Of a DNA stretch of 64,000 nt, positions 1 through 64,000 are shown one piece after another. The stretch comes from Actinopolyspora halophila DSM 43834 (GTDB lineage Bacteria; Actinomycetota; Actinomycetes; Mycobacteriales; Pseudonocardiaceae): assembly GCF_000371785.1 (NCBI RefSeq), contig NZ_AQUI01000002.1, positions 2,335,276 through 2,399,275 of the forward strand, given 5' to 3'. The translations under genes were made by a program, and so were the position numbers. The notes under the pieces are model-generated. The model was not told where the DNA came from, searched no databases, and saw only the letters and a list, made by a program, of their open reading frames with translations. Position 1 is the first letter of the stretch, and each line of letters begins with the position of its first letter.

Positions 1-2
1 TA

Positions 3-611
3 CGCACGGGCTCGGCCCGTACCGTGCTGTTGGACGAGTCCACGACCGCTCGGATCGTGGTGGTCGGCAGCAGGGGGTTGGGCAGCTTCAGCGGAGTGAT
101 ACTGGGTTCGGTCGCGATCGCGCTGTGTCAGCACGGTCAGTGCCCCGTGGCGGTGGTCCGCGAGCCGGACGACGGGGAGGAGGCGACGGATCGACCGATC
201 GTGGTGGGGGTCGACGGGTCCAGCGCGGGCGAACCGGCTCTGCAGTGGGCATTCGAGACGGCCTCCGCGAGGTCGGCCGCTTTGCTGGCCGTGCACGCGT
301 GGCACGACCTGGTGGTGGGACAACTGTGGACCAGGGAGCAGGCCGAGGAACCCCGGGCAGCGGTGCAGGCCGACGAGGAACGACTGATGTCCGAGGTGCT
401 GGCCGGCTGGCGTGCCGACTACCCTGATGTCGCGGTGGACGAACTCGTCGCCTACGGCAAACCCGCACGGTGTCTTTTGGAGCAGGCCCGGACGGCGCGG
501 TTCGTGGTCGTCGGAGCCCGTGGGCGCGGGGGGCTGGCCGGCCTGCTGCTCGGCTCGACCAGCCAAACGCTGCTGCACCACTCACCCTGCCCGGTCGTGG
601 TGGCCCGCTGA
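3..611 (+). CDS. Universal stress protein, tandem UspA domains, 5' truncated by window edge
   Basis: The reading frame is open to the left edge, so the true start lies outside the window; a GTG at 24 is internal to the first domain. The visible part holds the C-terminal end of one UspA domain (VVVGSRGLG, then a glycine-serine loop and CPVAVVRE) and a complete second domain. The second domain opens IVVGVDGSSAG and closes VVVGARGRGG..GSTSQTLLHHSPCPVVV, which is the ATP-binding G-2X-G-9X-G(S/T) signature. Tandem Usp proteins in actinobacteria bind ATP and are linked to dormancy or hypoxia responses; that role is family knowledge, not shown here. It converges on cstA with a shared hairpin between them. 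Confidence 0.9.
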   Translation, partial: RTGSARTVLLDESTTARIVVVGSRGLGSFSGVILGSVAIALCQHGQCPVAVVREPDDGEEATDRPIVVGVDGSSAGEPALQWAFETASARSAALLAVHAWHDLVVGQLWTREQAEEPRAAVQADEERLMSEVLAGWRADYPDVAVDELVAYGKPARCLLEQARTARFVVVGARGRGGLAGLLLGSTSQTLLHHSPCPVVVAR

Positions 612-634
612 ACGGGAACCAGCCGACGGGCCGG

Positions 635-655
635 GACGGGAACGTCGTTCCTGTC
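635..655. terminator. Bidirectional hairpin between usp and cstA
   Basis: GACGGGAACG and CGTTCCTGTC form a 10-bp stem with one G.U pair around position 645, in the 79-base gap between the convergent stop codons. There is no T tract, as is common for actinobacterial terminators. Function is inferred from position. Confidence 0.5.
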
Positions 656-690
656 GGAAGGTCCCGAGCGCAGGGCTTCGAACGGCTCCT

Positions 691-2406
691 TCACGTCTCC
701 GCGGAGTGCGTGACGACGTCCTGCTCCGAACGACTCCGTGCCGCACGCCTCAGCGCCACGACTGCTTCGACGATCAACCAGACGGCGAGCAGGAAGATGA
801 TCAGATCCAGCGGAGCGAGCACCCACTGGCCCTGCTGGAGGAATTCCAGCAGGTTCAGCGTCAGGGCCCAGGTCGTCATCACCAGCAGGACCACCAGCGG
901 CAACAGCACCACCAGGGGATTGCGGTTGTTCTTGGTTACCCAGACGGCCACCACTGCGAGGGCCAGGCCGGCCGTGAGCTGATTCGTGGTGCCGAAGAGT
1001 TGCCAGAGCACACCGAAGGTGTAGCCCTTCTCGCCACCGCCGGGAAGCAGCGCCATCGCCATCGGGACGACCACGGCCACGGTCGTGGCCACCGTCATGT
1101 TCCTGGAGAGCGCGGACACGCGGGTGATCTCTCCGATCTCCTGCACCACGTAGCGCTGCAACCGCACACCGGTGTCCATCGTGGTCGCGGCGAAGCTGAT
1201 CACCACTATGGTGGCGAAAACGACGCCGAGGCTCACGGGGAGACCGAGGTTGTTCGCGAATCCGGCGACTCCCTCCACGAAGTTCTGCGTGGCTCCGTCG
1301 GAGGCGAGCGCGAAACTCGAGTAGAGGTCGTTCCACTCCGCGCGGGAACCGACCGCTCCGGCCGTCACGGCCAGCACGGCCGCGAGCGCCAGCGCCCCTT
1401 CGCTGACGGCTCCCATGTACCCGACGTAGCGCGCGTCGGTCTCCCGGTGCAACTGCTTCGACGAGGTGCCGGAGCAGACCAGGCTGTGAAAACCGGACAC
1501 CGCGCCGCAGGCGATGGTCACGAACAGGAAGGGGAACCAGCTCGGCGCGTCCGCGGGGACGTCGTTGATCACCGGCGCGGCTATCCGGTCGAAACCGACG
1601 ATGATGCCGAGCAGGATGACGCCGAGGCCGATGAACAGCTGGTGGGAGTTGATGTAGTCCCTCGGTTGCAGCAGCACCCAGACGGGGAGTCGGGAGGCCA
1701 CGAACGTGTAGGCGAACAGCATGACGACCCAGAGCGTTCGTGGCTCGATGCCCAGGGATCCGGCGAGCGGTTCCACCGAGACGGGGAACTGGGTTCCGAG
1801 CAGGATGGTCAGATAGAGGACGACCACGCCGACGACCGAGGGCACGAAGGCCGAGGAACGAGTGCGGTAGACGTACTGCCCGATTCCGATGGCCAGTGGT
1901 ATTTGCAGCAGCACCGGAAGAACCGCGGCCGGGTTCGCCACGAACAGGTTGGCTATCACAACTGCGAACACGGCGTTGACCAGCGTGAGCAGGAAAAAGA
2001 TGATCAACAGGAAGAGAGTTCGCGCTCTTTTGCTGATCACTTCCCTGGCCACGGCCCCGATGCTCTGCGCCCTGTGACGTACCGAGATCACGAGTGAGCC
2101 GAAGTCGTGCACCCCGGCGGCGAACACCGTGCCCACGGTGATCCACAGCAGTGCCGGTCCCCAGCCCCAGAAGACCGCGATCGCCGGACCGACGATCGGA
2201 GCAGCCCCCGCGACCGAGGTGAAGTGATGTCCGAACAGCACGTGTTTGTTGGTCGGTACGAAGTCGACGCCGTCGTTCCGCTGGTGGGCGGGGGTGGGGA
2301 ACTCGGGATCCAGGGCATACACGCGGCGTGCCAGATAGGCCGAGTAGTAGCGGTACCCCAGGGCAAAGATCCCCAGGACCACCAGAGCTGGGACGATCGC
2401 GGGCAT
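691..2406 (-). CDS. cstA: Carbon starvation protein A family transporter
   Basis: A 571-residue polytopic membrane protein of the CstA family, which imports pyruvate and, in some bacteria, peptides during carbon limitation. The N-terminal signature NDGVDFVPTNKHVLFGHHF followed by SVAGAAPIVGPAIAVFWGWGPALLW is diagnostic. About 15 hydrophobic segments follow to a charged C-terminal tail. It is shorter than the roughly 700-residue E. coli CstA, as usual for the actinobacterial form. The ATG at 2406 is preceded by GGAGGAG. No small YbdD-like partner gene follows, because only 79 bases separate the stop from the convergent usp gene. A GTGGTATAAGCCAC dyad (2444-2457) sits in the divergent promoter region and may be an operator. 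Confidence 0.92.
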   Translation of the reverse strand: MPAIVPALVVLGIFALGYRYYSAYLARRVYALDPEFPTPAHQRNDGVDFVPTNKHVLFGHHFTSVAGAAPIVGPAIAVFWGWGPALLWITVGTVFAAGVHDFGSLVISVRHRAQSIGAVAREVISKRARTLFLLIIFFLLTLVNAVFAVVIANLFVANPAAVLPVLLQIPLAIGIGQYVYRTRSSAFVPSVVGVVVLYLTILLGTQFPVSVEPLAGSLGIEPRTLWVVMLFAYTFVASRLPVWVLLQPRDYINSHQLFIGLGVILLGIIVGFDRIAAPVINDVPADAPSWFPFLFVTIACGAVSGFHSLVCSGTSSKQLHRETDARYVGYMGAVSEGALALAAVLAVTAGAVGSRAEWNDLYSSFALASDGATQNFVEGVAGFANNLGLPVSLGVVFATIVVISFAATTMDTGVRLQRYVVQEIGEITRVSALSRNMTVATTVAVVVPMAMALLPGGGEKGYTFGVLWQLFGTTNQLTAGLALAVVAVWVTKNNRNPLVVLLPLVVLLVMTTWALTLNLLEFLQQGQWVLAPLDLIIFLLAVWLIVEAVVALRRAARSRSEQDVVTHSAET

Positions 2407-2510
2407 GTCTCACTCCTCCGGCATGGCCGTGATGTCTGACAACGTGGTATAAGCCACCGGCGGAGAGTATCTCCCATTCGGGGGACACACCAGAGTGGAA
2501 GGAAGTAACG

Positions 2511-3311
2511 GTGCGGTGTTTTCGGTCCACATGGCGTGAGGCGCTGACCGCCGAACTGTGCTGGGTGGACGGAAAAGGTCATCCCGGGGTGATCGCCGTT
2601 ACTCCGCTGTCGGACGGGGAGACTCCTTGTGTGGCGCTGCCGTACTCCTGTCTGCCCCTGGCCCGTGAGCTCTCCGGCGCGGAAGAGGTCGGGTTCTCCG
2701 TGACGGACGGGCGTTCCCTGGGGACGGGGGACGACGGTCTCGTGGCTTACGGGTCGGTGCGAGTGCGGGAGGACCTGACCGGGGAGTACTTCCTCCACGG
2801 GCTGCTCGAGCAGGAACTGTTCAAGTACCCGCCTTCGCGGTTGCTGGCGGACAGCGTGCTCTCACGACGGGAGAACTGGTGGTGGACGCCGCGGTTGATC
2901 GTGGAGATGCCTTCCCCTGAACGTGTGGTGGAGCTAGCCGCGCGCGTCGATCCGGGAAAGCACGCCCTGGCGGTCGGTGATGCCTCCGCGCGGCCGGAGG
3001 TGAGCACCGTCTCGATCGACGGATTTTCCACTGATCGGGTGAAGTACTCGAGGCTGGGGGAAAACGAACCGCTCCGCGCGGGTTCGGGAGTGTTGTTCGG
3101 ACACGACTACACGGCCTCCGACTTCGAACGGTGGGAGAGCTGGCGGGCTTTCGGGCGGTTCTCCGCGGCGGAACTGCTGATCGAGCACCGCGAGGGGAAC
3201 GGTCCGGGCCGGCGTCTCGCGCCCCTGGGACTGTTGGAACGCATCCGGCGCAGGCATCGGTTGGCCAAGGAGTGCCGCCGGGCGATCGTTGCTGCCGAAC
3301 GGGGTGGTTGA
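2511..3311 (+). CDS. Conserved actinobacterial protein of unknown function, possibly split-barrel flavin-binding
   Basis: A 266-residue soluble protein with no signal peptide or membrane segment. The GTG start at 2511 has a GGAAG ribosome binding site a few bases upstream. I do not recognise a named family. The N-terminal half (CWVDGKGHPGVIAVTPL, then VALPYS..LARELSGAEEVGFSVTD) has the strand pattern of pyridoxamine-phosphate-oxidase-like flavin split barrels, and the C-terminal third (VLFGHDYTASDFERWESWRAFGRF) looks helical and conserved. Divergently transcribed from cstA with 104 bases between the starts, so the two may share a control region. The oxidoreductase suggestion is weak inference; heme or F420 binding are alternatives. 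Confidence 0.65.
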   Translation: MRCFRSTWREALTAELCWVDGKGHPGVIAVTPLSDGETPCVALPYSCLPLARELSGAEEVGFSVTDGRSLGTGDDGLVAYGSVRVREDLTGEYFLHGLLEQELFKYPPSRLLADSVLSRRENWWWTPRLIVEMPSPERVVELAARVDPGKHALAVGDASARPEVSTVSIDGFSTDRVKYSRLGENEPLRAGSGVLFGHDYTASDFERWESWRAFGRFSAAELLIEHREGNGPGRRLAPLGLLERIRRRHRLAKECRRAIVAAERGG

Positions 3312-3793
3312 GCGATCTCACGAACTTCTCCGGTGCGAGCTTTCCCGCACGGTGCTCGGACGTCTTCCGGGGTTTCCGGAAACCGCGTTGTCGTGGGCAG
3401 CGATCCGAGCAGTACGAGAAGTACCGGACCATTCTGGCATTCCGGCCGGTGGCGTCCCTTCTTTTCCGCGGCGTGCAGTGGCGTCCACCGGTTTCGGCGG
3501 GGTGCCGGATCCGTGCTTTCTTTGAACGATTTTCGGAAACATCGCGGGGCAAATCGTTCCCCGCCGATGCGCGATTCCGCTCCGCTTCCCGGGCAGGGGA
3601 TAGCGAGGAGCTCCCGTTCTCCCGGGCGCCGACGAGCCCGTGAACGAAGTCCGGACGACACGGCGACGAGCTCGTCGGCAGGAGGACTCGGTTGTTCACC
3701 GATTCGTTCCCGGGAACACCCACAGACCCGGGATTCGAACGCCCGGAGGGGCGTGTTCGCGGCGTTTCGCGGTGCGATCGAGCCGTGAGGAGG
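3312..3793. other. Long convergent intergenic region rich in perfect palindromes
   Basis: These 482 bases lie between two convergent stop codons. No convincing gene: open frames here have unnatural composition and no ribosome binding site. Dyads seen: GGTTTCCGGAAACC (3371-3384), GCGGGG...CCCCGC with a 9-base loop (3544-3564), CGACGAGCTCGTCG (3664-3677) and GTTCCCGGGAAC (3706-3717). One or two could serve as terminators for the flanking genes, but the number and spread exceed what that needs. Confidence 0.6.
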
Positions 3794-4471
3794 TCACCAG
3801 CCCCGCTCACGCCACTCGGACAACTTGGGCCGCTCGGCCCCCAGCGTGGAGTCGTCGCCGTGACCGGGATAGAACCACGTCTCGTCGGGCAGCACCGCGA
3901 ACACGCGGTTCTCCACGTCGTCGAGCAGTGCCCGGAAGTCCTCCGCCGAGTTGGTCTTGCCCACTCCACCGGGGAACAGCGAGTCCCCGGTGAACAGATG
4001 TGGACGACCACTCGGATCCCGGTAGAGCAGAGCGATGGAGCCGGGAGTGTGTCCGCGCAGGTGGATGACCTCCAGCGTCGAGTCGCCCACCTGGACGGTC
4101 TCCCCGTGCTCGACCTCCCGGTCCGGGGGCACCGGCAGGGGATGGGCGTCCTCGGGGTGGGCCACGGTGTAGGAGCCCGTTTGTCCCGCGACGGATCCGA
4201 GGGCCTGCCAGTGATCCGGATGCTGGTGCGTGGTCACGATGGTGCGCAACCGCGGGCGGTCCTCGTCGTGGCCGAGCAGGTCCGCCAGTCGTTCGGGATC
4301 GTTGGCCGCGTCGACCAGCAGCGCATCCCCCGTGTTGCTGCACGTGAGCAGATACGCGTTGTTGTCCATCGGACCGACGGAAATCTTGGTTATGGTCAGC
4401 GCGTCGAGCCTGAGCCTGGCGGCGGCCCCACCCGGTTGTACGTGTCCGGTGTATTGTTCCTGGATCTCCAC
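3794..4471 (-). CDS. MBL-fold metallo-hydrolase (glyoxalase II-like)
   Basis: A 225-residue cytoplasmic metallo-beta-lactamase-fold hydrolase. The metal-binding motif THQHPDH (residues about 81-87) is followed by a histidine in HLRGHTPGSIALL, an aspartate in FTGDSLF and the late histidine in FYPGHGDD; together these are the two-zinc ligand set of glyoxalase II-like enzymes. The GTG at 4471 is chosen because homologous sequence begins there (EIQEQYTG) and the region upstream loses MBL character. The substrate is probably a thioester such as a mycothiol conjugate, but that is inference from the family and from the neighbouring mycothiol-type isomerase gene 34 bases upstream in the same direction. 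Confidence 0.85.
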   Translation of the reverse strand: MEIQEQYTGHVQPGGAAARLRLDALTITKISVGPMDNNAYLLTCSNTGDALLVDAANDPERLADLLGHDEDRPRLRTIVTTHQHPDHWQALGSVAGQTGSYTVAHPEDAHPLPVPPDREVEHGETVQVGDSTLEVIHLRGHTPGSIALLYRDPSGRPHLFTGDSLFPGGVGKTNSAEDFRALLDDVENRVFAVLPDETWFYPGHGDDSTLGAERPKLSEWRERGW

Positions 4472-4505
4472 GCGGCCGAGCCTAACCGGAGCGGTTCCCG
4501 GATGC

Positions 4506-5276
4506 TCACAGCCACGGTGGGAGTTCCGGGGTGGAGTCGCCGAGAGCCTCGGGCGCGGTTCGTCCCAGCAACCACCCCAGGACCGTCCCGGCCCTGCCCC
4601 GAACCCGGTGTCGACGGGAGTGCGGCGCTCCGATCTCCCACACGGTGCTGCTGCCGTCGTCGAAGTCGATGGTGACCGACAGCGGTGGGACGTCCGGACG
4701 GCCCCCGAACTGGCGGACCGTGTCGTTGAGCAGCCTTTCGAGGTCACCCTGTGGTATGTCCTCGAATCCGAATCCGTGATCGAGGTCGACCAGGTGGACC
4801 CTGACCTCGAACAGTCGGGTACGCAGCACCTCGTGAGCCGGAACGGGTTTGCCGGGGGCGCCGACCACCAGGGAGTTCCAGGCCTCCTGCGGCAGGGTGC
4901 GGGCGGCTTCGAAGAAGCGGCCGGACGAGGCGGCCAGGTCCTCGAACAGCAGCCGGTGATTGCGGTGGCTTCCCTCCGCGATGTCCGCGTCCCTGTCCGC
5001 CCTGCTCGGGTACATGGGGTGTTCCACGCCGGTACGAGCCCAGGTGAGCAGGTTCACGCACCCGTCCGCGTGGCGAGCCAGATGTGAGATCACGTGCGCC
5101 CGGTTCCAGCCGGGCAGCGAGCTGGGGGTGTGCACCGAGACCTCGTCCATCGTCTCCACGGTCTCGAGCAGCGTGTTCGTGGCGCCCTGTACGGCGGCGA
5201 CGAGGCTGTGGGTTCTGGGCTGTTCCGTCGTGGTGCGTTCGTGTGGATGACCCGTGCGAGACTCGAGTTCGACCAT
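4506..5276 (-). CDS. Maleylpyruvate isomerase family (mycothiol-dependent, DinB-like) protein
   Basis: A 256-residue protein whose N-terminal half is a DinB-like four-helix bundle (SLPGWNRAHVISHLARHADG, with histidines placed to bind a metal) and whose C-terminal half is the MDMPI C-terminal domain. Known members use mycothiol as cofactor for maleylpyruvate isomerisation; many paralogues have other mycothiol-S-transferase roles, so the exact substrate is open. The ATG at 5276 has a strong GGAAGGAGG site 4 bases upstream. It is followed after 34 bases by the MBL-fold hydrolase gene, suggesting a two-gene thiol-metabolism operon. Confidence 0.85.
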   Translation of the reverse strand: MVELESRTGHPHERTTTEQPRTHSLVAAVQGATNTLLETVETMDEVSVHTPSSLPGWNRAHVISHLARHADGCVNLLTWARTGVEHPMYPSRADRDADIAEGSHRNHRLLFEDLAASSGRFFEAARTLPQEAWNSLVVGAPGKPVPAHEVLRTRLFEVRVHLVDLDHGFGFEDIPQGDLERLLNDTVRQFGGRPDVPPLSVTIDFDDGSSTVWEIGAPHSRRHRVRGRAGTVLGWLLGRTAPEALGDSTPELPPWL

Positions 5277-5707
5277 GCGCCTCCTTCCGGGAATGCCGCG
5301 TTTCCTTCGGGGGCCGTGGGGAGCACCATCGAAAGGAAGTCCACCCGGTGTGGTCGAGGGTAAACGTGGTTTCGGCTCCGCGGTAGTGCTCTCGTCCACC
5401 ACTGGTCGGGTTTTTCCGAACGGCGGGGTGTGAGCGGGGAGAGGTCCCTGCTCCGGCCGGTGGAATTTCGGTGTGGCGAAAAGCGTTCCCCAGCAGGGCC
5501 CGGGGGTTCTCGCGTCGGAACAGCCGCGCCGAACAGCTCTGTCGGGCCTCTGCCATAGCATGGGAGCACCACACCCCGTGCCCGCGGATCGACACGGTCG
5601 ATCGGGTAGCGGAAGCGCGCGGGCGGGAGTGGTGTGCGGTGGCGTGCGGCGGACCGACGCCACCCGTGCATCCGCATTGACCACGCACTTTGCGAAGGGA
5701 TCACCGA
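5277..5707. other. Divergent intergenic region upstream of uvrA
   Basis: These 431 bases separate the divergent isomerase and uvrA starts. No gene is supported. A TAGCAT box at 5556-5561 is a possible -10 element for uvrA. The dyad GATCGAC-ACG-GTCGATC at 5587-5603 is a near-perfect inverted repeat that could be an operator; its spacing does not fit the actinobacterial LexA box (TCGAAC-4-GTTCGA). Confidence 0.4.
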
Positions 5708-8572
<2,865 letters not shown>

Positions 8573-8594
8573 GTCGACCCCCGGGCCGTTCTGC

Positions 8595-8647
8595 CGGTGC
8601 TCTCCGTGCGCACCTCCCGAACGGGGACGCGCCCACGGAGAGCACCG
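8595..8647 (+). terminator. Hairpin terminator after uvrA
   Basis: A perfect 14-bp stem, CGGTGCTCTCCGTG (8595-8608) with CACGGAGAGCACCG (8634-8647), encloses a 25-base loop, starting 22 bases after the uvrA stop. No T tract follows. Its first bases (CTGCCGGTGCTCTCCG) resemble the end block of the intergenic repeat family described in the findings. Confidence 0.7.
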
Positions 8648-8874
8648 CTTCCGGTGCGGCGGCACGACGACCGGATCGAGGACACGTTCGAGTCCCATGT
8701 GGATGATCATTCCGGAGTTTCGCGATATTCTCCGGACACTATGTACTGTGGCCACACCCGACAGATCGCGTTTTCCGGACGATCGGCACCCGTTCTCCGT
8801 CCGGTAGCCCTCTGGGCGTCGAGTCCCACGCTTCCGTATCGTCACAGTGTCGGAACGGAAGGTGGTCACGGAGC

Positions 8875-9993
8875 GTGAACGGGGTCGATTACTACGAGCT
8901 GCTCGGGGTGGCCCGAGACGCGTCGTCCGCGGAGATCAAGTCCGCTTACCGCTCCCTGGCGCGCGTGATGCATCCCGACGCCGGGGGAACGGCCGGTACC
9001 TTCCGGAACCTTCAGGAAGCCTACGAGACCCTCAGCGACCCGGTTCGTCGAGCCGCTTACGACCGAGGCGACCTCGCCAGTGGAACGGAGGGGGGTGCCC
9101 CTGGAGGGCCCACGGTCACACGACGCCGGAGACGCCCCCACACGCGAAGAACCAGAAGGGACTTCGGCGCCGACCCGAACTTCGTGCCACCGAAGCCGGA
9201 ACCCGATGTGGACCAGTTGCCGTGGTGGCACGCCGTGAACCCGAAGCAGCCGGTCCGCTACATTCCACGAGCTCCGTACCGTGGTGGTGCCATGGCGACG
9301 GCCATCGGAGGATGGGCGCTGCTGTTGCCGGTGGTCCTGGTCAACGAGGTGTGGCCACTGCTGCTGGTGCTGTGGTTGATGCCAGCGATAGCCGTGGCCG
9401 GAGCTTATCGCTACGCACCGGAGTACTTACCCGCTGCTTCCGAGGACCGGGCGTTCATCACCGAGTTCGGCCGCTGCACCGTCTTCGGGGAACCGGCAGG
9501 GGTCAGGGGCGAACACGGCGAACGACTGACCGCCGAACTGCTGTCCACTTATCTGACCCGCATTCCCGGGGTCCGGATATTTCACGGCCTCTCCTGGCCC
9601 GATTCGGTGTTCGCCGATATCGACCACGCGGTGCTCTGCGGCAGGAGACTGGTGCTCGTCGAGTCGAAAATGTGGCTTCCGGGACATTACACCGCCGACG
9701 CGGACGGCACCTTGCGTCGTAACGGGAGCGTTTTCCGGGGCGGGAGCACCAACCTGGTCGAGAGCATCGCGACCTACCGGGAGCTGTTGCGGGACATCGA
9801 GGTGGTGGGAGCACTGGTGCTGTACCCGAGCCGCGCAGGCGAGATCACCGCGAGCGAGCCCCCGGGCACCGTTCGCGCGCCCCCGATGACTCCGGCGGGG
9901 TTCGTGGACGAGATCGGACACTATCTGGCCGCGGACCCGGCCAGGGTGCACCGGGATGCCTTCCGGCAAGTGCTGGCCCGGGTGATCCCCTGA
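8875..9993 (+). CDS. J-domain / transmembrane / NERD (PD-(D/E)XK-like) fusion protein
   Basis: A 372-residue protein with three parts. Residues 5-65 are a DnaJ J-domain with the HPD motif at 33-35, which stimulates Hsp70 ATPase in known members. A basic linker ([16 protein letters not shown]) leads to one or two hydrophobic segments at about 139-178. Residues about 195-330 look like a NERD domain: [16 protein letters not shown], then D250 and the E263-S-K265 triad in [13 protein letters not shown], which fits the D...ExK core of restriction-type nucleases. The protein therefore seems membrane-anchored with a chaperone-recruiting and a nuclease-like end. GTG start at 8875; GGAAGG lies 12 bases upstream and GGAG nearer. 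Biological role unknown; nuclease activity is inference. Confidence 0.8.
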
Positions 9994-10090
9994 GCGGGGC
10001 TTCCGCTCGGGGTGCCGCAAGCACCCGTCCGGCGGAACCTCTCCGTTGCCCCGTGAGCGACTGCCCAGCCCCCGGGCAGCGGTTTGCTCA
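9991..10090. repeat. Partial copy of the intergenic hairpin repeat; convergent terminators
   Basis: The spacer begins at the stop codon of the J-domain gene and ends at the stop of the convergent hexosaminidase gene. It contains two hairpins, GGGTGC-cgcaa-GCACCC (10010-10026) and CTGCCC...GGGCAG (10061-10079), that can end both transcripts. The stretch from 10029 (CGGCGGAACCTCTCCGTTG, then CCCCGTGAGCG) matches the core of four other spacers in this window, so I treat it as a short copy of that family. Confidence 0.5.
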
Positions 10091-11683
10091 GCGCGGTTTC
10101 CCGGGGACACCGGGACGGGTTTGCCAGGGGTGCGGGCCGTCCAGTGGACGGAACTCCACGCCGAGGGCTTCCAGCCTGGGCAGGTGGTACGTCGCGAGCC
10201 TCCGGTGAAACTCCGCGAAGTTCCGCGCGCTCGCGGTCAGCCAGGCGACCTCGGCGAGGGCGCACAGCCTGGGGAAGGCCGCGTAATCCACTCTGGACGC
10301 ACTGTCCAGGTGCTCCGTCCACAACTGTGCCTGAGTGCCCAGCACACGGTGTGCGCTCCCGCTCGGCATGTCCGGGGGGACGGGGTCGTAGGCGTGGACG
10401 TCCTCCAGGGTGCGGAGATATCCGACGGGGACCGGTTCCCCGGGGTGATCCGCCTGCCTGTGGTCCAGATAGACCTCCTGCTCGGGGCACATGATCGTGT
10501 CGTGTCCGGACGCGACCGCCCGCTTGCCGCCTTCCTCCCCGCGCCACGAGGCGACGATGCCCCCGGGGGGAAGCTCCTGCCCCGCGTCGAGGATCTCGTC
10601 CCAGCCGAGTGCCCTCCTGCCGCGATCCCGCAGGTGTTCGGCCATCCTGCGCAGGAACCAACCGTGCAGGGCGGCCGGCTCGGACAGCCCCAGCTCACGA
10701 CTGCGCTCCCGGCAACGCCGGTCGTTCTCCCACTCGGTAGCGGGAACCTCGTCGCCTCCGACGCAGACGACGGGGGAGGGAAAGACGGAGACAACGTGGT
10801 CGAACACCCGACGGAAGAAGTCCACGGTGCTCTCCTCCGCGTTGAGTACGTGTTCGCTGACCCCCCAACCCGTCCAGACATCCAGTCGGCGATGCGGGGC
10901 GGTGCCCAGTCCGGGGTAGGACGCGATGGCCGCCTGGCAGTGGCCCGGCACATCGACCTCGGGGACCACGGTGATGTGGTGTTCGGCGGCGTAGGAGACG
11001 ATCTCGATCAGATCCTCGCTCGTGTAGTAGCCACCGTGTGGACGGGCCAGGTATTCGGCTGTCGGTCCGGCCCCGAGCTGGGAACCCGATCGCCAGGCTC
11101 CGACCTCGGTCAGCCGGGGCAGCCCGGGAACCTCGATGCGCCACCCCTGGTCGTCGGTGAGGTGCAGGTGCAGCACGTTGAGCTTGTGCGCGGCCAACAG
11201 CTCGACGAAGCGGAGTACCTCGCGTTTGGGCAGGAAATGTCGTGCGAGGTCGAGGTGGCATCCACGCCACGAGAAGCGTGGGCGGTCTTCGAGCTCTCCG
11301 CACGGAAGGGGCCACGGTCCGGTACGAACTACCGATTCGCGCCACGCGCCCGCCCCGAGAAGCTGTCTGAGCGTCTGGGCCGCGTAGTGCGCTCCGGCGG
11401 GATCGTGCGCTCGTACCGAAACTCCTTCGGGGGTGATGCTCATCCGATAGCTTTCGGGGCCGTGGATCTCCCCGGGGGTGATGCGGAAGGTGATGTCCCC
11501 GTCCCCGGTCTCCCGCAGCGGGAGTCCGGTCGCCCCGCCCACCGTCTCCCTGAACCAGCGGACGGTGTCCTCCTCGCCCGCGATCGTGGTGTCGGCGTCC
11601 AGGACGAGCGTTTCCGGTCGGGGACGCACGCTCATCGGCCGGGGGACGACCGCGTGCAGCGGACAGGAGACTTCGTGGTTCAT
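10088..11683 (-). CDS. Beta-N-acetylhexosaminidase, GH20 (DasD-like)
   Basis: A 531-residue family 20 glycoside hydrolase that removes terminal N-acetylglucosamine (or N-acetylgalactosamine) by substrate-assisted catalysis. The GH20b N-terminal domain occupies about 1-130. The TIM barrel starts at FSWRGCHLDLARHFLP and carries the catalytic Asp-Glu pair D311-E312 in VGGDEVPATEW. There is no signal peptide, so it should act in the cytoplasm on imported chitobiose-type sugars. Its ATG overlaps the TGA of the upstream permease gene (ATGA), making it the last gene of the transporter operon. The same arrangement (dasABC followed by the GH20 gene dasD) is known in Streptomyces. Confidence 0.93.
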   Translation of the reverse strand: MNHEVSCPLHAVVPRPMSVRPRPETLVLDADTTIAGEEDTVRWFRETVGGATGLPLRETGDGDITFRITPGEIHGPESYRMSITPEGVSVRAHDPAGAHYAAQTLRQLLGAGAWRESVVRTGPWPLPCGELEDRPRFSWRGCHLDLARHFLPKREVLRFVELLAAHKLNVLHLHLTDDQGWRIEVPGLPRLTEVGAWRSGSQLGAGPTAEYLARPHGGYYTSEDLIEIVSYAAEHHITVVPEVDVPGHCQAAIASYPGLGTAPHRRLDVWTGWGVSEHVLNAEESTVDFFRRVFDHVVSVFPSPVVCVGGDEVPATEWENDRRCRERSRELGLSEPAALHGWFLRRMAEHLRDRGRRALGWDEILDAGQELPPGGIVASWRGEEGGKRAVASGHDTIMCPEQEVYLDHRQADHPGEPVPVGYLRTLEDVHAYDPVPPDMPSGSAHRVLGTQAQLWTEHLDSASRVDYAAFPRLCALAEVAWLTASARNFAEFHRRLATYHLPRLEALGVEFRPLDGPHPWQTRPGVPGKPR

Positions 11684-12576
11684 GTCTTCACCGCTCCCGC
11701 TATTCCGGACACCAGGTGGCGCTGCACCAGTACGAAGAAGATCAGCACCGGGATCGTCATGAGTGTGGAACCGGCCATGATCGCTCCCCAGTCATTGCCC
11801 GTCGGTTTGAAGAAGACGAGGATCGCCAGCGGAAGCGTCTGGTTCTCCGTCGCCGAGATTATGAACGTTTTGGCGAACAGGAAGTCGTTCCACGCGTGGA
11901 TGAACGAGAGCACGCTCATGGCGACCAGACCGGGTGCTACCAGTGGGAAGAGCACCTGCCAGGTGAATCGGAATCTGCCGGCCCCGTCCAGAGTGGCCGC
12001 TTCCTCGAGCTCGTCGGGCACGGCGGCGACGAAACCGCGCAGCATCCAGATGGCGAAGGGCAGGCTGAAAGCCAGGTGCACCAGTACCAGCGAGCCCAGG
12101 TGGTTCAGTCCGAACCACGGCGCTACCGAGCCGACCGAACGCATGAGGAAGAAGAGCGGTATCGTCAGTGCCTCGACGGGCACCATCTGGGCGACGAGAA
12201 TCATCACCAGCAGTACCGTTCTCCCGCGGAATCGGAACTTGGTGAGTGCCACCGCGGCCAGGAAAGATATCAACAGCGACACCAGGACCACGATCCCGGC
12301 CACGACGACGCTGTTGAGAAAGTACCGTCCGAAATCGTCCACGGTGAGCACGCGGCGGAAGTTTTCCAGCGTTGGCGAGAGGGTCCACGGGCGCGGATCG
12401 GTGGACTGTATCTGTCCGGTCGGTTTGAACGCCGTGAGCAGCATCCAGTACAGCGGGAAGGCGACCACGGCGGCGACGAGGACCGCCACGATCTCCGCCA
12501 GGGTCCTGGCCGGACGCTTGGCCGACCTTCTTCGTCCCGTTCCGTGTCGTGTGGAAGTGCGAACCGCGGTCGTCAT
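11680..12576 (-). CDS. Sugar ABC transporter permease (MalG/DasC type)
   Basis: A 298-residue inner-membrane permease with six predicted helices. The EAA loop for contact with the ATPase is visible in PDELEEAATLDGAGRF, and the N-terminus is short and basic (TRHGTGRRRSAKR), as in MalG-type subunits. The ATG at 12576 overlaps the upstream permease stop by four bases (ATGA), and its own stop overlaps the hexosaminidase start. No ATP-binding subunit is encoded in the operon; Streptomyces sugar importers of this type use the shared ATPase MsiK, so an unlinked MsiK is expected. Predicted substrate: N-acetylglucosamine oligomers, from context. Confidence 0.93.
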   Translation of the reverse strand: MTTAVRTSTRHGTGRRRSAKRPARTLAEIVAVLVAAVVAFPLYWMLLTAFKPTGQIQSTDPRPWTLSPTLENFRRVLTVDDFGRYFLNSVVVAGIVVLVSLLISFLAAVALTKFRFRGRTVLLVMILVAQMVPVEALTIPLFFLMRSVGSVAPWFGLNHLGSLVLVHLAFSLPFAIWMLRGFVAAVPDELEEAATLDGAGRFRFTWQVLFPLVAPGLVAMSVLSFIHAWNDFLFAKTFIISATENQTLPLAILVFFKPTGNDWGAIMAGSTLMTIPVLIFFVLVQRHLVSGIAGAVKT

Positions 12577-13559
12577 GTGCTTTCCCCGAATCCTCGTTGC
12601 ACGCGCAGGTAGATCACCGTGATCAGCAACAGCAGTGCGGTCATCACCACACCGATGGCCGAACCGAGGCCGTAACTGGATCCCGCGAACGCCTCCTGGT
12701 AGGCGTACACGTTGAGCACCAGATTCCGTCCCGCTATGCCACCTCCGTCGGTCATCACGTAGATCTGGGTGAAGATCTTGAAGTCCCAGATGATCGACTG
12801 GATGGTCGCGATGACCAGCAGCGGACGCAGCATCGGCATCAGCACGCTGCGGGTGGTTCGCCAGGTCGAAGCGCCGTCCAGCGCGGCGGCCTCGATCATT
12901 TCGCCCGGTATGGCCTTGATGCCCGCGTACATCGTGACCATGACGAAGGGGAAGGAGCACCAGATCACCTCACCCGCGACCAGGGCGAAGGCGACGAAGC
13001 GGTCGTAGGTCCAGGAGAACCCCTCCATGCTCTCCAGACCGATTCCGCTGAGGATCTCGTTGACGAGGCCGAAATCCTGGTCGAACAGGAACAGCCACAC
13101 CGTGGACCCGGCCACGGCAGGCGTGGCCCACGCACCCAGAGCGGCCAGGAACAGCAGGGTGCGGGGCAGCCAGCGCACCCTGCTCGCCAACACTGCCAGC
13201 GCGATCCCCACCGTAAGACTGCCCAGCACGCAGACGGCGGCGAAACCGCAGGTGTTGAGCAGCACCATCCAGAATCGTGCGTCGCCGAGCAGGTCCGCGT
13301 AGTTGCCGAGTCCGCGGAACTCCAGCGGGGCACCCCCGCTGGCCTGCGCCTGCCCGTACTCGTACAGCGAGAGCTGCACGAGTTGATAGAGCGGGTAGGC
13401 CATCACCGCGAGCAGCACGATGCCGGTCGGGGCGAGGTACAGCGCGGCCGTGCGTCCGCTCGCTCGTGGTCCGCGCGGGCGCGGTCGACGGCGCTTCCCG
13501 GACCGGAGGGGAGGTAATCGCCCTGCCGTGCCCGGCTCGGTGCTGGATTGGACGGTCAT
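12573..13559 (-). CDS. Sugar ABC transporter permease (MalF/DasB type)
   Basis: A 328-residue permease with six to seven transmembrane helices after an arginine-rich N-terminus, and the EAA motif IPGEMIEAAALDGASTW. I start it at the ATG at 13559. An in-frame TTG at 13595 has the better ribosome binding site (GGAGAAG, 9-base spacing) and would add 12 residues, so the start is uncertain. It forms the heterodimeric channel with the next gene, which it overlaps by four bases, and follows the binding-protein gene by 85 bases. Confidence 0.92.
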   Translation of the reverse strand: MTVQSSTEPGTAGRLPPLRSGKRRRPRPRGPRASGRTAALYLAPTGIVLLAVMAYPLYQLVQLSLYEYGQAQASGGAPLEFRGLGNYADLLGDARFWMVLLNTCGFAAVCVLGSLTVGIALAVLASRVRWLPRTLLFLAALGAWATPAVAGSTVWLFLFDQDFGLVNEILSGIGLESMEGFSWTYDRFVAFALVAGEVIWCSFPFVMVTMYAGIKAIPGEMIEAAALDGASTWRTTRSVLMPMLRPLLVIATIQSIIWDFKIFTQIYVMTDGGGIAGRNLVLNVYAYQEAFAGSSYGLGSAIGVVMTALLLLITVIYLRVQRGFGEST

Positions 13560-13644
13560 CTGGTGCGACCTGTTCTCCGGGGGCGGGTGTGCCAACCGTT
13601 GGTTCTTCTCCGGGGATGCTCGTTCGGAGTCCTGCTACGACCGG

Positions 13645-14922
13645 TCACCGAAACGCCTCGTCCATGCGCCGAGCCGCGTCTTTCGTGGTGCTGCGTACTC
13701 CGTTGCCGTTGGCTATTCGCTGCACCATCGTCGGCAGGACCTCCTGGGCGTCGATCTCGGACCAGGCTGGTGTGCTCGGAACGAACCGAGTGCCCGACTG
13801 CAGCGTTTCGACGAAGGGCTGCACCGTGGGATCGTCCGAAGCGACCCGGTCCTGCACTCCTTCGAGCGTGGGCAGGTATCCCATGGCTTCGTACAGCTGA
13901 CGCTGGTATTTCTCGCCCGCCAGAACCCGGATGAATTCCTGGGCCAGTGAGGATCTGTCCGAGGAACGCAGCACTCCGAGGAGATTCCCCCCGGCGAAGG
14001 CGGGTGCGATCGAACCCGGTTCTGTGCCGGGGAGCGGGACGACGTCGTAGTTCTCGCCGGCCGCACCGGCGTTGACGGCCGAGCGGTTGAAGTCGCCCCC
14101 GATGGTCATGGCCGCTTTGCCACCGGCGAAAGCCTGTACGCTTTCCGTTCCGGTCAGCTGCGCGCACTGTTCGGGTGGGCATACGGAGGGGTCGATCAAT
14201 TCGGTGTAGCGGCGGATGCCGTCGCGGGCGTCCTTCTTGTCGATCGCCGATTTCCAGGAGCCGTTCTTCGTCGCCAGCTCACCGCCCTCCGCCCAGATGA
14301 ACGGCATCATCGCGTAGGTGTACTTCCCGCCTGCCGAGATGCCGTACATGTCCGGCCGTTCGGTGTGGATCTTCCGCGCCGCCGCGGTCAGCTCTCCGAG
14401 GGTGCGTGGTGGTTCGAGGTTCAACTCCTCGAACACGTCCGTGCGGTAGTAGAGCGCGCGGACACCTGTGAACCAGGGGACTCCGTAGGTCTTCCCGTCC
14501 ACGCCGGCGGTTTCCAGGACAGATTCGGACAGGTCGTCGGCGGCGGGCCACTGCTCGAGCATCTCGTCGAGTTCGGCCATTCCACCGGCCGCTACGTAAC
14601 TGGCCAGATCGGTGTTGCCGAATTCGGCCACGTCGGGGGCGCTCGCCGGATCGTTGAACGCACCGGTGAATCGTTCCGCCCGAGTGTCCACCGCGATGTA
14701 GCGGACGTCCACGGTGACGTCGTCGTGGGTGTTCTCGAATTCCCGGACGGCCGCGTTCACCACTTTTTCCTTCGGGGCGCGGTTGGCTTCGTCGAACAGC
14801 CATACCCGCAGGGTCCCGGTGCGTTTGTCGGCTCCGGATCCGGACTGGTCGACCTGGGGTGGTCCGCAACCGACCAGCAGTGTGCCGGCTACGGCCACGG
14901 CGGCTAACTTCCAGAACCGCAT
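13645..14922 (-). CDS. Sugar ABC transporter substrate-binding lipoprotein (DasA-like)
   Basis: A 425-residue family 1 extracellular solute-binding protein. The N-terminus is a lipoprotein signal: basic MRFWK, a hydrophobic stretch and the lipobox LVGC with the lipidated cysteine at residue 19. The mature part has the LRVWLFDEANRAPKEKVVNAAV opening, PDVAEFGNTDLASY and YGVPWFTGVRALYYRTDVF, typical of maltose/chitobiose binders. The ATG at 14922 has GGAGG six bases upstream. First gene of the transporter-hexosaminidase operon. Its promoter carries a DasR-like site and two IclR-type palindromes (separate entries). Chito-oligosaccharide specificity is inferred from the GH20 partner and the dre site, not from the binding pocket. 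Confidence 0.9.
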   Translation of the reverse strand: MRFWKLAAVAVAGTLLVGCGPPQVDQSGSGADKRTGTLRVWLFDEANRAPKEKVVNAAVREFENTHDDVTVDVRYIAVDTRAERFTGAFNDPASAPDVAEFGNTDLASYVAAGGMAELDEMLEQWPAADDLSESVLETAGVDGKTYGVPWFTGVRALYYRTDVFEELNLEPPRTLGELTAAARKIHTERPDMYGISAGGKYTYAMMPFIWAEGGELATKNGSWKSAIDKKDARDGIRRYTELIDPSVCPPEQCAQLTGTESVQAFAGGKAAMTIGGDFNRSAVNAGAAGENYDVVPLPGTEPGSIAPAFAGGNLLGVLRSSDRSSLAQEFIRVLAGEKYQRQLYEAMGYLPTLEGVQDRVASDDPTVQPFVETLQSGTRFVPSTPAWSEIDAQEVLPTMVQRIANGNGVRSTTKDAARRMDEAFR

Positions 14923-14932
14923 GATACCTCCG

Positions 14933-14968
14933 TTGCGTTCAGTGCAACGTTTGTTCTGTTCTGTGCAA
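14933..14968. promoter_or_regulatory. Paired IclR-type palindromic operator in the transporter leader
   Basis: TTGCGTTCAGTGCAA (14933-14947) is a near-perfect palindrome lying 10 bases upstream of the binding-protein start codon. A weaker copy, TTCTGTTCTGTGCAA (14954-14968, 12/15 identical), starts exactly 21 bases, about two helical turns, further out. A site with 14/15 identity and the same 21-base pairing lies in front of the deaminase gene beside the IclR regulator. Being downstream of the predicted -10, it would act as a road-block repressor site. Confidence 0.65.
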
Positions 14969-14976
14969 TAAAGCTG

Positions 14977-15005
14977 ATGCTAAGTGGACGGTCGAACCGA
15001 AACAA
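14977..15005 (-). promoter_or_regulatory. Promoter of the DasABC-like operon
   Basis: Read on the minus strand, TTGTTT (15005-15000) and TAGCAT (14982-14977) are separated by 17 bases and fit a -35/-10 pair. The -35 abuts the dre site and the transcript would run into the paired palindromes. Confidence 0.5.
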
Positions 15006-15016
15006 GGTCTAGACCG
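15005..15016. promoter_or_regulatory. DasR-responsive element (dre)-like site
   Basis: The core GGTCTAGACC (15006-15015) is a perfect palindrome that matches the centre of the DasR consensus ACTGGTCTAGACCAGT known from Streptomyces. It touches the -35 box of the transporter operon. DasR is a GntR-family repressor released by glucosamine-6-phosphate. No dasR gene is in the window. Confidence 0.6.
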
Positions 15017-15222
15017 GTAAGGGTGTCGGAGTGTTCGTGCTCGCGGCTCGGTGGTCCGGCAGGCGGTTCGTTACGAGTCCACATCGAGCTTTTACGGTCG
15101 GATCGTCGGCCGAGTCGTCCGTTCTCGGCGCGGCAAGTCCCGAACGACGCCCGAGCCGTCGGCGCCGCCGCGGAAGGTTCCGCTCAGCAACCCCCATGCC
15201 AATCCGAGGGGGAGAACATCAG

Positions 15223-16356
15223 TCAGCTCCGGAGAGCCAACACGACCGCTCCGGGGGCCTCAACGCTCTCGGCGACGGGACCGAGCCGTCCCGTGCTCCG
15301 GTCACGTGGCAACCGGGTGACGGTCCCGGAGTTCTGATTGGACACGTACAACCAGCTCTGGCCCGCGTCCAGTGTGCAGTGACGTGGCCAGGCGCCACCG
15401 GTGGAGACGGTCTCGCTCAGCCGGAGTCGAGCACCTCGGGCTCCGATGGTGAACACGGCCACGGTGTCGTCCCCGCGGTTGGTGACATAGCAGAACCGGC
15501 CCGCGTGGTCGACCACGATCTCGGCCGGGACGTTCTCGCCGTCGGCACCCGGGGGGCGGGTGTCGAGCGTGGAGACGACGGTGAACTCTCCGGAGGTGGC
15601 GTGCCATTCCAACACCGTCACGGTGCTGGCGAGCTCGTTGACCAGATAGGCGTACCGCCCCTGGGGGTGGAATTCCACGTGCCTGGGTCCGTTGCCGTTT
15701 TGGACCGACAATCGTTGGTTGAGCCGCAGCTTTCCGGTCACTGTGTCCAGGCGGTAGGTGTGGACGGCATCGGCACCGAGGTCCACGGTGATGATCCACC
15801 GCCCGCTCGGATCGGTGATCACCTGGTGTGCTTTGGGCGCGCGTCGCGTCGCGGAGTGCTGGACCAGATCGGTGGATTCGCCGATGGCCCCGTTCCCCTC
15901 CAGGCGATGAACCGCGACCGTTCCGTCGGTGTAATTGGCGGTCAGCAGGAAACGTCCCGTCGGGTGAACACTCAGGTGAGTGGGACCTGCGCCTTCGCTG
16001 GACCGCGTGTTCAGTATCCGGGGATTCCACGGATCGTCGAGGTCGAGTGCGGTGACCGACCCGTTCGGGACCAGCTCGTTGGTGGTGTACAGGACGCGGC
16101 GTTGCGGGGAGAAGGCCAACCACGACGCGTCCGGAACCCCGTCGATCGCGCTCCTGGGGCGGAGTGCTCCGGAAGTGGTGTCGTGTGCGACGACCTGGAA
16201 GCCTTTTCCGGGCGGGTCGGTCCAGCTGAAACTGCCGAGATAGACGGGGCGGTGGTGGCCGGCAGGTCGGGCGCTGCTCGTGCCCGTCAGGGCCGTGGTG
16301 GCTCCCATCGCGCCGAGTGCGGTGAGGAAAGCGCGACGATTCGGGGTGGTGGCCAA
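15223..16356 (-). CDS. Exported beta-propeller lactonase-family protein
   Basis: A 377-residue protein of the lactonase / YVTN beta-propeller family (6-phosphogluconolactonase-like fold). It begins with a twin-arginine signal, NRRAFLTALGAMGATTALTG, and a probable cleavage after SSA, so it should act outside the membrane. Seven-blade repeats are visible (GPTHLSVHPTGRFLLTANY; PRHVEFHPQGRYAYLVNEL). The TTG start at 16356 is supported by GAGGAG five bases upstream. A dre-like site lies 108 bases upstream, which links it to the adjacent amino-sugar transporter operon. The true substrate is unknown; many members of this family have no proven lactonase activity. Confidence 0.85.
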   Translation of the reverse strand: MATTPNRRAFLTALGAMGATTALTGTSSARPAGHHRPVYLGSFSWTDPPGKGFQVVAHDTTSGALRPRSAIDGVPDASWLAFSPQRRVLYTTNELVPNGSVTALDLDDPWNPRILNTRSSEGAGPTHLSVHPTGRFLLTANYTDGTVAVHRLEGNGAIGESTDLVQHSATRRAPKAHQVITDPSGRWIITVDLGADAVHTYRLDTVTGKLRLNQRLSVQNGNGPRHVEFHPQGRYAYLVNELASTVTVLEWHATSGEFTVVSTLDTRPPGADGENVPAEIVVDHAGRFCYVTNRGDDTVAVFTIGARGARLRLSETVSTGGAWPRHCTLDAGQSWLYVSNQNSGTVTRLPRDRSTGRLGPVAESVEAPGAVVLALRS

Positions 16357-16463
16357 CTGGTCTCCTCGAAGTCGTTCGTGCGGACCGGGGAACGGAGCGG
16401 TTGCGAATCGGGGGTGGTTCGTCGGTCCGGCGGTTTCGGCTAGTGTGCCGTACTTTCGTCGAA

Positions 16464-16475
16464 TGGACTAGACCA
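16464..16475. promoter_or_regulatory. Second DasR-responsive element (dre)-like site
   Basis: TGGACTAGACCA matches TGGTCTAGACCA at 11 of 12 positions and lies upstream of the lactonase gene in the spacer 16357-16696. I found no other dre-like core in the noncoding part of the window, so both copies flank the same gene group. Confidence 0.5.
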
Positions 16476-16561
16476 AATTTTCGGTGAATTTCCGTCCGCG
16501 GTGCTGCGCCCGTGACGGAATCGGGGCAGGAACACACCCGATTGTTCGAATCTTTGCTCCT

Positions 16562-16604
16562 CCGAGAGGGCCGAATGGTCTATCGGCTCAACCGAGAGGG
16601 CCGA
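16562..16604. repeat. 13-bp direct repeat in the lactonase-deaminase spacer
   Basis: CCGAGAGGGCCGA occurs at 16562-16574 and again at 16592-16604, offset by 30 bases. It sits in the noncoding region behind the deaminase stop and upstream of the lactonase. Nothing else supports a gene between 16357 and 16696. Confidence 0.6.
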
Positions 16605-16696
16605 TTCGAGGAGAGGGGGCACAACGAGAGCCGAGGGGGATCAGTGGGAGCGAGCACTCCGAAAGACGGAACTTCTCCGGTGGTCGAAAACCCCCG

Positions 16697-18001
16697 TCAG
16701 AAGAAGGTGCGCACGAGATCGACCACCTCGTCTCCGTCGACGAGCGGTATCAGTGGCCACTTGTCGAACACCGTGCACGGATGTGAAAGCCCGCACTCGA
16801 ACCAGTCGCCGACCTCCGTAGCGGAGTCCGCTGGTATCCGGACGAAAGCGTGCTGGTCGGCCAGTTCCGTCATCCGTGCCCCCTTCAACGGAAGGCTTCC
16901 GTCGTCGGTGCGCACCCGCTGCGGCTGCGGGAGGTCCTGGTCGAAGGAGGCATCGCGCCTTCCGAGGGTCAGCAGCACCAGATCCGGTTCGGGGCGGGAG
17001 ACGACCTGGGCCAGTATGCGCAGCGCGGGGCGGAAGGGCTCTTCGGGGCCCGCCAGCCGGTGGGCACGTCCGAAGGGCGACATGGTGCGGTACAAACCGT
17101 GGTCGTGGGTTATGTAGGATCCGCTGCGCAGTATGGGGACGACGGGTCTGTCCAGTCCCCACGGCGTGGTGAGTGCTTCGGCCACCTGATCGAAGTAGGA
17201 ACTTCCTCCCGCTGTCACGAGGATCTCGTCGACCTCGTCGAACAGCCCAGCCCGCGCGACACCGGTGACCACTTCGCGTATCCCGGAGAGGTAGTCGTCC
17301 ACCGCGATCAGGTCGGTGTCGCTGAGATCGTGTGATATCGCGCCCTCGTAGCCGCCGACCCCGGCCAGACGCAGGTTCGGGCTCGCGTGCACCGCCCGTG
17401 CGACCTCCAGCGCCTCCGCGGTGCTCCTGGCCCCCGTGCGACCGCCGCGCCGGCCGAGTTCGACCAGCACGTCCACGGGGCGGCGACCCCCCGTCGCGGA
17501 CAGTGCCCGCTCCATCAGTTCCACGTTCCTCGTGGAGTCGACCCAGCAGGAGAAGAGGAATTCGGGGTCCCGTTCCAACTCGGAGGCGAGCCAGGAGAGC
17601 CCGTTCGGGTCGACGAGTTGGTTCGCCAGCAGGACGCGGCTCGTCCCGAACGCTCGGTAAACCCGCAGCTGACTGATGTTGGCCGCTGTGATCCCCCAGG
17701 CGCCGTGATCGAGTTGGCGCTGGAAGAGCTGGGGAGCCATGGTGGTCTTGCCGTGCGGGGAGAGCAGCACGCCGTGACGCGAGCACCAGTCGGCCATCGT
17801 CGCCAGGTTGTGCTCCAGCGCGGGGCGCTCCAAAAGCAGCAGTGGGCCCACGAACCCGTTGTCCCGGAGGTTCGGTCGTGTCCGGAGGAACTGGTCGACC
17901 GTGCTGCCGAAGGCCTCGGAGGGCATTCCCTTGAAGCGCCAGTCGATTCGTTCGTCCCGCAGACCGCGTACTGCCGATCGGTCCATAGTCGCCGCCCGCA
18001 C
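16697..18001 (-). CDS. PLP-dependent D-amino acid deaminase/aldolase (D-threonine aldolase / D-serine dehydratase fold)
   Basis: A 434-residue fold-type III PLP enzyme with an N-terminal alanine-racemase-like barrel and a C-terminal D-serine-dehydratase-like domain. The PLP lysine lies in LLSPHGKTTMAPQLF, and the metal-binding end carries CGLSHPCTVFDKW. Relatives deaminate D-serine or D-threonine or cleave beta-hydroxy-D-amino acids; the precise substrate is open. GTG at 18001 follows GGAGG by four bases; a downstream ATG at 17986 is an alternative without a good site. Divergent from the IclR gene, and RidA, which hydrolyses the enamine products of such deaminases, is encoded next to that regulator, supporting a deaminase role. 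Confidence 0.8.
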   Translation of the reverse strand: MRAATMDRSAVRGLRDERIDWRFKGMPSEAFGSTVDQFLRTRPNLRDNGFVGPLLLLERPALEHNLATMADWCSRHGVLLSPHGKTTMAPQLFQRQLDHGAWGITAANISQLRVYRAFGTSRVLLANQLVDPNGLSWLASELERDPEFLFSCWVDSTRNVELMERALSATGGRRPVDVLVELGRRGGRTGARSTAEALEVARAVHASPNLRLAGVGGYEGAISHDLSDTDLIAVDDYLSGIREVVTGVARAGLFDEVDEILVTAGGSSYFDQVAEALTTPWGLDRPVVPILRSGSYITHDHGLYRTMSPFGRAHRLAGPEEPFRPALRILAQVVSRPEPDLVLLTLGRRDASFDQDLPQPQRVRTDDGSLPLKGARMTELADQHAFVRIPADSATEVGDWFECGLSHPCTVFDKWPLIPLVDGDEVVDLVRTFF

Positions 18002-18012
18002 CGAACCTCCAG

Positions 18013-18048
18013 TTGCATTGAACGCAATGGATATTGCATATGTTGGTA
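18013..18048. promoter_or_regulatory. Paired IclR-type operator between the deaminase and iclR genes
   Basis: TTGCATTGAACGCAA (18013-18027) is the reverse complement of TTGCGTTCAATGCAA and differs from the transporter site at one position. A half-site TTGCAT begins 21 bases further on (18034), reproducing the spacing seen at 14933/14954. The strong site lies 11 bases upstream of the GTG used for the deaminase; at the transporter it is 10 bases. The likely ligand is the IclR protein encoded next door. Confidence 0.65.
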
Positions 18049-18190
18049 CGATGTTGTTTAGCATCCCCAGGGGTGCGCGTCAACGTGGACAGTGAATGTC
18101 CGCGAAAAGAAACCCCTGCGCAGCGCGATGGTGGGGATGAGGGAGCGGTTCGTGCGGAGCCGCCGTCCCGGACGGAGCGAGGACGAGGGA

Positions 18191-18940
18191 ATGAGTCAGA
18201 GCCTGCAGCGTGGACTCGCGTTGCTCAACACCTTGGCGGAAGGACCGCGAAACCTCGATCAGCTGGCGGAAGCCGTGGGAGTGCACAAGTCCACCGCGAT
18301 GCGACTGTTGCGCTCCCTCGAGTCCGCGAGGTTCGTGAATCGTCCCGACGCGCATCGCTACAGGCTGGGCAGCGCGCTGTTCGAACTGGCCAACTGCGCC
18401 CTGGACGGGATCGACGTACGTGCCGCCGCCCGCGGGAAGCTGCGTGAACTGGGTGAACGTACGGGCCACACGGTGCACTTGGCGGTACGGGAAGAGGACA
18501 GTGCCGTCTACGTGGACAAAGTGGACAGCAGCCGCTCGGTGCGGATGTACTCCAGGACAGGAGCGCGAGCTCCACTGCACTGCACCGCGGTCGGCAAGGT
18601 GCTGTTGTCGGGTATGCCCGAACAGGACAGGCGGGAACTGGCCACGAGGCTGGACTACCCCGCGTTGACCGAACGCACCGTCACCGGCGCGGAGTCACTC
18701 CTGGCGGAAGTGGACCGGGTGCTGGCCGAGGGGTGTGCTTTCGACCGCGGGGAGCACGAGGACTTCGTGCACTGCGTCGCGGCCGGGGTGCGCGACCCCC
18801 GTGGAGCGGTCGTCGCCGCGGTGTCCGTCTCCGTTCCGAAAGTGCTGCTCGACTTCGACGAGCTGCTCGGCTGGAGCGGGGAGCTGAAAGAAGCGTGCGC
18901 GCACATCTCGGCCGAACTCGGCTGGCAACCGCACGGATGA
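18191..18940 (+). CDS. IclR-family transcriptional regulator
   Basis: A 249-residue regulator with an N-terminal winged helix-turn-helix (SLQRGLALLNTLAEGPRNLDQLAEAVGVHKSTAMRLLRSLE) and the C-terminal IclR effector domain (LHCTAVGKVLLSGMPE; GCAFDRGEHEDFVHCVAAGVRD). IclR proteins usually bind 15-bp palindromes as dimers of dimers and respond to small catabolic metabolites. The ATG at 18191 is placed so the HTH begins normally and is preceded by a GAGG-type site; upstream in-frame starts at 18092, 18128 and 18137 are less likely. It probably controls the divergent deaminase, itself and the transporter operon through the paired palindromes. Confidence 0.9.
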   Translation: MSQSLQRGLALLNTLAEGPRNLDQLAEAVGVHKSTAMRLLRSLESARFVNRPDAHRYRLGSALFELANCALDGIDVRAAARGKLRELGERTGHTVHLAVREEDSAVYVDKVDSSRSVRMYSRTGARAPLHCTAVGKVLLSGMPEQDRRELATRLDYPALTERTVTGAESLLAEVDRVLAEGCAFDRGEHEDFVHCVAAGVRDPRGAVVAAVSVSVPKVLLDFDELLGWSGELKEACAHISAELGWQPHG

Positions 18941-18962
18941 TCCGATTCGAAAGGAAGAGCGC

Positions 18963-19355
18963 ATGTCGACAAGCGTGATAACCACTCCGAACGCTCCGAG
19001 TCCTCCGGCCGGTGTGCCGCTGTCCCAGGCGGTGCGCAAGGGGAACCTCGTGCAGGTCTCCGGACAGACCGGGGTCGATCCCGCCACCGGAAAGCCCGTT
19101 TCCGATTCCGTGGCCGATCAGACGGAACAGGCCCTGCGCAATGTGTTCGCCATTCTCGACGAGGCGGGGGCAAGCCCCGAGGACGTTCTCATGCTGCGGG
19201 TGTATCTCACCGACGTGGCGCATTTCGCGGAGATGAACGAAACCTACGCCGGAGTGGTCGGGGAACCGTATCCGGCGCGGACCACCGTCTACGTCGGGCT
19301 GCCGCCCGCCCTGCTGGTCGAGATCGACGCGCTGGCGGTGCTCGGGCAGGAGTAG
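18963..19355 (+). CDS. RidA family reactive-intermediate deaminase
   Basis: A 130-residue RidA/YjgF protein, which hydrolyses reactive enamine/imine intermediates such as 2-aminoacrylate released by PLP dehydratases. Conserved elements: an N-terminal proline-rich strand, VQVSGQTGVDP, RNVFAILDEAGASPEDVLMLRVYLTDVAHFAEMN and the C-terminal PARTTVYVGLPPALLVEIDALAV, in which the arginine of PARTTV binds the substrate carboxylate. The ATG at 18963 has GGAAGAGC just upstream. It follows the IclR gene by 22 bases and is likely cotranscribed with it, fitting a role in detoxifying products of the divergently encoded deaminase. Confidence 0.92.
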   Translation: MSTSVITTPNAPSPPAGVPLSQAVRKGNLVQVSGQTGVDPATGKPVSDSVADQTEQALRNVFAILDEAGASPEDVLMLRVYLTDVAHFAEMNETYAGVVGEPYPARTTVYVGLPPALLVEIDALAVLGQE

Positions 19356-19502
19356 GACCTCGTTCGCGGAGTGGCGGCGGGGGAGACGGAGTTCCACTCG
19401 CGGGCCCGTGCTCGTTCGAGGTGCTCGCCCACTCGGTGAAGTCGCGGTTGACGGGACGGCGCGACGACCCGGCGCACCGGGACGTCCGCCGTTTCGCGCG
19501 CG

Positions 19503-19919
19503 TCAGTTGACGGGGCCCGTGTATTTCTCACCGGGACCCTGCCCCGGTGGGTCCGGTTCCGCCGATGCCTCCCTGAAGGCCCGCTGCAGCGTTTGCAGAC
19601 CGTCCCGCATCGCTCCCGCGTGGGGACCGAGGTACTCGACGGAAGAGGTGATCAGTCCGGCCAGTGCGGTTATCAGCCGACGGGCCTCGTCCAGATCGCG
19701 CACGGGGGCCGTGTCGGGATCCTCCTCGGCCAGCCCCAGTTTCTCCGCCGCCGCCGACATCAGCATCACGGCCGATCGGCTGATTATCTCCACGCTTGGA
19801 ACACTGTCCAGGTCACGGACGTTGTCCGTAGTACCCGCGGTGTCGGGGTGCTGCCCGTACTCACTGTCGTCCGTTCGTCCGGTGGACCCGGGGGACTCGG
19901 TTGGCTGCGGCTCGGTCAC
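19503..19919 (-). CDS. DUF1844 domain protein
   Basis: A small acidic protein of 138 residues. The N-terminal 45 residues are low-complexity and polar; the rest is a DUF1844 domain (SRSAVMLMSAAAEKLGLAE, DLDEARRLITALAGLITSS). No biochemical function is established for this family. GTG at 19919 is chosen because conserved sequence does not extend upstream and the infC control region begins there; the ribosome binding site is weak. Divergent from infC, a position this family commonly occupies in actinobacteria. The spacer 19356-19502 behind it shows no gene. Confidence 0.75.
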   Translation of the reverse strand: MTEPQPTESPGSTGRTDDSEYGQHPDTAGTTDNVRDLDSVPSVEIISRSAVMLMSAAAEKLGLAEEDPDTAPVRDLDEARRLITALAGLITSSVEYLGPHAGAMRDGLQTLQRAFREASAEPDPPGQGPGEKYTGPVN

Positions 19920-19925
19920 GCCTGT

Positions 19926-20197
19926 TACTGTTGCATGCGCGCAACGCCCCCGAACCTCGGGGGCGTAAAAGTGGAGCCCCGCTCCCACCCGCGTGGCTGA
20001 TTCGCAGGCTGCCGGGTCCCGATCCCGCCACGGACGCTGTCCGACGGTGGATTGAAACGGTATTGCCATACCGGTTCGATCGGTTGGAGTAAGAGGGTCC
20101 CGTCAGGTCTGCAGGCCTATGGGACGGCTGCATTGCTCTAGGGGCGAGCTTCACGCCGCGGTGCAGCATAGAAACGCCATCGAACCGAGGAGGCCCC
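19926..20197 (+). promoter_or_regulatory. infC promoter and structured mRNA leader
   Basis: TACTGT (19926-19931) can serve as the -10 and TTGGCT (19901-19906) as a loose -35. The predicted transcript then starts almost directly with a perfect 10-bp hairpin, ACGCCCCCGA-acc-TCGGGGGCGT (19944-19966). A second 10-bp stem, GCTGCATTGC with GCGGTGCAGC (20127-20136 / 20157-20166, two G.U pairs), lies just before the GAGGAGG site (20187-20193). No reading frame is supported. A leader of this size in front of infC-rpmI-rplT suggests autogenous control, known in other bacteria through L20 or IF3. Confidence 0.5.
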
Positions 20198-20743
20198 ATC
20201 AGCTCCGAGACGCGCATCAACGACCGTATCCGTGTGCCAGAGGTCCGTTTGGTCGGACCGAACGGGGAACAGGTCGGCATCGTCCGTATCGAGGACGCAC
20301 TTCGGTTGGCCGAGGAAGCGGAGTTGGATCTCGTCGAGGTCGCTCCCCAGGCTCGCCCGCCGGTGTGCAAACTCATGGACTACGGCAAGTTCAAGTACGA
20401 GAGTGCGCAGAAGGCTCGCGAATCACGCCGTAATCAGCAACAGACCGTCATCAAGGAGCAGAAGCTCCGTCCGAAGATCGATCCGCACGACTACGAGACC
20501 AAGAAGGGTCACGTTTCGCGCTTTCTCGGTCAGGGGCACAAGGTCAAGGTGACGATCATGTTCCGCGGCCGTGAGCAGTCGCGCCCCGAGCTGGGGTTCC
20601 GGTTGTTGGAGCGGCTGGCCGACGATGTCGCCGAACAGGGGTTCATCGAGGCCAAACCCAAGCAGGACGGCCGCAACATGACCATGGTGCTGGCGCCGCA
20701 CAAGACCGGTAAGGGCAACAAGACCAAGGCGAACGCGTCATAA
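20198..20743 (+). CDS. infC: Translation initiation factor IF-3, initiated at ATC
   Basis: A 181-residue IF-3, which binds the 30S subunit, blocks 50S joining and enforces start-codon and initiator-tRNA selection. The N-domain ([22 protein letters not shown]), linker ([21 protein letters not shown]) and C-domain ([18 protein letters not shown]) are intact. The family begins about ten residues before RIRVPEVRL, which places the start at the ATC codon 20198-20200 with GAGGAGG four bases upstream. No ATG, GTG or TTG lies in frame near that point; the first GTG (20234) would remove conserved sequence. A non-AUG start is known for infC in E. coli (AUU) and underlies autoregulation, since IF-3 itself disfavours such codons. 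Confidence 0.95.
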
Positions 20744-20795
20744 CCGTCTAGCGGAATCGGGATCGACAGCGGCCGTCCATCCGGTCGTAACTTCA

Positions 20796-20845
20796 CCCGG
20801 AACGCAAGCCGGGCGGGATTCCCTGTTGGGGTTCTGCCCGGCGTT
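20796..20845 (+). promoter_or_regulatory. Hairpin in the infC-rpmI spacer
   Basis: GCCGGGC (20808-20814) pairs with GCCCGGC (20836-20842), and the flanking GAAC/GTTC extends the stem after a small bulge. It lies 24 bases before rpmI and may be an attenuator or L20/L35 regulatory structure; function is inferred only from position. Confidence 0.35.
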
Positions 20846-20865
20846 CGCACGAAAAGAGGACGAAA

Positions 20866-21060
20866 ATGCCGAAGAACAAGTCGCACAGCGGCACTTCCAA
20901 GCGGTTCAAGGTCACCGGCTCGGGCAAGCTGCGTCACGAGCGTGCCGGTCGTAGGCACATCCTGGAGAAGAAGTCCAGCAAGCTGAAGCGTCGGCTGAAG
21001 GGCACCGCCGAGGTCTCCCCCAACGACAAGAGGCAGGTCAACAAGATGCTGGGGCGCTGA
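20866..21060 (+). CDS. rpmI: 50S ribosomal protein L35
   Basis: A 64-residue basic ribosomal protein of the large subunit. [40 protein letters not shown] and [10 protein letters not shown] are the conserved blocks. The ATG at 20866 follows AAAAGAGGACGAAA. It is the middle gene of the universal infC-rpmI-rplT operon, 122 bases after infC and 112 before rplT. Confidence 0.98.
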
Positions 21061-21172
21061 AGCCGCCACGTCTTCGCCGGCGGGCGCGGGCAGCCGCGCC
21101 GTCCGGAACGAGTGACAGCCTTATCCGCCGGGGCGGAGGTCCGCCCCCAATACGATCGACAGGACGAAACCA

Positions 21173-21541
21173 ATGGCACGCGTCAAGCGAGCGGTGAACT
21201 CTCAGAAGAAGCGTCGGAAGGTTCTCGAGTCGGCGAAGGGTTACCGCGGACAGCGTTCTCGGCTCTACCGCAAGGCGAAGGAGCAGATGCTGCATTCGCA
21301 GGTCTACTCCTACCGCGACCGCCGTGCGCGCAAGGGTGACTTCCGCAAGCTGTGGATCATGCGTATCAACGCCGCCAGCAGGCAGAACGGTCTCAGCTAC
21401 AACAAGTTCATGCAGGGCCTGAAGGCCGCCGAGGTCGATGTCGACCGCAAGATGCTCGCCGAGATGGCGGTCAACGATCCGCAGGCGTTCACCGCGCTGT
21501 GTGACAAGGCCCGCGGCAGCCTGCCGGAAGGCGCGGCCTGA
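21173..21541 (+). CDS. rplT: 50S ribosomal protein L20
   Basis: A 122-residue large-subunit protein that binds 23S rRNA domain II early in assembly. Recognisable by [37 protein letters not shown] and [18 protein letters not shown]. In several bacteria L20 also represses its own operon by binding the mRNA leader; the hairpin before rpmI and the infC leader are candidate sites here. ATG at 21173. Confidence 0.98.
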
Positions 21542-21573
21542 TTTCGGCTCGACCGAGCGCCCGGCGTAGCGAC

Positions 21574-22452
21574 GTGATGAGCGAGGAGGAAATGGCGCGC
21601 CCCGGAACCGTGGAGACTCCGTTGACGGAGCGCTCCTCGAGGGTGAGCGCCGCCCGTAAGCTCACACGTCGTGCCGGGCGTGAGCGCGCCGGGATGTTCC
21701 TCGCCGAAGGTGCGATGGCCGTGACCGAGGCCCTGGGTGCCTTGTCGGGGCAACATCCCTCCGGAGGCACTCCCACCGAAGTGCGGGAGGTCTTCGCCAC
21801 GCCCGAGGGGTTGCGGCGTTCCCCGGAGGTCGCCGATCGCTGTGCCGCGATGGGAGTGGCGCTGCGCATCGTGACGGAACGGGCCGCCGCCACACTCTCC
21901 GAGACGGTGACCCCGCAGGGTCTGGTCGCCGTGTGCGGTCTGCCGCACCCCTCGATGGACGATGTCCTGGCTGCTCGCCCCGGACTGCTCGCCGTGCTGT
22001 CCGACGTCGCCGACCCGGGAAACGCCGGCACGGTCGTGCGCGTCGCCGACGCCGCGGGAGCCGGAGCGGTGCTGTTCGCGGGGGACACCGTCGATCCCTA
22101 CAACGGGAAGGCGGTCCGGGCCTCGACCGGCAGCGTTTTCCACCTCCCGCTGATTCGGGAGCGCGATGTGAGCGCCGTGTTCGCGGCCTGTCGAGACGCG
22201 GGCATGAAACTGATCGGTGCGGAGGGTGAGGCGGAGGAGGATCTGCACACCGCCGAAGCTCGGGGACGCCTGGACGGATCGACCGCATGGGTTTTCGGTA
22301 GCGAGGCCCACGGACTCGGGGAGCGCTCCGCGGAGTTGGATCACGCTCTGCGCGTGCCGATCTACGGTCGTGCGGAGAGTCTCAATCTGGCCACGGCCGC
22401 GGCGGTCTGCCTGTACACCTCGGCGCGTCGCGTCCGTCCGCGTGAGGCGTGA
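21574..22452 (+). CDS. SpoU/TrmH-family RNA 2'-O-ribose methyltransferase
   Basis: A 292-residue SPOUT methyltransferase. The N-terminal substrate-binding part (SRVSAARKLTRRAGRERAG, FLAEG) precedes the trefoil-knot domain with motif 1 SDVADPGNAGTVVRVADAAG, motif 2 VFGSEAHGLGE and motif 3 IYGRAESLNLATAAAVCLY. These bind S-adenosylmethionine and methylate a ribose in rRNA (TsnR/RlmB type) or tRNA; its position after rplT favours 23S rRNA. The start is uncertain: ATG 21574 lacks a ribosome binding site, while ATG 21592 follows GAGGAGG very closely. Confidence 0.9.
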   Translation: MMSEEEMARPGTVETPLTERSSRVSAARKLTRRAGRERAGMFLAEGAMAVTEALGALSGQHPSGGTPTEVREVFATPEGLRRSPEVADRCAAMGVALRIVTERAAATLSETVTPQGLVAVCGLPHPSMDDVLAARPGLLAVLSDVADPGNAGTVVRVADAAGAGAVLFAGDTVDPYNGKAVRASTGSVFHLPLIRERDVSAVFAACRDAGMKLIGAEGEAEEDLHTAEARGRLDGSTAWVFGSEAHGLGERSAELDHALRVPIYGRAESLNLATAAAVCLYTSARRVRPREA

Positions 22453-22500
22453 CGCAGCCGCGGGGGTCCGCCGTCTCACCGTGATCGAACTCGCTCGTGA

Positions 22501-23685
<1,185 letters not shown>

Positions 23686-23757
23686 GTCCGGCCGGTGGAC
23701 CGGGCGTTCATCGGTACTTCTGACTCCCACCATGATCGAGAGAAGGGCTGCGATCCA

Positions 23758-26250
23758 GTGCGGATTCCGGTTTCCTGGCTGGCCGAGCATCTTGAGTTGT
23801 CCGAGGAAACGAGCGCGGATACCTTGGCCGAGGCGTTCGTGCGCATCGGGATGGAAGTGGAAGAGGTCACTCACCTCACTCCGATCACCGGCCCTCTCGT
23901 CGTGGGACGGGTCGCCGAGGTCGAAGAGCTGACCGGTTTCAAAAAACCCGTTCGCTACTGCCAGGTCGAGGTCGGAGAGTCCGAGACGGGCGAGGAGCGG
24001 ATCCGGGGCATCGTGTGCGGTGCCACCAATTTCAGCGCGGGCTCGTTGGTCGTGGTGGCGCTGCCCGGAGCGGTGCTTCCGGGAGACTTCGAGATCACCG
24101 AGCGCAAGACTTACGGCCGGGTCAGCGAGGGCATGATCTGCTCGGCCCGCGAACTGGGGATCGGTGAGGACCACGACGGCATTCTGGTGCTGCCCCCGGG
24201 AGCTGCCGATCCGGGAAGCGACGCGGGTGAGATCGTCGGTCTGGACGACTCGGTCATCGAGCTGTCGATCACCCCGGACAGGGGGTACTGCTTCTCGGTT
24301 CGCGGCCTGGCCCGTGAGCTGTCCAACGCTTTGGACGTGCCTTTCGGGGATCCGGCCAACCGTTCGATCCCGGATGACGACCGTCCCTCGCGGGTCGTGC
24401 GCATCGAGGACGAGACCGCTTGCTCCCGGTTCGTGTTCCGCCGGTTGACCGGTGTCGACCCCGCAGCCCCCACACCCTGGTGGATGCAGCGGAGGCTCGC
24501 CCTGGCCGGGATCCGTTCGATCTCGTTGCCCGTGGACGTGACCAACTACGTCATGCTGGAGTTCGGCCAGCCGCTGCACGCCTGGGACGCGGCCAAGGTG
24601 TCCGGGGACGTGGTGGTGCGGCGGGCCGCCGCGGGCGAGCCCCTGACCACGCTGGACGATGTGCGGCGCGAGTTGGACCCGGACGACATCGTGATCTGCG
24701 ACGATTCCGGGCCGGTGTCGCTGGCCGGTGTCATGGGCGGGGCCAGCACCGAGATCGGCAGGGACAGCAACGACGTCCTGCTGGAGGCGGCCAACTGGGA
24801 CGCCGCGAGCATCACGCGCATGATCCGCAGGCACCGTCTTCCCAGCGAGGCGGGGAAGAGGTTCGAGCGCGGTGTGGATCCCGCGGTCGCCGCGGTCGCC
24901 GCCGAACGTGCGGCTCGGCTGCTCGTCGAGTACGGCGAGGCGACGATCAGCGCGGGCCGTACGGATGTCGGTGAGCCGACCGCGCCCGCTCCGGTGACGA
25001 TGCCACTCGCGCTGCCGGACAGGATCGCGGGCGTGCGGTACGAACGCGGGGTCACCGTGCAGCGGTTGACCCAGATCGGGTGCCGGATCGAGGTGGGGAC
25101 CTCCGCGGACGGGGTCGGTGTGGTGACGGCGACTCCGCCGAGCTGGCGTCCTGATCTGTCCCAGCCCGCCGATCTGGTCGAGGAGGTGCTGCGCCTGGAG
25201 GGGTATCACACGATTCCCTCGGTGGTGCCCGCCGCTCCGGCCGGGGACGGTCTCGACGCGGCGCAGCTGCGCCAACGCGCGGTTTCTCGTGCGCTGGCGC
25301 ACGACGGTTATGTCGAAGTGCTGCCCTTCCCGTTCACGGGAGAGGACACTCTCGACGCCTTCGGGCTGGAGGACAGCGATCCCAGGCGCAACGCGCTGCG
25401 CGCGGCCAACGCTCTCGAAGCGGACCGCTCCCTGATCAGCACCACCCTGCTGCCGGGGCTGCTGGACTCGTTGCAGCGCAATCTGTCCCGTGGTCGACGC
25501 GATCTCGCCTTGTTCCACATCGGCCAGGTGGTGTTGCCGGAGAAGGAGCAGCGGGCCGTTCCGGAACTGGGTGTGCAAACCCGGCCCTCCGAGGAAAGCC
25601 TGGCGGAACTGCGCTCCGCGATGCCGGCACAGCCGAAGCACGTCGGGGCGGTGCTCGTCGGGCAGCGGGAACGTTCCGGTTGGTGGGGGTCCGGACGCGC
25701 GGCAGGCTGGGCCGACGCCGTGCAGGCCGCGCGGCTGGTCGCGGACACGGTCGGGGTCTCCCTGGGCGTTTCCGCCGGGGAGAACCCGCCGTGGCACCCG
25801 GGGCGTTGTGCCGAGCTCACGGTGGGTGACACCGTGGTCGGCCACGCCGGGGAGCTGCACCCGAAGGTGATCGAGGCTCTCGAGCTGCCGAAGCGCACCT
25901 GCGCGATGGAGCTCGACCTGGACGCGTTGCCGTTGACCGAGCGCAGGCCGGCTCCGGTGGTCTCGTCCTACCCGCCGGTCCGGCTCGATCTCGCTCTGGT
26001 GGTCGATGAGGGGGTTCCCGCCGCGGAGCTCGCCGAGTCCCTGCGGACGGGCGGTGGCGATCTCGTCGAGGAGATCCGGCTGTTCGACGTCTTCACGGGG
26101 GAGCAGCTCGGTGCGGGCAAGAAGTCGTTGGCCTTCGCGCTGCAGCTGCGTGCTTCGGATCGCACGTTGACGCAGCAGGAGGCGACCGAGGTCAGGGACG
26201 CCGCTCTCGCCGCGGCGAACGAGCGCTTCGGGGCCACGTTGCGGGGGTGA
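23758..26250 (+). CDS. pheT: Phenylalanyl-tRNA synthetase beta subunit
   Basis: An 830-residue beta subunit with an N-terminal tRNA-binding domain (VVGRVAEVEELTGFKKPVRYCQVEVG), the B3/B4 editing domain that removes mischarged tyrosine (LPVDVTNYVMLEFGQPLHAWD), the B5 domain, the catalytic-like domain (PSWRPDLSQPADLVEEVLRLEGY) and the C-terminal ferredoxin-fold anticodon-binding domain (SSYPPVRLDLALVVDE). The GTG at 23758 begins the conserved VRIPVSWL with AGAAGGG 11 bases upstream. A strong intrinsic terminator follows the stop. Confidence 0.98.
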   Translation: MRIPVSWLAEHLELSEETSADTLAEAFVRIGMEVEEVTHLTPITGPLVVGRVAEVEELTGFKKPVRYCQVEVGESETGEERIRGIVCGATNFSAGSLVVVALPGAVLPGDFEITERKTYGRVSEGMICSARELGIGEDHDGILVLPPGAADPGSDAGEIVGLDDSVIELSITPDRGYCFSVRGLARELSNALDVPFGDPANRSIPDDDRPSRVVRIEDETACSRFVFRRLTGVDPAAPTPWWMQRRLALAGIRSISLPVDVTNYVMLEFGQPLHAWDAAKVSGDVVVRRAAAGEPLTTLDDVRRELDPDDIVICDDSGPVSLAGVMGGASTEIGRDSNDVLLEAANWDAASITRMIRRHRLPSEAGKRFERGVDPAVAAVAAERAARLLVEYGEATISAGRTDVGEPTAPAPVTMPLALPDRIAGVRYERGVTVQRLTQIGCRIEVGTSADGVGVVTATPPSWRPDLSQPADLVEEVLRLEGYHTIPSVVPAAPAGDGLDAAQLRQRAVSRALAHDGYVEVLPFPFTGEDTLDAFGLEDSDPRRNALRAANALEADRSLISTTLLPGLLDSLQRNLSRGRRDLALFHIGQVVLPEKEQRAVPELGVQTRPSEESLAELRSAMPAQPKHVGAVLVGQRERSGWWGSGRAAGWADAVQAARLVADTVGVSLGVSAGENPPWHPGRCAELTVGDTVVGHAGELHPKVIEALELPKRTCAMELDLDALPLTERRPAPVVSSYPPVRLDLALVVDEGVPAAELAESLRTGGGDLVEEIRLFDVFTGEQLGAGKKSLAFALQLRASDRTLTQQEATEVRDAALAAANERFGATLRG

Positions 26251-26277
26251 CCGCTCCCGCCGCGCAGTGGAGACATT

Positions 26278-26318
26278 CGGGTGATCGGTCCGGCAGCGGA
26301 CCGGTCACCCGATTTTTT
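26278..26318 (+). terminator. Intrinsic terminator of pheST
   Basis: CGGGTGATCGGTCCG (26278-26292) pairs with CGGACCGGTCACCCG (26297-26311) over 15 bp with one G.U pair, followed by GA and six T (26313-26318). It is the only classical stem-plus-T-tract terminator I find in the window. The remaining bases to argC (26319-26500) show no gene. Confidence 0.9.
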
Positions 26319-26502
26319 CGTCCGGGCCGGAAACGTTCGGGGGAGTGGTTCGACGAACCGGCGGGAGATTCACGTCGCGGTGTGCGGTGCGTCCGGCTCG
26401 CGCTCCGGAGCACCTGGACCGAATCCCCGGGGCCGGTGAGTCCTTCTGCCGGGTTGCCTCGGGAAACCTCCGTGGAGTAACGCGAGTAACTGTCGAAAAC
26501 GC

Positions 26503-27964
<1,462 letters not shown>

Positions 27965-27968
<4 letters not shown>

Positions 27969-29185
27969 GCACTCACGACGAGATCGGCGGTACCGCCCCC
28001 GGCGCGGGGCAACACGCGCTACGAGGGGGGGTGACCGGACCCGGTGGATTCCGGGCCGCCGGTGTGGCCGCGGGAATAAAGCAGGGCTCTGCGGCGGACC
28101 TCGCCCTGGTGGTCAACGACGGCCCCCGCGGGGAGGCCGCCGGGTTGTTCACCACGAACAAGGTGAAAGCGGCCCCGGTCCTCTGGTCCGAACAGGTGCT
28201 GCGCGAGCGGCGGCTGCGCGCGGTGGTGCTCAATTCCGGAGGCGCGAACGCGTGCACGGGGCCGGAAGGATTCCAGGACACCCATGCCACGGCGGAGAAG
28301 GTCGCCGAGGAGCTCGGTATCGGGGCCATCGACGTGGCCGTGTGCTCCACCGGTCTCATCGGGCAGCGGTTACCCGTGGAGGCCGTGCGAAGCGGTGTGT
28401 CGACCGCCGCTTCCGAACTCGCCGATTCGGAACGTGCGGCCACCGCCGCGGCCACCGCCGTGCTGACCACCGACACGCGCCCCAAGCAGGCTTTCCGCGA
28501 GCACGGCACGGGCTTCTCCGTCGGTGGGATGGTCAAGGGAGCCGGGATGATCGCCCCGAACCTGGCGACGATGCTGGCCGTGGTGACGACCGACGCCGTT
28601 GTCGACGGTGACACGCTGAACGCGGCGTTGCGGCAGGCCGCAGGTTCGACTTTCGAACGGTTGGACGTCGACGGGGGGACCTCCACCAACGACACGGTGC
28701 TGCTGCTCTCCTCCGGAGCCTCCGGCGTCGCTCCCGAAGCCGGGGAACTCGCCGAACTGCTCACCGCGACGTGCGACGATCTGGTCCGTCAGCTGCAGTA
28801 CGACGCCGAGGGAGCCACGAAGGCGGTCGACATCACGGTGCGCGGAGCTCTGCGGGAGTCCGACGCCGTTCACCTCGCGCGGCTGGTCGCCGAGGACAAC
28901 CTGGTCTGCACCGCGTTGTTCGGATCGGATCCGAACTGGGGGCGCATCGCCATGGCGGTGGGGCGTTCCGACGTCGAGATGGACGCGCACCGCATGGAGA
29001 TCGCCGCGAACGGGGTGACGCTGTACTCGGAGGGCGTCCCGGTGGTCGACCGGAGCGGGGTCGACCTGTCCGGCCGCGAGATCGAGATCGTGATCGACCT
29101 CGGGCTCGGTGACCACGAAACGACCGTGCTCACCACCGATCTGTCCCACGGATACGTCGAAGAGAACAGCGCCTACTCCTCATGA
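27965..29185 (+). CDS. argJ: Bifunctional ornithine acetyltransferase / N-acetylglutamate synthase
   Basis: A 406-residue ArgJ that moves the acetyl group from N-acetylornithine to glutamate, recycling it in the arginine pathway. The autocleavage site that creates alpha and beta chains is the threonine in [17 protein letters not shown], and the glycine-rich block [15 protein letters not shown] precedes it. TTG start at 27965 overlaps the ACT gene stop. No separate argA is present here, so a bifunctional enzyme (also using acetyl-CoA) is likely but cannot be read from the sequence. Confidence 0.96.
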
Positions 29186-30104
29186 CCGAGACACGAGCCG
29201 ATGAGCGGTTGACCGACGCGGCCGGGAAAGCCGGTGTGCTCACCGAGGCGTTGCCGTGGCTGGAGCGTTTCCGCGGTACGACGGTGGTGGTCAAGTACGG
29301 CGGCAACGCGATGACCGACGAAACGCTCAAGCGGGCTTTCGCCGAGGACATGGTCTTTCTGCGCCTGGCGGGACTGCGACCGGTCATCGTGCACGGCGGT
29401 GGTCCGCAGATCACGAGCATGCTGGACAGGCTCGGTATGCAGGGGGAGTTCCGTGGCGGACTCCGCGTGACCTCTCCCGAGGTGATGGAAGTCGTCCGGA
29501 TGGTGCTGGTCGGACAGGTCGGCCGCGAACTCGTCGGCCTGATCAATCAGCACGGTCCGCACGCGGTGGGAATGTCCGGAGAGGACGCTCAGCTGTTCAC
29601 CGCGCGCAGACGCGACGCGGTGGTGGACGGCGAGCCGGTGGACATCGGTCTGGTCGGCGACGTCGACAGCGTCGACCCCACTGCCGTGCTCGACCTCATC
29701 GCGGCGGGCCGGATCCCCGTGATCTCCACCGTGGCCCCGGACGCCGACGGGGTGGTGCACAACGTGAACGCCGACACGGCCGCGGGAGCACTGGCCGCGG
29801 AGCTCGACGCGGAGAAGCTGGTGGTCCTCACCGACGTGGAAGGGCTCTACACCGACTGGCCGGACCGGAACTCGCTGGTTTCCAGCCTGGACACCCGGCG
29901 ACTGCGTTCCCTGCTGCCGACATTGGCCTCCGGGATGATCCCCAAGATGGAGGCCTGTCTCCAGGCGGTTTCCGGGGGAGTGCCGAGGGCGCACGTGATC
30001 GACGGCAGGCTGGCTCACTCGGTGCTGCTCGAGGTGTTCACGAGTGAGGGCATCGGAACCATGGTCGTTCCGCCAGAACCAGAACCAGGAAAGGACGAGA
30101 ACTG

Positions 30105-30105
<1 letters not shown>
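29182..30105 (+). CDS. argB: Acetylglutamate kinase
   Basis: A 307-residue amino-acid kinase that phosphorylates N-acetylglutamate, usually the arginine-inhibited step. Motifs: [10 protein letters not shown] for ATP phosphate, [10 protein letters not shown] for substrate, [29 protein letters not shown] for nucleotide. The N-terminal extension (about 15 residues ahead of [14 protein letters not shown]) is the helix associated with hexameric, arginine-sensitive enzymes, so feedback inhibition is likely. ATG overlaps the argJ stop (ATGA). Confidence 0.97.
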
Positions 30106-35536
<5,431 letters not shown>

Positions 35537-35624
35537 GCACCGTTGCGTTCTCTCGTCGTCCGTGTGGTCCCCGGGGCGTGGCCGGGGCGGGCGCGGTCTT
35601 CGCCGGCGCTGTTCGATTGCCCGG

Positions 35625-35637
35625 TAGTGTCTCCCCC
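35625..35637 (+). promoter_or_regulatory. Leaderless promoter (-10 TAGTGT) of the 3-methyladenine glycosylase gene
   Basis: TAGTGT (35625-35630) matches TANNNT and ends exactly seven bases before the GTG start; there is no ribosome binding site and no clear -35. This is the usual layout of actinobacterial leaderless genes. Confidence 0.55.
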
Positions 35638-36261
35638 GTGACTGATGTGACACGTTCCGAACTCGCGCAGGATCCCCTCCGCGTGGCGCGTTGCCTGCTC
35701 GGCAGCGAGTTGTGGTCGACCTCCCCCGAGGGAGAGGTAGGTGTGCGACTGGTCGAGGTGGAGGCGTATCGCGGAGGGGACGATCCCGCATCGCACTGTT
35801 ATCGGGGGCGTACCGCGCGCAACTCGGTCATGTTCGGTCCCGCCGGGCACCTGTACGTCTACTTCGTCTACGGGATGCACTTCTGCATCAACGTGGTCTG
35901 TTCGCAGGACGGTGTTCCGGGGGCCGTGCTCCTGCGGGCGGGGGAGGTCCTGAGTGGTTCCGCGCTGGCTCGCAATCGGCGTCCCGCCGTTCGCAAGGAC
36001 ACGGCACTGGCCAGCGGACCGGCCCGACTGGCCGGAGCGCTGGGGATCACCCGTGAGCACAACGGAACCGATCTCGTCGCCGCGGACTCCCCCCTGCGAC
36101 TGTTCCGCGGGGCGGGGGTGGATGACGAGGAGGTCCGCAGCGGTCCCAGAGTGGGTGTCTCCACCGCCACCGAACTTCCCTGGCGGTCCTGGGTGCACGG
36201 TTCGCCCGCGGTCAGCTCGTATCGGCGAGGCGGGCGGCGCCGGGAGCGGGACGGCGTCTGA
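35638..36261 (+). CDS. DNA-3-methyladenine glycosylase (AAG/Mpg family)
   Basis: A 207-residue base-excision-repair glycosylase that removes alkylated purines. The family core is complete: VRLVEVEAYRGGDDPASHCYRG with the catalytic glutamate, RTARNSVMFGPAGHLYVYFVYG, and LASGPARLAGALGI. GTG 35638 begins the conserved part; an upstream continuation of the frame is not conserved. Likely leaderless (separate promoter entry). It lies alone between argH and tyrS, as in several actinobacteria. Confidence 0.93.
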   Translation: MTDVTRSELAQDPLRVARCLLGSELWSTSPEGEVGVRLVEVEAYRGGDDPASHCYRGRTARNSVMFGPAGHLYVYFVYGMHFCINVVCSQDGVPGAVLLRAGEVLSGSALARNRRPAVRKDTALASGPARLAGALGITREHNGTDLVAADSPLRLFRGAGVDDEEVRSGPRVGVSTATELPWRSWVHGSPAVSSYRRGGRRRERDGV

Positions 36262-36415
36262 CCGGTGCTTTCCGGTCCGGTTGGCGTGGGTGGTTGCTGC
36301 GCTGAACCCTCCGCTGCCCCGTGAACGGGTGTCCCGGTACCGGCGAGCTGTCTGCACGACGTCGGGCCCGTGGGAGAGCGTGCTGCCCCTCCCCGGAAGG
36401 CCCCGTGGCGCTGCT
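36258..36415. repeat. Copy of the intergenic hairpin repeat (mpg-tyrS spacer)
   Basis: Starts over the TGA of the glycosylase gene with CTGACCGGTGCTTTCC (36258-36273), then the core block with CCCCGTGAACGG and GCACGACGTCGGGCCCGT. Both blocks recur in the spacers at 53.4, 54.3 and 56.6 kb. It includes CCGGTACCGG, a perfect palindrome that replaces the different hairpin sequences found at the same place in the other copies. Confidence 0.5.
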
Positions 36416-36502
36416 GCGGCGTTTCGACGGCCATGGTGTGAGTCTCCGCGTCGCCCGGGACCCGGCTGAGAACACGGCTCGGTGGTGAGCGAGACTGGAA
36501 GC

Positions 36503-37774
36503 GTGAGTGAGCACATCCTTGACGAGCTTTCCTGGCGCGGGTTGGTCGCACAGACCACCGATCTCGAATCACTGCGGCGTGATCTCGATTCACGGCCACT
36601 CACGCTGTACGCGGGTTTCGACCCGACCGGACCGAGTCTGCACGCCGGTCACCTGATTCCGTTGCTGACGCTGCGTCGTTTCCAGCTCGCCGGACATCGT
36701 CCGCTGGTTCTCGCCGGCGGCGCCACCGGTCTGATCGGCGACCCACGCGACGTGGGGGAGCGCAGTCTGCACGACGAGAGCGTGATCTCCGAGTGGACCG
36801 AGGGGATTCGTCGGCAGCTGGGAGTTTTCGTCGACTTCGACGACTCGCCCACCGGTGCGGTTGTGGAGAACAACGCCCACTGGACCGCCGAGCTGTCGGT
36901 GACCGCCTTCTTGCGCGACGTGGGCAAGCACTTCCCGCTCAACGCGATGCTGTCCAGGGACACCGTCAAGAGGCGGTTGGAGACGGACGGCATGTCCTAC
37001 ACCGAGTTCAGCTACATGCTGCTGCAGGCCAACGACTACGTGCAGCTCTACCGGCGGTACGGCACGCGTCTTCAGCTCGGTGGCTCCGATCAGTGGGGCA
37101 ACATCGTCGCAGGGACGGACCTGCTGCGCAGGCAGGAGGGCATTACCGCGCACGGGCTCACCATGCCGTTGGTCACGGACTCGGAGGGGCGCAAGTTCGG
37201 CAAGTCCACCGGGGGAGGCAACCTCTGGTTGGACCCGGAGATGACCTCGCCCTACTCCTGGTACCAGTACTTCTTCAACACCGCCGACGCGGACGTCGGC
37301 AAGTACCTGCGGTTGTTCACTTTCCTGGAGCGCGCGGAGATCGAGGAGCTGGAGCAGGCGACGCTCGAGCGTCCGAGTGAGCGACTGGCGCAGCGCAAGC
37401 TCGCGGAAGAGCTCACCACACTGGTTCACGGAGCGACCGCCACCGAACAGGTGGTCGCAGCGAGTCGGGCGCTGTTCGGACGGGGGGACCTCGGGGAGCT
37501 GCACGCGGAGACGCTCGACGCGGCGCTGGCGGAAGTGCCGAACGTGCGACTGCGGCTCTCCGACCAGCCGAGCATCGTGGATCTGCTCGTGGAGAGCGGT
37601 CTGGCTACCGGACGCAAGGCCGCGCGTCGCACGATCGACGAGGGCGGCGTCTACGTGAACAACGTGAAGGTGCGGGACGACACCTGGTGTCCGGCCAAGG
37701 AGGACCTGCTGCACGGGACCTGGTTGGTACTGCGCCGTGGTAAGCGTCACACTTCCGGTGTGCGGTTGGTCTAG
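36503..37774 (+). CDS. tyrS: Tyrosyl-tRNA synthetase
   Basis: A 423-residue class I synthetase (TyrRS). The HIGH motif is HAGH in [12 protein letters not shown] and the KMSKS motif is KFGKSTGG; the tyrosine pocket segment [13 protein letters not shown] and the [14 protein letters not shown] loop are intact. A C-terminal S4 domain ([20 protein letters not shown]) binds tRNA. The GTG at 36503 fits the start of homologues ([12 protein letters not shown]), although GTGs at 36482 and 36485 are possible and none has an ideal ribosome binding site. Directly upstream of the rRNA operon. Confidence 0.96.
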
Positions 37775-38179
37775 TACGATCGCAGGTGCAACGGCGGAGC
37801 GTTGGACCTGCTCTTTCGCTTCGACCGGCGGCACTTGAGGCCTGTTTGACAGTGGGTGAGGTGCCGTGTAAGTTAGTTCTCGTCGACGCGATGTCGGCCT
37901 TCGGTGGTGGTGTCCGACGGACACTGGCCTCGGAGTTGAAGCTTGAACAAATTTGGTGCGATCCGATCGGCACCGGCGGGTACCCCCCCTTCGGAGGGTG
38001 CGAAGCCGGGTGCTAGATTGGGAAGTGCCTTAACCACAGGGGGCTTTCTGAGTGTCCTGTGGTGGTGTGCCCGCTGGTTGTGGGTGTGTTCTTTGAGAAT
38101 TCAACAGTGCCTTGACGCGTGTGTGGCTTCTTGTCTTTTTGTTTTTTTGTGTTTTTGCTGGGGTTTTTTCTCTGGTTCA
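37775..38179 (+). promoter_or_regulatory. rRNA operon control region: promoters and boxA-like leader
   Basis: P1 is TTGACA (37846-37851), a 17-base spacer and TAAGTT (37869-37874). A second start is suggested by the extended -10 TGCTAGATT (38011-38019). The leader holds GTTCTTTGAGAATTCAACAG (38088-38107), the actinobacterial boxA-type antitermination sequence, and a T-rich stretch (38133-38170) just before 16S that probably belongs to the RNase III processing region. No gene is seen in these 405 bases. Confidence 0.75.
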
Positions 38180-43018
<4,839 letters not shown>

Positions 43019-43147
43019 ACACAACGGCCACACCACGGCCCGCGGTCAGCACACAACGATGCCCGCCACCAACTCCCCACCACCAGCCAGCACCACAAAC
43101 AGAAAACAGCCCACCCAACACACGCAGGACACGCGTCCCCACCGTGT

Positions 43148-43273
43148 TTGGGTCGGTGGCCACAGCGGAGCGGGACACGCCCGGCATCCATCCCGAACCC
43201 GGAAGCTAAGCCCTCCAGCGCCCAAGGTACTGCACCCCCACGGGTGTGGGAGACTCGGACACCGCCGACCCAA
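43148..43273 (+). rRNA. rrf: 5S ribosomal RNA
   Basis: Helix I is formed by TTGGGTCGG (from 43148) and CCGACCCAA (to 43273). Internal landmarks are ACACGCCCGGCATCCATCCC, GAACCCGGAAGCTAAGC and GGTACTGCA. Ends are approximate by a few bases. It follows 23S by about 130 bases and precedes the operon terminator. Confidence 0.93.
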
Positions 43274-43282
43274 CCCCCCACC

Positions 43283-43314
43283 GTGCCCGGCCCCCCACAC
43301 ACGGGGCCGGGCAC
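43283..43314 (+). terminator. rRNA operon terminator
   Basis: GTGCCCGGCCCC (43283-43294) pairs perfectly with GGGGCCGGGCAC (43303-43314) around an 8-base loop, 10 bases after 5S. The following bases (ACATTCGTCTCT) are only mildly T-rich. Confidence 0.8.
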
Positions 43315-43457
43315 ACATTCGTCTCTACCACAGTGCAGTGCGACACACGTCCGCAGCGGGTAGGAATCGATCGGCAGTTCGGCAGTACCGCGGCAACACT
43401 TCTGCGTGTGTGCGGTTAAGCTGGTGTTGTTATTCGTAGTGTTTTTCGGGAGGTCCG

Positions 43458-44726
43458 GTGTCCGGTTCTGACGACAGGCGTGGTGCTCGGAGTCGTGGAA
43501 ACGACACCGGTAGTGGACGTGAACAGAGCAAAAGTTCGAATCACGTGAGCAAACCCGAACGTGGTGATTCCCGTGCGCCGAAAGGTGGGAGCGCGGGGCA
43601 GCAGAGTGGTCGGTCCCAGGGGCGGGACGCCAAGCGGGATGATCGTTCGCGCGCGGAACCGAAACGGGATGACCGACGTCGCCCCGAGCAACGGGACGGC
43701 AGACGGCAGGATCGCGGTTCGGAGACGGGCCGGAGCGGAAAAGAGGGACACGCCCGCAACGACGGAAGGCGCTCCGCAGGAGGTGGAAAACCTCCGCGCG
43801 GAACCGGGAAACCGGCCGCGAGGGGCGGGCGGACCGAGTCCTCCAAGGGAGAGTTCCGCAAGGGCCCTCCGCGCGGACGCGGCTCCGGTAAGGACGCCGC
43901 AGCCAACGCCGAGGCCGATGGACGCGTAAAGGCTCCGCAGCTTCCGGAGGGAGCCGACGCGGCACATCTGGATCCGGAGGTGCGACGGGACTTCCGCTCG
44001 CTGCCGAAGATGGTCGCGGAGGACGTCGGAGCCCACGTGGTGGCAGCGGGGATGCTGCTGGACTCGGATCCGGAACAGGCCCTGGAACATGCTCGCTACT
44101 CGCGTAAGAAGGCTTCGCGAACACCGGCCGCTCGGGAGGCGAACGGGATAACGGCCTACCACGTCGGCAACTGGAGCGAAGCGCTTTCCGAACTTCGTGC
44201 GGCTCGCCGCATGGGTGGCCAGTCGCATGTCGCGATCATCGCCGACTGCGAGCGTGCGCTGGGCAGGCCGCAACGTGCTCTGGACCTGCTCCGTTCCGAG
44301 GATGTTTCGAATCTATCCAAGGAAGAGCAGATCGAGCTGCGGATCGTGGCTGCGGGGGCTCGTCGTGATCTGGGCCAGCCCGAAGCCGCCGTAGTAGCAC
44401 TCCAGATCTCCGAGCTGGACCCGCAGCGCAAGGAATCGTGGAGCGTACGGCTGTTTTACGCCTATGCCGACAATCTGGTCGCAGTGGGTCGCAACGAAGA
44501 AGCTTTCACCTGGTTCGTCCATGCGGCCAATGCCGACGACGAGGAAACAACCGATGCTCCGGAGAGGCTGGACGAGCTCGTCCCGGTGCTCGGGGGGCCG
44601 GAAGAAGCCGAGAAACTGGTGGAGCGGGCGGACGCGGATGTCGCGGCCGATACCGAGGTTTCGGAGCGGGATGAGGACGGCCAGGCCGACAGTTCACGTG
44701 ACGTCGACCTCGGTGTTTGGGACTGA
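43458..44726 (+). CDS. TPR-like conserved protein with long charged N-terminus (Rv1691-like)
   Basis: A 422-residue protein. Residues 1-160 are low-complexity, rich in R, G, S, D and E, and probably disordered. Residues about 165-390 form helical pairs of tetratricopeptide type (VAAGMLLDSDPEQALEHARYSRKKASR; AYHVGNWSEALSELRAARRMGG; CERALGRPQRALDLLRSE). The tail is acidic (VSERDEDGQAD). The position just ahead of the HAD phosphatase and tlyA matches M. tuberculosis Rv1691. Function unknown; a scaffold role is inferred from TPRs. GTG 43458 has GGGAGG five bases upstream. Confidence 0.85.
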   Translation: MSGSDDRRGARSRGNDTGSGREQSKSSNHVSKPERGDSRAPKGGSAGQQSGRSQGRDAKRDDRSRAEPKRDDRRRPEQRDGRRQDRGSETGRSGKEGHARNDGRRSAGGGKPPRGTGKPAARGGRTESSKGEFRKGPPRGRGSGKDAAANAEADGRVKAPQLPEGADAAHLDPEVRRDFRSLPKMVAEDVGAHVVAAGMLLDSDPEQALEHARYSRKKASRTPAAREANGITAYHVGNWSEALSELRAARRMGGQSHVAIIADCERALGRPQRALDLLRSEDVSNLSKEEQIELRIVAAGARRDLGQPEAAVVALQISELDPQRKESWSVRLFYAYADNLVAVGRNEEAFTWFVHAANADDEETTDAPERLDELVPVLGGPEEAEKLVERADADVAADTEVSERDEDGQADSSRDVDLGVWD

Positions 44727-44773
44727 TCGAACCGGTCGAGTCGCCTCCGAAGGGCCCCGGAGAGGGTACGGGT

Positions 44774-45805
44774 ATGTCGCAAGCACTCGACGAAGAGCAC
44801 GACGCGCTGTTGCTCGATCTGGACGGTACTTTGTACCGGGGTGATACGGCGATCCCCGGTGCGGGGACCGTGGTCTCGCGAGTACGCGCGAGCGGAGGAG
44901 CCGTCCGGTACGTCACCAACAACGCGTCCAAGCCACCGGAGGCGGTGGTCGAGAAGTTGAACTCACTCTCGATCCCGGCCACGCTCGCCGAGGTGAGCAC
45001 GAGTGCGCAAGCCGGGGCCGCGCTGCTCGCCGAGCGTTTCGAACGAGGTGACTCCGTACTGGTGCTCGGCACCGCCGCGCTGGCGGACGAGCTCGCGGCG
45101 CTCGGGCTGCGCCCCGTTCGTGACGTGGGATCCGGACCGAGCGCGGTCCTGCAGGGGCACTCCGAGAGCACGAACTGGTCCGATCTCGCCGAAGCCTGCC
45201 TCGCCATCCGCGCCGGAGCCGACTGGGTCGCCTGTAACCGGGACACGACCCTGCCGACCGAACGTGGCCAGCTCCCCGGTAACGGTGCCTTGGTGTACGC
45301 GCTGGAAACGGCGACCGGACGGAGTCCGGAGGTCGCGGGGAAGCCGGAGCGTCCCCTGGTGGACAGAGCCGCGAGTTCATCGGGGGCGGCCAAGCCCCTG
45401 TTCGTGGGGGATCGGCTGGAAACCGACATCGCGGGTGCTCGACGTGCCGGTATGGCGTCGATACTGGTGTTCACCGGGGTGAGTGGCCCGCTGGACCTGC
45501 TCGCTGCCCCCGAGGAGGCACGTCCCGAGTACGTGGCAGCCGATCTGACGGCGCTCTCCGCTCCGGCGGAGGAGTCGACAGTCACGGAGCAGTCGGCCTG
45601 GAACGTCGAAGTGGGTACCGCCGAGTTGACTCTCACGGCTGTCGGGGAATTCCCGGTGGGGTCCGAAGCTTCCGGGGGAGATCCTTTGTCGGCCCTGCGC
45701 GCGTTGTGTACGGCTTGGTGGCGCGTCGGCAGTGGCGATGTCCGGGTGCGCGCCGGAGACGACGTGGCCAAATCCGTCTTGCACGGGTTGGGAATACAGG
45801 ACTAG
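44774..45805 (+). CDS. HAD-superfamily hydrolase (NagD/phosphoglycolate phosphatase-like)
   Basis: A 343-residue HAD phosphatase with a type IIA cap. Motif I is LLDLDGTLYRG with the nucleophile aspartate, the threonine motif is YVTNNASK, and motif IV is PLFVGDRLETDIAGA. The last 75 residues form an extra helical domain beyond the catalytic part. The Rv1692 orthologue of M. tuberculosis has been described as a glycerol-3-phosphate phosphatase, so polar-head recycling is the best guess. ATG 44774 is preferred over the upstream open stretch. Confidence 0.9.
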   Translation: MSQALDEEHDALLLDLDGTLYRGDTAIPGAGTVVSRVRASGGAVRYVTNNASKPPEAVVEKLNSLSIPATLAEVSTSAQAGAALLAERFERGDSVLVLGTAALADELAALGLRPVRDVGSGPSAVLQGHSESTNWSDLAEACLAIRAGADWVACNRDTTLPTERGQLPGNGALVYALETATGRSPEVAGKPERPLVDRAASSSGAAKPLFVGDRLETDIAGARRAGMASILVFTGVSGPLDLLAAPEEARPEYVAADLTALSAPAEESTVTEQSAWNVEVGTAELTLTAVGEFPVGSEASGGDPLSALRALCTAWWRVGSGDVRVRAGDDVAKSVLHGLGIQD

Positions 45806-46017
45806 AGAACCGATGTTTTCGATCAGTGGAGCATGTTTCGTGTGCTCCCCTCCTTTGAGGCCGCGGACCGCTGCGTCCCGACTTCGCTCGTGCCACGGTG
45901 CTCTTGTAGTCCGATAGCGTGGTAGTGACGTCCACGAAGCTCGAGCTCTTTTCGGCTGTGGTGTTCGACTGCTGTGATTGGTGTCACTTCTGTTGGTGTG
46001 AATGAGGCGGGAAGGTG

Positions 46018-46260
46018 ATGGGTTCTACGGGGCAGCCTGCGGACGGAGAGCTCGGCTCGGGTGAATCCACTGACGGGGTCACCAGGCGAGTCCAGGAGGC
46101 CGAGGAGGCCGTTCGGCGATGTGTGGGCGGTTTGGAAGGCTTGGACGACATTCCGGTTTCCGAACACGTCGCGCGGTTCGACGCGGTGCACGAGGCTTTG
46201 ACGCATGCGCTGAACCAGGCCGACGAGCTGTTGTCCGGATCTAGTGGTAGCGGGAGTTGA
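46018..46260 (+). CDS. Small acidic protein of unknown function (Rv1693 position)
   Basis: An 80-residue acidic protein with helical heptad-like sequence (TRRVQEAEEAVRRCVGGLEG, FDAVHEALTHALNQADELL) that could form a coiled coil. No motif suggests a function. ATG 46018 follows GGGAAGG. It ends four bases before the tlyA start and has the position of Rv1693 in M. tuberculosis. The 212 bases upstream contain no gene. Confidence 0.75.
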   Translation: MGSTGQPADGELGSGESTDGVTRRVQEAEEAVRRCVGGLEGLDDIPVSEHVARFDAVHEALTHALNQADELLSGSSGSGS

Positions 46261-46264
46261 GGCG

Positions 46265-47137
46265 GTGCCTCGTAAAGCACGGTTGGACTCGGAACTGGTG
46301 CGGCGTAAGCTCGCTCGCTCACGTGAGCACGCCGCCGAGTTGATTTCCGCGGGACGGGTCACGGTACGTGGTTTCATCGCGCACAAACCCGCGACCTCGG
46401 TGGAGGAGAACGCCTCGATCGTGGTCGCGGATGACGTGGAGGACCCGAAGTGGGCTTCCAGAGGGGCTTACAAGTTGTTGGGCGCCCTGGAGACCTTCGA
46501 GAACGATGGTCTCGAGGTCAAGGGACGTCGTTGCCTGGACGCGGGCTCCTCCACGGGTGGTTTCACCGATGTGCTGCTGCGTAGGGACGTCCGCGAGGTT
46601 GTCGCCGTCGACGTCGGTTACGGACAGTTGGAGTGGAAGCTGCGTACCGACGAGCGGGTGGTGGTGCGCGAGCGGAGAAACGTGCGGAACCTGAGTCTCG
46701 CCGACATCGGGGATCCGGTCGACCTGGTAGTGGCGGATCTTTCCTTCATCTCGCTGCGTTTGATTCTGCCCGCCATGAGCGAGTGTGTGCACAGCGAGTC
46801 CGATCTGGTGCTCATGGTCAAACCACAGTTCGAGGTGGGCAAGGAACGCCTCGGTTCCGGTGGGGTGGTACGTGACCCTGCGCTGCGTGCCGAGGCCGTT
46901 GTCGGGGTTGTCGGTGCGGCAGGGGAGTACGGACTGCGTCCGCAGGCGGTGGTACCCAGCCCGCTGCCCGGGCCTTCCGGAAACGTGGAGTACTTCGTGT
47001 GGTTGAACCAGCGGCCGACGGAGTACCGCCCCGATGTGACCACCATGGTTACCGAGGCCGTGACCGCTTCGTCGGGGGAGTCAGGAGACGGAGCGCGGGC
47101 CTCCGCGAAGGATCGCGAAGAGGGTGACGGCCTGTGA
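46265..47137 (+). CDS. tlyA: 16S/23S rRNA 2'-O-cytidine methyltransferase TlyA
   Basis: A 290-residue TlyA. The N-terminal S4 RNA-binding domain (RLDSELVRRKLARSREHAAELI) is followed by an FtsJ-like methyltransferase domain: SAM motif CLDAGSSTGGFTDVLL, the catalytic lysine region SRGAYKLLGAL, and VDLVVADLSFISLRLILP. Known enzymes methylate 16S C1409 and 23S C1920 and make ribosomes sensitive to capreomycin and viomycin. GTG 46265 starts the conserved region. Translationally coupled to nadK (GTGA overlap). Confidence 0.95.
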   Translation: MPRKARLDSELVRRKLARSREHAAELISAGRVTVRGFIAHKPATSVEENASIVVADDVEDPKWASRGAYKLLGALETFENDGLEVKGRRCLDAGSSTGGFTDVLLRRDVREVVAVDVGYGQLEWKLRTDERVVVRERRNVRNLSLADIGDPVDLVVADLSFISLRLILPAMSECVHSESDLVLMVKPQFEVGKERLGSGGVVRDPALRAEAVVGVVGAAGEYGLRPQAVVPSPLPGPSGNVEYFVWLNQRPTEYRPDVTTMVTEAVTASSGESGDGARASAKDREEGDGL

Positions 47138-48027
47138 ACCGCGATGTTCTTCTCGTGCTCCACACGGGCAGGCAGTACAACCTCGGCACGGCCGAGAAAG
47201 TGGCGGGCAGGTTGATCGGTGCCGGAATGCGGGTCAGAGTGCTCGCGGAGGAGGCACCGCAGCTGAGCCCGACCTGTTACAGCAGGGTCGTCGCCCCGGG
47301 GCCGCTGGCAGCCGAGGGCACCGAGCTGGTGCTGGTGCTGGGGGGAGACGGCACGCTGCTGCGCGCCTCCGAACTCGCCAGGATGGCGGGTGTGCCGGTT
47401 TTCGGGGTGAACCTGGGTAGAGTCGGTTTTCTGGCCGGGGCCGATTTCGACGCGCTGGACGAGGCCGTGGACGCGGTGGTCGAGGGGCGTTATCACGTCG
47501 ACGAGCGGATGACCATCGACGTCACCGCACGACTCGGCAACCAGGTTCTCGCCACCACCTGGGCACTCAACGAGGCCAGCGTCGAGAAGAGCAGCAGGGA
47601 ACGCATTCTCGACGTCGTCGTGGAAGTGGACGGCCACCCGGTTTCGACGTTCGGCTGTGACGGGGTCCTCTGCTCGACTCCAACGGGGTCGACGGCGTAT
47701 GCCTTTTCCGCAGGAGGACCGGTGGTCTGGCCGCAGGTGGAGGCTTTACTCGTCGTCCCGAGCAACGCGCACGCCCTGTTCGCTCGCCCGCTGGTGCTGG
47801 CACGTGATTCGGTGTTGGCGCTGGAAGTCGATCACAACGGTCACGACGCCGTGCTGTGCTGTGACGGCCAACGACACTTCGATCTCCCCGCCGGGGCGCG
47901 CGTCGAGGTGTTGGCCTCGGAGAGTCCGCTGCGTTTGGTGCGTTTGCACGACACCTCGTTCACGGACCGGTTGGTGCGCAAGTTCGAACTACCGGTGCAC
48001 GGATGGCGCGGCCCTGTTTCCGAATAG
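47134..48027 (+). CDS. nadK: NAD kinase
   Basis: A 297-residue kinase that makes NADP from NAD with ATP or polyphosphate. The GGDGTLLRAS motif binds the phosphate donor, and the NE-D / TPTGSTAYAFSAGGP motif (LCSTPTGSTAYAF) binds NAD. The N-terminus reads VLLVLHTGRQYNLGTAEKV. GTG start overlaps the tlyA stop. A weak inverted repeat follows before recN. Confidence 0.96.
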   Translation: MNRDVLLVLHTGRQYNLGTAEKVAGRLIGAGMRVRVLAEEAPQLSPTCYSRVVAPGPLAAEGTELVLVLGGDGTLLRASELARMAGVPVFGVNLGRVGFLAGADFDALDEAVDAVVEGRYHVDERMTIDVTARLGNQVLATTWALNEASVEKSSRERILDVVVEVDGHPVSTFGCDGVLCSTPTGSTAYAFSAGGPVVWPQVEALLVVPSNAHALFARPLVLARDSVLALEVDHNGHDAVLCCDGQRHFDLPAGARVEVLASESPLRLVRLHDTSFTDRLVRKFELPVHGWRGPVSE

Positions 48028-48133
48028 GGGCGTTCGGGAGGTTCGCACGCGAAGCCCCCCGGAACGAGCAGGGGTTCGGACTTCGAGGAGCTTGATCCGG
48101 GCGATGGGCCCCCTACGCTTCGACGGTTCCAGC

Positions 48134-48146
48134 TAGGGTGCGTGCT
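48134..48146 (+). promoter_or_regulatory. Leaderless promoter (-10 TAGGGT) of recN
   Basis: TAGGGT (48134-48139) matches TANNNT and ends seven bases before the GTG at 48147, with no ribosome binding site. This spacing also selects 48147 over the GTG at 48138 as the recN start. Confidence 0.55.
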
Positions 48147-49925
48147 GTGTTGGCGGAGATGCACATCCAAGGGCTGGGCGTGATAGACGGCGCCACCCTC
48201 GAACTGCACCCGGGATTGACCGTGGTGACGGGTGAGACCGGTGCGGGCAAGACGATGGTCGTCACCGGGCTCCACCTGCTGAGCGGAGGCCGTGCGGACA
48301 GTTCCCGTGTGCGAAACGGTGCTTCGCGGGCGGTCGTGGAGGGACGTTTTGCCGTGGAGCTCGACTCCGGAGCCGCCGGAGTCGCAGGTGAGGCGGGGGC
48401 CGAACCCGATGACGACGGCAGTTTGATCGCGGTGCGCAGTGTCAACGCGCAGGGCAGGTCGCGGGCACATCTCGGGGGACGTTCGGTGCCGAACACGGTG
48501 CTGTCCGAACTCGCTGATCAGGTGCTCGCCGTGCACGGTCAGAACGATCAGCTTCGACTGTTACGTACTGGTGAGCAGCGTTCCGCCCTGGACAGATTCG
48601 CCGGAGCCGCCGTCGAGCAGCCCCTGGCGGAGTACCGTAGGGTCCGTGCCGAGTGGATCGAGGTGGTTCGGGAACTCGCCGATCGCAGGAAGCGTTCCCG
48701 TGAGCTGGAGCGTGAGGCCGATCTTCTGCGGCACGGCCTCTCCGAGATCGAGACGGCGGCACCGCAGCCGGGGGAGGACGCGGAGCTGACCGAGCGGGCG
48801 CGTCGGCTTTCCGACATCGACCAGCTGCGCGAGGTGGCCACGGGCGCTCTGGCCTCGGTCAGCGGTGCGACCGAGGAGGACCCGGACTCGACAGGTGCGG
48901 TCACGCTGGTCGGACAGGCGCGACGGCTGCTCGGTTCGGCGGAGGATCCACGGCTTCGCGAACTGGAGGGCAGGCTCGCGGAAGCCGCGGCGGTGTTGAG
49001 CGATGTGGGGGCGGACCTGAGCGCCTATCTGGAGGATCTCCAGGCGGATCCGGCCGAGCTTGAACGGATTCTGGCTCGCCAGGCAGAGCTCAAGCAGTTG
49101 ACGAGGAAGTACGCCGAGGACGTCGACGGCGTGCTCGCGTGGGCGGAACAGGCACGTGCTCGTCTCGGGGGAATGGACACCTCCGAGGAGGCCTTGGCCG
49201 AACTGGCCGCGCAGCGGGACCGACTGGCCGAACAGCTCGTCGAACACGCACGCGCGCTCACCGAGGCCCGTGTCGAAGCGGCCGGACGCCTGGCCAAGGC
49301 GGTTACCGATGAGTTGGCCGGGCTCGCCATGGCCCAGGCCGAGTTCGACGTGTCGGTGACCCCGAACCGGGCGAGCAGCTCGGACTCCGAGGCGATCACG
49401 TTGGACGGGGAGTCGGTGCACGCCGGTCCCGACGGCGTCGACGATGTGGAGATGTTGCTGCGTTCGCACCCGGGAGGTCCCGCGCTCCCCATTCACAAGG
49501 GGGCCTCGGGCGGTGAACTCTCCCGGGTGATGCTGGGCTTGGAGGTTGTCCTCGCGGATGCCGACACCGTGCCCACTCTCGTTTTCGACGAGGTCGATGC
49601 GGGCGTCGGTGGACGGGCGGCGGTGGAGATCGGCCGCAGACTCGCGCGGCTCTCCCGCAGTCACCAGGTGCTGGTGGTGACGCACCTGCCTCAGGTGGCC
49701 GCTTACGCCGATCGTCATCTCGTGGTGGACAAGGCCGCGGGAACAACCGGTTTCACGCACAGCGACGTACGCGTCGTAGCCGACGAACAGCGGGTTTCCG
49801 AACTGGCCCGGATGCTGGCCGGGCTCGATTCCACCGAGACCGGGCGTGCCCATGCCGAGGAGCTGCTCGCGGTGGCCGATCGGTACAAGGCGGAGCACGC
49901 GAGTGAGCAACCCCCGGAGGGGTGA
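48147..49925 (+). CDS. recN: DNA repair protein RecN
   Basis: A 592-residue SMC-like ATPase that acts early in double-strand-break repair. Walker A is VVTGETGAGKTMVVTGLHLLSGGRAD, the coiled-coil arms span about 150-370 (ELADRRKRSRELEREADLL and later AEQLVEHARALTEAR), the ABC signature is KGASGGELSRVMLGLEVVL and Walker B is TLVFDEVDAGVGG, followed by VLVVTHLPQVAAYAD. The start GTG 48147 gives the family opening MLAEMHIQGLGVIDGA. It belongs to the conserved tlyA-nadK-recN-steA string. Confidence 0.96.
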   Translation: MLAEMHIQGLGVIDGATLELHPGLTVVTGETGAGKTMVVTGLHLLSGGRADSSRVRNGASRAVVEGRFAVELDSGAAGVAGEAGAEPDDDGSLIAVRSVNAQGRSRAHLGGRSVPNTVLSELADQVLAVHGQNDQLRLLRTGEQRSALDRFAGAAVEQPLAEYRRVRAEWIEVVRELADRRKRSRELEREADLLRHGLSEIETAAPQPGEDAELTERARRLSDIDQLREVATGALASVSGATEEDPDSTGAVTLVGQARRLLGSAEDPRLRELEGRLAEAAAVLSDVGADLSAYLEDLQADPAELERILARQAELKQLTRKYAEDVDGVLAWAEQARARLGGMDTSEEALAELAAQRDRLAEQLVEHARALTEARVEAAGRLAKAVTDELAGLAMAQAEFDVSVTPNRASSSDSEAITLDGESVHAGPDGVDDVEMLLRSHPGGPALPIHKGASGGELSRVMLGLEVVLADADTVPTLVFDEVDAGVGGRAAVEIGRRLARLSRSHQVLVVTHLPQVAAYADRHLVVDKAAGTTGFTHSDVRVVADEQRVSELARMLAGLDSTETGRAHAEELLAVADRYKAEHASEQPPEG

Positions 49926-50098
49926 CCCCCGGACTCGTCCGGCGGATCGGGTCACGTTCAACGGCGTGGGACCGCCCCTGCCGGGAAATCGGCCGGGCAG
50001 GGGGCGGTCGTTTTTCGTCACCGCGGTTTCCGCGACTTCGCGGGAGGTGTTCGGCGTGGCGTAACAGCGATGCGTGTCTGTTTTGTCACCATCGGTAT

Positions 50099-51295
50099 AT
50101 GCGACTCAGTGGCCTGCTCGGAAGCCAGCAGGAGACATTGCCGGGAATAACCGGGACCGCTCGTCTGCAGCGGCGCGATGGCGCTCTTCCGCAACGCGTC
50201 GCTGCCAGGGACATCGTTTTCCTCGATCGGGTCGATCTCGATCGTCGTACCGCGGAGACGCTGGTCGCCCACGAGGTCTCCGCGGTGATCAACGCCTCCT
50301 CCTCCATCTCGGGGAAGTACCCGAACCTCGGGCCGGAGGTGCTGCTGGCCGCGGGGGTCAAACTGATCGACGACGTGGGCTCCGAACCCCTCCGCGGGAT
50401 CAGGGACGGTGCCACTGTGCGGTTGCACAGCGGTGGGGTGTTCCTCAGCGGGAAGCGCGGGGAGGAGCTGGTCGTACACGGTTCGGAACAGGACGCCGAG
50501 ACCGTCGCAGCCCGTATGAGCGAGGCGAAGTCCGCGATGTCCGCGCGGGTCGAGGAGTTCTCGACCAATACTGCCGAGTTCCTGCGCAGGGAACGCATGC
50601 TCGTGCTGGACGGCATCGGGGTTCCCGAGGTCCGGATCGGGATGTCCGGGCGTCACGTGCTCGTGCTGGCCCCTGGGGAGGGGCACGGAACCGAACTCGA
50701 ACGGCTGCGCCGTTATGTGCGCGAGTACTGCCCGGTGTTGATCGGGGTCTCGGAAGGGGCGGACACACTGCGCGCCCACGGATTGAAGCCCGATGTGATT
50801 CTGGGGGACCCCACGCTGCTGAACGAGCGGACGCTCAGGGAAGCAGGCGAGGTGGTCATTCCCGCGGGGGCCGACGGACACGCGCCGGGAACGGCCCGCG
50901 TTCAGGAGCTCGGGATCGGAGCGGTGACCTTTCCCGCGGGCGGGAATCCGGAGGATCTGGCCTTGTTGTTGGCTGATGTGCACGGAGCGGCGCTCGTGGT
51001 GACGGCGGGGTCCAGGGCGAGCTTGGAGGAGTTCCTCGACCGTGAGCGGAGTCTGAGCAACCCTTCCACGTTCCTGATCCGTATGCGCCTGGCCGGAAAG
51101 GTCGTGGACGGTTCGGCCGCGCTGGAGTTCGAGCGCAGTCGCCTTTCGAACGTCGTGTTTCTCGTGCTGGCGTTCGGCGTGCTGCTGGTGGGGCTTCTCG
51201 CGCTGGCAGCGTCCGGGGTCGGTGCCCCCTATCTCACCGTCCTCGGGGGGTTCGCGGAGGCGGTTCTCGAGTTCTGCACGGGGATGATCACCTAG
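50099..51295 (+). CDS. steA: SteA-like cytokinetic ring / cell-wall protein (Rv1697 family)
   Basis: A 398-residue protein. The N-terminal two thirds resembles thiamin-pyrophosphokinase-like folds (AVINASSSISGKYPNLGPEVLL, LIGVSEGADTLRAHGLKPDVILGDP, GADGHAPGTARVQELGIGAVTFPAGG). One transmembrane helix near the C-terminus (LSNVVFLVLAFGVLLVGLLAL) anchors it, with a short outside tail. In Corynebacterium glutamicum SteA works with SteB at the septum in coordinating cell-wall synthesis. The usual partner gene (steB/mctB, Rv1698) is absent downstream. ATG 50099 matches homologues; no ribosome binding site is visible. Confidence 0.85.
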   Translation: MRLSGLLGSQQETLPGITGTARLQRRDGALPQRVAARDIVFLDRVDLDRRTAETLVAHEVSAVINASSSISGKYPNLGPEVLLAAGVKLIDDVGSEPLRGIRDGATVRLHSGGVFLSGKRGEELVVHGSEQDAETVAARMSEAKSAMSARVEEFSTNTAEFLRRERMLVLDGIGVPEVRIGMSGRHVLVLAPGEGHGTELERLRRYVREYCPVLIGVSEGADTLRAHGLKPDVILGDPTLLNERTLREAGEVVIPAGADGHAPGTARVQELGIGAVTFPAGGNPEDLALLLADVHGAALVVTAGSRASLEEFLDRERSLSNPSTFLIRMRLAGKVVDGSAALEFERSRLSNVVFLVLAFGVLLVGLLALAASGVGAPYLTVLGGFAEAVLEFCTGMIT

Positions 51296-51313
51296 TCCGC
51301 GGCGTTGTTGTGT

Positions 51314-51347
51314 GCCGGGCGGCGTGCGTACGTGACAGCCGCCCGGC
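51314..51347 (+). terminator. Hairpin terminator after steA
   Basis: GCCGGGCGGC (51314-51323) pairs perfectly with GCCGCCCGGC (51338-51347). It lies 18 bases after the steA stop inside the 345-base spacer before pyrG, which otherwise holds only a possible pyrG -10 box (TATGCT, 51548-51553). Confidence 0.65.
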
Positions 51348-51445
51348 TGGACCCGGCGCGATGGGGGAGGGAGCGTCGCACCGGGCCGGCTCGGTTGTAT
51401 TTCGTCCCGGACGAGCATGCACGACAACCGCGCGTAGCGGCATAA

Positions 51446-53344
<1,899 letters not shown>

Positions 53345-53393
53345 TCGTTCCACTTCATCGAGACTTTCCGCTCGCCCCTGACGAGGTGATCAC

Positions 53394-53587
53394 TCGGCGG
53401 AATCTCCCGTCGTCCCGTGAAGCGGGGCCCCGACATCGGGTAGCGTGCTACACGACGTCGGGGCCGTCCGCGCGGGGGTACGTGCGAGGGAGCCGCGGCG
53501 GGGCGAGTCGCTCGGGCGGATTTCTCGGTGCCGCCCGCACCGAGAGCCCCACGCCGGTCGTCAGCACGACAGGAAAGCACCAGTCAG
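53394..53587. repeat. Full copy of the intergenic hairpin repeat (pyrG-Nudix spacer)
   Basis: Runs from TCGGCGGAATCTCCCGTCGT to GGAAAGCACCAGTCAG. Read in reverse complement it matches the copy at 56635-56819 at both ends: CCCCGACATCGG-TAGCG near one end, GAGCCCCAC-CCGGTCG and GGAAAGCACCAGTCAG near the other. It carries a 9-bp hairpin TCTCGGTGC-cgccc-GCACCGAGA (53523-53545) where the other copy has a different hairpin. Confidence 0.6.
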
Positions 53588-53594
53588 GAGCGAG

Positions 53595-54263
53595 ATGTCC
53601 GCGAACCCCGGGCCCGCGGAAGGGCCGATCAGCCGTACCAACGGTCGGCACCCGTTCACGACACTGTCCACCTCCGACGTCTACGTCGGCAATATCCTGG
53701 CGTTGCGCAGTGACGAGGTCGCGATGCCCGGTGGGGGACGGTCCCGCAGGGAGGTCGTCGAACACCCCGGGGCCGTCGCGGTGGTCGCGCTGGACGAGTG
53801 GGACAGAGTGGTTCTCGTGCACCAGTATCGTTACCCGTTGGGGCGTAGGCTGTGGGAACTTCCGGCCGGGCTGCTCGACGTGCGCGGGGAGTCCCCCCGG
53901 AACACCGCGCAACGCGAACTGGCCGAGGAGGTCGGTCTCGCCGCGCGGGACTGGTCGGTGTTGGTGGACGTGGCTGCCTCACCCGGATTCACCGACCAGG
54001 CCGAGCGGGTCTATCTGGCCCGTGGGTTGAGCGAGGTCGCTCGTCCGGAACCGGTCGCCGACGAGGAAGCCGACCTTGTCGTGGACAGAGTGCCGCTCGA
54101 CCGGGCGATCGAATCGGTCTTCACGGGGGAGATAGTCAACGCTCCGGCCGTTTCGGGCCTGCTGGCAGCCAGGGCCGTACGGGACGGACACGTCCGTCCC
54201 AGATCCGGTGGCGCGGAATGGGTGGACCGGCCGACTCGTTTCGCTGCCCGGTCCGAGGACTGA
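53595..54263 (+). CDS. Nudix hydrolase (ADP-ribose pyrophosphatase-like)
   Basis: A 222-residue Nudix protein. The Nudix box is complete in GLLDVRGESPRNTAQRELAEEVGL (GX5EX7REXXEEXG pattern), with VVLVHQYRYPLGRRLWELPAG before it as in ADP-ribose pyrophosphatases. The M. tuberculosis orthologue Rv1700, in the same place between pyrG and xerD, hydrolyses ADP-ribose. ATG 53595 has CAGGAGCG just upstream. Confidence 0.92.
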   Translation: MSANPGPAEGPISRTNGRHPFTTLSTSDVYVGNILALRSDEVAMPGGGRSRREVVEHPGAVAVVALDEWDRVVLVHQYRYPLGRRLWELPAGLLDVRGESPRNTAQRELAEEVGLAARDWSVLVDVAASPGFTDQAERVYLARGLSEVARPEPVADEEADLVVDRVPLDRAIESVFTGEIVNAPAVSGLLAARAVRDGHVRPRSGGAEWVDRPTRFAARSED

Positions 54264-54450
54264 CTGATGTTTTCCGTTCCCCTGCCGTAGGTGGACGCTC
54301 GGCGGAGCTCCGCGCGAGTCCGTGAGCGTCTGCCCCGGCTTCGGGGAGCGGTTCGACACGACGTCGGACCGTCCGCACCGGAGCAACCGGGGAGGCCCCG
54401 TTGCGGTGCCGACCGCTCGGGTGGTGTTTCGGCGCTGCCCGCGCGGAGGC
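54260..54450. repeat. Copy of the intergenic hairpin repeat (Nudix-xerD spacer)
   Basis: Starts over the Nudix gene stop with CTGACTGATGTTTTCC (54260-54275) and continues with CTCGGCGGAGCTCCGCGC, CCCCGGCTTCGGGGAGCGG and ACACGACGTCGGACCGTCCG, each alignable with the 53.4-kb copy. Hairpins: GCGGAGCTCCGC (54302-54313) and CCCCG-gctt-CGGGG (54333-54346). Nothing else supports a gene in the 301-base spacer. CGGAAGAGCTCTGTG (54479-54493) recurs exactly at 56837-56851. Confidence 0.5.
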
Positions 54451-54564
54451 AAACCCCCGAATCGACCGACGACTCGGCCGGAAGAGCTCTGTGAGGACGG
54501 GCACGACACGGTCCCGTCGCGAATGCGCGCCCCGTGCGCGGCCGGTCTCCGCAGGAGAGTCCCG

Positions 54565-55506
54565 ATGGCGGAATTCGACGAACTCCCGGACGAGTTGCGC
54601 CGGGTGTTCGGTGCCTACCTGAATCATCTCGTGGTGGAACGCGGCACTGCCTCGAGTACCTTGGAAGCGTACACGCGTGATCTGCGTCGTTACGGGAGTT
54701 ATTTGGTCGACTCCGGTGTCGGGATGTTGCGGGGGATCTCCTCCGAACTGGTGGGCGAGTTCCTCGCCACGCTTCGTACCGGGGAACGCGACGGGGTCCC
54801 GTTGGCCCCGGCCTCGGCGGCACGCACGATCGTGGCGGTCCGCGGACTGCACAGGTTCGCCTTCGTGGAGGGGCTCGTCGAGCACGATCCGGCAAGTGAG
54901 GTCACTCCGCCCGCTTTGCCGCGTAGATTGCCCAAGGCGTTGTCCCTGGACGAGGTGTTGTGCCTGTTGGACAGGGGGACCGTCGGCGGTCCTCGCGGGC
55001 TGCGGGATCGTGCTCTGCTGGAGTTGCTGTACTCCAGCGGGGCCCGCATCTCCGAGGTGGTCGGGCTCGATGTGGACGATGTGGACACGCACGAGCGTAC
55101 GGTGCTGCTCGACGGAAAGGGGGGTGGTCAACGTCGAGTCCCCATAGGACGTCCCGCGCTGGAGGCGGTGGAGGCCTACCTCGTTCGTGCGCGGCCGAGC
55201 CTGGCGACGGGGAAAACACAAGCTGCTGCACTGTTCCTCAACGTCAGGGGCGGTAGACTGTCCCGACAGAGTGCCTGGAGCGTCCTGAAGGCGGCCGCGA
55301 CCAGGGCGGGCCTGACGAACTCGGTCTCGCCGCACACGCTGCGGCACTCCTTCGCCACCCACCTGCTGGAGGGCGGGGCGGATGTCCGGGTCGTGCAGGA
55401 GCTTCTCGGACACGCGTCCGTCGCGACGACTCAGGTGTACACAATGGTCACCATGAACACGCTGCGCGAGGTGTACGCCACGACGCATCCTCGTGCTCAC
55501 GACTGA
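54565..55506 (+). CDS. xerD: Tyrosine recombinase XerD
   Basis: A 313-residue site-specific recombinase that with XerC resolves chromosome dimers at dif. The N-terminal SAM-like domain ([26 protein letters not shown]) precedes the catalytic domain with all active residues: R in [13 protein letters not shown] in [14 protein letters not shown]-x-x-R in [22 protein letters not shown] in [12 protein letters not shown] and the nucleophile Y in TQVYTMV. ATG 54565 has CAGGAGAG eight bases upstream. A house-keeping gene position (Rv1701), not a phage integrase. Confidence 0.95.
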
Positions 55507-55671
55507 GTCCGAAAGTATCCGGTGATCCGTCGAAGACGGGTCGCGCGGTGACGTGAAGCTTTTCGTCGTGTCAACGGCGAGGCGCGTTGCCGCCGTGTGT
55601 GCGTTCCGCCTAGGCTGCGCACCGAAGAGGTTTCTCGAACGCCGTCGCACAACTAAGGAGTCACCACCGCC

Positions 55672-56619
55672 ATGTCGACGCCGCAGCCCTCCGCCGGTGG
55701 GCGGTACCGGGGCGCGGTCGACCTGAGCATCACCCCGGACGCTTCGGAGTTGGCCAACGGGGAGGTCCCCGACAGCGATCCGACCGGTGGAAACGTCGGC
55801 CCCACCGGGAGGCCACGTCGGCACATTCCCGACCCTTCTCCACTGGAGACGCACGGTCCCGCCGCTGTGCTGGCGATGTGCAACCAGAAGGGCGGTGTCG
55901 GCAAGACCACGTCCACCATCAATCTGGGGGCCGCACTCGCCGAGTACGGACGTAAGGTGTTGCTGGTCGATTTCGATCCGCAAGGTGCACTGTCGGTCGG
56001 TCTCGGGGTGCAACCGCACCAGCTGGAGCAAACCATCTACAACGTCCTCATGGAGCGTTCGACGGGTCTGCGGGAAGTGATCAGATCGACCAGCGTGGCA
56101 GGTATGGACCTGTTGCCGAGCAACATCGATCTGTCGGCGGCGGAGGTTCAGCTCGTCGCCGAGGTCGGAAGGGAACAATCCCTGGAAAGGGCGTTGCGTC
56201 CCGTGCTCGCGGAGTACGATTTCGTGTTGATCGACTGCCAGCCCTCGCTCGGGCTGCTCACGGTCAACGCCCTGGCCGCGGCACACGGCGTGATGATCCC
56301 GCTGGAATGCGAGTTCTTCAGTCTGCGCGGTGTCGCGTTACTCATCGACACGATCGAGAAGGTGCGGGAACGTTTGAACCCGGATCTGGAGATCAGCGGG
56401 ATCCTGGCGACCATGTTCGACCCCCGTACACTTCACTCGCGTGAAGTGATGTCCCGGGTGGTCGAGGCTTTCGGCGATATCGTGTTCGACAGCGTGATCA
56501 ACCGCACGGTGCGTTTCCCGGAAACCACCGTCGCGGGGGAGCCGATCACCCGCTGGGCGCCGCGATCCTCCGGGTCGAAGGCGTACCGCTCGTTGGCCCG
56601 TGAAGTCATCGCCCGGTGA
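55672..56619 (+). CDS. ParA/Soj-family ATPase
   Basis: A 315-residue Walker-type ATPase. After a polar 60-residue N-terminal extension comes AMCNQKGGVGKTTSTINLGA with the deviant Walker A (KGGVGKTT), then VLLVDFDPQGALSVGLG and VLIDCQPSLGLLTVNALAAAHG. This is the ParA next to scpAB (Rv1708 position), distinct from the oriC-linked parAB. It probably partners in chromosome organisation, but no parB lies beside it. ATG 55672 has AAGGAG about 10 bases upstream. Confidence 0.92.
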   Translation: MSTPQPSAGGRYRGAVDLSITPDASELANGEVPDSDPTGGNVGPTGRPRRHIPDPSPLETHGPAAVLAMCNQKGGVGKTTSTINLGAALAEYGRKVLLVDFDPQGALSVGLGVQPHQLEQTIYNVLMERSTGLREVIRSTSVAGMDLLPSNIDLSAAEVQLVAEVGREQSLERALRPVLAEYDFVLIDCQPSLGLLTVNALAAAHGVMIPLECEFFSLRGVALLIDTIEKVRERLNPDLEISGILATMFDPRTLHSREVMSRVVEAFGDIVFDSVINRTVRFPETTVAGEPITRWAPRSSGSKAYRSLAREVIAR

Positions 56620-56634
56620 GTGGTTCGGAAACTA

Positions 56635-56819
56635 CTGGCTGATGCTTCCCCGTCGCGTTGGCGACCGGTGTGGGGCTCCGGCGGAGTTTGCGCCGGAGCC
56701 CCACGCGGTCGGTGCCGCCGCGGTGTCTTCCGCGTCGCGCTCTCGCGGGGCGGTCCCGAACCGCTATCCGATGTCGGGGCATCCGCGCCGGGAAACGACG
56801 GGCGGTTCCGCCGACCGAG
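56635..56819. repeat. Full copy of the intergenic hairpin repeat, inverted (parA-scpA spacer), with terminator
   Basis: Opens with CTGGCTGATGCTTCCC (56635-56650) and ends CGGTTCCGCCGACCGAG; it is the reverse-complement match of the 53.4-kb copy, closest at both ends and diverged in the middle. It contains a perfect 14-bp hairpin, GTGGGGCTCCGGCG-gagtttg-CGCCGGAGCCCCAC (56670-56704), that can terminate parA transcription. Confidence 0.6.
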
Positions 56820-56869
56820 CACCGTGCCAACCGAGACGGAAGAGCTCTGTGGTCTGGTAATGAGGAGAT

Positions 56870-57745
56870 GTGAGCGAGGCACGAATCGCTGAGGGAGAGA
56901 CGTCGCAGGAGCTTCCCGAGCTCGCGGACGCGCAGGAGTCCCCCGGCGGACGTTTCACGGTGCGGCTCGAGAATTTCGAGGGTCCCTTCGATCTGCTGTT
57001 GCAGCTCATCTCGCAGCACCAGCTCGACGTCACCGAGGTGGCGCTGCACCGCGTGACCGATGACTTCATCGCCTACACCAAGGAACTGGGGCAGCGTTCC
57101 GATCTCGACGAGACGAGCGAGTTTCTCGTGGTCGCGGCCACCCTGCTCGATCTCAAAGCGGCTCGGCTGGTTCCGGCTGCCGAGGTCGAGGACGAGGAGG
57201 ACCTGGCGTTGTTGGAGGCGCGGGACCTCCTGTTCGCGCGGTTGCTGCAGTACCGGGCCTACAAACGGGTGGCCGAGTTGTTCAGACAACTGGAGGCCGG
57301 TGCGCTGCGCAGGTATCCTCGTGCGGTTTCGCTGGAGCAGCGTTATCTCGACCTGATGCCGGAAGTGGTGCTCGGTGTCGACGCGGACGGGCTCGCCGAG
57401 GTGGCGGCGGCGGTGTTCCGCCCCGCTCCCCCGCCGGAGGTTTCGCTCGAGCATCTGCACCAGCACCAGGTGTCGGTGCGCGAACACGCTGCCGTACTGC
57501 GCGTGATGCTCGCCGAACGGGGCAGCGCGCGTTTCGCGGAAGTGGTTCGGGACTGCACGGCCACCATCGAGGTGATCGCGCGGTTCCTGGCCCTGCTCGA
57601 GTTGTTCCGGGAAACCGTTGTGATGTTCGAACAGTCCGCTCCGCTGGACGAGCTGCTGGTGCGCTGGGTGGGGGGCAGCGCGGAGGAGGCCCGCTCGGTC
57701 GCGGTGGAGGAGCGGGAGAGTGCGGAGGAAGAGGATTACGGGTGA
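56870..57745 (+). CDS. scpA: Segregation and condensation protein A
   Basis: A 291-residue kleisin that bridges SMC heads. The N-terminal domain FTVRLENFEGPFDLLLQLISQHQLDVTEVAL is diagnostic, followed by FLVVAATLLDLKAARLVP, a flexible acidic middle and a C-terminal winged helix (IEVIARFLALLELFRETVVMF). GTG 56870 has GAGGAGA directly upstream. Overlaps scpB by four bases (GTGA). Confidence 0.95.
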   Translation: MSEARIAEGETSQELPELADAQESPGGRFTVRLENFEGPFDLLLQLISQHQLDVTEVALHRVTDDFIAYTKELGQRSDLDETSEFLVVAATLLDLKAARLVPAAEVEDEEDLALLEARDLLFARLLQYRAYKRVAELFRQLEAGALRRYPRAVSLEQRYLDLMPEVVLGVDADGLAEVAAAVFRPAPPPEVSLEHLHQHQVSVREHAAVLRVMLAERGSARFAEVVRDCTATIEVIARFLALLELFRETVVMFEQSAPLDELLVRWVGGSAEEARSVAVEERESAEEEDYG

Positions 57746-58407
57746 GTGAAGAGGAGCGAACCGGTGCCTCCGGCGTTCCGGAGGAGGACGTGTCCCGCGG
57801 CGGGACGGAAGGCGGTTCCGCGAATGCCGCCGGGAAGGGCGGTGAGTGGCCCGACCTGAGCTCCGCGGACGCCCTCGGAGCGGCTTTGGAGGCGTTGCTG
57901 CTGGTCGTGGACGTTCCGGCCGGGGAAGAGCTGCTGGCCGAGACCGTGGACCAGCCCGTGGAACGGGTTCGGGAGGCGCTGTGCGGGCTCGCCGACAGGT
58001 ACACGGCGGCGGGCAGCGGGATCGACCTGCGCAAAGTCGGCGAGGGGTGGAGATTCTACACTCGTGACGTCTACGCGCCCGTGGTGGAGCGTTATCTGCT
58101 CGACGGGCAACGTGCGAAGCTCACCAAGGCAGCCCTGGAAACCCTCGCCGTGGTCGCCTACCGGCAACCGGTGACTCGCTCGAAGGTGGCTGCCGTGCGC
58201 GGTGTTAACGTGGACGGGGTAATACGTACTCTGTTGGCGCGTGGACTCATCCACGAGGCCGGTACGGATCCCGAATCAGGCGGCACCGCTTACTGTACGA
58301 CCGAGTTGTTCCTCGAACGGCTCGGTTTGTCCTCGTTGCGGGATCTGCCGCCGTTGGCCCCGTTGTTGCCCGAAGTGGATGCGATCGATGATGTCTCAGA
58401 AACGTGA
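57742..58407 (+). CDS. scpB: Segregation and condensation protein B
   Basis: A 221-residue tandem winged-helix protein that dimerises and binds ScpA in the SMC complex. After a polar 35-residue leader come ALGAALEALLLVVDVPAGEE and LTKAALETLAVVAYRQPVTR, then VNVDGVIRTLLARGLIHEAG and CTTELFLERLGL. GTG start overlaps the scpA stop; its 3' end overlaps the pseudouridine synthase gene. Confidence 0.95.
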   Translation: MSEEERTGASGVPEEDVSRGGTEGGSANAAGKGGEWPDLSSADALGAALEALLLVVDVPAGEELLAETVDQPVERVREALCGLADRYTAAGSGIDLRKVGEGWRFYTRDVYAPVVERYLLDGQRAKLTKAALETLAVVAYRQPVTRSKVAAVRGVNVDGVIRTLLARGLIHEAGTDPESGGTAYCTTELFLERLGLSSLRDLPPLAPLLPEVDAIDDVSET

Positions 58408-59176
58408 TTCGACAGGCTCGAACACCAGTACCCGAGAAGGTGGAGAGGCCGGTGTTCGGCTGCAGAAGGTGTTGTCGCAGGCCGGGGTCGCTTCCCGGCG
58501 AGCGGCCGAGGAAATGATCAACGAGGGGCGCGTGGAAGTCGACGGCGCCCCCGTGACCGCCCTCGGAACCCGGGTGGATCCCTCCAGCTCGGTGATTCAC
58601 GTGGACGGCACGAGGATCGTGGTCGACCAGGAGGCCACGCACCTGCTGCTGAACAAACCCGCCGGAATCCTGTCCACGATGTCCGACGAGCAGGAGCGTC
58701 CCTGCATAGGTGACTACCTGCCCAAGCGGAACGGGAAGCTGTTCCACATCGGCCGTCTGGACTTCAACACCGAGGGGTTGCTGCTGATCAGCAACGACGG
58801 GGAGCTGGCCAATCGGCTCATGCACCCCTCCTACCAGGTGCCCAAGACCTACCTCGTCGAGCTGCAGGGGCCGATCCCCAAGGACCTGGGGCGCACGGTC
58901 AAGGACGGTATTCAGCTCGAGGACGGGTTGGCCCGGGTCGACTCCTTCAAGATGATCGACCGCAACGACAGCGGAACACGCACCATGGTTCAGGTCGTGC
59001 TGCACGAAGGGCGCAAACGCATCGTGCGCCGCTTGTTCAAGGAAGCGGGATACCCGGTGCAGCGGCTGGTCCGCACGGGTATCGGCTCGGTGCGCCTGAC
59101 CAACGAACGTCCGGGGGCGATTCGTCCGCTGGACAACAAGGAGCTCGGATCGCTGTACCGCGCGGTGGGCCTGTGA
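58391..59176 (+). CDS. 23S rRNA pseudouridine synthase, RluB/RsuA family
   Basis: A 261-residue synthase with an N-terminal S4 domain (VRLQKVLSQAGVASRRAAEEMINEGRVEVDG) and the RsuA-family catalytic domain, nucleophile aspartate in HIGRLDFNTEGLLLISNDGEL. The place after scpAB, as in many bacteria, suggests RluB (23S position 2605 in E. coli numbering). ATG 58391, or the ATG directly before it, lies inside scpB, overlapping by 17-20 bases. Confidence 0.93.
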   Translation: MSQKRDSTGSNTSTREGGEAGVRLQKVLSQAGVASRRAAEEMINEGRVEVDGAPVTALGTRVDPSSSVIHVDGTRIVVDQEATHLLLNKPAGILSTMSDEQERPCIGDYLPKRNGKLFHIGRLDFNTEGLLLISNDGELANRLMHPSYQVPKTYLVELQGPIPKDLGRTVKDGIQLEDGLARVDSFKMIDRNDSGTRTMVQVVLHEGRKRIVRRLFKEAGYPVQRLVRTGIGSVRLTNERPGAIRPLDNKELGSLYRAVGL

Positions 59177-59214
59177 CTTCGGGCGCGTTCGCGCGCTCGT
59201 GCCGTCCGTAGGAG

Positions 59215-60393
59215 TCACGTCCGGGCACTCGCGCGCGAGTTGACCACCCGCTGCGCCACGGGTTCCACGAGCCGGGCGGCCACGGGGCCGATGACCGCCA
59301 TCAGCAGCACGTACGTGGTGGACAGGGCTGCCAATTGCCCGGTAACCGCTCCGGAACCCACCGCGAGGCCGGCGATGACGATGGAGAACTCGCCCCGGGC
59401 TATGAGAGCCGCTCCGGCCCTGGCACGGCCCATCCGACGAATGCCCTGCTTGCGCGCGGCCAGCCAGCCGGTGACGAATTTCGTCGTCGTGGTCAGCACG
59501 ACCAGCAGCAGCGCGAAGGGCAGCACGGGCGGGATGGCCGAGGGATCGGTGTTCAGCCCGAACACCACGAAGAACACCGCGGCGAAGAGATCGCGCAGCG
59601 GAGTCAGCATTCTGGTGGCGTTGGTCGCCGTGGACCCCGAGATCGCGATGCCGAGCAGGAAGGCTCCCACCGCTGCCGAGACCTGCAGCTGGGAGGCGAC
59701 TCCAGCCACGAGCAACGCCGCTCCCAGCAGGCGCAGCAGGAAAACCTCGGGGTCCTGACTGTCCACGAGTGCCGACACGTAGCGCCCGTAGCGCAGCGCG
59801 AGAACCAGCACCAGACTGACCGTCAGGATGGACACGCCGACCGTGCCGAGACCTCCGACAAGACCGACACCGGCCAGCAGGGCGGTCAGTATCGGCAGGT
59901 AAACGGCCATGGCCAGGTCCTCGAACACGAGGATCGACAGCACCACCGGGGTTTCCCTGTTCCCGAGTCGACCTAGGTCCCCGAGGACCTTGGCGATGAT
60001 CCCGGAGGAGGAGATGTAGGTGACCCCGGCGAGCACGACGGCCGCTGTCGGCCCCCAGCCGAGCATGACGGCGACGAGGGCCCCCGGGGTCGCGTTGAGC
60101 GCCACGTCGATCAGACCGGCCGACCAGGAGCGTCTCAAGCCGGTGACCAGCTCGCCTGCCGAGTACTCCAGGCCGAGCAGCAGCAGGAGCAGTACGACAC
60201 CGATCTCCGAGGCGAGGTCGGTGAACGGCTCGATCCCCGTCAACGGGATCACTCCACCCTGGCCGAAGGCCAATCCGCCGATCAGGTAGAGCGGAACGGG
60301 GGAAACACCGATTCGCCAGGCGAGCCGTCCGAGTATTCCCAGCCCGAAGAAGACCGCTCCCAGCTCGATCAGCGCGCTCGCCGTGTGTTGCAC
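59215..60393 (-). CDS. CPA2-family cation/proton antiporter (KhtU/KefB-like)
   Basis: A 392-residue membrane protein with about 12 helices. Family features are LASEIGVVLLLLLLGLEYS, SSSGIIAKVLGDLGRLGN, VLSILVFEDLAMAVYLPIL with the ion-binding aspartate, and RGEFSIVIAGLAVG. It ends after the transporter domain without a C-terminal TrkA-N/NAD domain; the regulatory part is a separate protein encoded 37 bases upstream. In Bacillus the KhtTU pair exports potassium under stress, a likely parallel. Opposite strand to its neighbours. Confidence 0.9.
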   Translation of the reverse strand: MQHTASALIELGAVFFGLGILGRLAWRIGVSPVPLYLIGGLAFGQGGVIPLTGIEPFTDLASEIGVVLLLLLLGLEYSAGELVTGLRRSWSAGLIDVALNATPGALVAVMLGWGPTAAVVLAGVTYISSSGIIAKVLGDLGRLGNRETPVVLSILVFEDLAMAVYLPILTALLAGVGLVGGLGTVGVSILTVSLVLVLALRYGRYVSALVDSQDPEVFLLRLLGAALLVAGVASQLQVSAAVGAFLLGIAISGSTATNATRMLTPLRDLFAAVFFVVFGLNTDPSAIPPVLPFALLLVVLTTTTKFVTGWLAARKQGIRRMGRARAGAALIARGEFSIVIAGLAVGSGAVTGQLAALSTTYVLLMAVIGPVAARLVEPVAQRVVNSRASART

Positions 60394-60430
60394 CTGCTTC
60401 CTCTCGCCGACTGGCTTTCGCCGGCTCCGG

Positions 60431-60913
60431 TCAGCCGTTCTCCAGGATCTCGTTGGCCGCGCGGAGTCCCTCGGCGGTGCCGACCATGACTACGAGGTCG
60501 TCTCCGGCGAACACGAAATCCGGGCGAGGGGAGGGGTGCACCGAGCCGTCCCGGATGACGGCGACGATCGAGACCGAGGTCCTGGTTCGCATCTCGGTTT
60601 CCCCCAGACTGCGCCCGTCGTAGGGGGAGCCGGCCACGAGCGGCAACTGCCAGGTAGTGACCCCGGTGACTTCGCGCTGCTGCTCGGTCAGCTTGCCCAC
60701 CAGTTGTGGCGCTCCGAGAAGGTTCGCGAGGGTGCTGGTCTCCTCCCCGGTCAGGTCGGTCGCGGCACAGATCTTGTCCGGATCCTGCGGGTCCGACACG
60801 ATCAGTTCCATTCGACCGTCCCGATACGTGATCACCCCGATTCTGCGTCCCGAACCGGTGGTGAATTCCTGTTGCGTGCCCAGCCCCGGCAGCGGGGTCA
60901 CGGTGACATCCAC
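60431..60913 (-). CDS. TrkA-C domain regulatory subunit of the antiporter (KhtT-like)
   Basis: A 160-residue soluble protein. The N-terminal part (MDVTVTPLPGLGTQQEFTT, GRRIGVITYRDGRMEL) matches KhtT-type subunits and the C-terminal part is a TrkA-C (RCK-C) ligand-binding domain (DGRSLGETEMRTRTSVSIVAVIRDG, PRPDFVFAGDDLVVMVGTAEGL). RCK-C domains bind c-di-AMP or other small ligands, so gating by a nucleotide signal is possible. GTG start at 60913; first gene of a two-gene operon. Confidence 0.9.
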   Translation of the reverse strand: MDVTVTPLPGLGTQQEFTTGSGRRIGVITYRDGRMELIVSDPQDPDKICAATDLTGEETSTLANLLGAPQLVGKLTEQQREVTGVTTWQLPLVAGSPYDGRSLGETEMRTRTSVSIVAVIRDGSVHPSPRPDFVFAGDDLVVMVGTAEGLRAANEILENG

Positions 60914-61116
60914 GACACCGATCCTAGGATCTCCCCGCTCGGGCGGGTACCCCCGCCGTCCGGGATTGCTCGGATCGTGTTCGACAGCCGGCGCCGCCGA
61001 AGAGCGGTTCGTGGGACGCGATTGAATCCTCCCGTTCGCGGACAGGCAGAATGAAGGATCGGTCGGTTAGTCCGACCGAGCGATGCGATCCGGCACGGTA
61101 GAGGAGGTCGTCCGAG

Positions 61117-61842
61117 GTGTCCCAGCCCGAACTCAACGGAATCGTGGCGGTTGACGGGCCGTCGGGGACGGGGAAATCCACGACCGCTCGCAGGCTCGCC
61201 GGCTCTCTGCGGGCTGCTTATCTGGACACCGGAGCGATGTATCGTGCCGCGACCTCGGCCGTGCTGCGTGCCGGAGTCTCCCCCGAGGACCCGGTGGAAG
61301 TGGGCCGCGTCGTACGGGAGTCCCGCGTGGTGATGCGCATGGACCCGGAACTTCCCGGGGTGTTGCTCGACGGCGGCGACATCGGGGAGGAGATCAGGGG
61401 CGAGGCGGTGACCGGGGCCGTGTCCGCGGTCTCGGCGGTTCCCGAGGTACGCGAGATCCTGGTGGCCGAGCAGCGCAGGTTGATCACCGCGGTTACCGGT
61501 TCCGGTGGCGGGGTCGTCGTCGAGGGGCGCGATGTCGGAACGGTGGTGGTGCCGGAGGCCGCGCTGAAGGTGTATCTCACCGCCTCGTCGGACGCCAGGG
61601 CGCAGCGCAGGTCGACGCAGGACGCGGCGGCGGGGCGCGCCTCCGATCCGCAGCGGGTGCACGCCGACGTGCGCCGCAGGGATTCGCTCGACTCGAACAG
61701 GCAGGTCGCGCCGTTGAGGATGGCCGAGGACGCCGTGCTGGTCGACACGACAGAGCTGGACGTCGAGCAGGTGCTGGGGCGGCTGCACGAGCTCGTCGAG
61801 GGCCGGGGCCTGCTGGTGGCGTCGGAACGGACGGGTAAATGA
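61117..61842 (+). CDS. cmk: Cytidylate kinase
   Basis: A 241-residue nucleoside monophosphate kinase that phosphorylates CMP and dCMP. The P-loop is VAVDGPSGTGKSTTARRLAG, then AYLDTGAMYRAAT, GVVVEGRDVGTVVVPEA and RRRDSLDSNRQVAPLRMAEDAVLVDT. GTG 61117 has GAGGAGG nine bases upstream. Overlaps the next gene by four bases. The Rv1712 position in the conserved block. Confidence 0.96.
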   Translation: MSQPELNGIVAVDGPSGTGKSTTARRLAGSLRAAYLDTGAMYRAATSAVLRAGVSPEDPVEVGRVVRESRVVMRMDPELPGVLLDGGDIGEEIRGEAVTGAVSAVSAVPEVREILVAEQRRLITAVTGSGGGVVVEGRDVGTVVVPEAALKVYLTASSDARAQRRSTQDAAAGRASDPQRVHADVRRRDSLDSNRQVAPLRMAEDAVLVDTTELDVEQVLGRLHELVEGRGLLVASERTGK

Positions 61843-62531
61843 GCCTCTCGGGGAATCGTTCGCGGCGCGTGCGGGCCGAACCGGGTATGCTGCCCGCGGG
61901 GAGTTCCGCCGGATTGCGCCGATTCGGCCGCGCCATGGGCGGGGCCGTGCTGCGGTCGGTCTACCGGATTCGTGTTCGGCACGCCGAACGGTTTCCGGAG
62001 AATGGGCCCGTGGTGCTCGTCGCCAACCACAGCTCTCTCGTGGACGGACCCGTGCTGTTCGGCGTACTGCCACGTGGTGCCGCGTTCTTGGTCAAGCACG
62101 AGCTGTTCCGCGGCGTTCTCGGGTGGGCGCTGCGTAAACTGGGTCAGATACCGGTCCGGAGGGGAGCTCCCGACCGTGGTGCGCTCTCGGTCGCGACTCG
62201 GGTGCTGCGTTCCGGCGGTGTGCTCGGAGTGTTCCCCGAGGGAACTCGTGAGGGCGGAATGGCCGATGCACGGCACGGAGCGGCGTGGCTGGCACGTTCC
62301 AGCGGGGCGCGGCTCGTTCCGGTGGCCTGCAGAGGAACGGCTCCGGTGCCTGGGCAACGTCGTTTCCGCCCCGAGGTGGACGTCCTGGTCGGCGAACCCG
62401 TCGATCCCCCGGAAGTTCGCGGCAGGGCCGGGCTGGCCGCGGCGACCGAACGAATACGCACCGAGCTGGCCGGGCTGCTCGCGGAACTGGACGGGCCCGG
62501 GGCCGGTTTCGGCACCGAGACGACTACGTGA
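61839..62531 (+). CDS. 1-acyl-sn-glycerol-3-phosphate acyltransferase (PlsC-like)
   Basis: A 230-residue phospholipid acyltransferase. The catalytic H-X4-D is in VLVANHSSLVDGPVLFG, the substrate motif is GVFPEGTREGGMADARHG, and LVPVACRGTAPVPG is the fourth block. It makes phosphatidic acid or another acyl lipid at the membrane face. Located between cmk and der and coupled to cmk (ATGA); M. tuberculosis lacks a gene at this point, but related actinobacteria have one. Confidence 0.9.
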   Translation: MSLSGNRSRRVRAEPGMLPAGSSAGLRRFGRAMGGAVLRSVYRIRVRHAERFPENGPVVLVANHSSLVDGPVLFGVLPRGAAFLVKHELFRGVLGWALRKLGQIPVRRGAPDRGALSVATRVLRSGGVLGVFPEGTREGGMADARHGAAWLARSSGARLVPVACRGTAPVPGQRRFRPEVDVLVGEPVDPPEVRGRAGLAAATERIRTELAGLLAELDGPGAGFGTETTT

Positions 62532-62544
62532 GAGGTAACGAGGC

Positions 62545-63993
62545 GTGAGCGAAGAGCCGCTTGCCGACGCCAGTGACGGCGCCGGCCTCGACGGCACCTG
62601 GTCCGACGAAGCGGACTGGGCCGATTACGACCATTTGGTCGAGGACGAAGAGGACGAGGCCTCGACGACGGCGGGCCAACCCGTGCTCGCCGTCGTGGGC
62701 AGGCCCAACGTCGGTAAATCGACCCTCGTGAACCGGTTGCTGGGACGTCGCCAGGCAGTGGTCAAGGACACTCCCGGCGTCACCAGGGACAGGGTGAGTT
62801 ACGACGCCGTGTGGAACGGGCGCAGCTTCACGATCGTCGACACCGGAGGCTGGGATCCGGACGCCGAGGGTGTCTACGCGAGTGTGACCTCCCAGGCGGA
62901 GATGGCCATGTCCGCGGCCGACGCGATCCTTCTCGTGGTCGACTCGAACGTGGGCTCCAGTGCCACCGACGAAGCAGCGGCCAAGGTGCTGCGCCGTTCC
63001 AAGCGCCCGGTGCTGGTCGTCGCCAACAAGGTCGACGACCAGCGTGCGGAGGCCGAGGTCGCGGAGCTGTGGTCGTTGGGACTGGGACAACCGTATCCGG
63101 TCAGCGCGCTGCACGGGCGCGGCTCGGGGGACTTGCTGGACGAGGTACTGCGAGTGTTCCCCGAGACCCCGCGTGAACGGTTCGGCGGAAGCGGCGGCCC
63201 GCGCCGGGTGGCCCTGGTCGGGAAGCCCAACGTCGGCAAGTCCAGCATGCTCAACAAGTTGGTCGGTGAGCAGCGCGCCGTCGTCGACGAGACCTCGGGC
63301 ACCACGGTGGATCCCGTCGATTCGTTGGTGGAGCTGGACGGTGAGGTGTGGCGTCTCGTGGACACCGCCGGACTGCGCAGGCGGGTCAGGACGGCGGACG
63401 GGACGGAGTACTACGCCTCCCTGCGCACCAAGGCGGCCATCGAGGCCGCGGAAGTGGTCATCGTGCTCATCGACGGGTCGAACCCGTTGACCGAGCAGGA
63501 CCTGCGCATCATCAGCATGGTCATCGAGTCGGGCAGATCCCTCGTGATCGCCTACAACAAGTGGGATCTGGTCGACGACGACCGCAGGAGGAGTCTGGAG
63601 AAGGAGATCGACCGCGATCTCGTTCAGGTTCGTTGGGCCGAACGTGTCAACGTCTCGGCGGAGACCGGTCGGGCGCTCGGCAAGCTGGCTCCTTCGCTGC
63701 GGCGGGCCCTGGACTCGTGGGATCAGCGTATCTCCACGGGCAGGATCAACTCCTGGATCTCGGAGATCGTGGCCGCGCAACCGCCTCCTGTTCGGGGAGG
63801 CAAACAGTCCAAGATCATGTTCGCGACCCAGGCGCACACGCGTCCGCCCACCCTCGTCCTGTTCAGCTCGGGATTCATCGAGGCGGGGTATCGCAGGTTC
63901 CTGGAGCGCAGGTTCCGCGAGGCCTTCGGATTCGGGGGGTCACCGGTGCGCGTGGTGGTTCGGATCAAGGAGAGCAAGAACGCGCGGAAGTAA
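62545..63993 (+). CDS. der: Ribosome-associated GTPase Der (EngA)
   Basis: A 482-residue double-GTPase needed for 50S subunit maturation. First G domain: [27 protein letters not shown]. Second: [29 protein letters not shown]-terminal KH-like domain ends in [14 protein letters not shown]. The first 45 residues are an acidic extension ([20 protein letters not shown]) typical of actinobacterial forms. GTG 62545 has a GAGG site upstream. Last complete gene; only seven bases follow in the window. Confidence 0.97.
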
Positions 63994-64000
63994 CGGCGGT

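What the first reader, a model, noticed from the sequence alone, without database searches (positions are those of the whole stretch)
14933..18048. Same paired 15-bp palindrome, same 21-bp phasing, at two distant promoters beside an iclR gene
TTGCGTTCAGTGCAA (14933) and TTGCATTGAACGCAA (18013) are reverse-complement relatives with one mismatch. Each lies 10-11 bases upstream of a start codon and each has a second, weaker copy or half-site exactly 21 bases further out. Two helical turns fits the dimer-of-dimers binding of IclR proteins. This predicts a regulon linking D-amino acid deamination and RidA with chito-oligosaccharide uptake, suggesting that muropeptide- or chitin-derived mixed substrates are the signal.
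Basis: partly seen in the sequence, partly recalled or inferred. Interest (0 to 1): 0.75.

Follow-up and report, generated by a model that had tools for sequence, protein, structure and literature searches.

The report
Operon switch for oxidised-chitin sugar use
Two matching double DNA sites, very probably bound by a neighbouring IclR-type regulator, sit in front of an importer operon and an enzyme operon that together look like an actinobacterial route for eating the acid sugars left when chitin is cut oxidatively.

Summary
TTGC-N7-GCAA with a second copy 21 bp out lies just upstream of the Shine-Dalgarno of a sugar-binding-protein gene (14933) and a D-serine-deaminase-like gene (18013). Such a pair occurs in 2 of 1000 shuffled windows, two pairs in none. 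All 22 genomes searched have the pair at the deaminase-like promoter; across 49 promoters 21 bp is by far the best spacing. Of 29 further loci drawn by the enzyme, 15 of 16 with a deacylase next door have it, 0 of 13 without. IclR as binder is well supported, though untested. In relatives the locus adds a D-aminoacylase-like deacylase, a gluconate-type permease, a KDG-type kinase and, in Tsukamurella, a KDPG aldolase, pointing to N-acetylglucosaminate, made by chitin LPMOs. This parallels the gammaproteobacterial ong pathway, with another regulator, importer and deacylase branch. A DasR-type site precedes the lactonase. The effector domain is nearest KdgR, so KDG or a precursor may induce. Enzyme specificities are inferred; the deacylase lacks the published OngB signature.

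The parts
14933..14947 (.). operator of the importer operon, start-proximal full copy (TTGC-N7-GCAA)
   Evidence: strict copy in all 11 importer promoters, which were chosen for it
14954..14968 (.). operator of the importer operon, distal copy at 21 bp (one half degenerate)
   Evidence: 6 of 8 half-site letters; its outer half kept in 11 of 11 importer promoters
18013..18027 (.). operator of the OngC-like operon, start-proximal full copy
   Evidence: upstream of the gene in 18 of 18 loci that hold it
18034..18048 (.). operator of the OngC-like operon, distal copy at 21 bp, towards iclR
   Evidence: 6 of 8 half-site letters; half nearest the full copy kept in 37 of 37 promoters
16697..18001 (-). 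OngC-like PLP enzyme (D-serine dehydratase-like, likely glucosaminate to KDG); start GTG 18001 is my choice
   Evidence: PF14031, PF01168; best structure hit D-serine deaminase 3gwq; 32.8% to Pseudoalteromonas OngC
18191..18940 (+). IclR-family regulator (start set by conserved MSQSL; longest ORF starts 18092)
   Evidence: PF09339, PF01614; effector domain nearest KdgR 1ysp
18963..19355 (+). RidA-family protein (OngD-like)
   Evidence: PF01042; 34% to Pseudoalteromonas OngD over 105 aa
13645..14922 (-). sugar-type ABC solute-binding lipoprotein
   Evidence: PF13416, PF01547; ligand not settled
12573..13595 (-). ABC permease A
   Evidence: PF00528
11680..12582 (-). ABC permease B (start estimated; scanned as the longer ORF 11680-12960)
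   Evidence: PF00528; conserved from this start in relatives
10088..11683 (-). GH20 beta-N-acetylhexosaminidase (OngA-like)
   Evidence: PF00728; 3rcn E 1.1e-165; 32.7% to Pseudoalteromonas OngA over 349 aa
15223..16356 (-). 7-bladed lactonase with a Tat-like start (RRAFLTALGA, by eye)
   Evidence: PF10282
16464..16475 (.). DasR/dre-like site TGGACTAGACCA before the lactonase
   Evidence: 1 of 4 such places in the genome; kept in 14 of 15 lactonase loci
15006..15015 (.). dre-like core GGTCTAGACC upstream of the importer operators
   Evidence: kept in L020, L024, L025, not found in L021-L023 or L027

Best explanation
The two elements are operators of the neighbouring IclR-family protein, each a pair of 15-bp imperfect palindromes 21 bp (two helical turns) apart. 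A tetramer (dimer of dimers) would sit on one face of the DNA, next to the Shine-Dalgarno, and block (a) the ABC importer-GH20 operon, (b) the OngC-like gene and (c) probably the divergent iclR-ridA genes. The regulon takes up and breaks down N-acetylglucosaminate (GlcNAc1A) and short chitin oligomers ending in it, as made by AA10 LPMOs: an exported lactonase opens the lactone, the ABC system imports oligomers, GH20 cuts them, a D-aminoacylase-like enzyme (unlinked in this genome) removes acetate, the OngC-like enzyme turns glucosaminate into KDG with RidA helping at the enamine/imine stage, and a kinase and an aldolase yield pyruvate and glyceraldehyde-3-phosphate. KDG or an acid-sugar precursor relieves repression; a DasR-type site adds chitin control at the lactonase. 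Shown: the sites, their spacing and conservation, gene content and homologies. Inferred: IclR binding, repression rather than activation, the effector, and the substrate of every enzyme and of the importer.
For: The 21-bp offset scores 6.0 of 8 half-site letters on average at 37 OngC-type and at 11 importer promoters; the next best offset scores 3.4 and 4.0. All 22 genomes searched have the pair at the OngC-like promoter (45 places in all against 13 for the reversed control, places matched). Of 29 further loci drawn by the OngC-like protein, 15 of 16 with the deacylase beside it have the pair and 0 of 13 without it; an IclR is adjacent in those 15. In A. mortivallis the unlinked deacylase gene has its own pair. 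A Tsukamurella locus has the pair, an Arthrobacter locus a full copy plus a GCAA half 21 bp out. Recognition-helix region GVHKSTAxRLL is shared by these IclRs with small changes; effector domain nearest KdgR, 1ysp, E 5e-33. NdgR, a Streptomyces IclR protein, has a 15-bp imperfect palindrome (PMC4340878, passages). Chemistry: deacylase, gluconate-type permease, KDG-type kinase in relatives' loci, KDPG aldolase in the Tsukamurella locus. The own genome has the deacylase (81% to L027's), one AA10 LPMO and a KDPG aldolase with PfkB and SGL genes. The published ong pathway has the same enzyme set by homology. The other three TGGNCTAGNCCA places in this genome sit at a ptsI-like gene and two GH18 genes.
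Against: No binding or expression data. The deacylase lacks the published OngB signature: Thr at the Ser292 position, another insertion loop, GQDG where OngB has GNCG. The published OngC also deaminates D-serine and D-threonine, and in the OngC tree the Klebsiella/Pantoea homologues beside amino-acid ABC genes lie nearer than the gammaproteobacterial ong OngC (midpoint root, long branches). In the window's own genome the deacylase is unlinked and no pair with up to 4 of 16 mismatches lies in the 20 kb around it; the best PfkB match to the relatives' kinase is only 35%. The solute-binding protein's nearest solved relatives bind acarbose/maltose-type sugars, a chitin-oligosaccharide binder ranks 13th of 19. 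No AA10 LPMO in 3 of 22 genomes. In both Streptacidiphilus genomes the nearest IclR relative is unlinked. 22 of the 45 pair places in 22 genomes are at neither the OngC-like nor the deacylase gene.
Confidence: 0.72

Rival explanations
1. One reading: the regulon joins D-amino-acid deamination to chito-oligosaccharide uptake, and the signal is muropeptide- or chitin-derived mixed substrate.
For: The best structural relative of the enzyme is named D-serine deaminase; one Klebsiella and one Pantoea plasmid locus place a 44% homologue with IclR, RidA and amino-acid ABC genes; the deacylase resembles D-aminoacylases more than OngB.
Against: In the actinobacterial loci the partners are a gluconate-type permease, a KDG-type kinase and, once, a KDPG aldolase, which D-serine or D-alanine would not need. 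Among the eight cluster proteins scanned no amino-acid transporter, racemase or muropeptide enzyme was recognised. The Klebsiella and Pantoea stretches hold no TTGC-N7-GCAA.
Confidence: 0.1
2. The sites belong to another DNA-binding protein (LacI- or GntR-type), not to the neighbouring IclR.
For: Binding was not tested; in the two Streptacidiphilus genomes no IclR relative is next to the OngC-like gene.
Against: IclR is adjacent in 15 of 15 pair-bearing loci drawn by the enzyme, not by IclR. The unlinked Streptacidiphilus IclR genes have a single TTGC-N7-GCAA in front of themselves. A 15-bp imperfect palindrome fits an IclR protein.
Confidence: 0.07
3. The regulon is as described but the substrate is another amino-sugar acid or free glucosaminate from glucose-oxidising microbes, not LPMO-cut chitin.
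For: The deacylase is not the published OngB type; 3 of 22 genomes lack an AA10 LPMO; the importer's ligand is unsettled.
Against: GH20 hexosaminidase and importer share the operator; DasR-type site before the lactonase, the other three such places at ptsI-like and GH18 genes.
Confidence: 0.14
4. The palindrome acts in the RNA leader, as a hairpin next to the Shine-Dalgarno.
For: It lies just upstream of the ribosome-binding site in both operons.
Against: Only 4-bp arms; the second copy keeps 21-bp phasing across promoters, with different halves kept in the two operons, which a hairpin would not need. RNA folding was not computed.
Confidence: 0.02

Closest known systems
ong cluster, oxidative chitin pathway of Pseudoalteromonas prydzensis (PMC9537276; abstract, passages and sections 13 and 17 seen)
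   Same: GH20, D-aminoacylase-like deacetylase, D-amino-acid-deaminase-like OngC, RidA and KDG kinase all have homologues in the window or in relatives' loci.
   Different: IclR instead of a MurR/RpiR repressor; ABC importer and GntP instead of TonB receptors and SSS symporter; a lactonase; deacylase of another branch; actinobacterial. The paper reports complete pathways in Gammaproteobacteria and one betaproteobacterium only.
OngB GlcNAc1A deacetylase family (PMC12017989; abstract, sections 7, 9, 10 and passages seen)
   Same: Amidohydrolase with D-aminoacylase-like sequence, next to an OngC-like gene.
   Different: Thr for Ser292, other insertion loop, GQDG for GNCG.
KdgR and NdgR (IclR family)
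   Same: Effector domain nearest KdgR (1ysp); NdgR has a 15-bp imperfect palindromic motif.
   Different: Score below the KdgR equivalog cut-off (174.9 against 275); the NdgR motif letters differ.
IclR beside chitinase clusters with a predicted glucosaminate route in Natrarchaeobius (PMC12343721, passages)
   Same: IclR and a RutC-family protein near chitin genes with a predicted glucosaminate step.
   Different: Archaeal, via glucosaminate-6-phosphate ammonia lyase, prediction only; no operator described in the passages seen.
DasR regulon (dre site; consensus recalled)
   Same: TGGACTAGACCA before the lactonase; other copies in this genome at ptsI-like and GH18 genes.
   Different: DasR itself was not searched here; the paired TTGC-N7-GCAA site is another element.

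Membership tests
IclR-family regulator | HTH_IclR and IclR_C domains | tested here: met
   PF09339 1.6e-11 and PF01614 7.5e-45, both above cut-off
IclR-family regulator | binds a palindromic operator of about 15 bp near its own gene | not testable with these tools
   site present and conserved; binding needs the bench
KdgR equivalog | curated NCBIfam score | tested here: not met
   174.9 bits against cut-off 275
ong oxidative chitin pathway | OngA GH20, OngC and OngD homologues in one cluster | tested here: met
   32.7%, 32.8% and 34.3% to Pseudoalteromonas CF6-2 proteins
ong oxidative chitin pathway | OngB with Ser292/Gln298-type substrate site | tested here: not met
   Thr at the Ser292 position, loop with Gln298 not alignable; homologue unlinked in this genome
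ong oxidative chitin pathway | KDG kinase in the cluster | tested here: inconclusive
   in the locus in L027, L036, L102 and 15 of 15 pair-bearing loci; not in the window; own genome 35% match at C2:956435 beside a KDPG aldolase
ong oxidative chitin pathway | MurR/RpiR regulator OngR and SSS symporter OngIT | tested here: not met
   no OngR or OngIT hit in the window; IclR and ABC genes instead
ong oxidative chitin pathway | AA10 LPMO in the genome | tested here: met
   G000:C2:242892-243392, E 5.7e-52; 19 of 22 genomes
ong oxidative chitin pathway | growth on GlcNAc1A and enzyme activity | not testable with these tools
   bench test
DasR regulon | dre-like site upstream of the gene | tested here: met
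   one of four TGGNCTAGNCCA places in the genome; consensus recalled
DasR regulon | DasR gene in this genome and binding to the site | not tested
   no DasR query was run
D-amino-acid / muropeptide catabolic operon | amino-acid transporter, racemase or muropeptide enzyme with the deaminase | tested here: not met
   eight cluster proteins scanned; such partners seen in one Klebsiella and one Pantoea plasmid locus

The most novel reading that the evidence does not exclude
Soil and halophilic actinobacteria carry their own oxidative-chitin pathway, assembled separately from the gammaproteobacterial one (other deacylase branch, other importer), under a KDG-sensing IclR repressor whose paired operator with exact 21-bp phasing has been kept across Actinopolysporaceae/Pseudonocardiaceae, Streptomycetaceae, Mycobacteriales and Micrococcales, while DasR-type sites add the hydrolytic-chitin signal at the exported lactonase.
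Probability: 0.55. Interest if true: 0.7.

Novelty: new variant of a known kind. Interest (0 to 1): 0.55.

Why it matters
Streptomyces and kin are major soil chitin degraders with chitin-cutting LPMOs (abstract start of PMC9820598), yet in the papers I saw the fate of the acid ends that LPMOs make is described only for Gammaproteobacteria and one betaproteobacterium. If true, this gives a gene set, a regulator and an operator that can be tested in ordinary laboratory Streptomyces, and a deeply conserved case of helical phasing in IclR-type operators.

Tried and rejected
Muropeptide/D-amino-acid signal: rejected as first choice on gene content, kept as a rival. Filing it as a member of the ong family: rejected, because regulator, transporter and deacylase signature are not met. 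Other TTGC-N7-GCAA hits in the loci (L025 13007, L026 173, L029 13255, L030 15027, L031 9362 and 9393, L032 15004, L033 15634, L035 15002, L042 4497) were not counted as operators: no clear partner at 21 bp, possibly chance or another regulator. An amidohydrolase near the lactonase in Saccharopolyspora was checked as a possible sugar oxidase; it is not one. Residue mapping of the deacylase through PDB alignments failed, since 9KB1 was not among the printed alignments; Pseudoalteromonas and Vibrio proteins were used instead.

Papers: no paper held all of chitin oxidative + glucosaminate + deaminase or IclR + D-aminoacylase + RidA. GlcNAc1A alone: 8 papers, 7 listed, none with an actinobacterial pathway in its title or the start of its abstract. 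Searches were listings too. So 'not described for actinobacteria' rests on these searches of an open-access library and on the passages and sections named under Closest known systems.

Rows dropped before counts: the 49 promoters (37 OngC-type, 11 importer, 1 deacylase) were chosen for a strict proximal copy, so only the distal copy is a fair test. Left out: L114 (deacylase present, no strict site, no relaxed pair), the S. soli importer promoter (CTGCGGACAGTGCAA, one mismatch), the own and A. biskrensis deacylase promoters (degenerate), the IclR-only loci L037 and L039-L042, the second copies of the same OngC loci (L103, L105-L109), and Tsukamurella and Arthrobacter (found later). The importer-type sites of G013, G014 and G016 were not fetched. 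Many of the 37 are close relatives, so counts are not independent events. In one search, 9 of the 13 loci without deacylase and 7 of the 15 with it were used, and L114 was labelled ongIclR although no IclR was seen in it. One search drew 394 genomes of the class, scored at most 4 candidates per genome, and I fetched 30 of the 140 genomes with a match.


Full report
What is there. The window lies in a 5.35-Mb genome close to Actinopolyspora biskrensis (IclR 97% identical). On the minus strand lie a GH20 hexosaminidase, two ABC permeases, a sugar-type solute-binding protein, a 7-bladed lactonase with a Tat-like start (by eye), and a D-serine-dehydratase-like PLP enzyme; on the plus strand follow an IclR regulator and a RidA protein. 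The 15-mers at 14933 and 18013 sit 10 and 11 bases before the start codons of the solute-binding protein and the PLP enzyme, next to the Shine-Dalgarno. Each has a second copy exactly 21 bp further out.

Is it chance? The single palindrome is weak: 79 of 1000 dinucleotide shuffles of the window hold two or more. The 21-bp pair is not: 2 of 1000 shuffles hold one and none hold two. Genome-wide there are 19 strict single sites (93 for the reversed control). The strict OngC-type pair TTGC-N7-GCAA-N6-TTGC has two places in this genome, one of them 18013; the importer-type pair has one, 14933.

Conservation. The IclR query brought 23 loci. All 18 of them that also hold the PLP-enzyme gene (L020-L036 and the broken S. 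spinosa locus L038) have the strict site upstream of it. Because these loci were drawn by IclR, independent draws matter more. The pair pattern occurs in 22 of 22 genomes, at 45 places against 13 for the reversed control. One place in each genome is the PLP-enzyme promoter, including two Streptacidiphilus genomes and Peterkaempfera; one more is the deacylase of A. mortivallis; the other 22 were not explained. In 394 genomes of the class, 140 have the PLP enzyme at E 1e-60 or better, and 30 loci were fetched, one being our own. Of the other 29, 16 have the deacylase beside it and 15 of these have the pair; 13 have no deacylase within the 1.5-kb flank and no site. In 15 of those 15 an IclR lies beyond the kinase. 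An offset scan over 49 promoters chosen for a strict proximal copy gives 21 bp as best offset, with 6.0 of 8 letters; the next offsets reach 3.4 (37 OngC-type promoters) and 4.0 (11 importer promoters). The surviving half of the distal copy depends on the operon: GCAA in 37 of 37, TTGC in 11 of 11. A Tsukamurella locus has the pair, and an Arthrobacter locus a full copy with a GCAA half 21 bp out.

Who binds it. The site follows the IclR gene. In the two Streptacidiphilus genomes the IclR relative lies elsewhere and has a single TTGC-N7-GCAA in front of its own gene, while the PLP-enzyme promoter keeps the pair. In A. mortivallis the deacylase gene, elsewhere on the chromosome, has its own pair directly upstream. 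The recognition-helix region GVHKSTAxRLL is shared by these IclRs with small changes and is not found in 9 paralogues of the own genome, though one (L157) is close. NdgR, an IclR protein of Streptomyces, has a 15-bp imperfect palindromic motif (PMC4340878, passages). Binding itself is untested.

What it controls. In relatives the PLP enzyme is followed by a D-aminoacylase-like amidohydrolase (PF07969): in 15 of the 18 loci, one of them broken. A GntP-type permease lies in 6 of the 18. A PfkB kinase, whose best structure hit is 2-keto-3-deoxygluconate kinase (E 6.8e-38), lies in L027, L036, L102 and in 15 of 15 pair-bearing loci. The Tsukamurella locus is annotated RidA, IclR, sugar kinase and, divergently, alanine racemase, D-aminoacylase, KDPG aldolase, gluconate:H+ symporter. 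This set makes sense for N-acyl-glucosaminate going through KDG and KDPG, not for D-serine or D-alanine. It is also the enzyme set of the ong pathway, where OngB deacetylates GlcNAc1A, OngC makes KDG, KdgK phosphorylates it, the RidA protein OngD is needed for growth, and a GH20 releases GlcNAc1A (PMC9537276). A Pseudoalteromonas plasmid record with that gene order allowed a direct comparison: the window's GH20, PLP enzyme and RidA match its proteins at 33-34% identity, and relatives' deacylase and kinase match too, more weakly.

Where it differs. The regulator is IclR instead of MurR/RpiR; transport is ABC plus GntP; there is a lactonase; and the deacylase is another branch: Thr in place of Ser292, another loop, GQDG in place of GNCG, whose Cys I recall to be the metal ligand. 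By the published residues it is not an OngB, and its substrate is inferred. In the OngC tree the actinobacterial proteins group together, and the Klebsiella/Pantoea homologues with amino-acid ABC genes lie nearer to them than the ong-type OngC does (midpoint root and long branches, so weak). The solute-binding protein's nearest solved relatives bind other sugars; a chitin-oligosaccharide binder ranks 13th of 19. These are the main points against my reading.

Link to chitin. TGGNCTAGNCCA, which I recall as the DasR/dre core, occurs at four places in the genome: before a ptsI-like gene, at two GH18 genes and before this lactonase. The last is kept in 14 of 15 lactonase loci. An AA10 LPMO is present in 19 of 22 genomes, the window's included, where it lies 31 kb from the unlinked deacylase. 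A Streptomyces LPMO makes C1-oxidised lactone and aldonic-acid ends from chitin (PMC9820598, passages). The own genome also has a KDPG aldolase beside a PfkB kinase and an SGL lactonase.

How it probably works. Both operators lie between promoter and ribosome-binding site, or overlap the promoter, so a bound IclR tetramer would act as a block; the 21-bp phasing puts two dimers on one face of the DNA. The effector domain is nearest KdgR, so KDG, the product of the OngC-like enzyme, or an acid-sugar precursor is the likely inducer. Promoter positions were read by eye and are inference.

Limits.

Noticed in passing
window 16464-16475 and 15006-15015: DasR-type sites before the lactonase and upstream of the importer operators; the three other TGGNCTAGNCCA places in the genome are at a ptsI-like gene and two GH18 genes.
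   Followed up: yes
L165:5595-12868 (Tsukamurella plasmid record): One locus holds RidA, IclR, sugar kinase, OngC-like enzyme, D-aminoacylase, KDPG aldolase and gluconate symporter, with the paired site at L165:7896-7931.
   Followed up: yes
L140:4126-10131 and L166:2156-8131: Pantoea and Klebsiella plasmids carry an OngC homologue with IclR, RidA and amino-acid ABC genes, without TTGC-N7-GCAA: possibly a D-amino-acid sister system.
   Followed up: partly
G000:C2:2978574-2978598 and counterparts in G001, G006, G009: A different recurring element, TTGCCA-N3-TGGCAATAAAGTTTGC-like, turns up in several of the genomes.
   Followed up: no
L030:15027, L032:15004, L033:15634, L035:15002: TTGCATTGC-type palindromes near an M20 peptidase/MFS pair (genes identified in L030 only) in four Saccharopolyspora species; another target or another regulator.
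   Followed up: no
L038:8327-9902 (Saccharopolyspora spinosa): The deacylase and OngC-like genes appear broken while iclR, ridA and the paired site remain.
   Followed up: no
L037: A metagenomic actinomycete contig has a 50% IclR relative next to an ABC permease but no OngC-like gene and no strict site.
   Followed up: no
L039:9980, L040:9923, L041:9927: A second conserved IclR group in Streptacidiphilus and Peterkaempfera has a single TTGC-N7-GCAA upstream of itself; in Peterkaempfera it coexists with the IclR of the OngC locus.
   Followed up: partly
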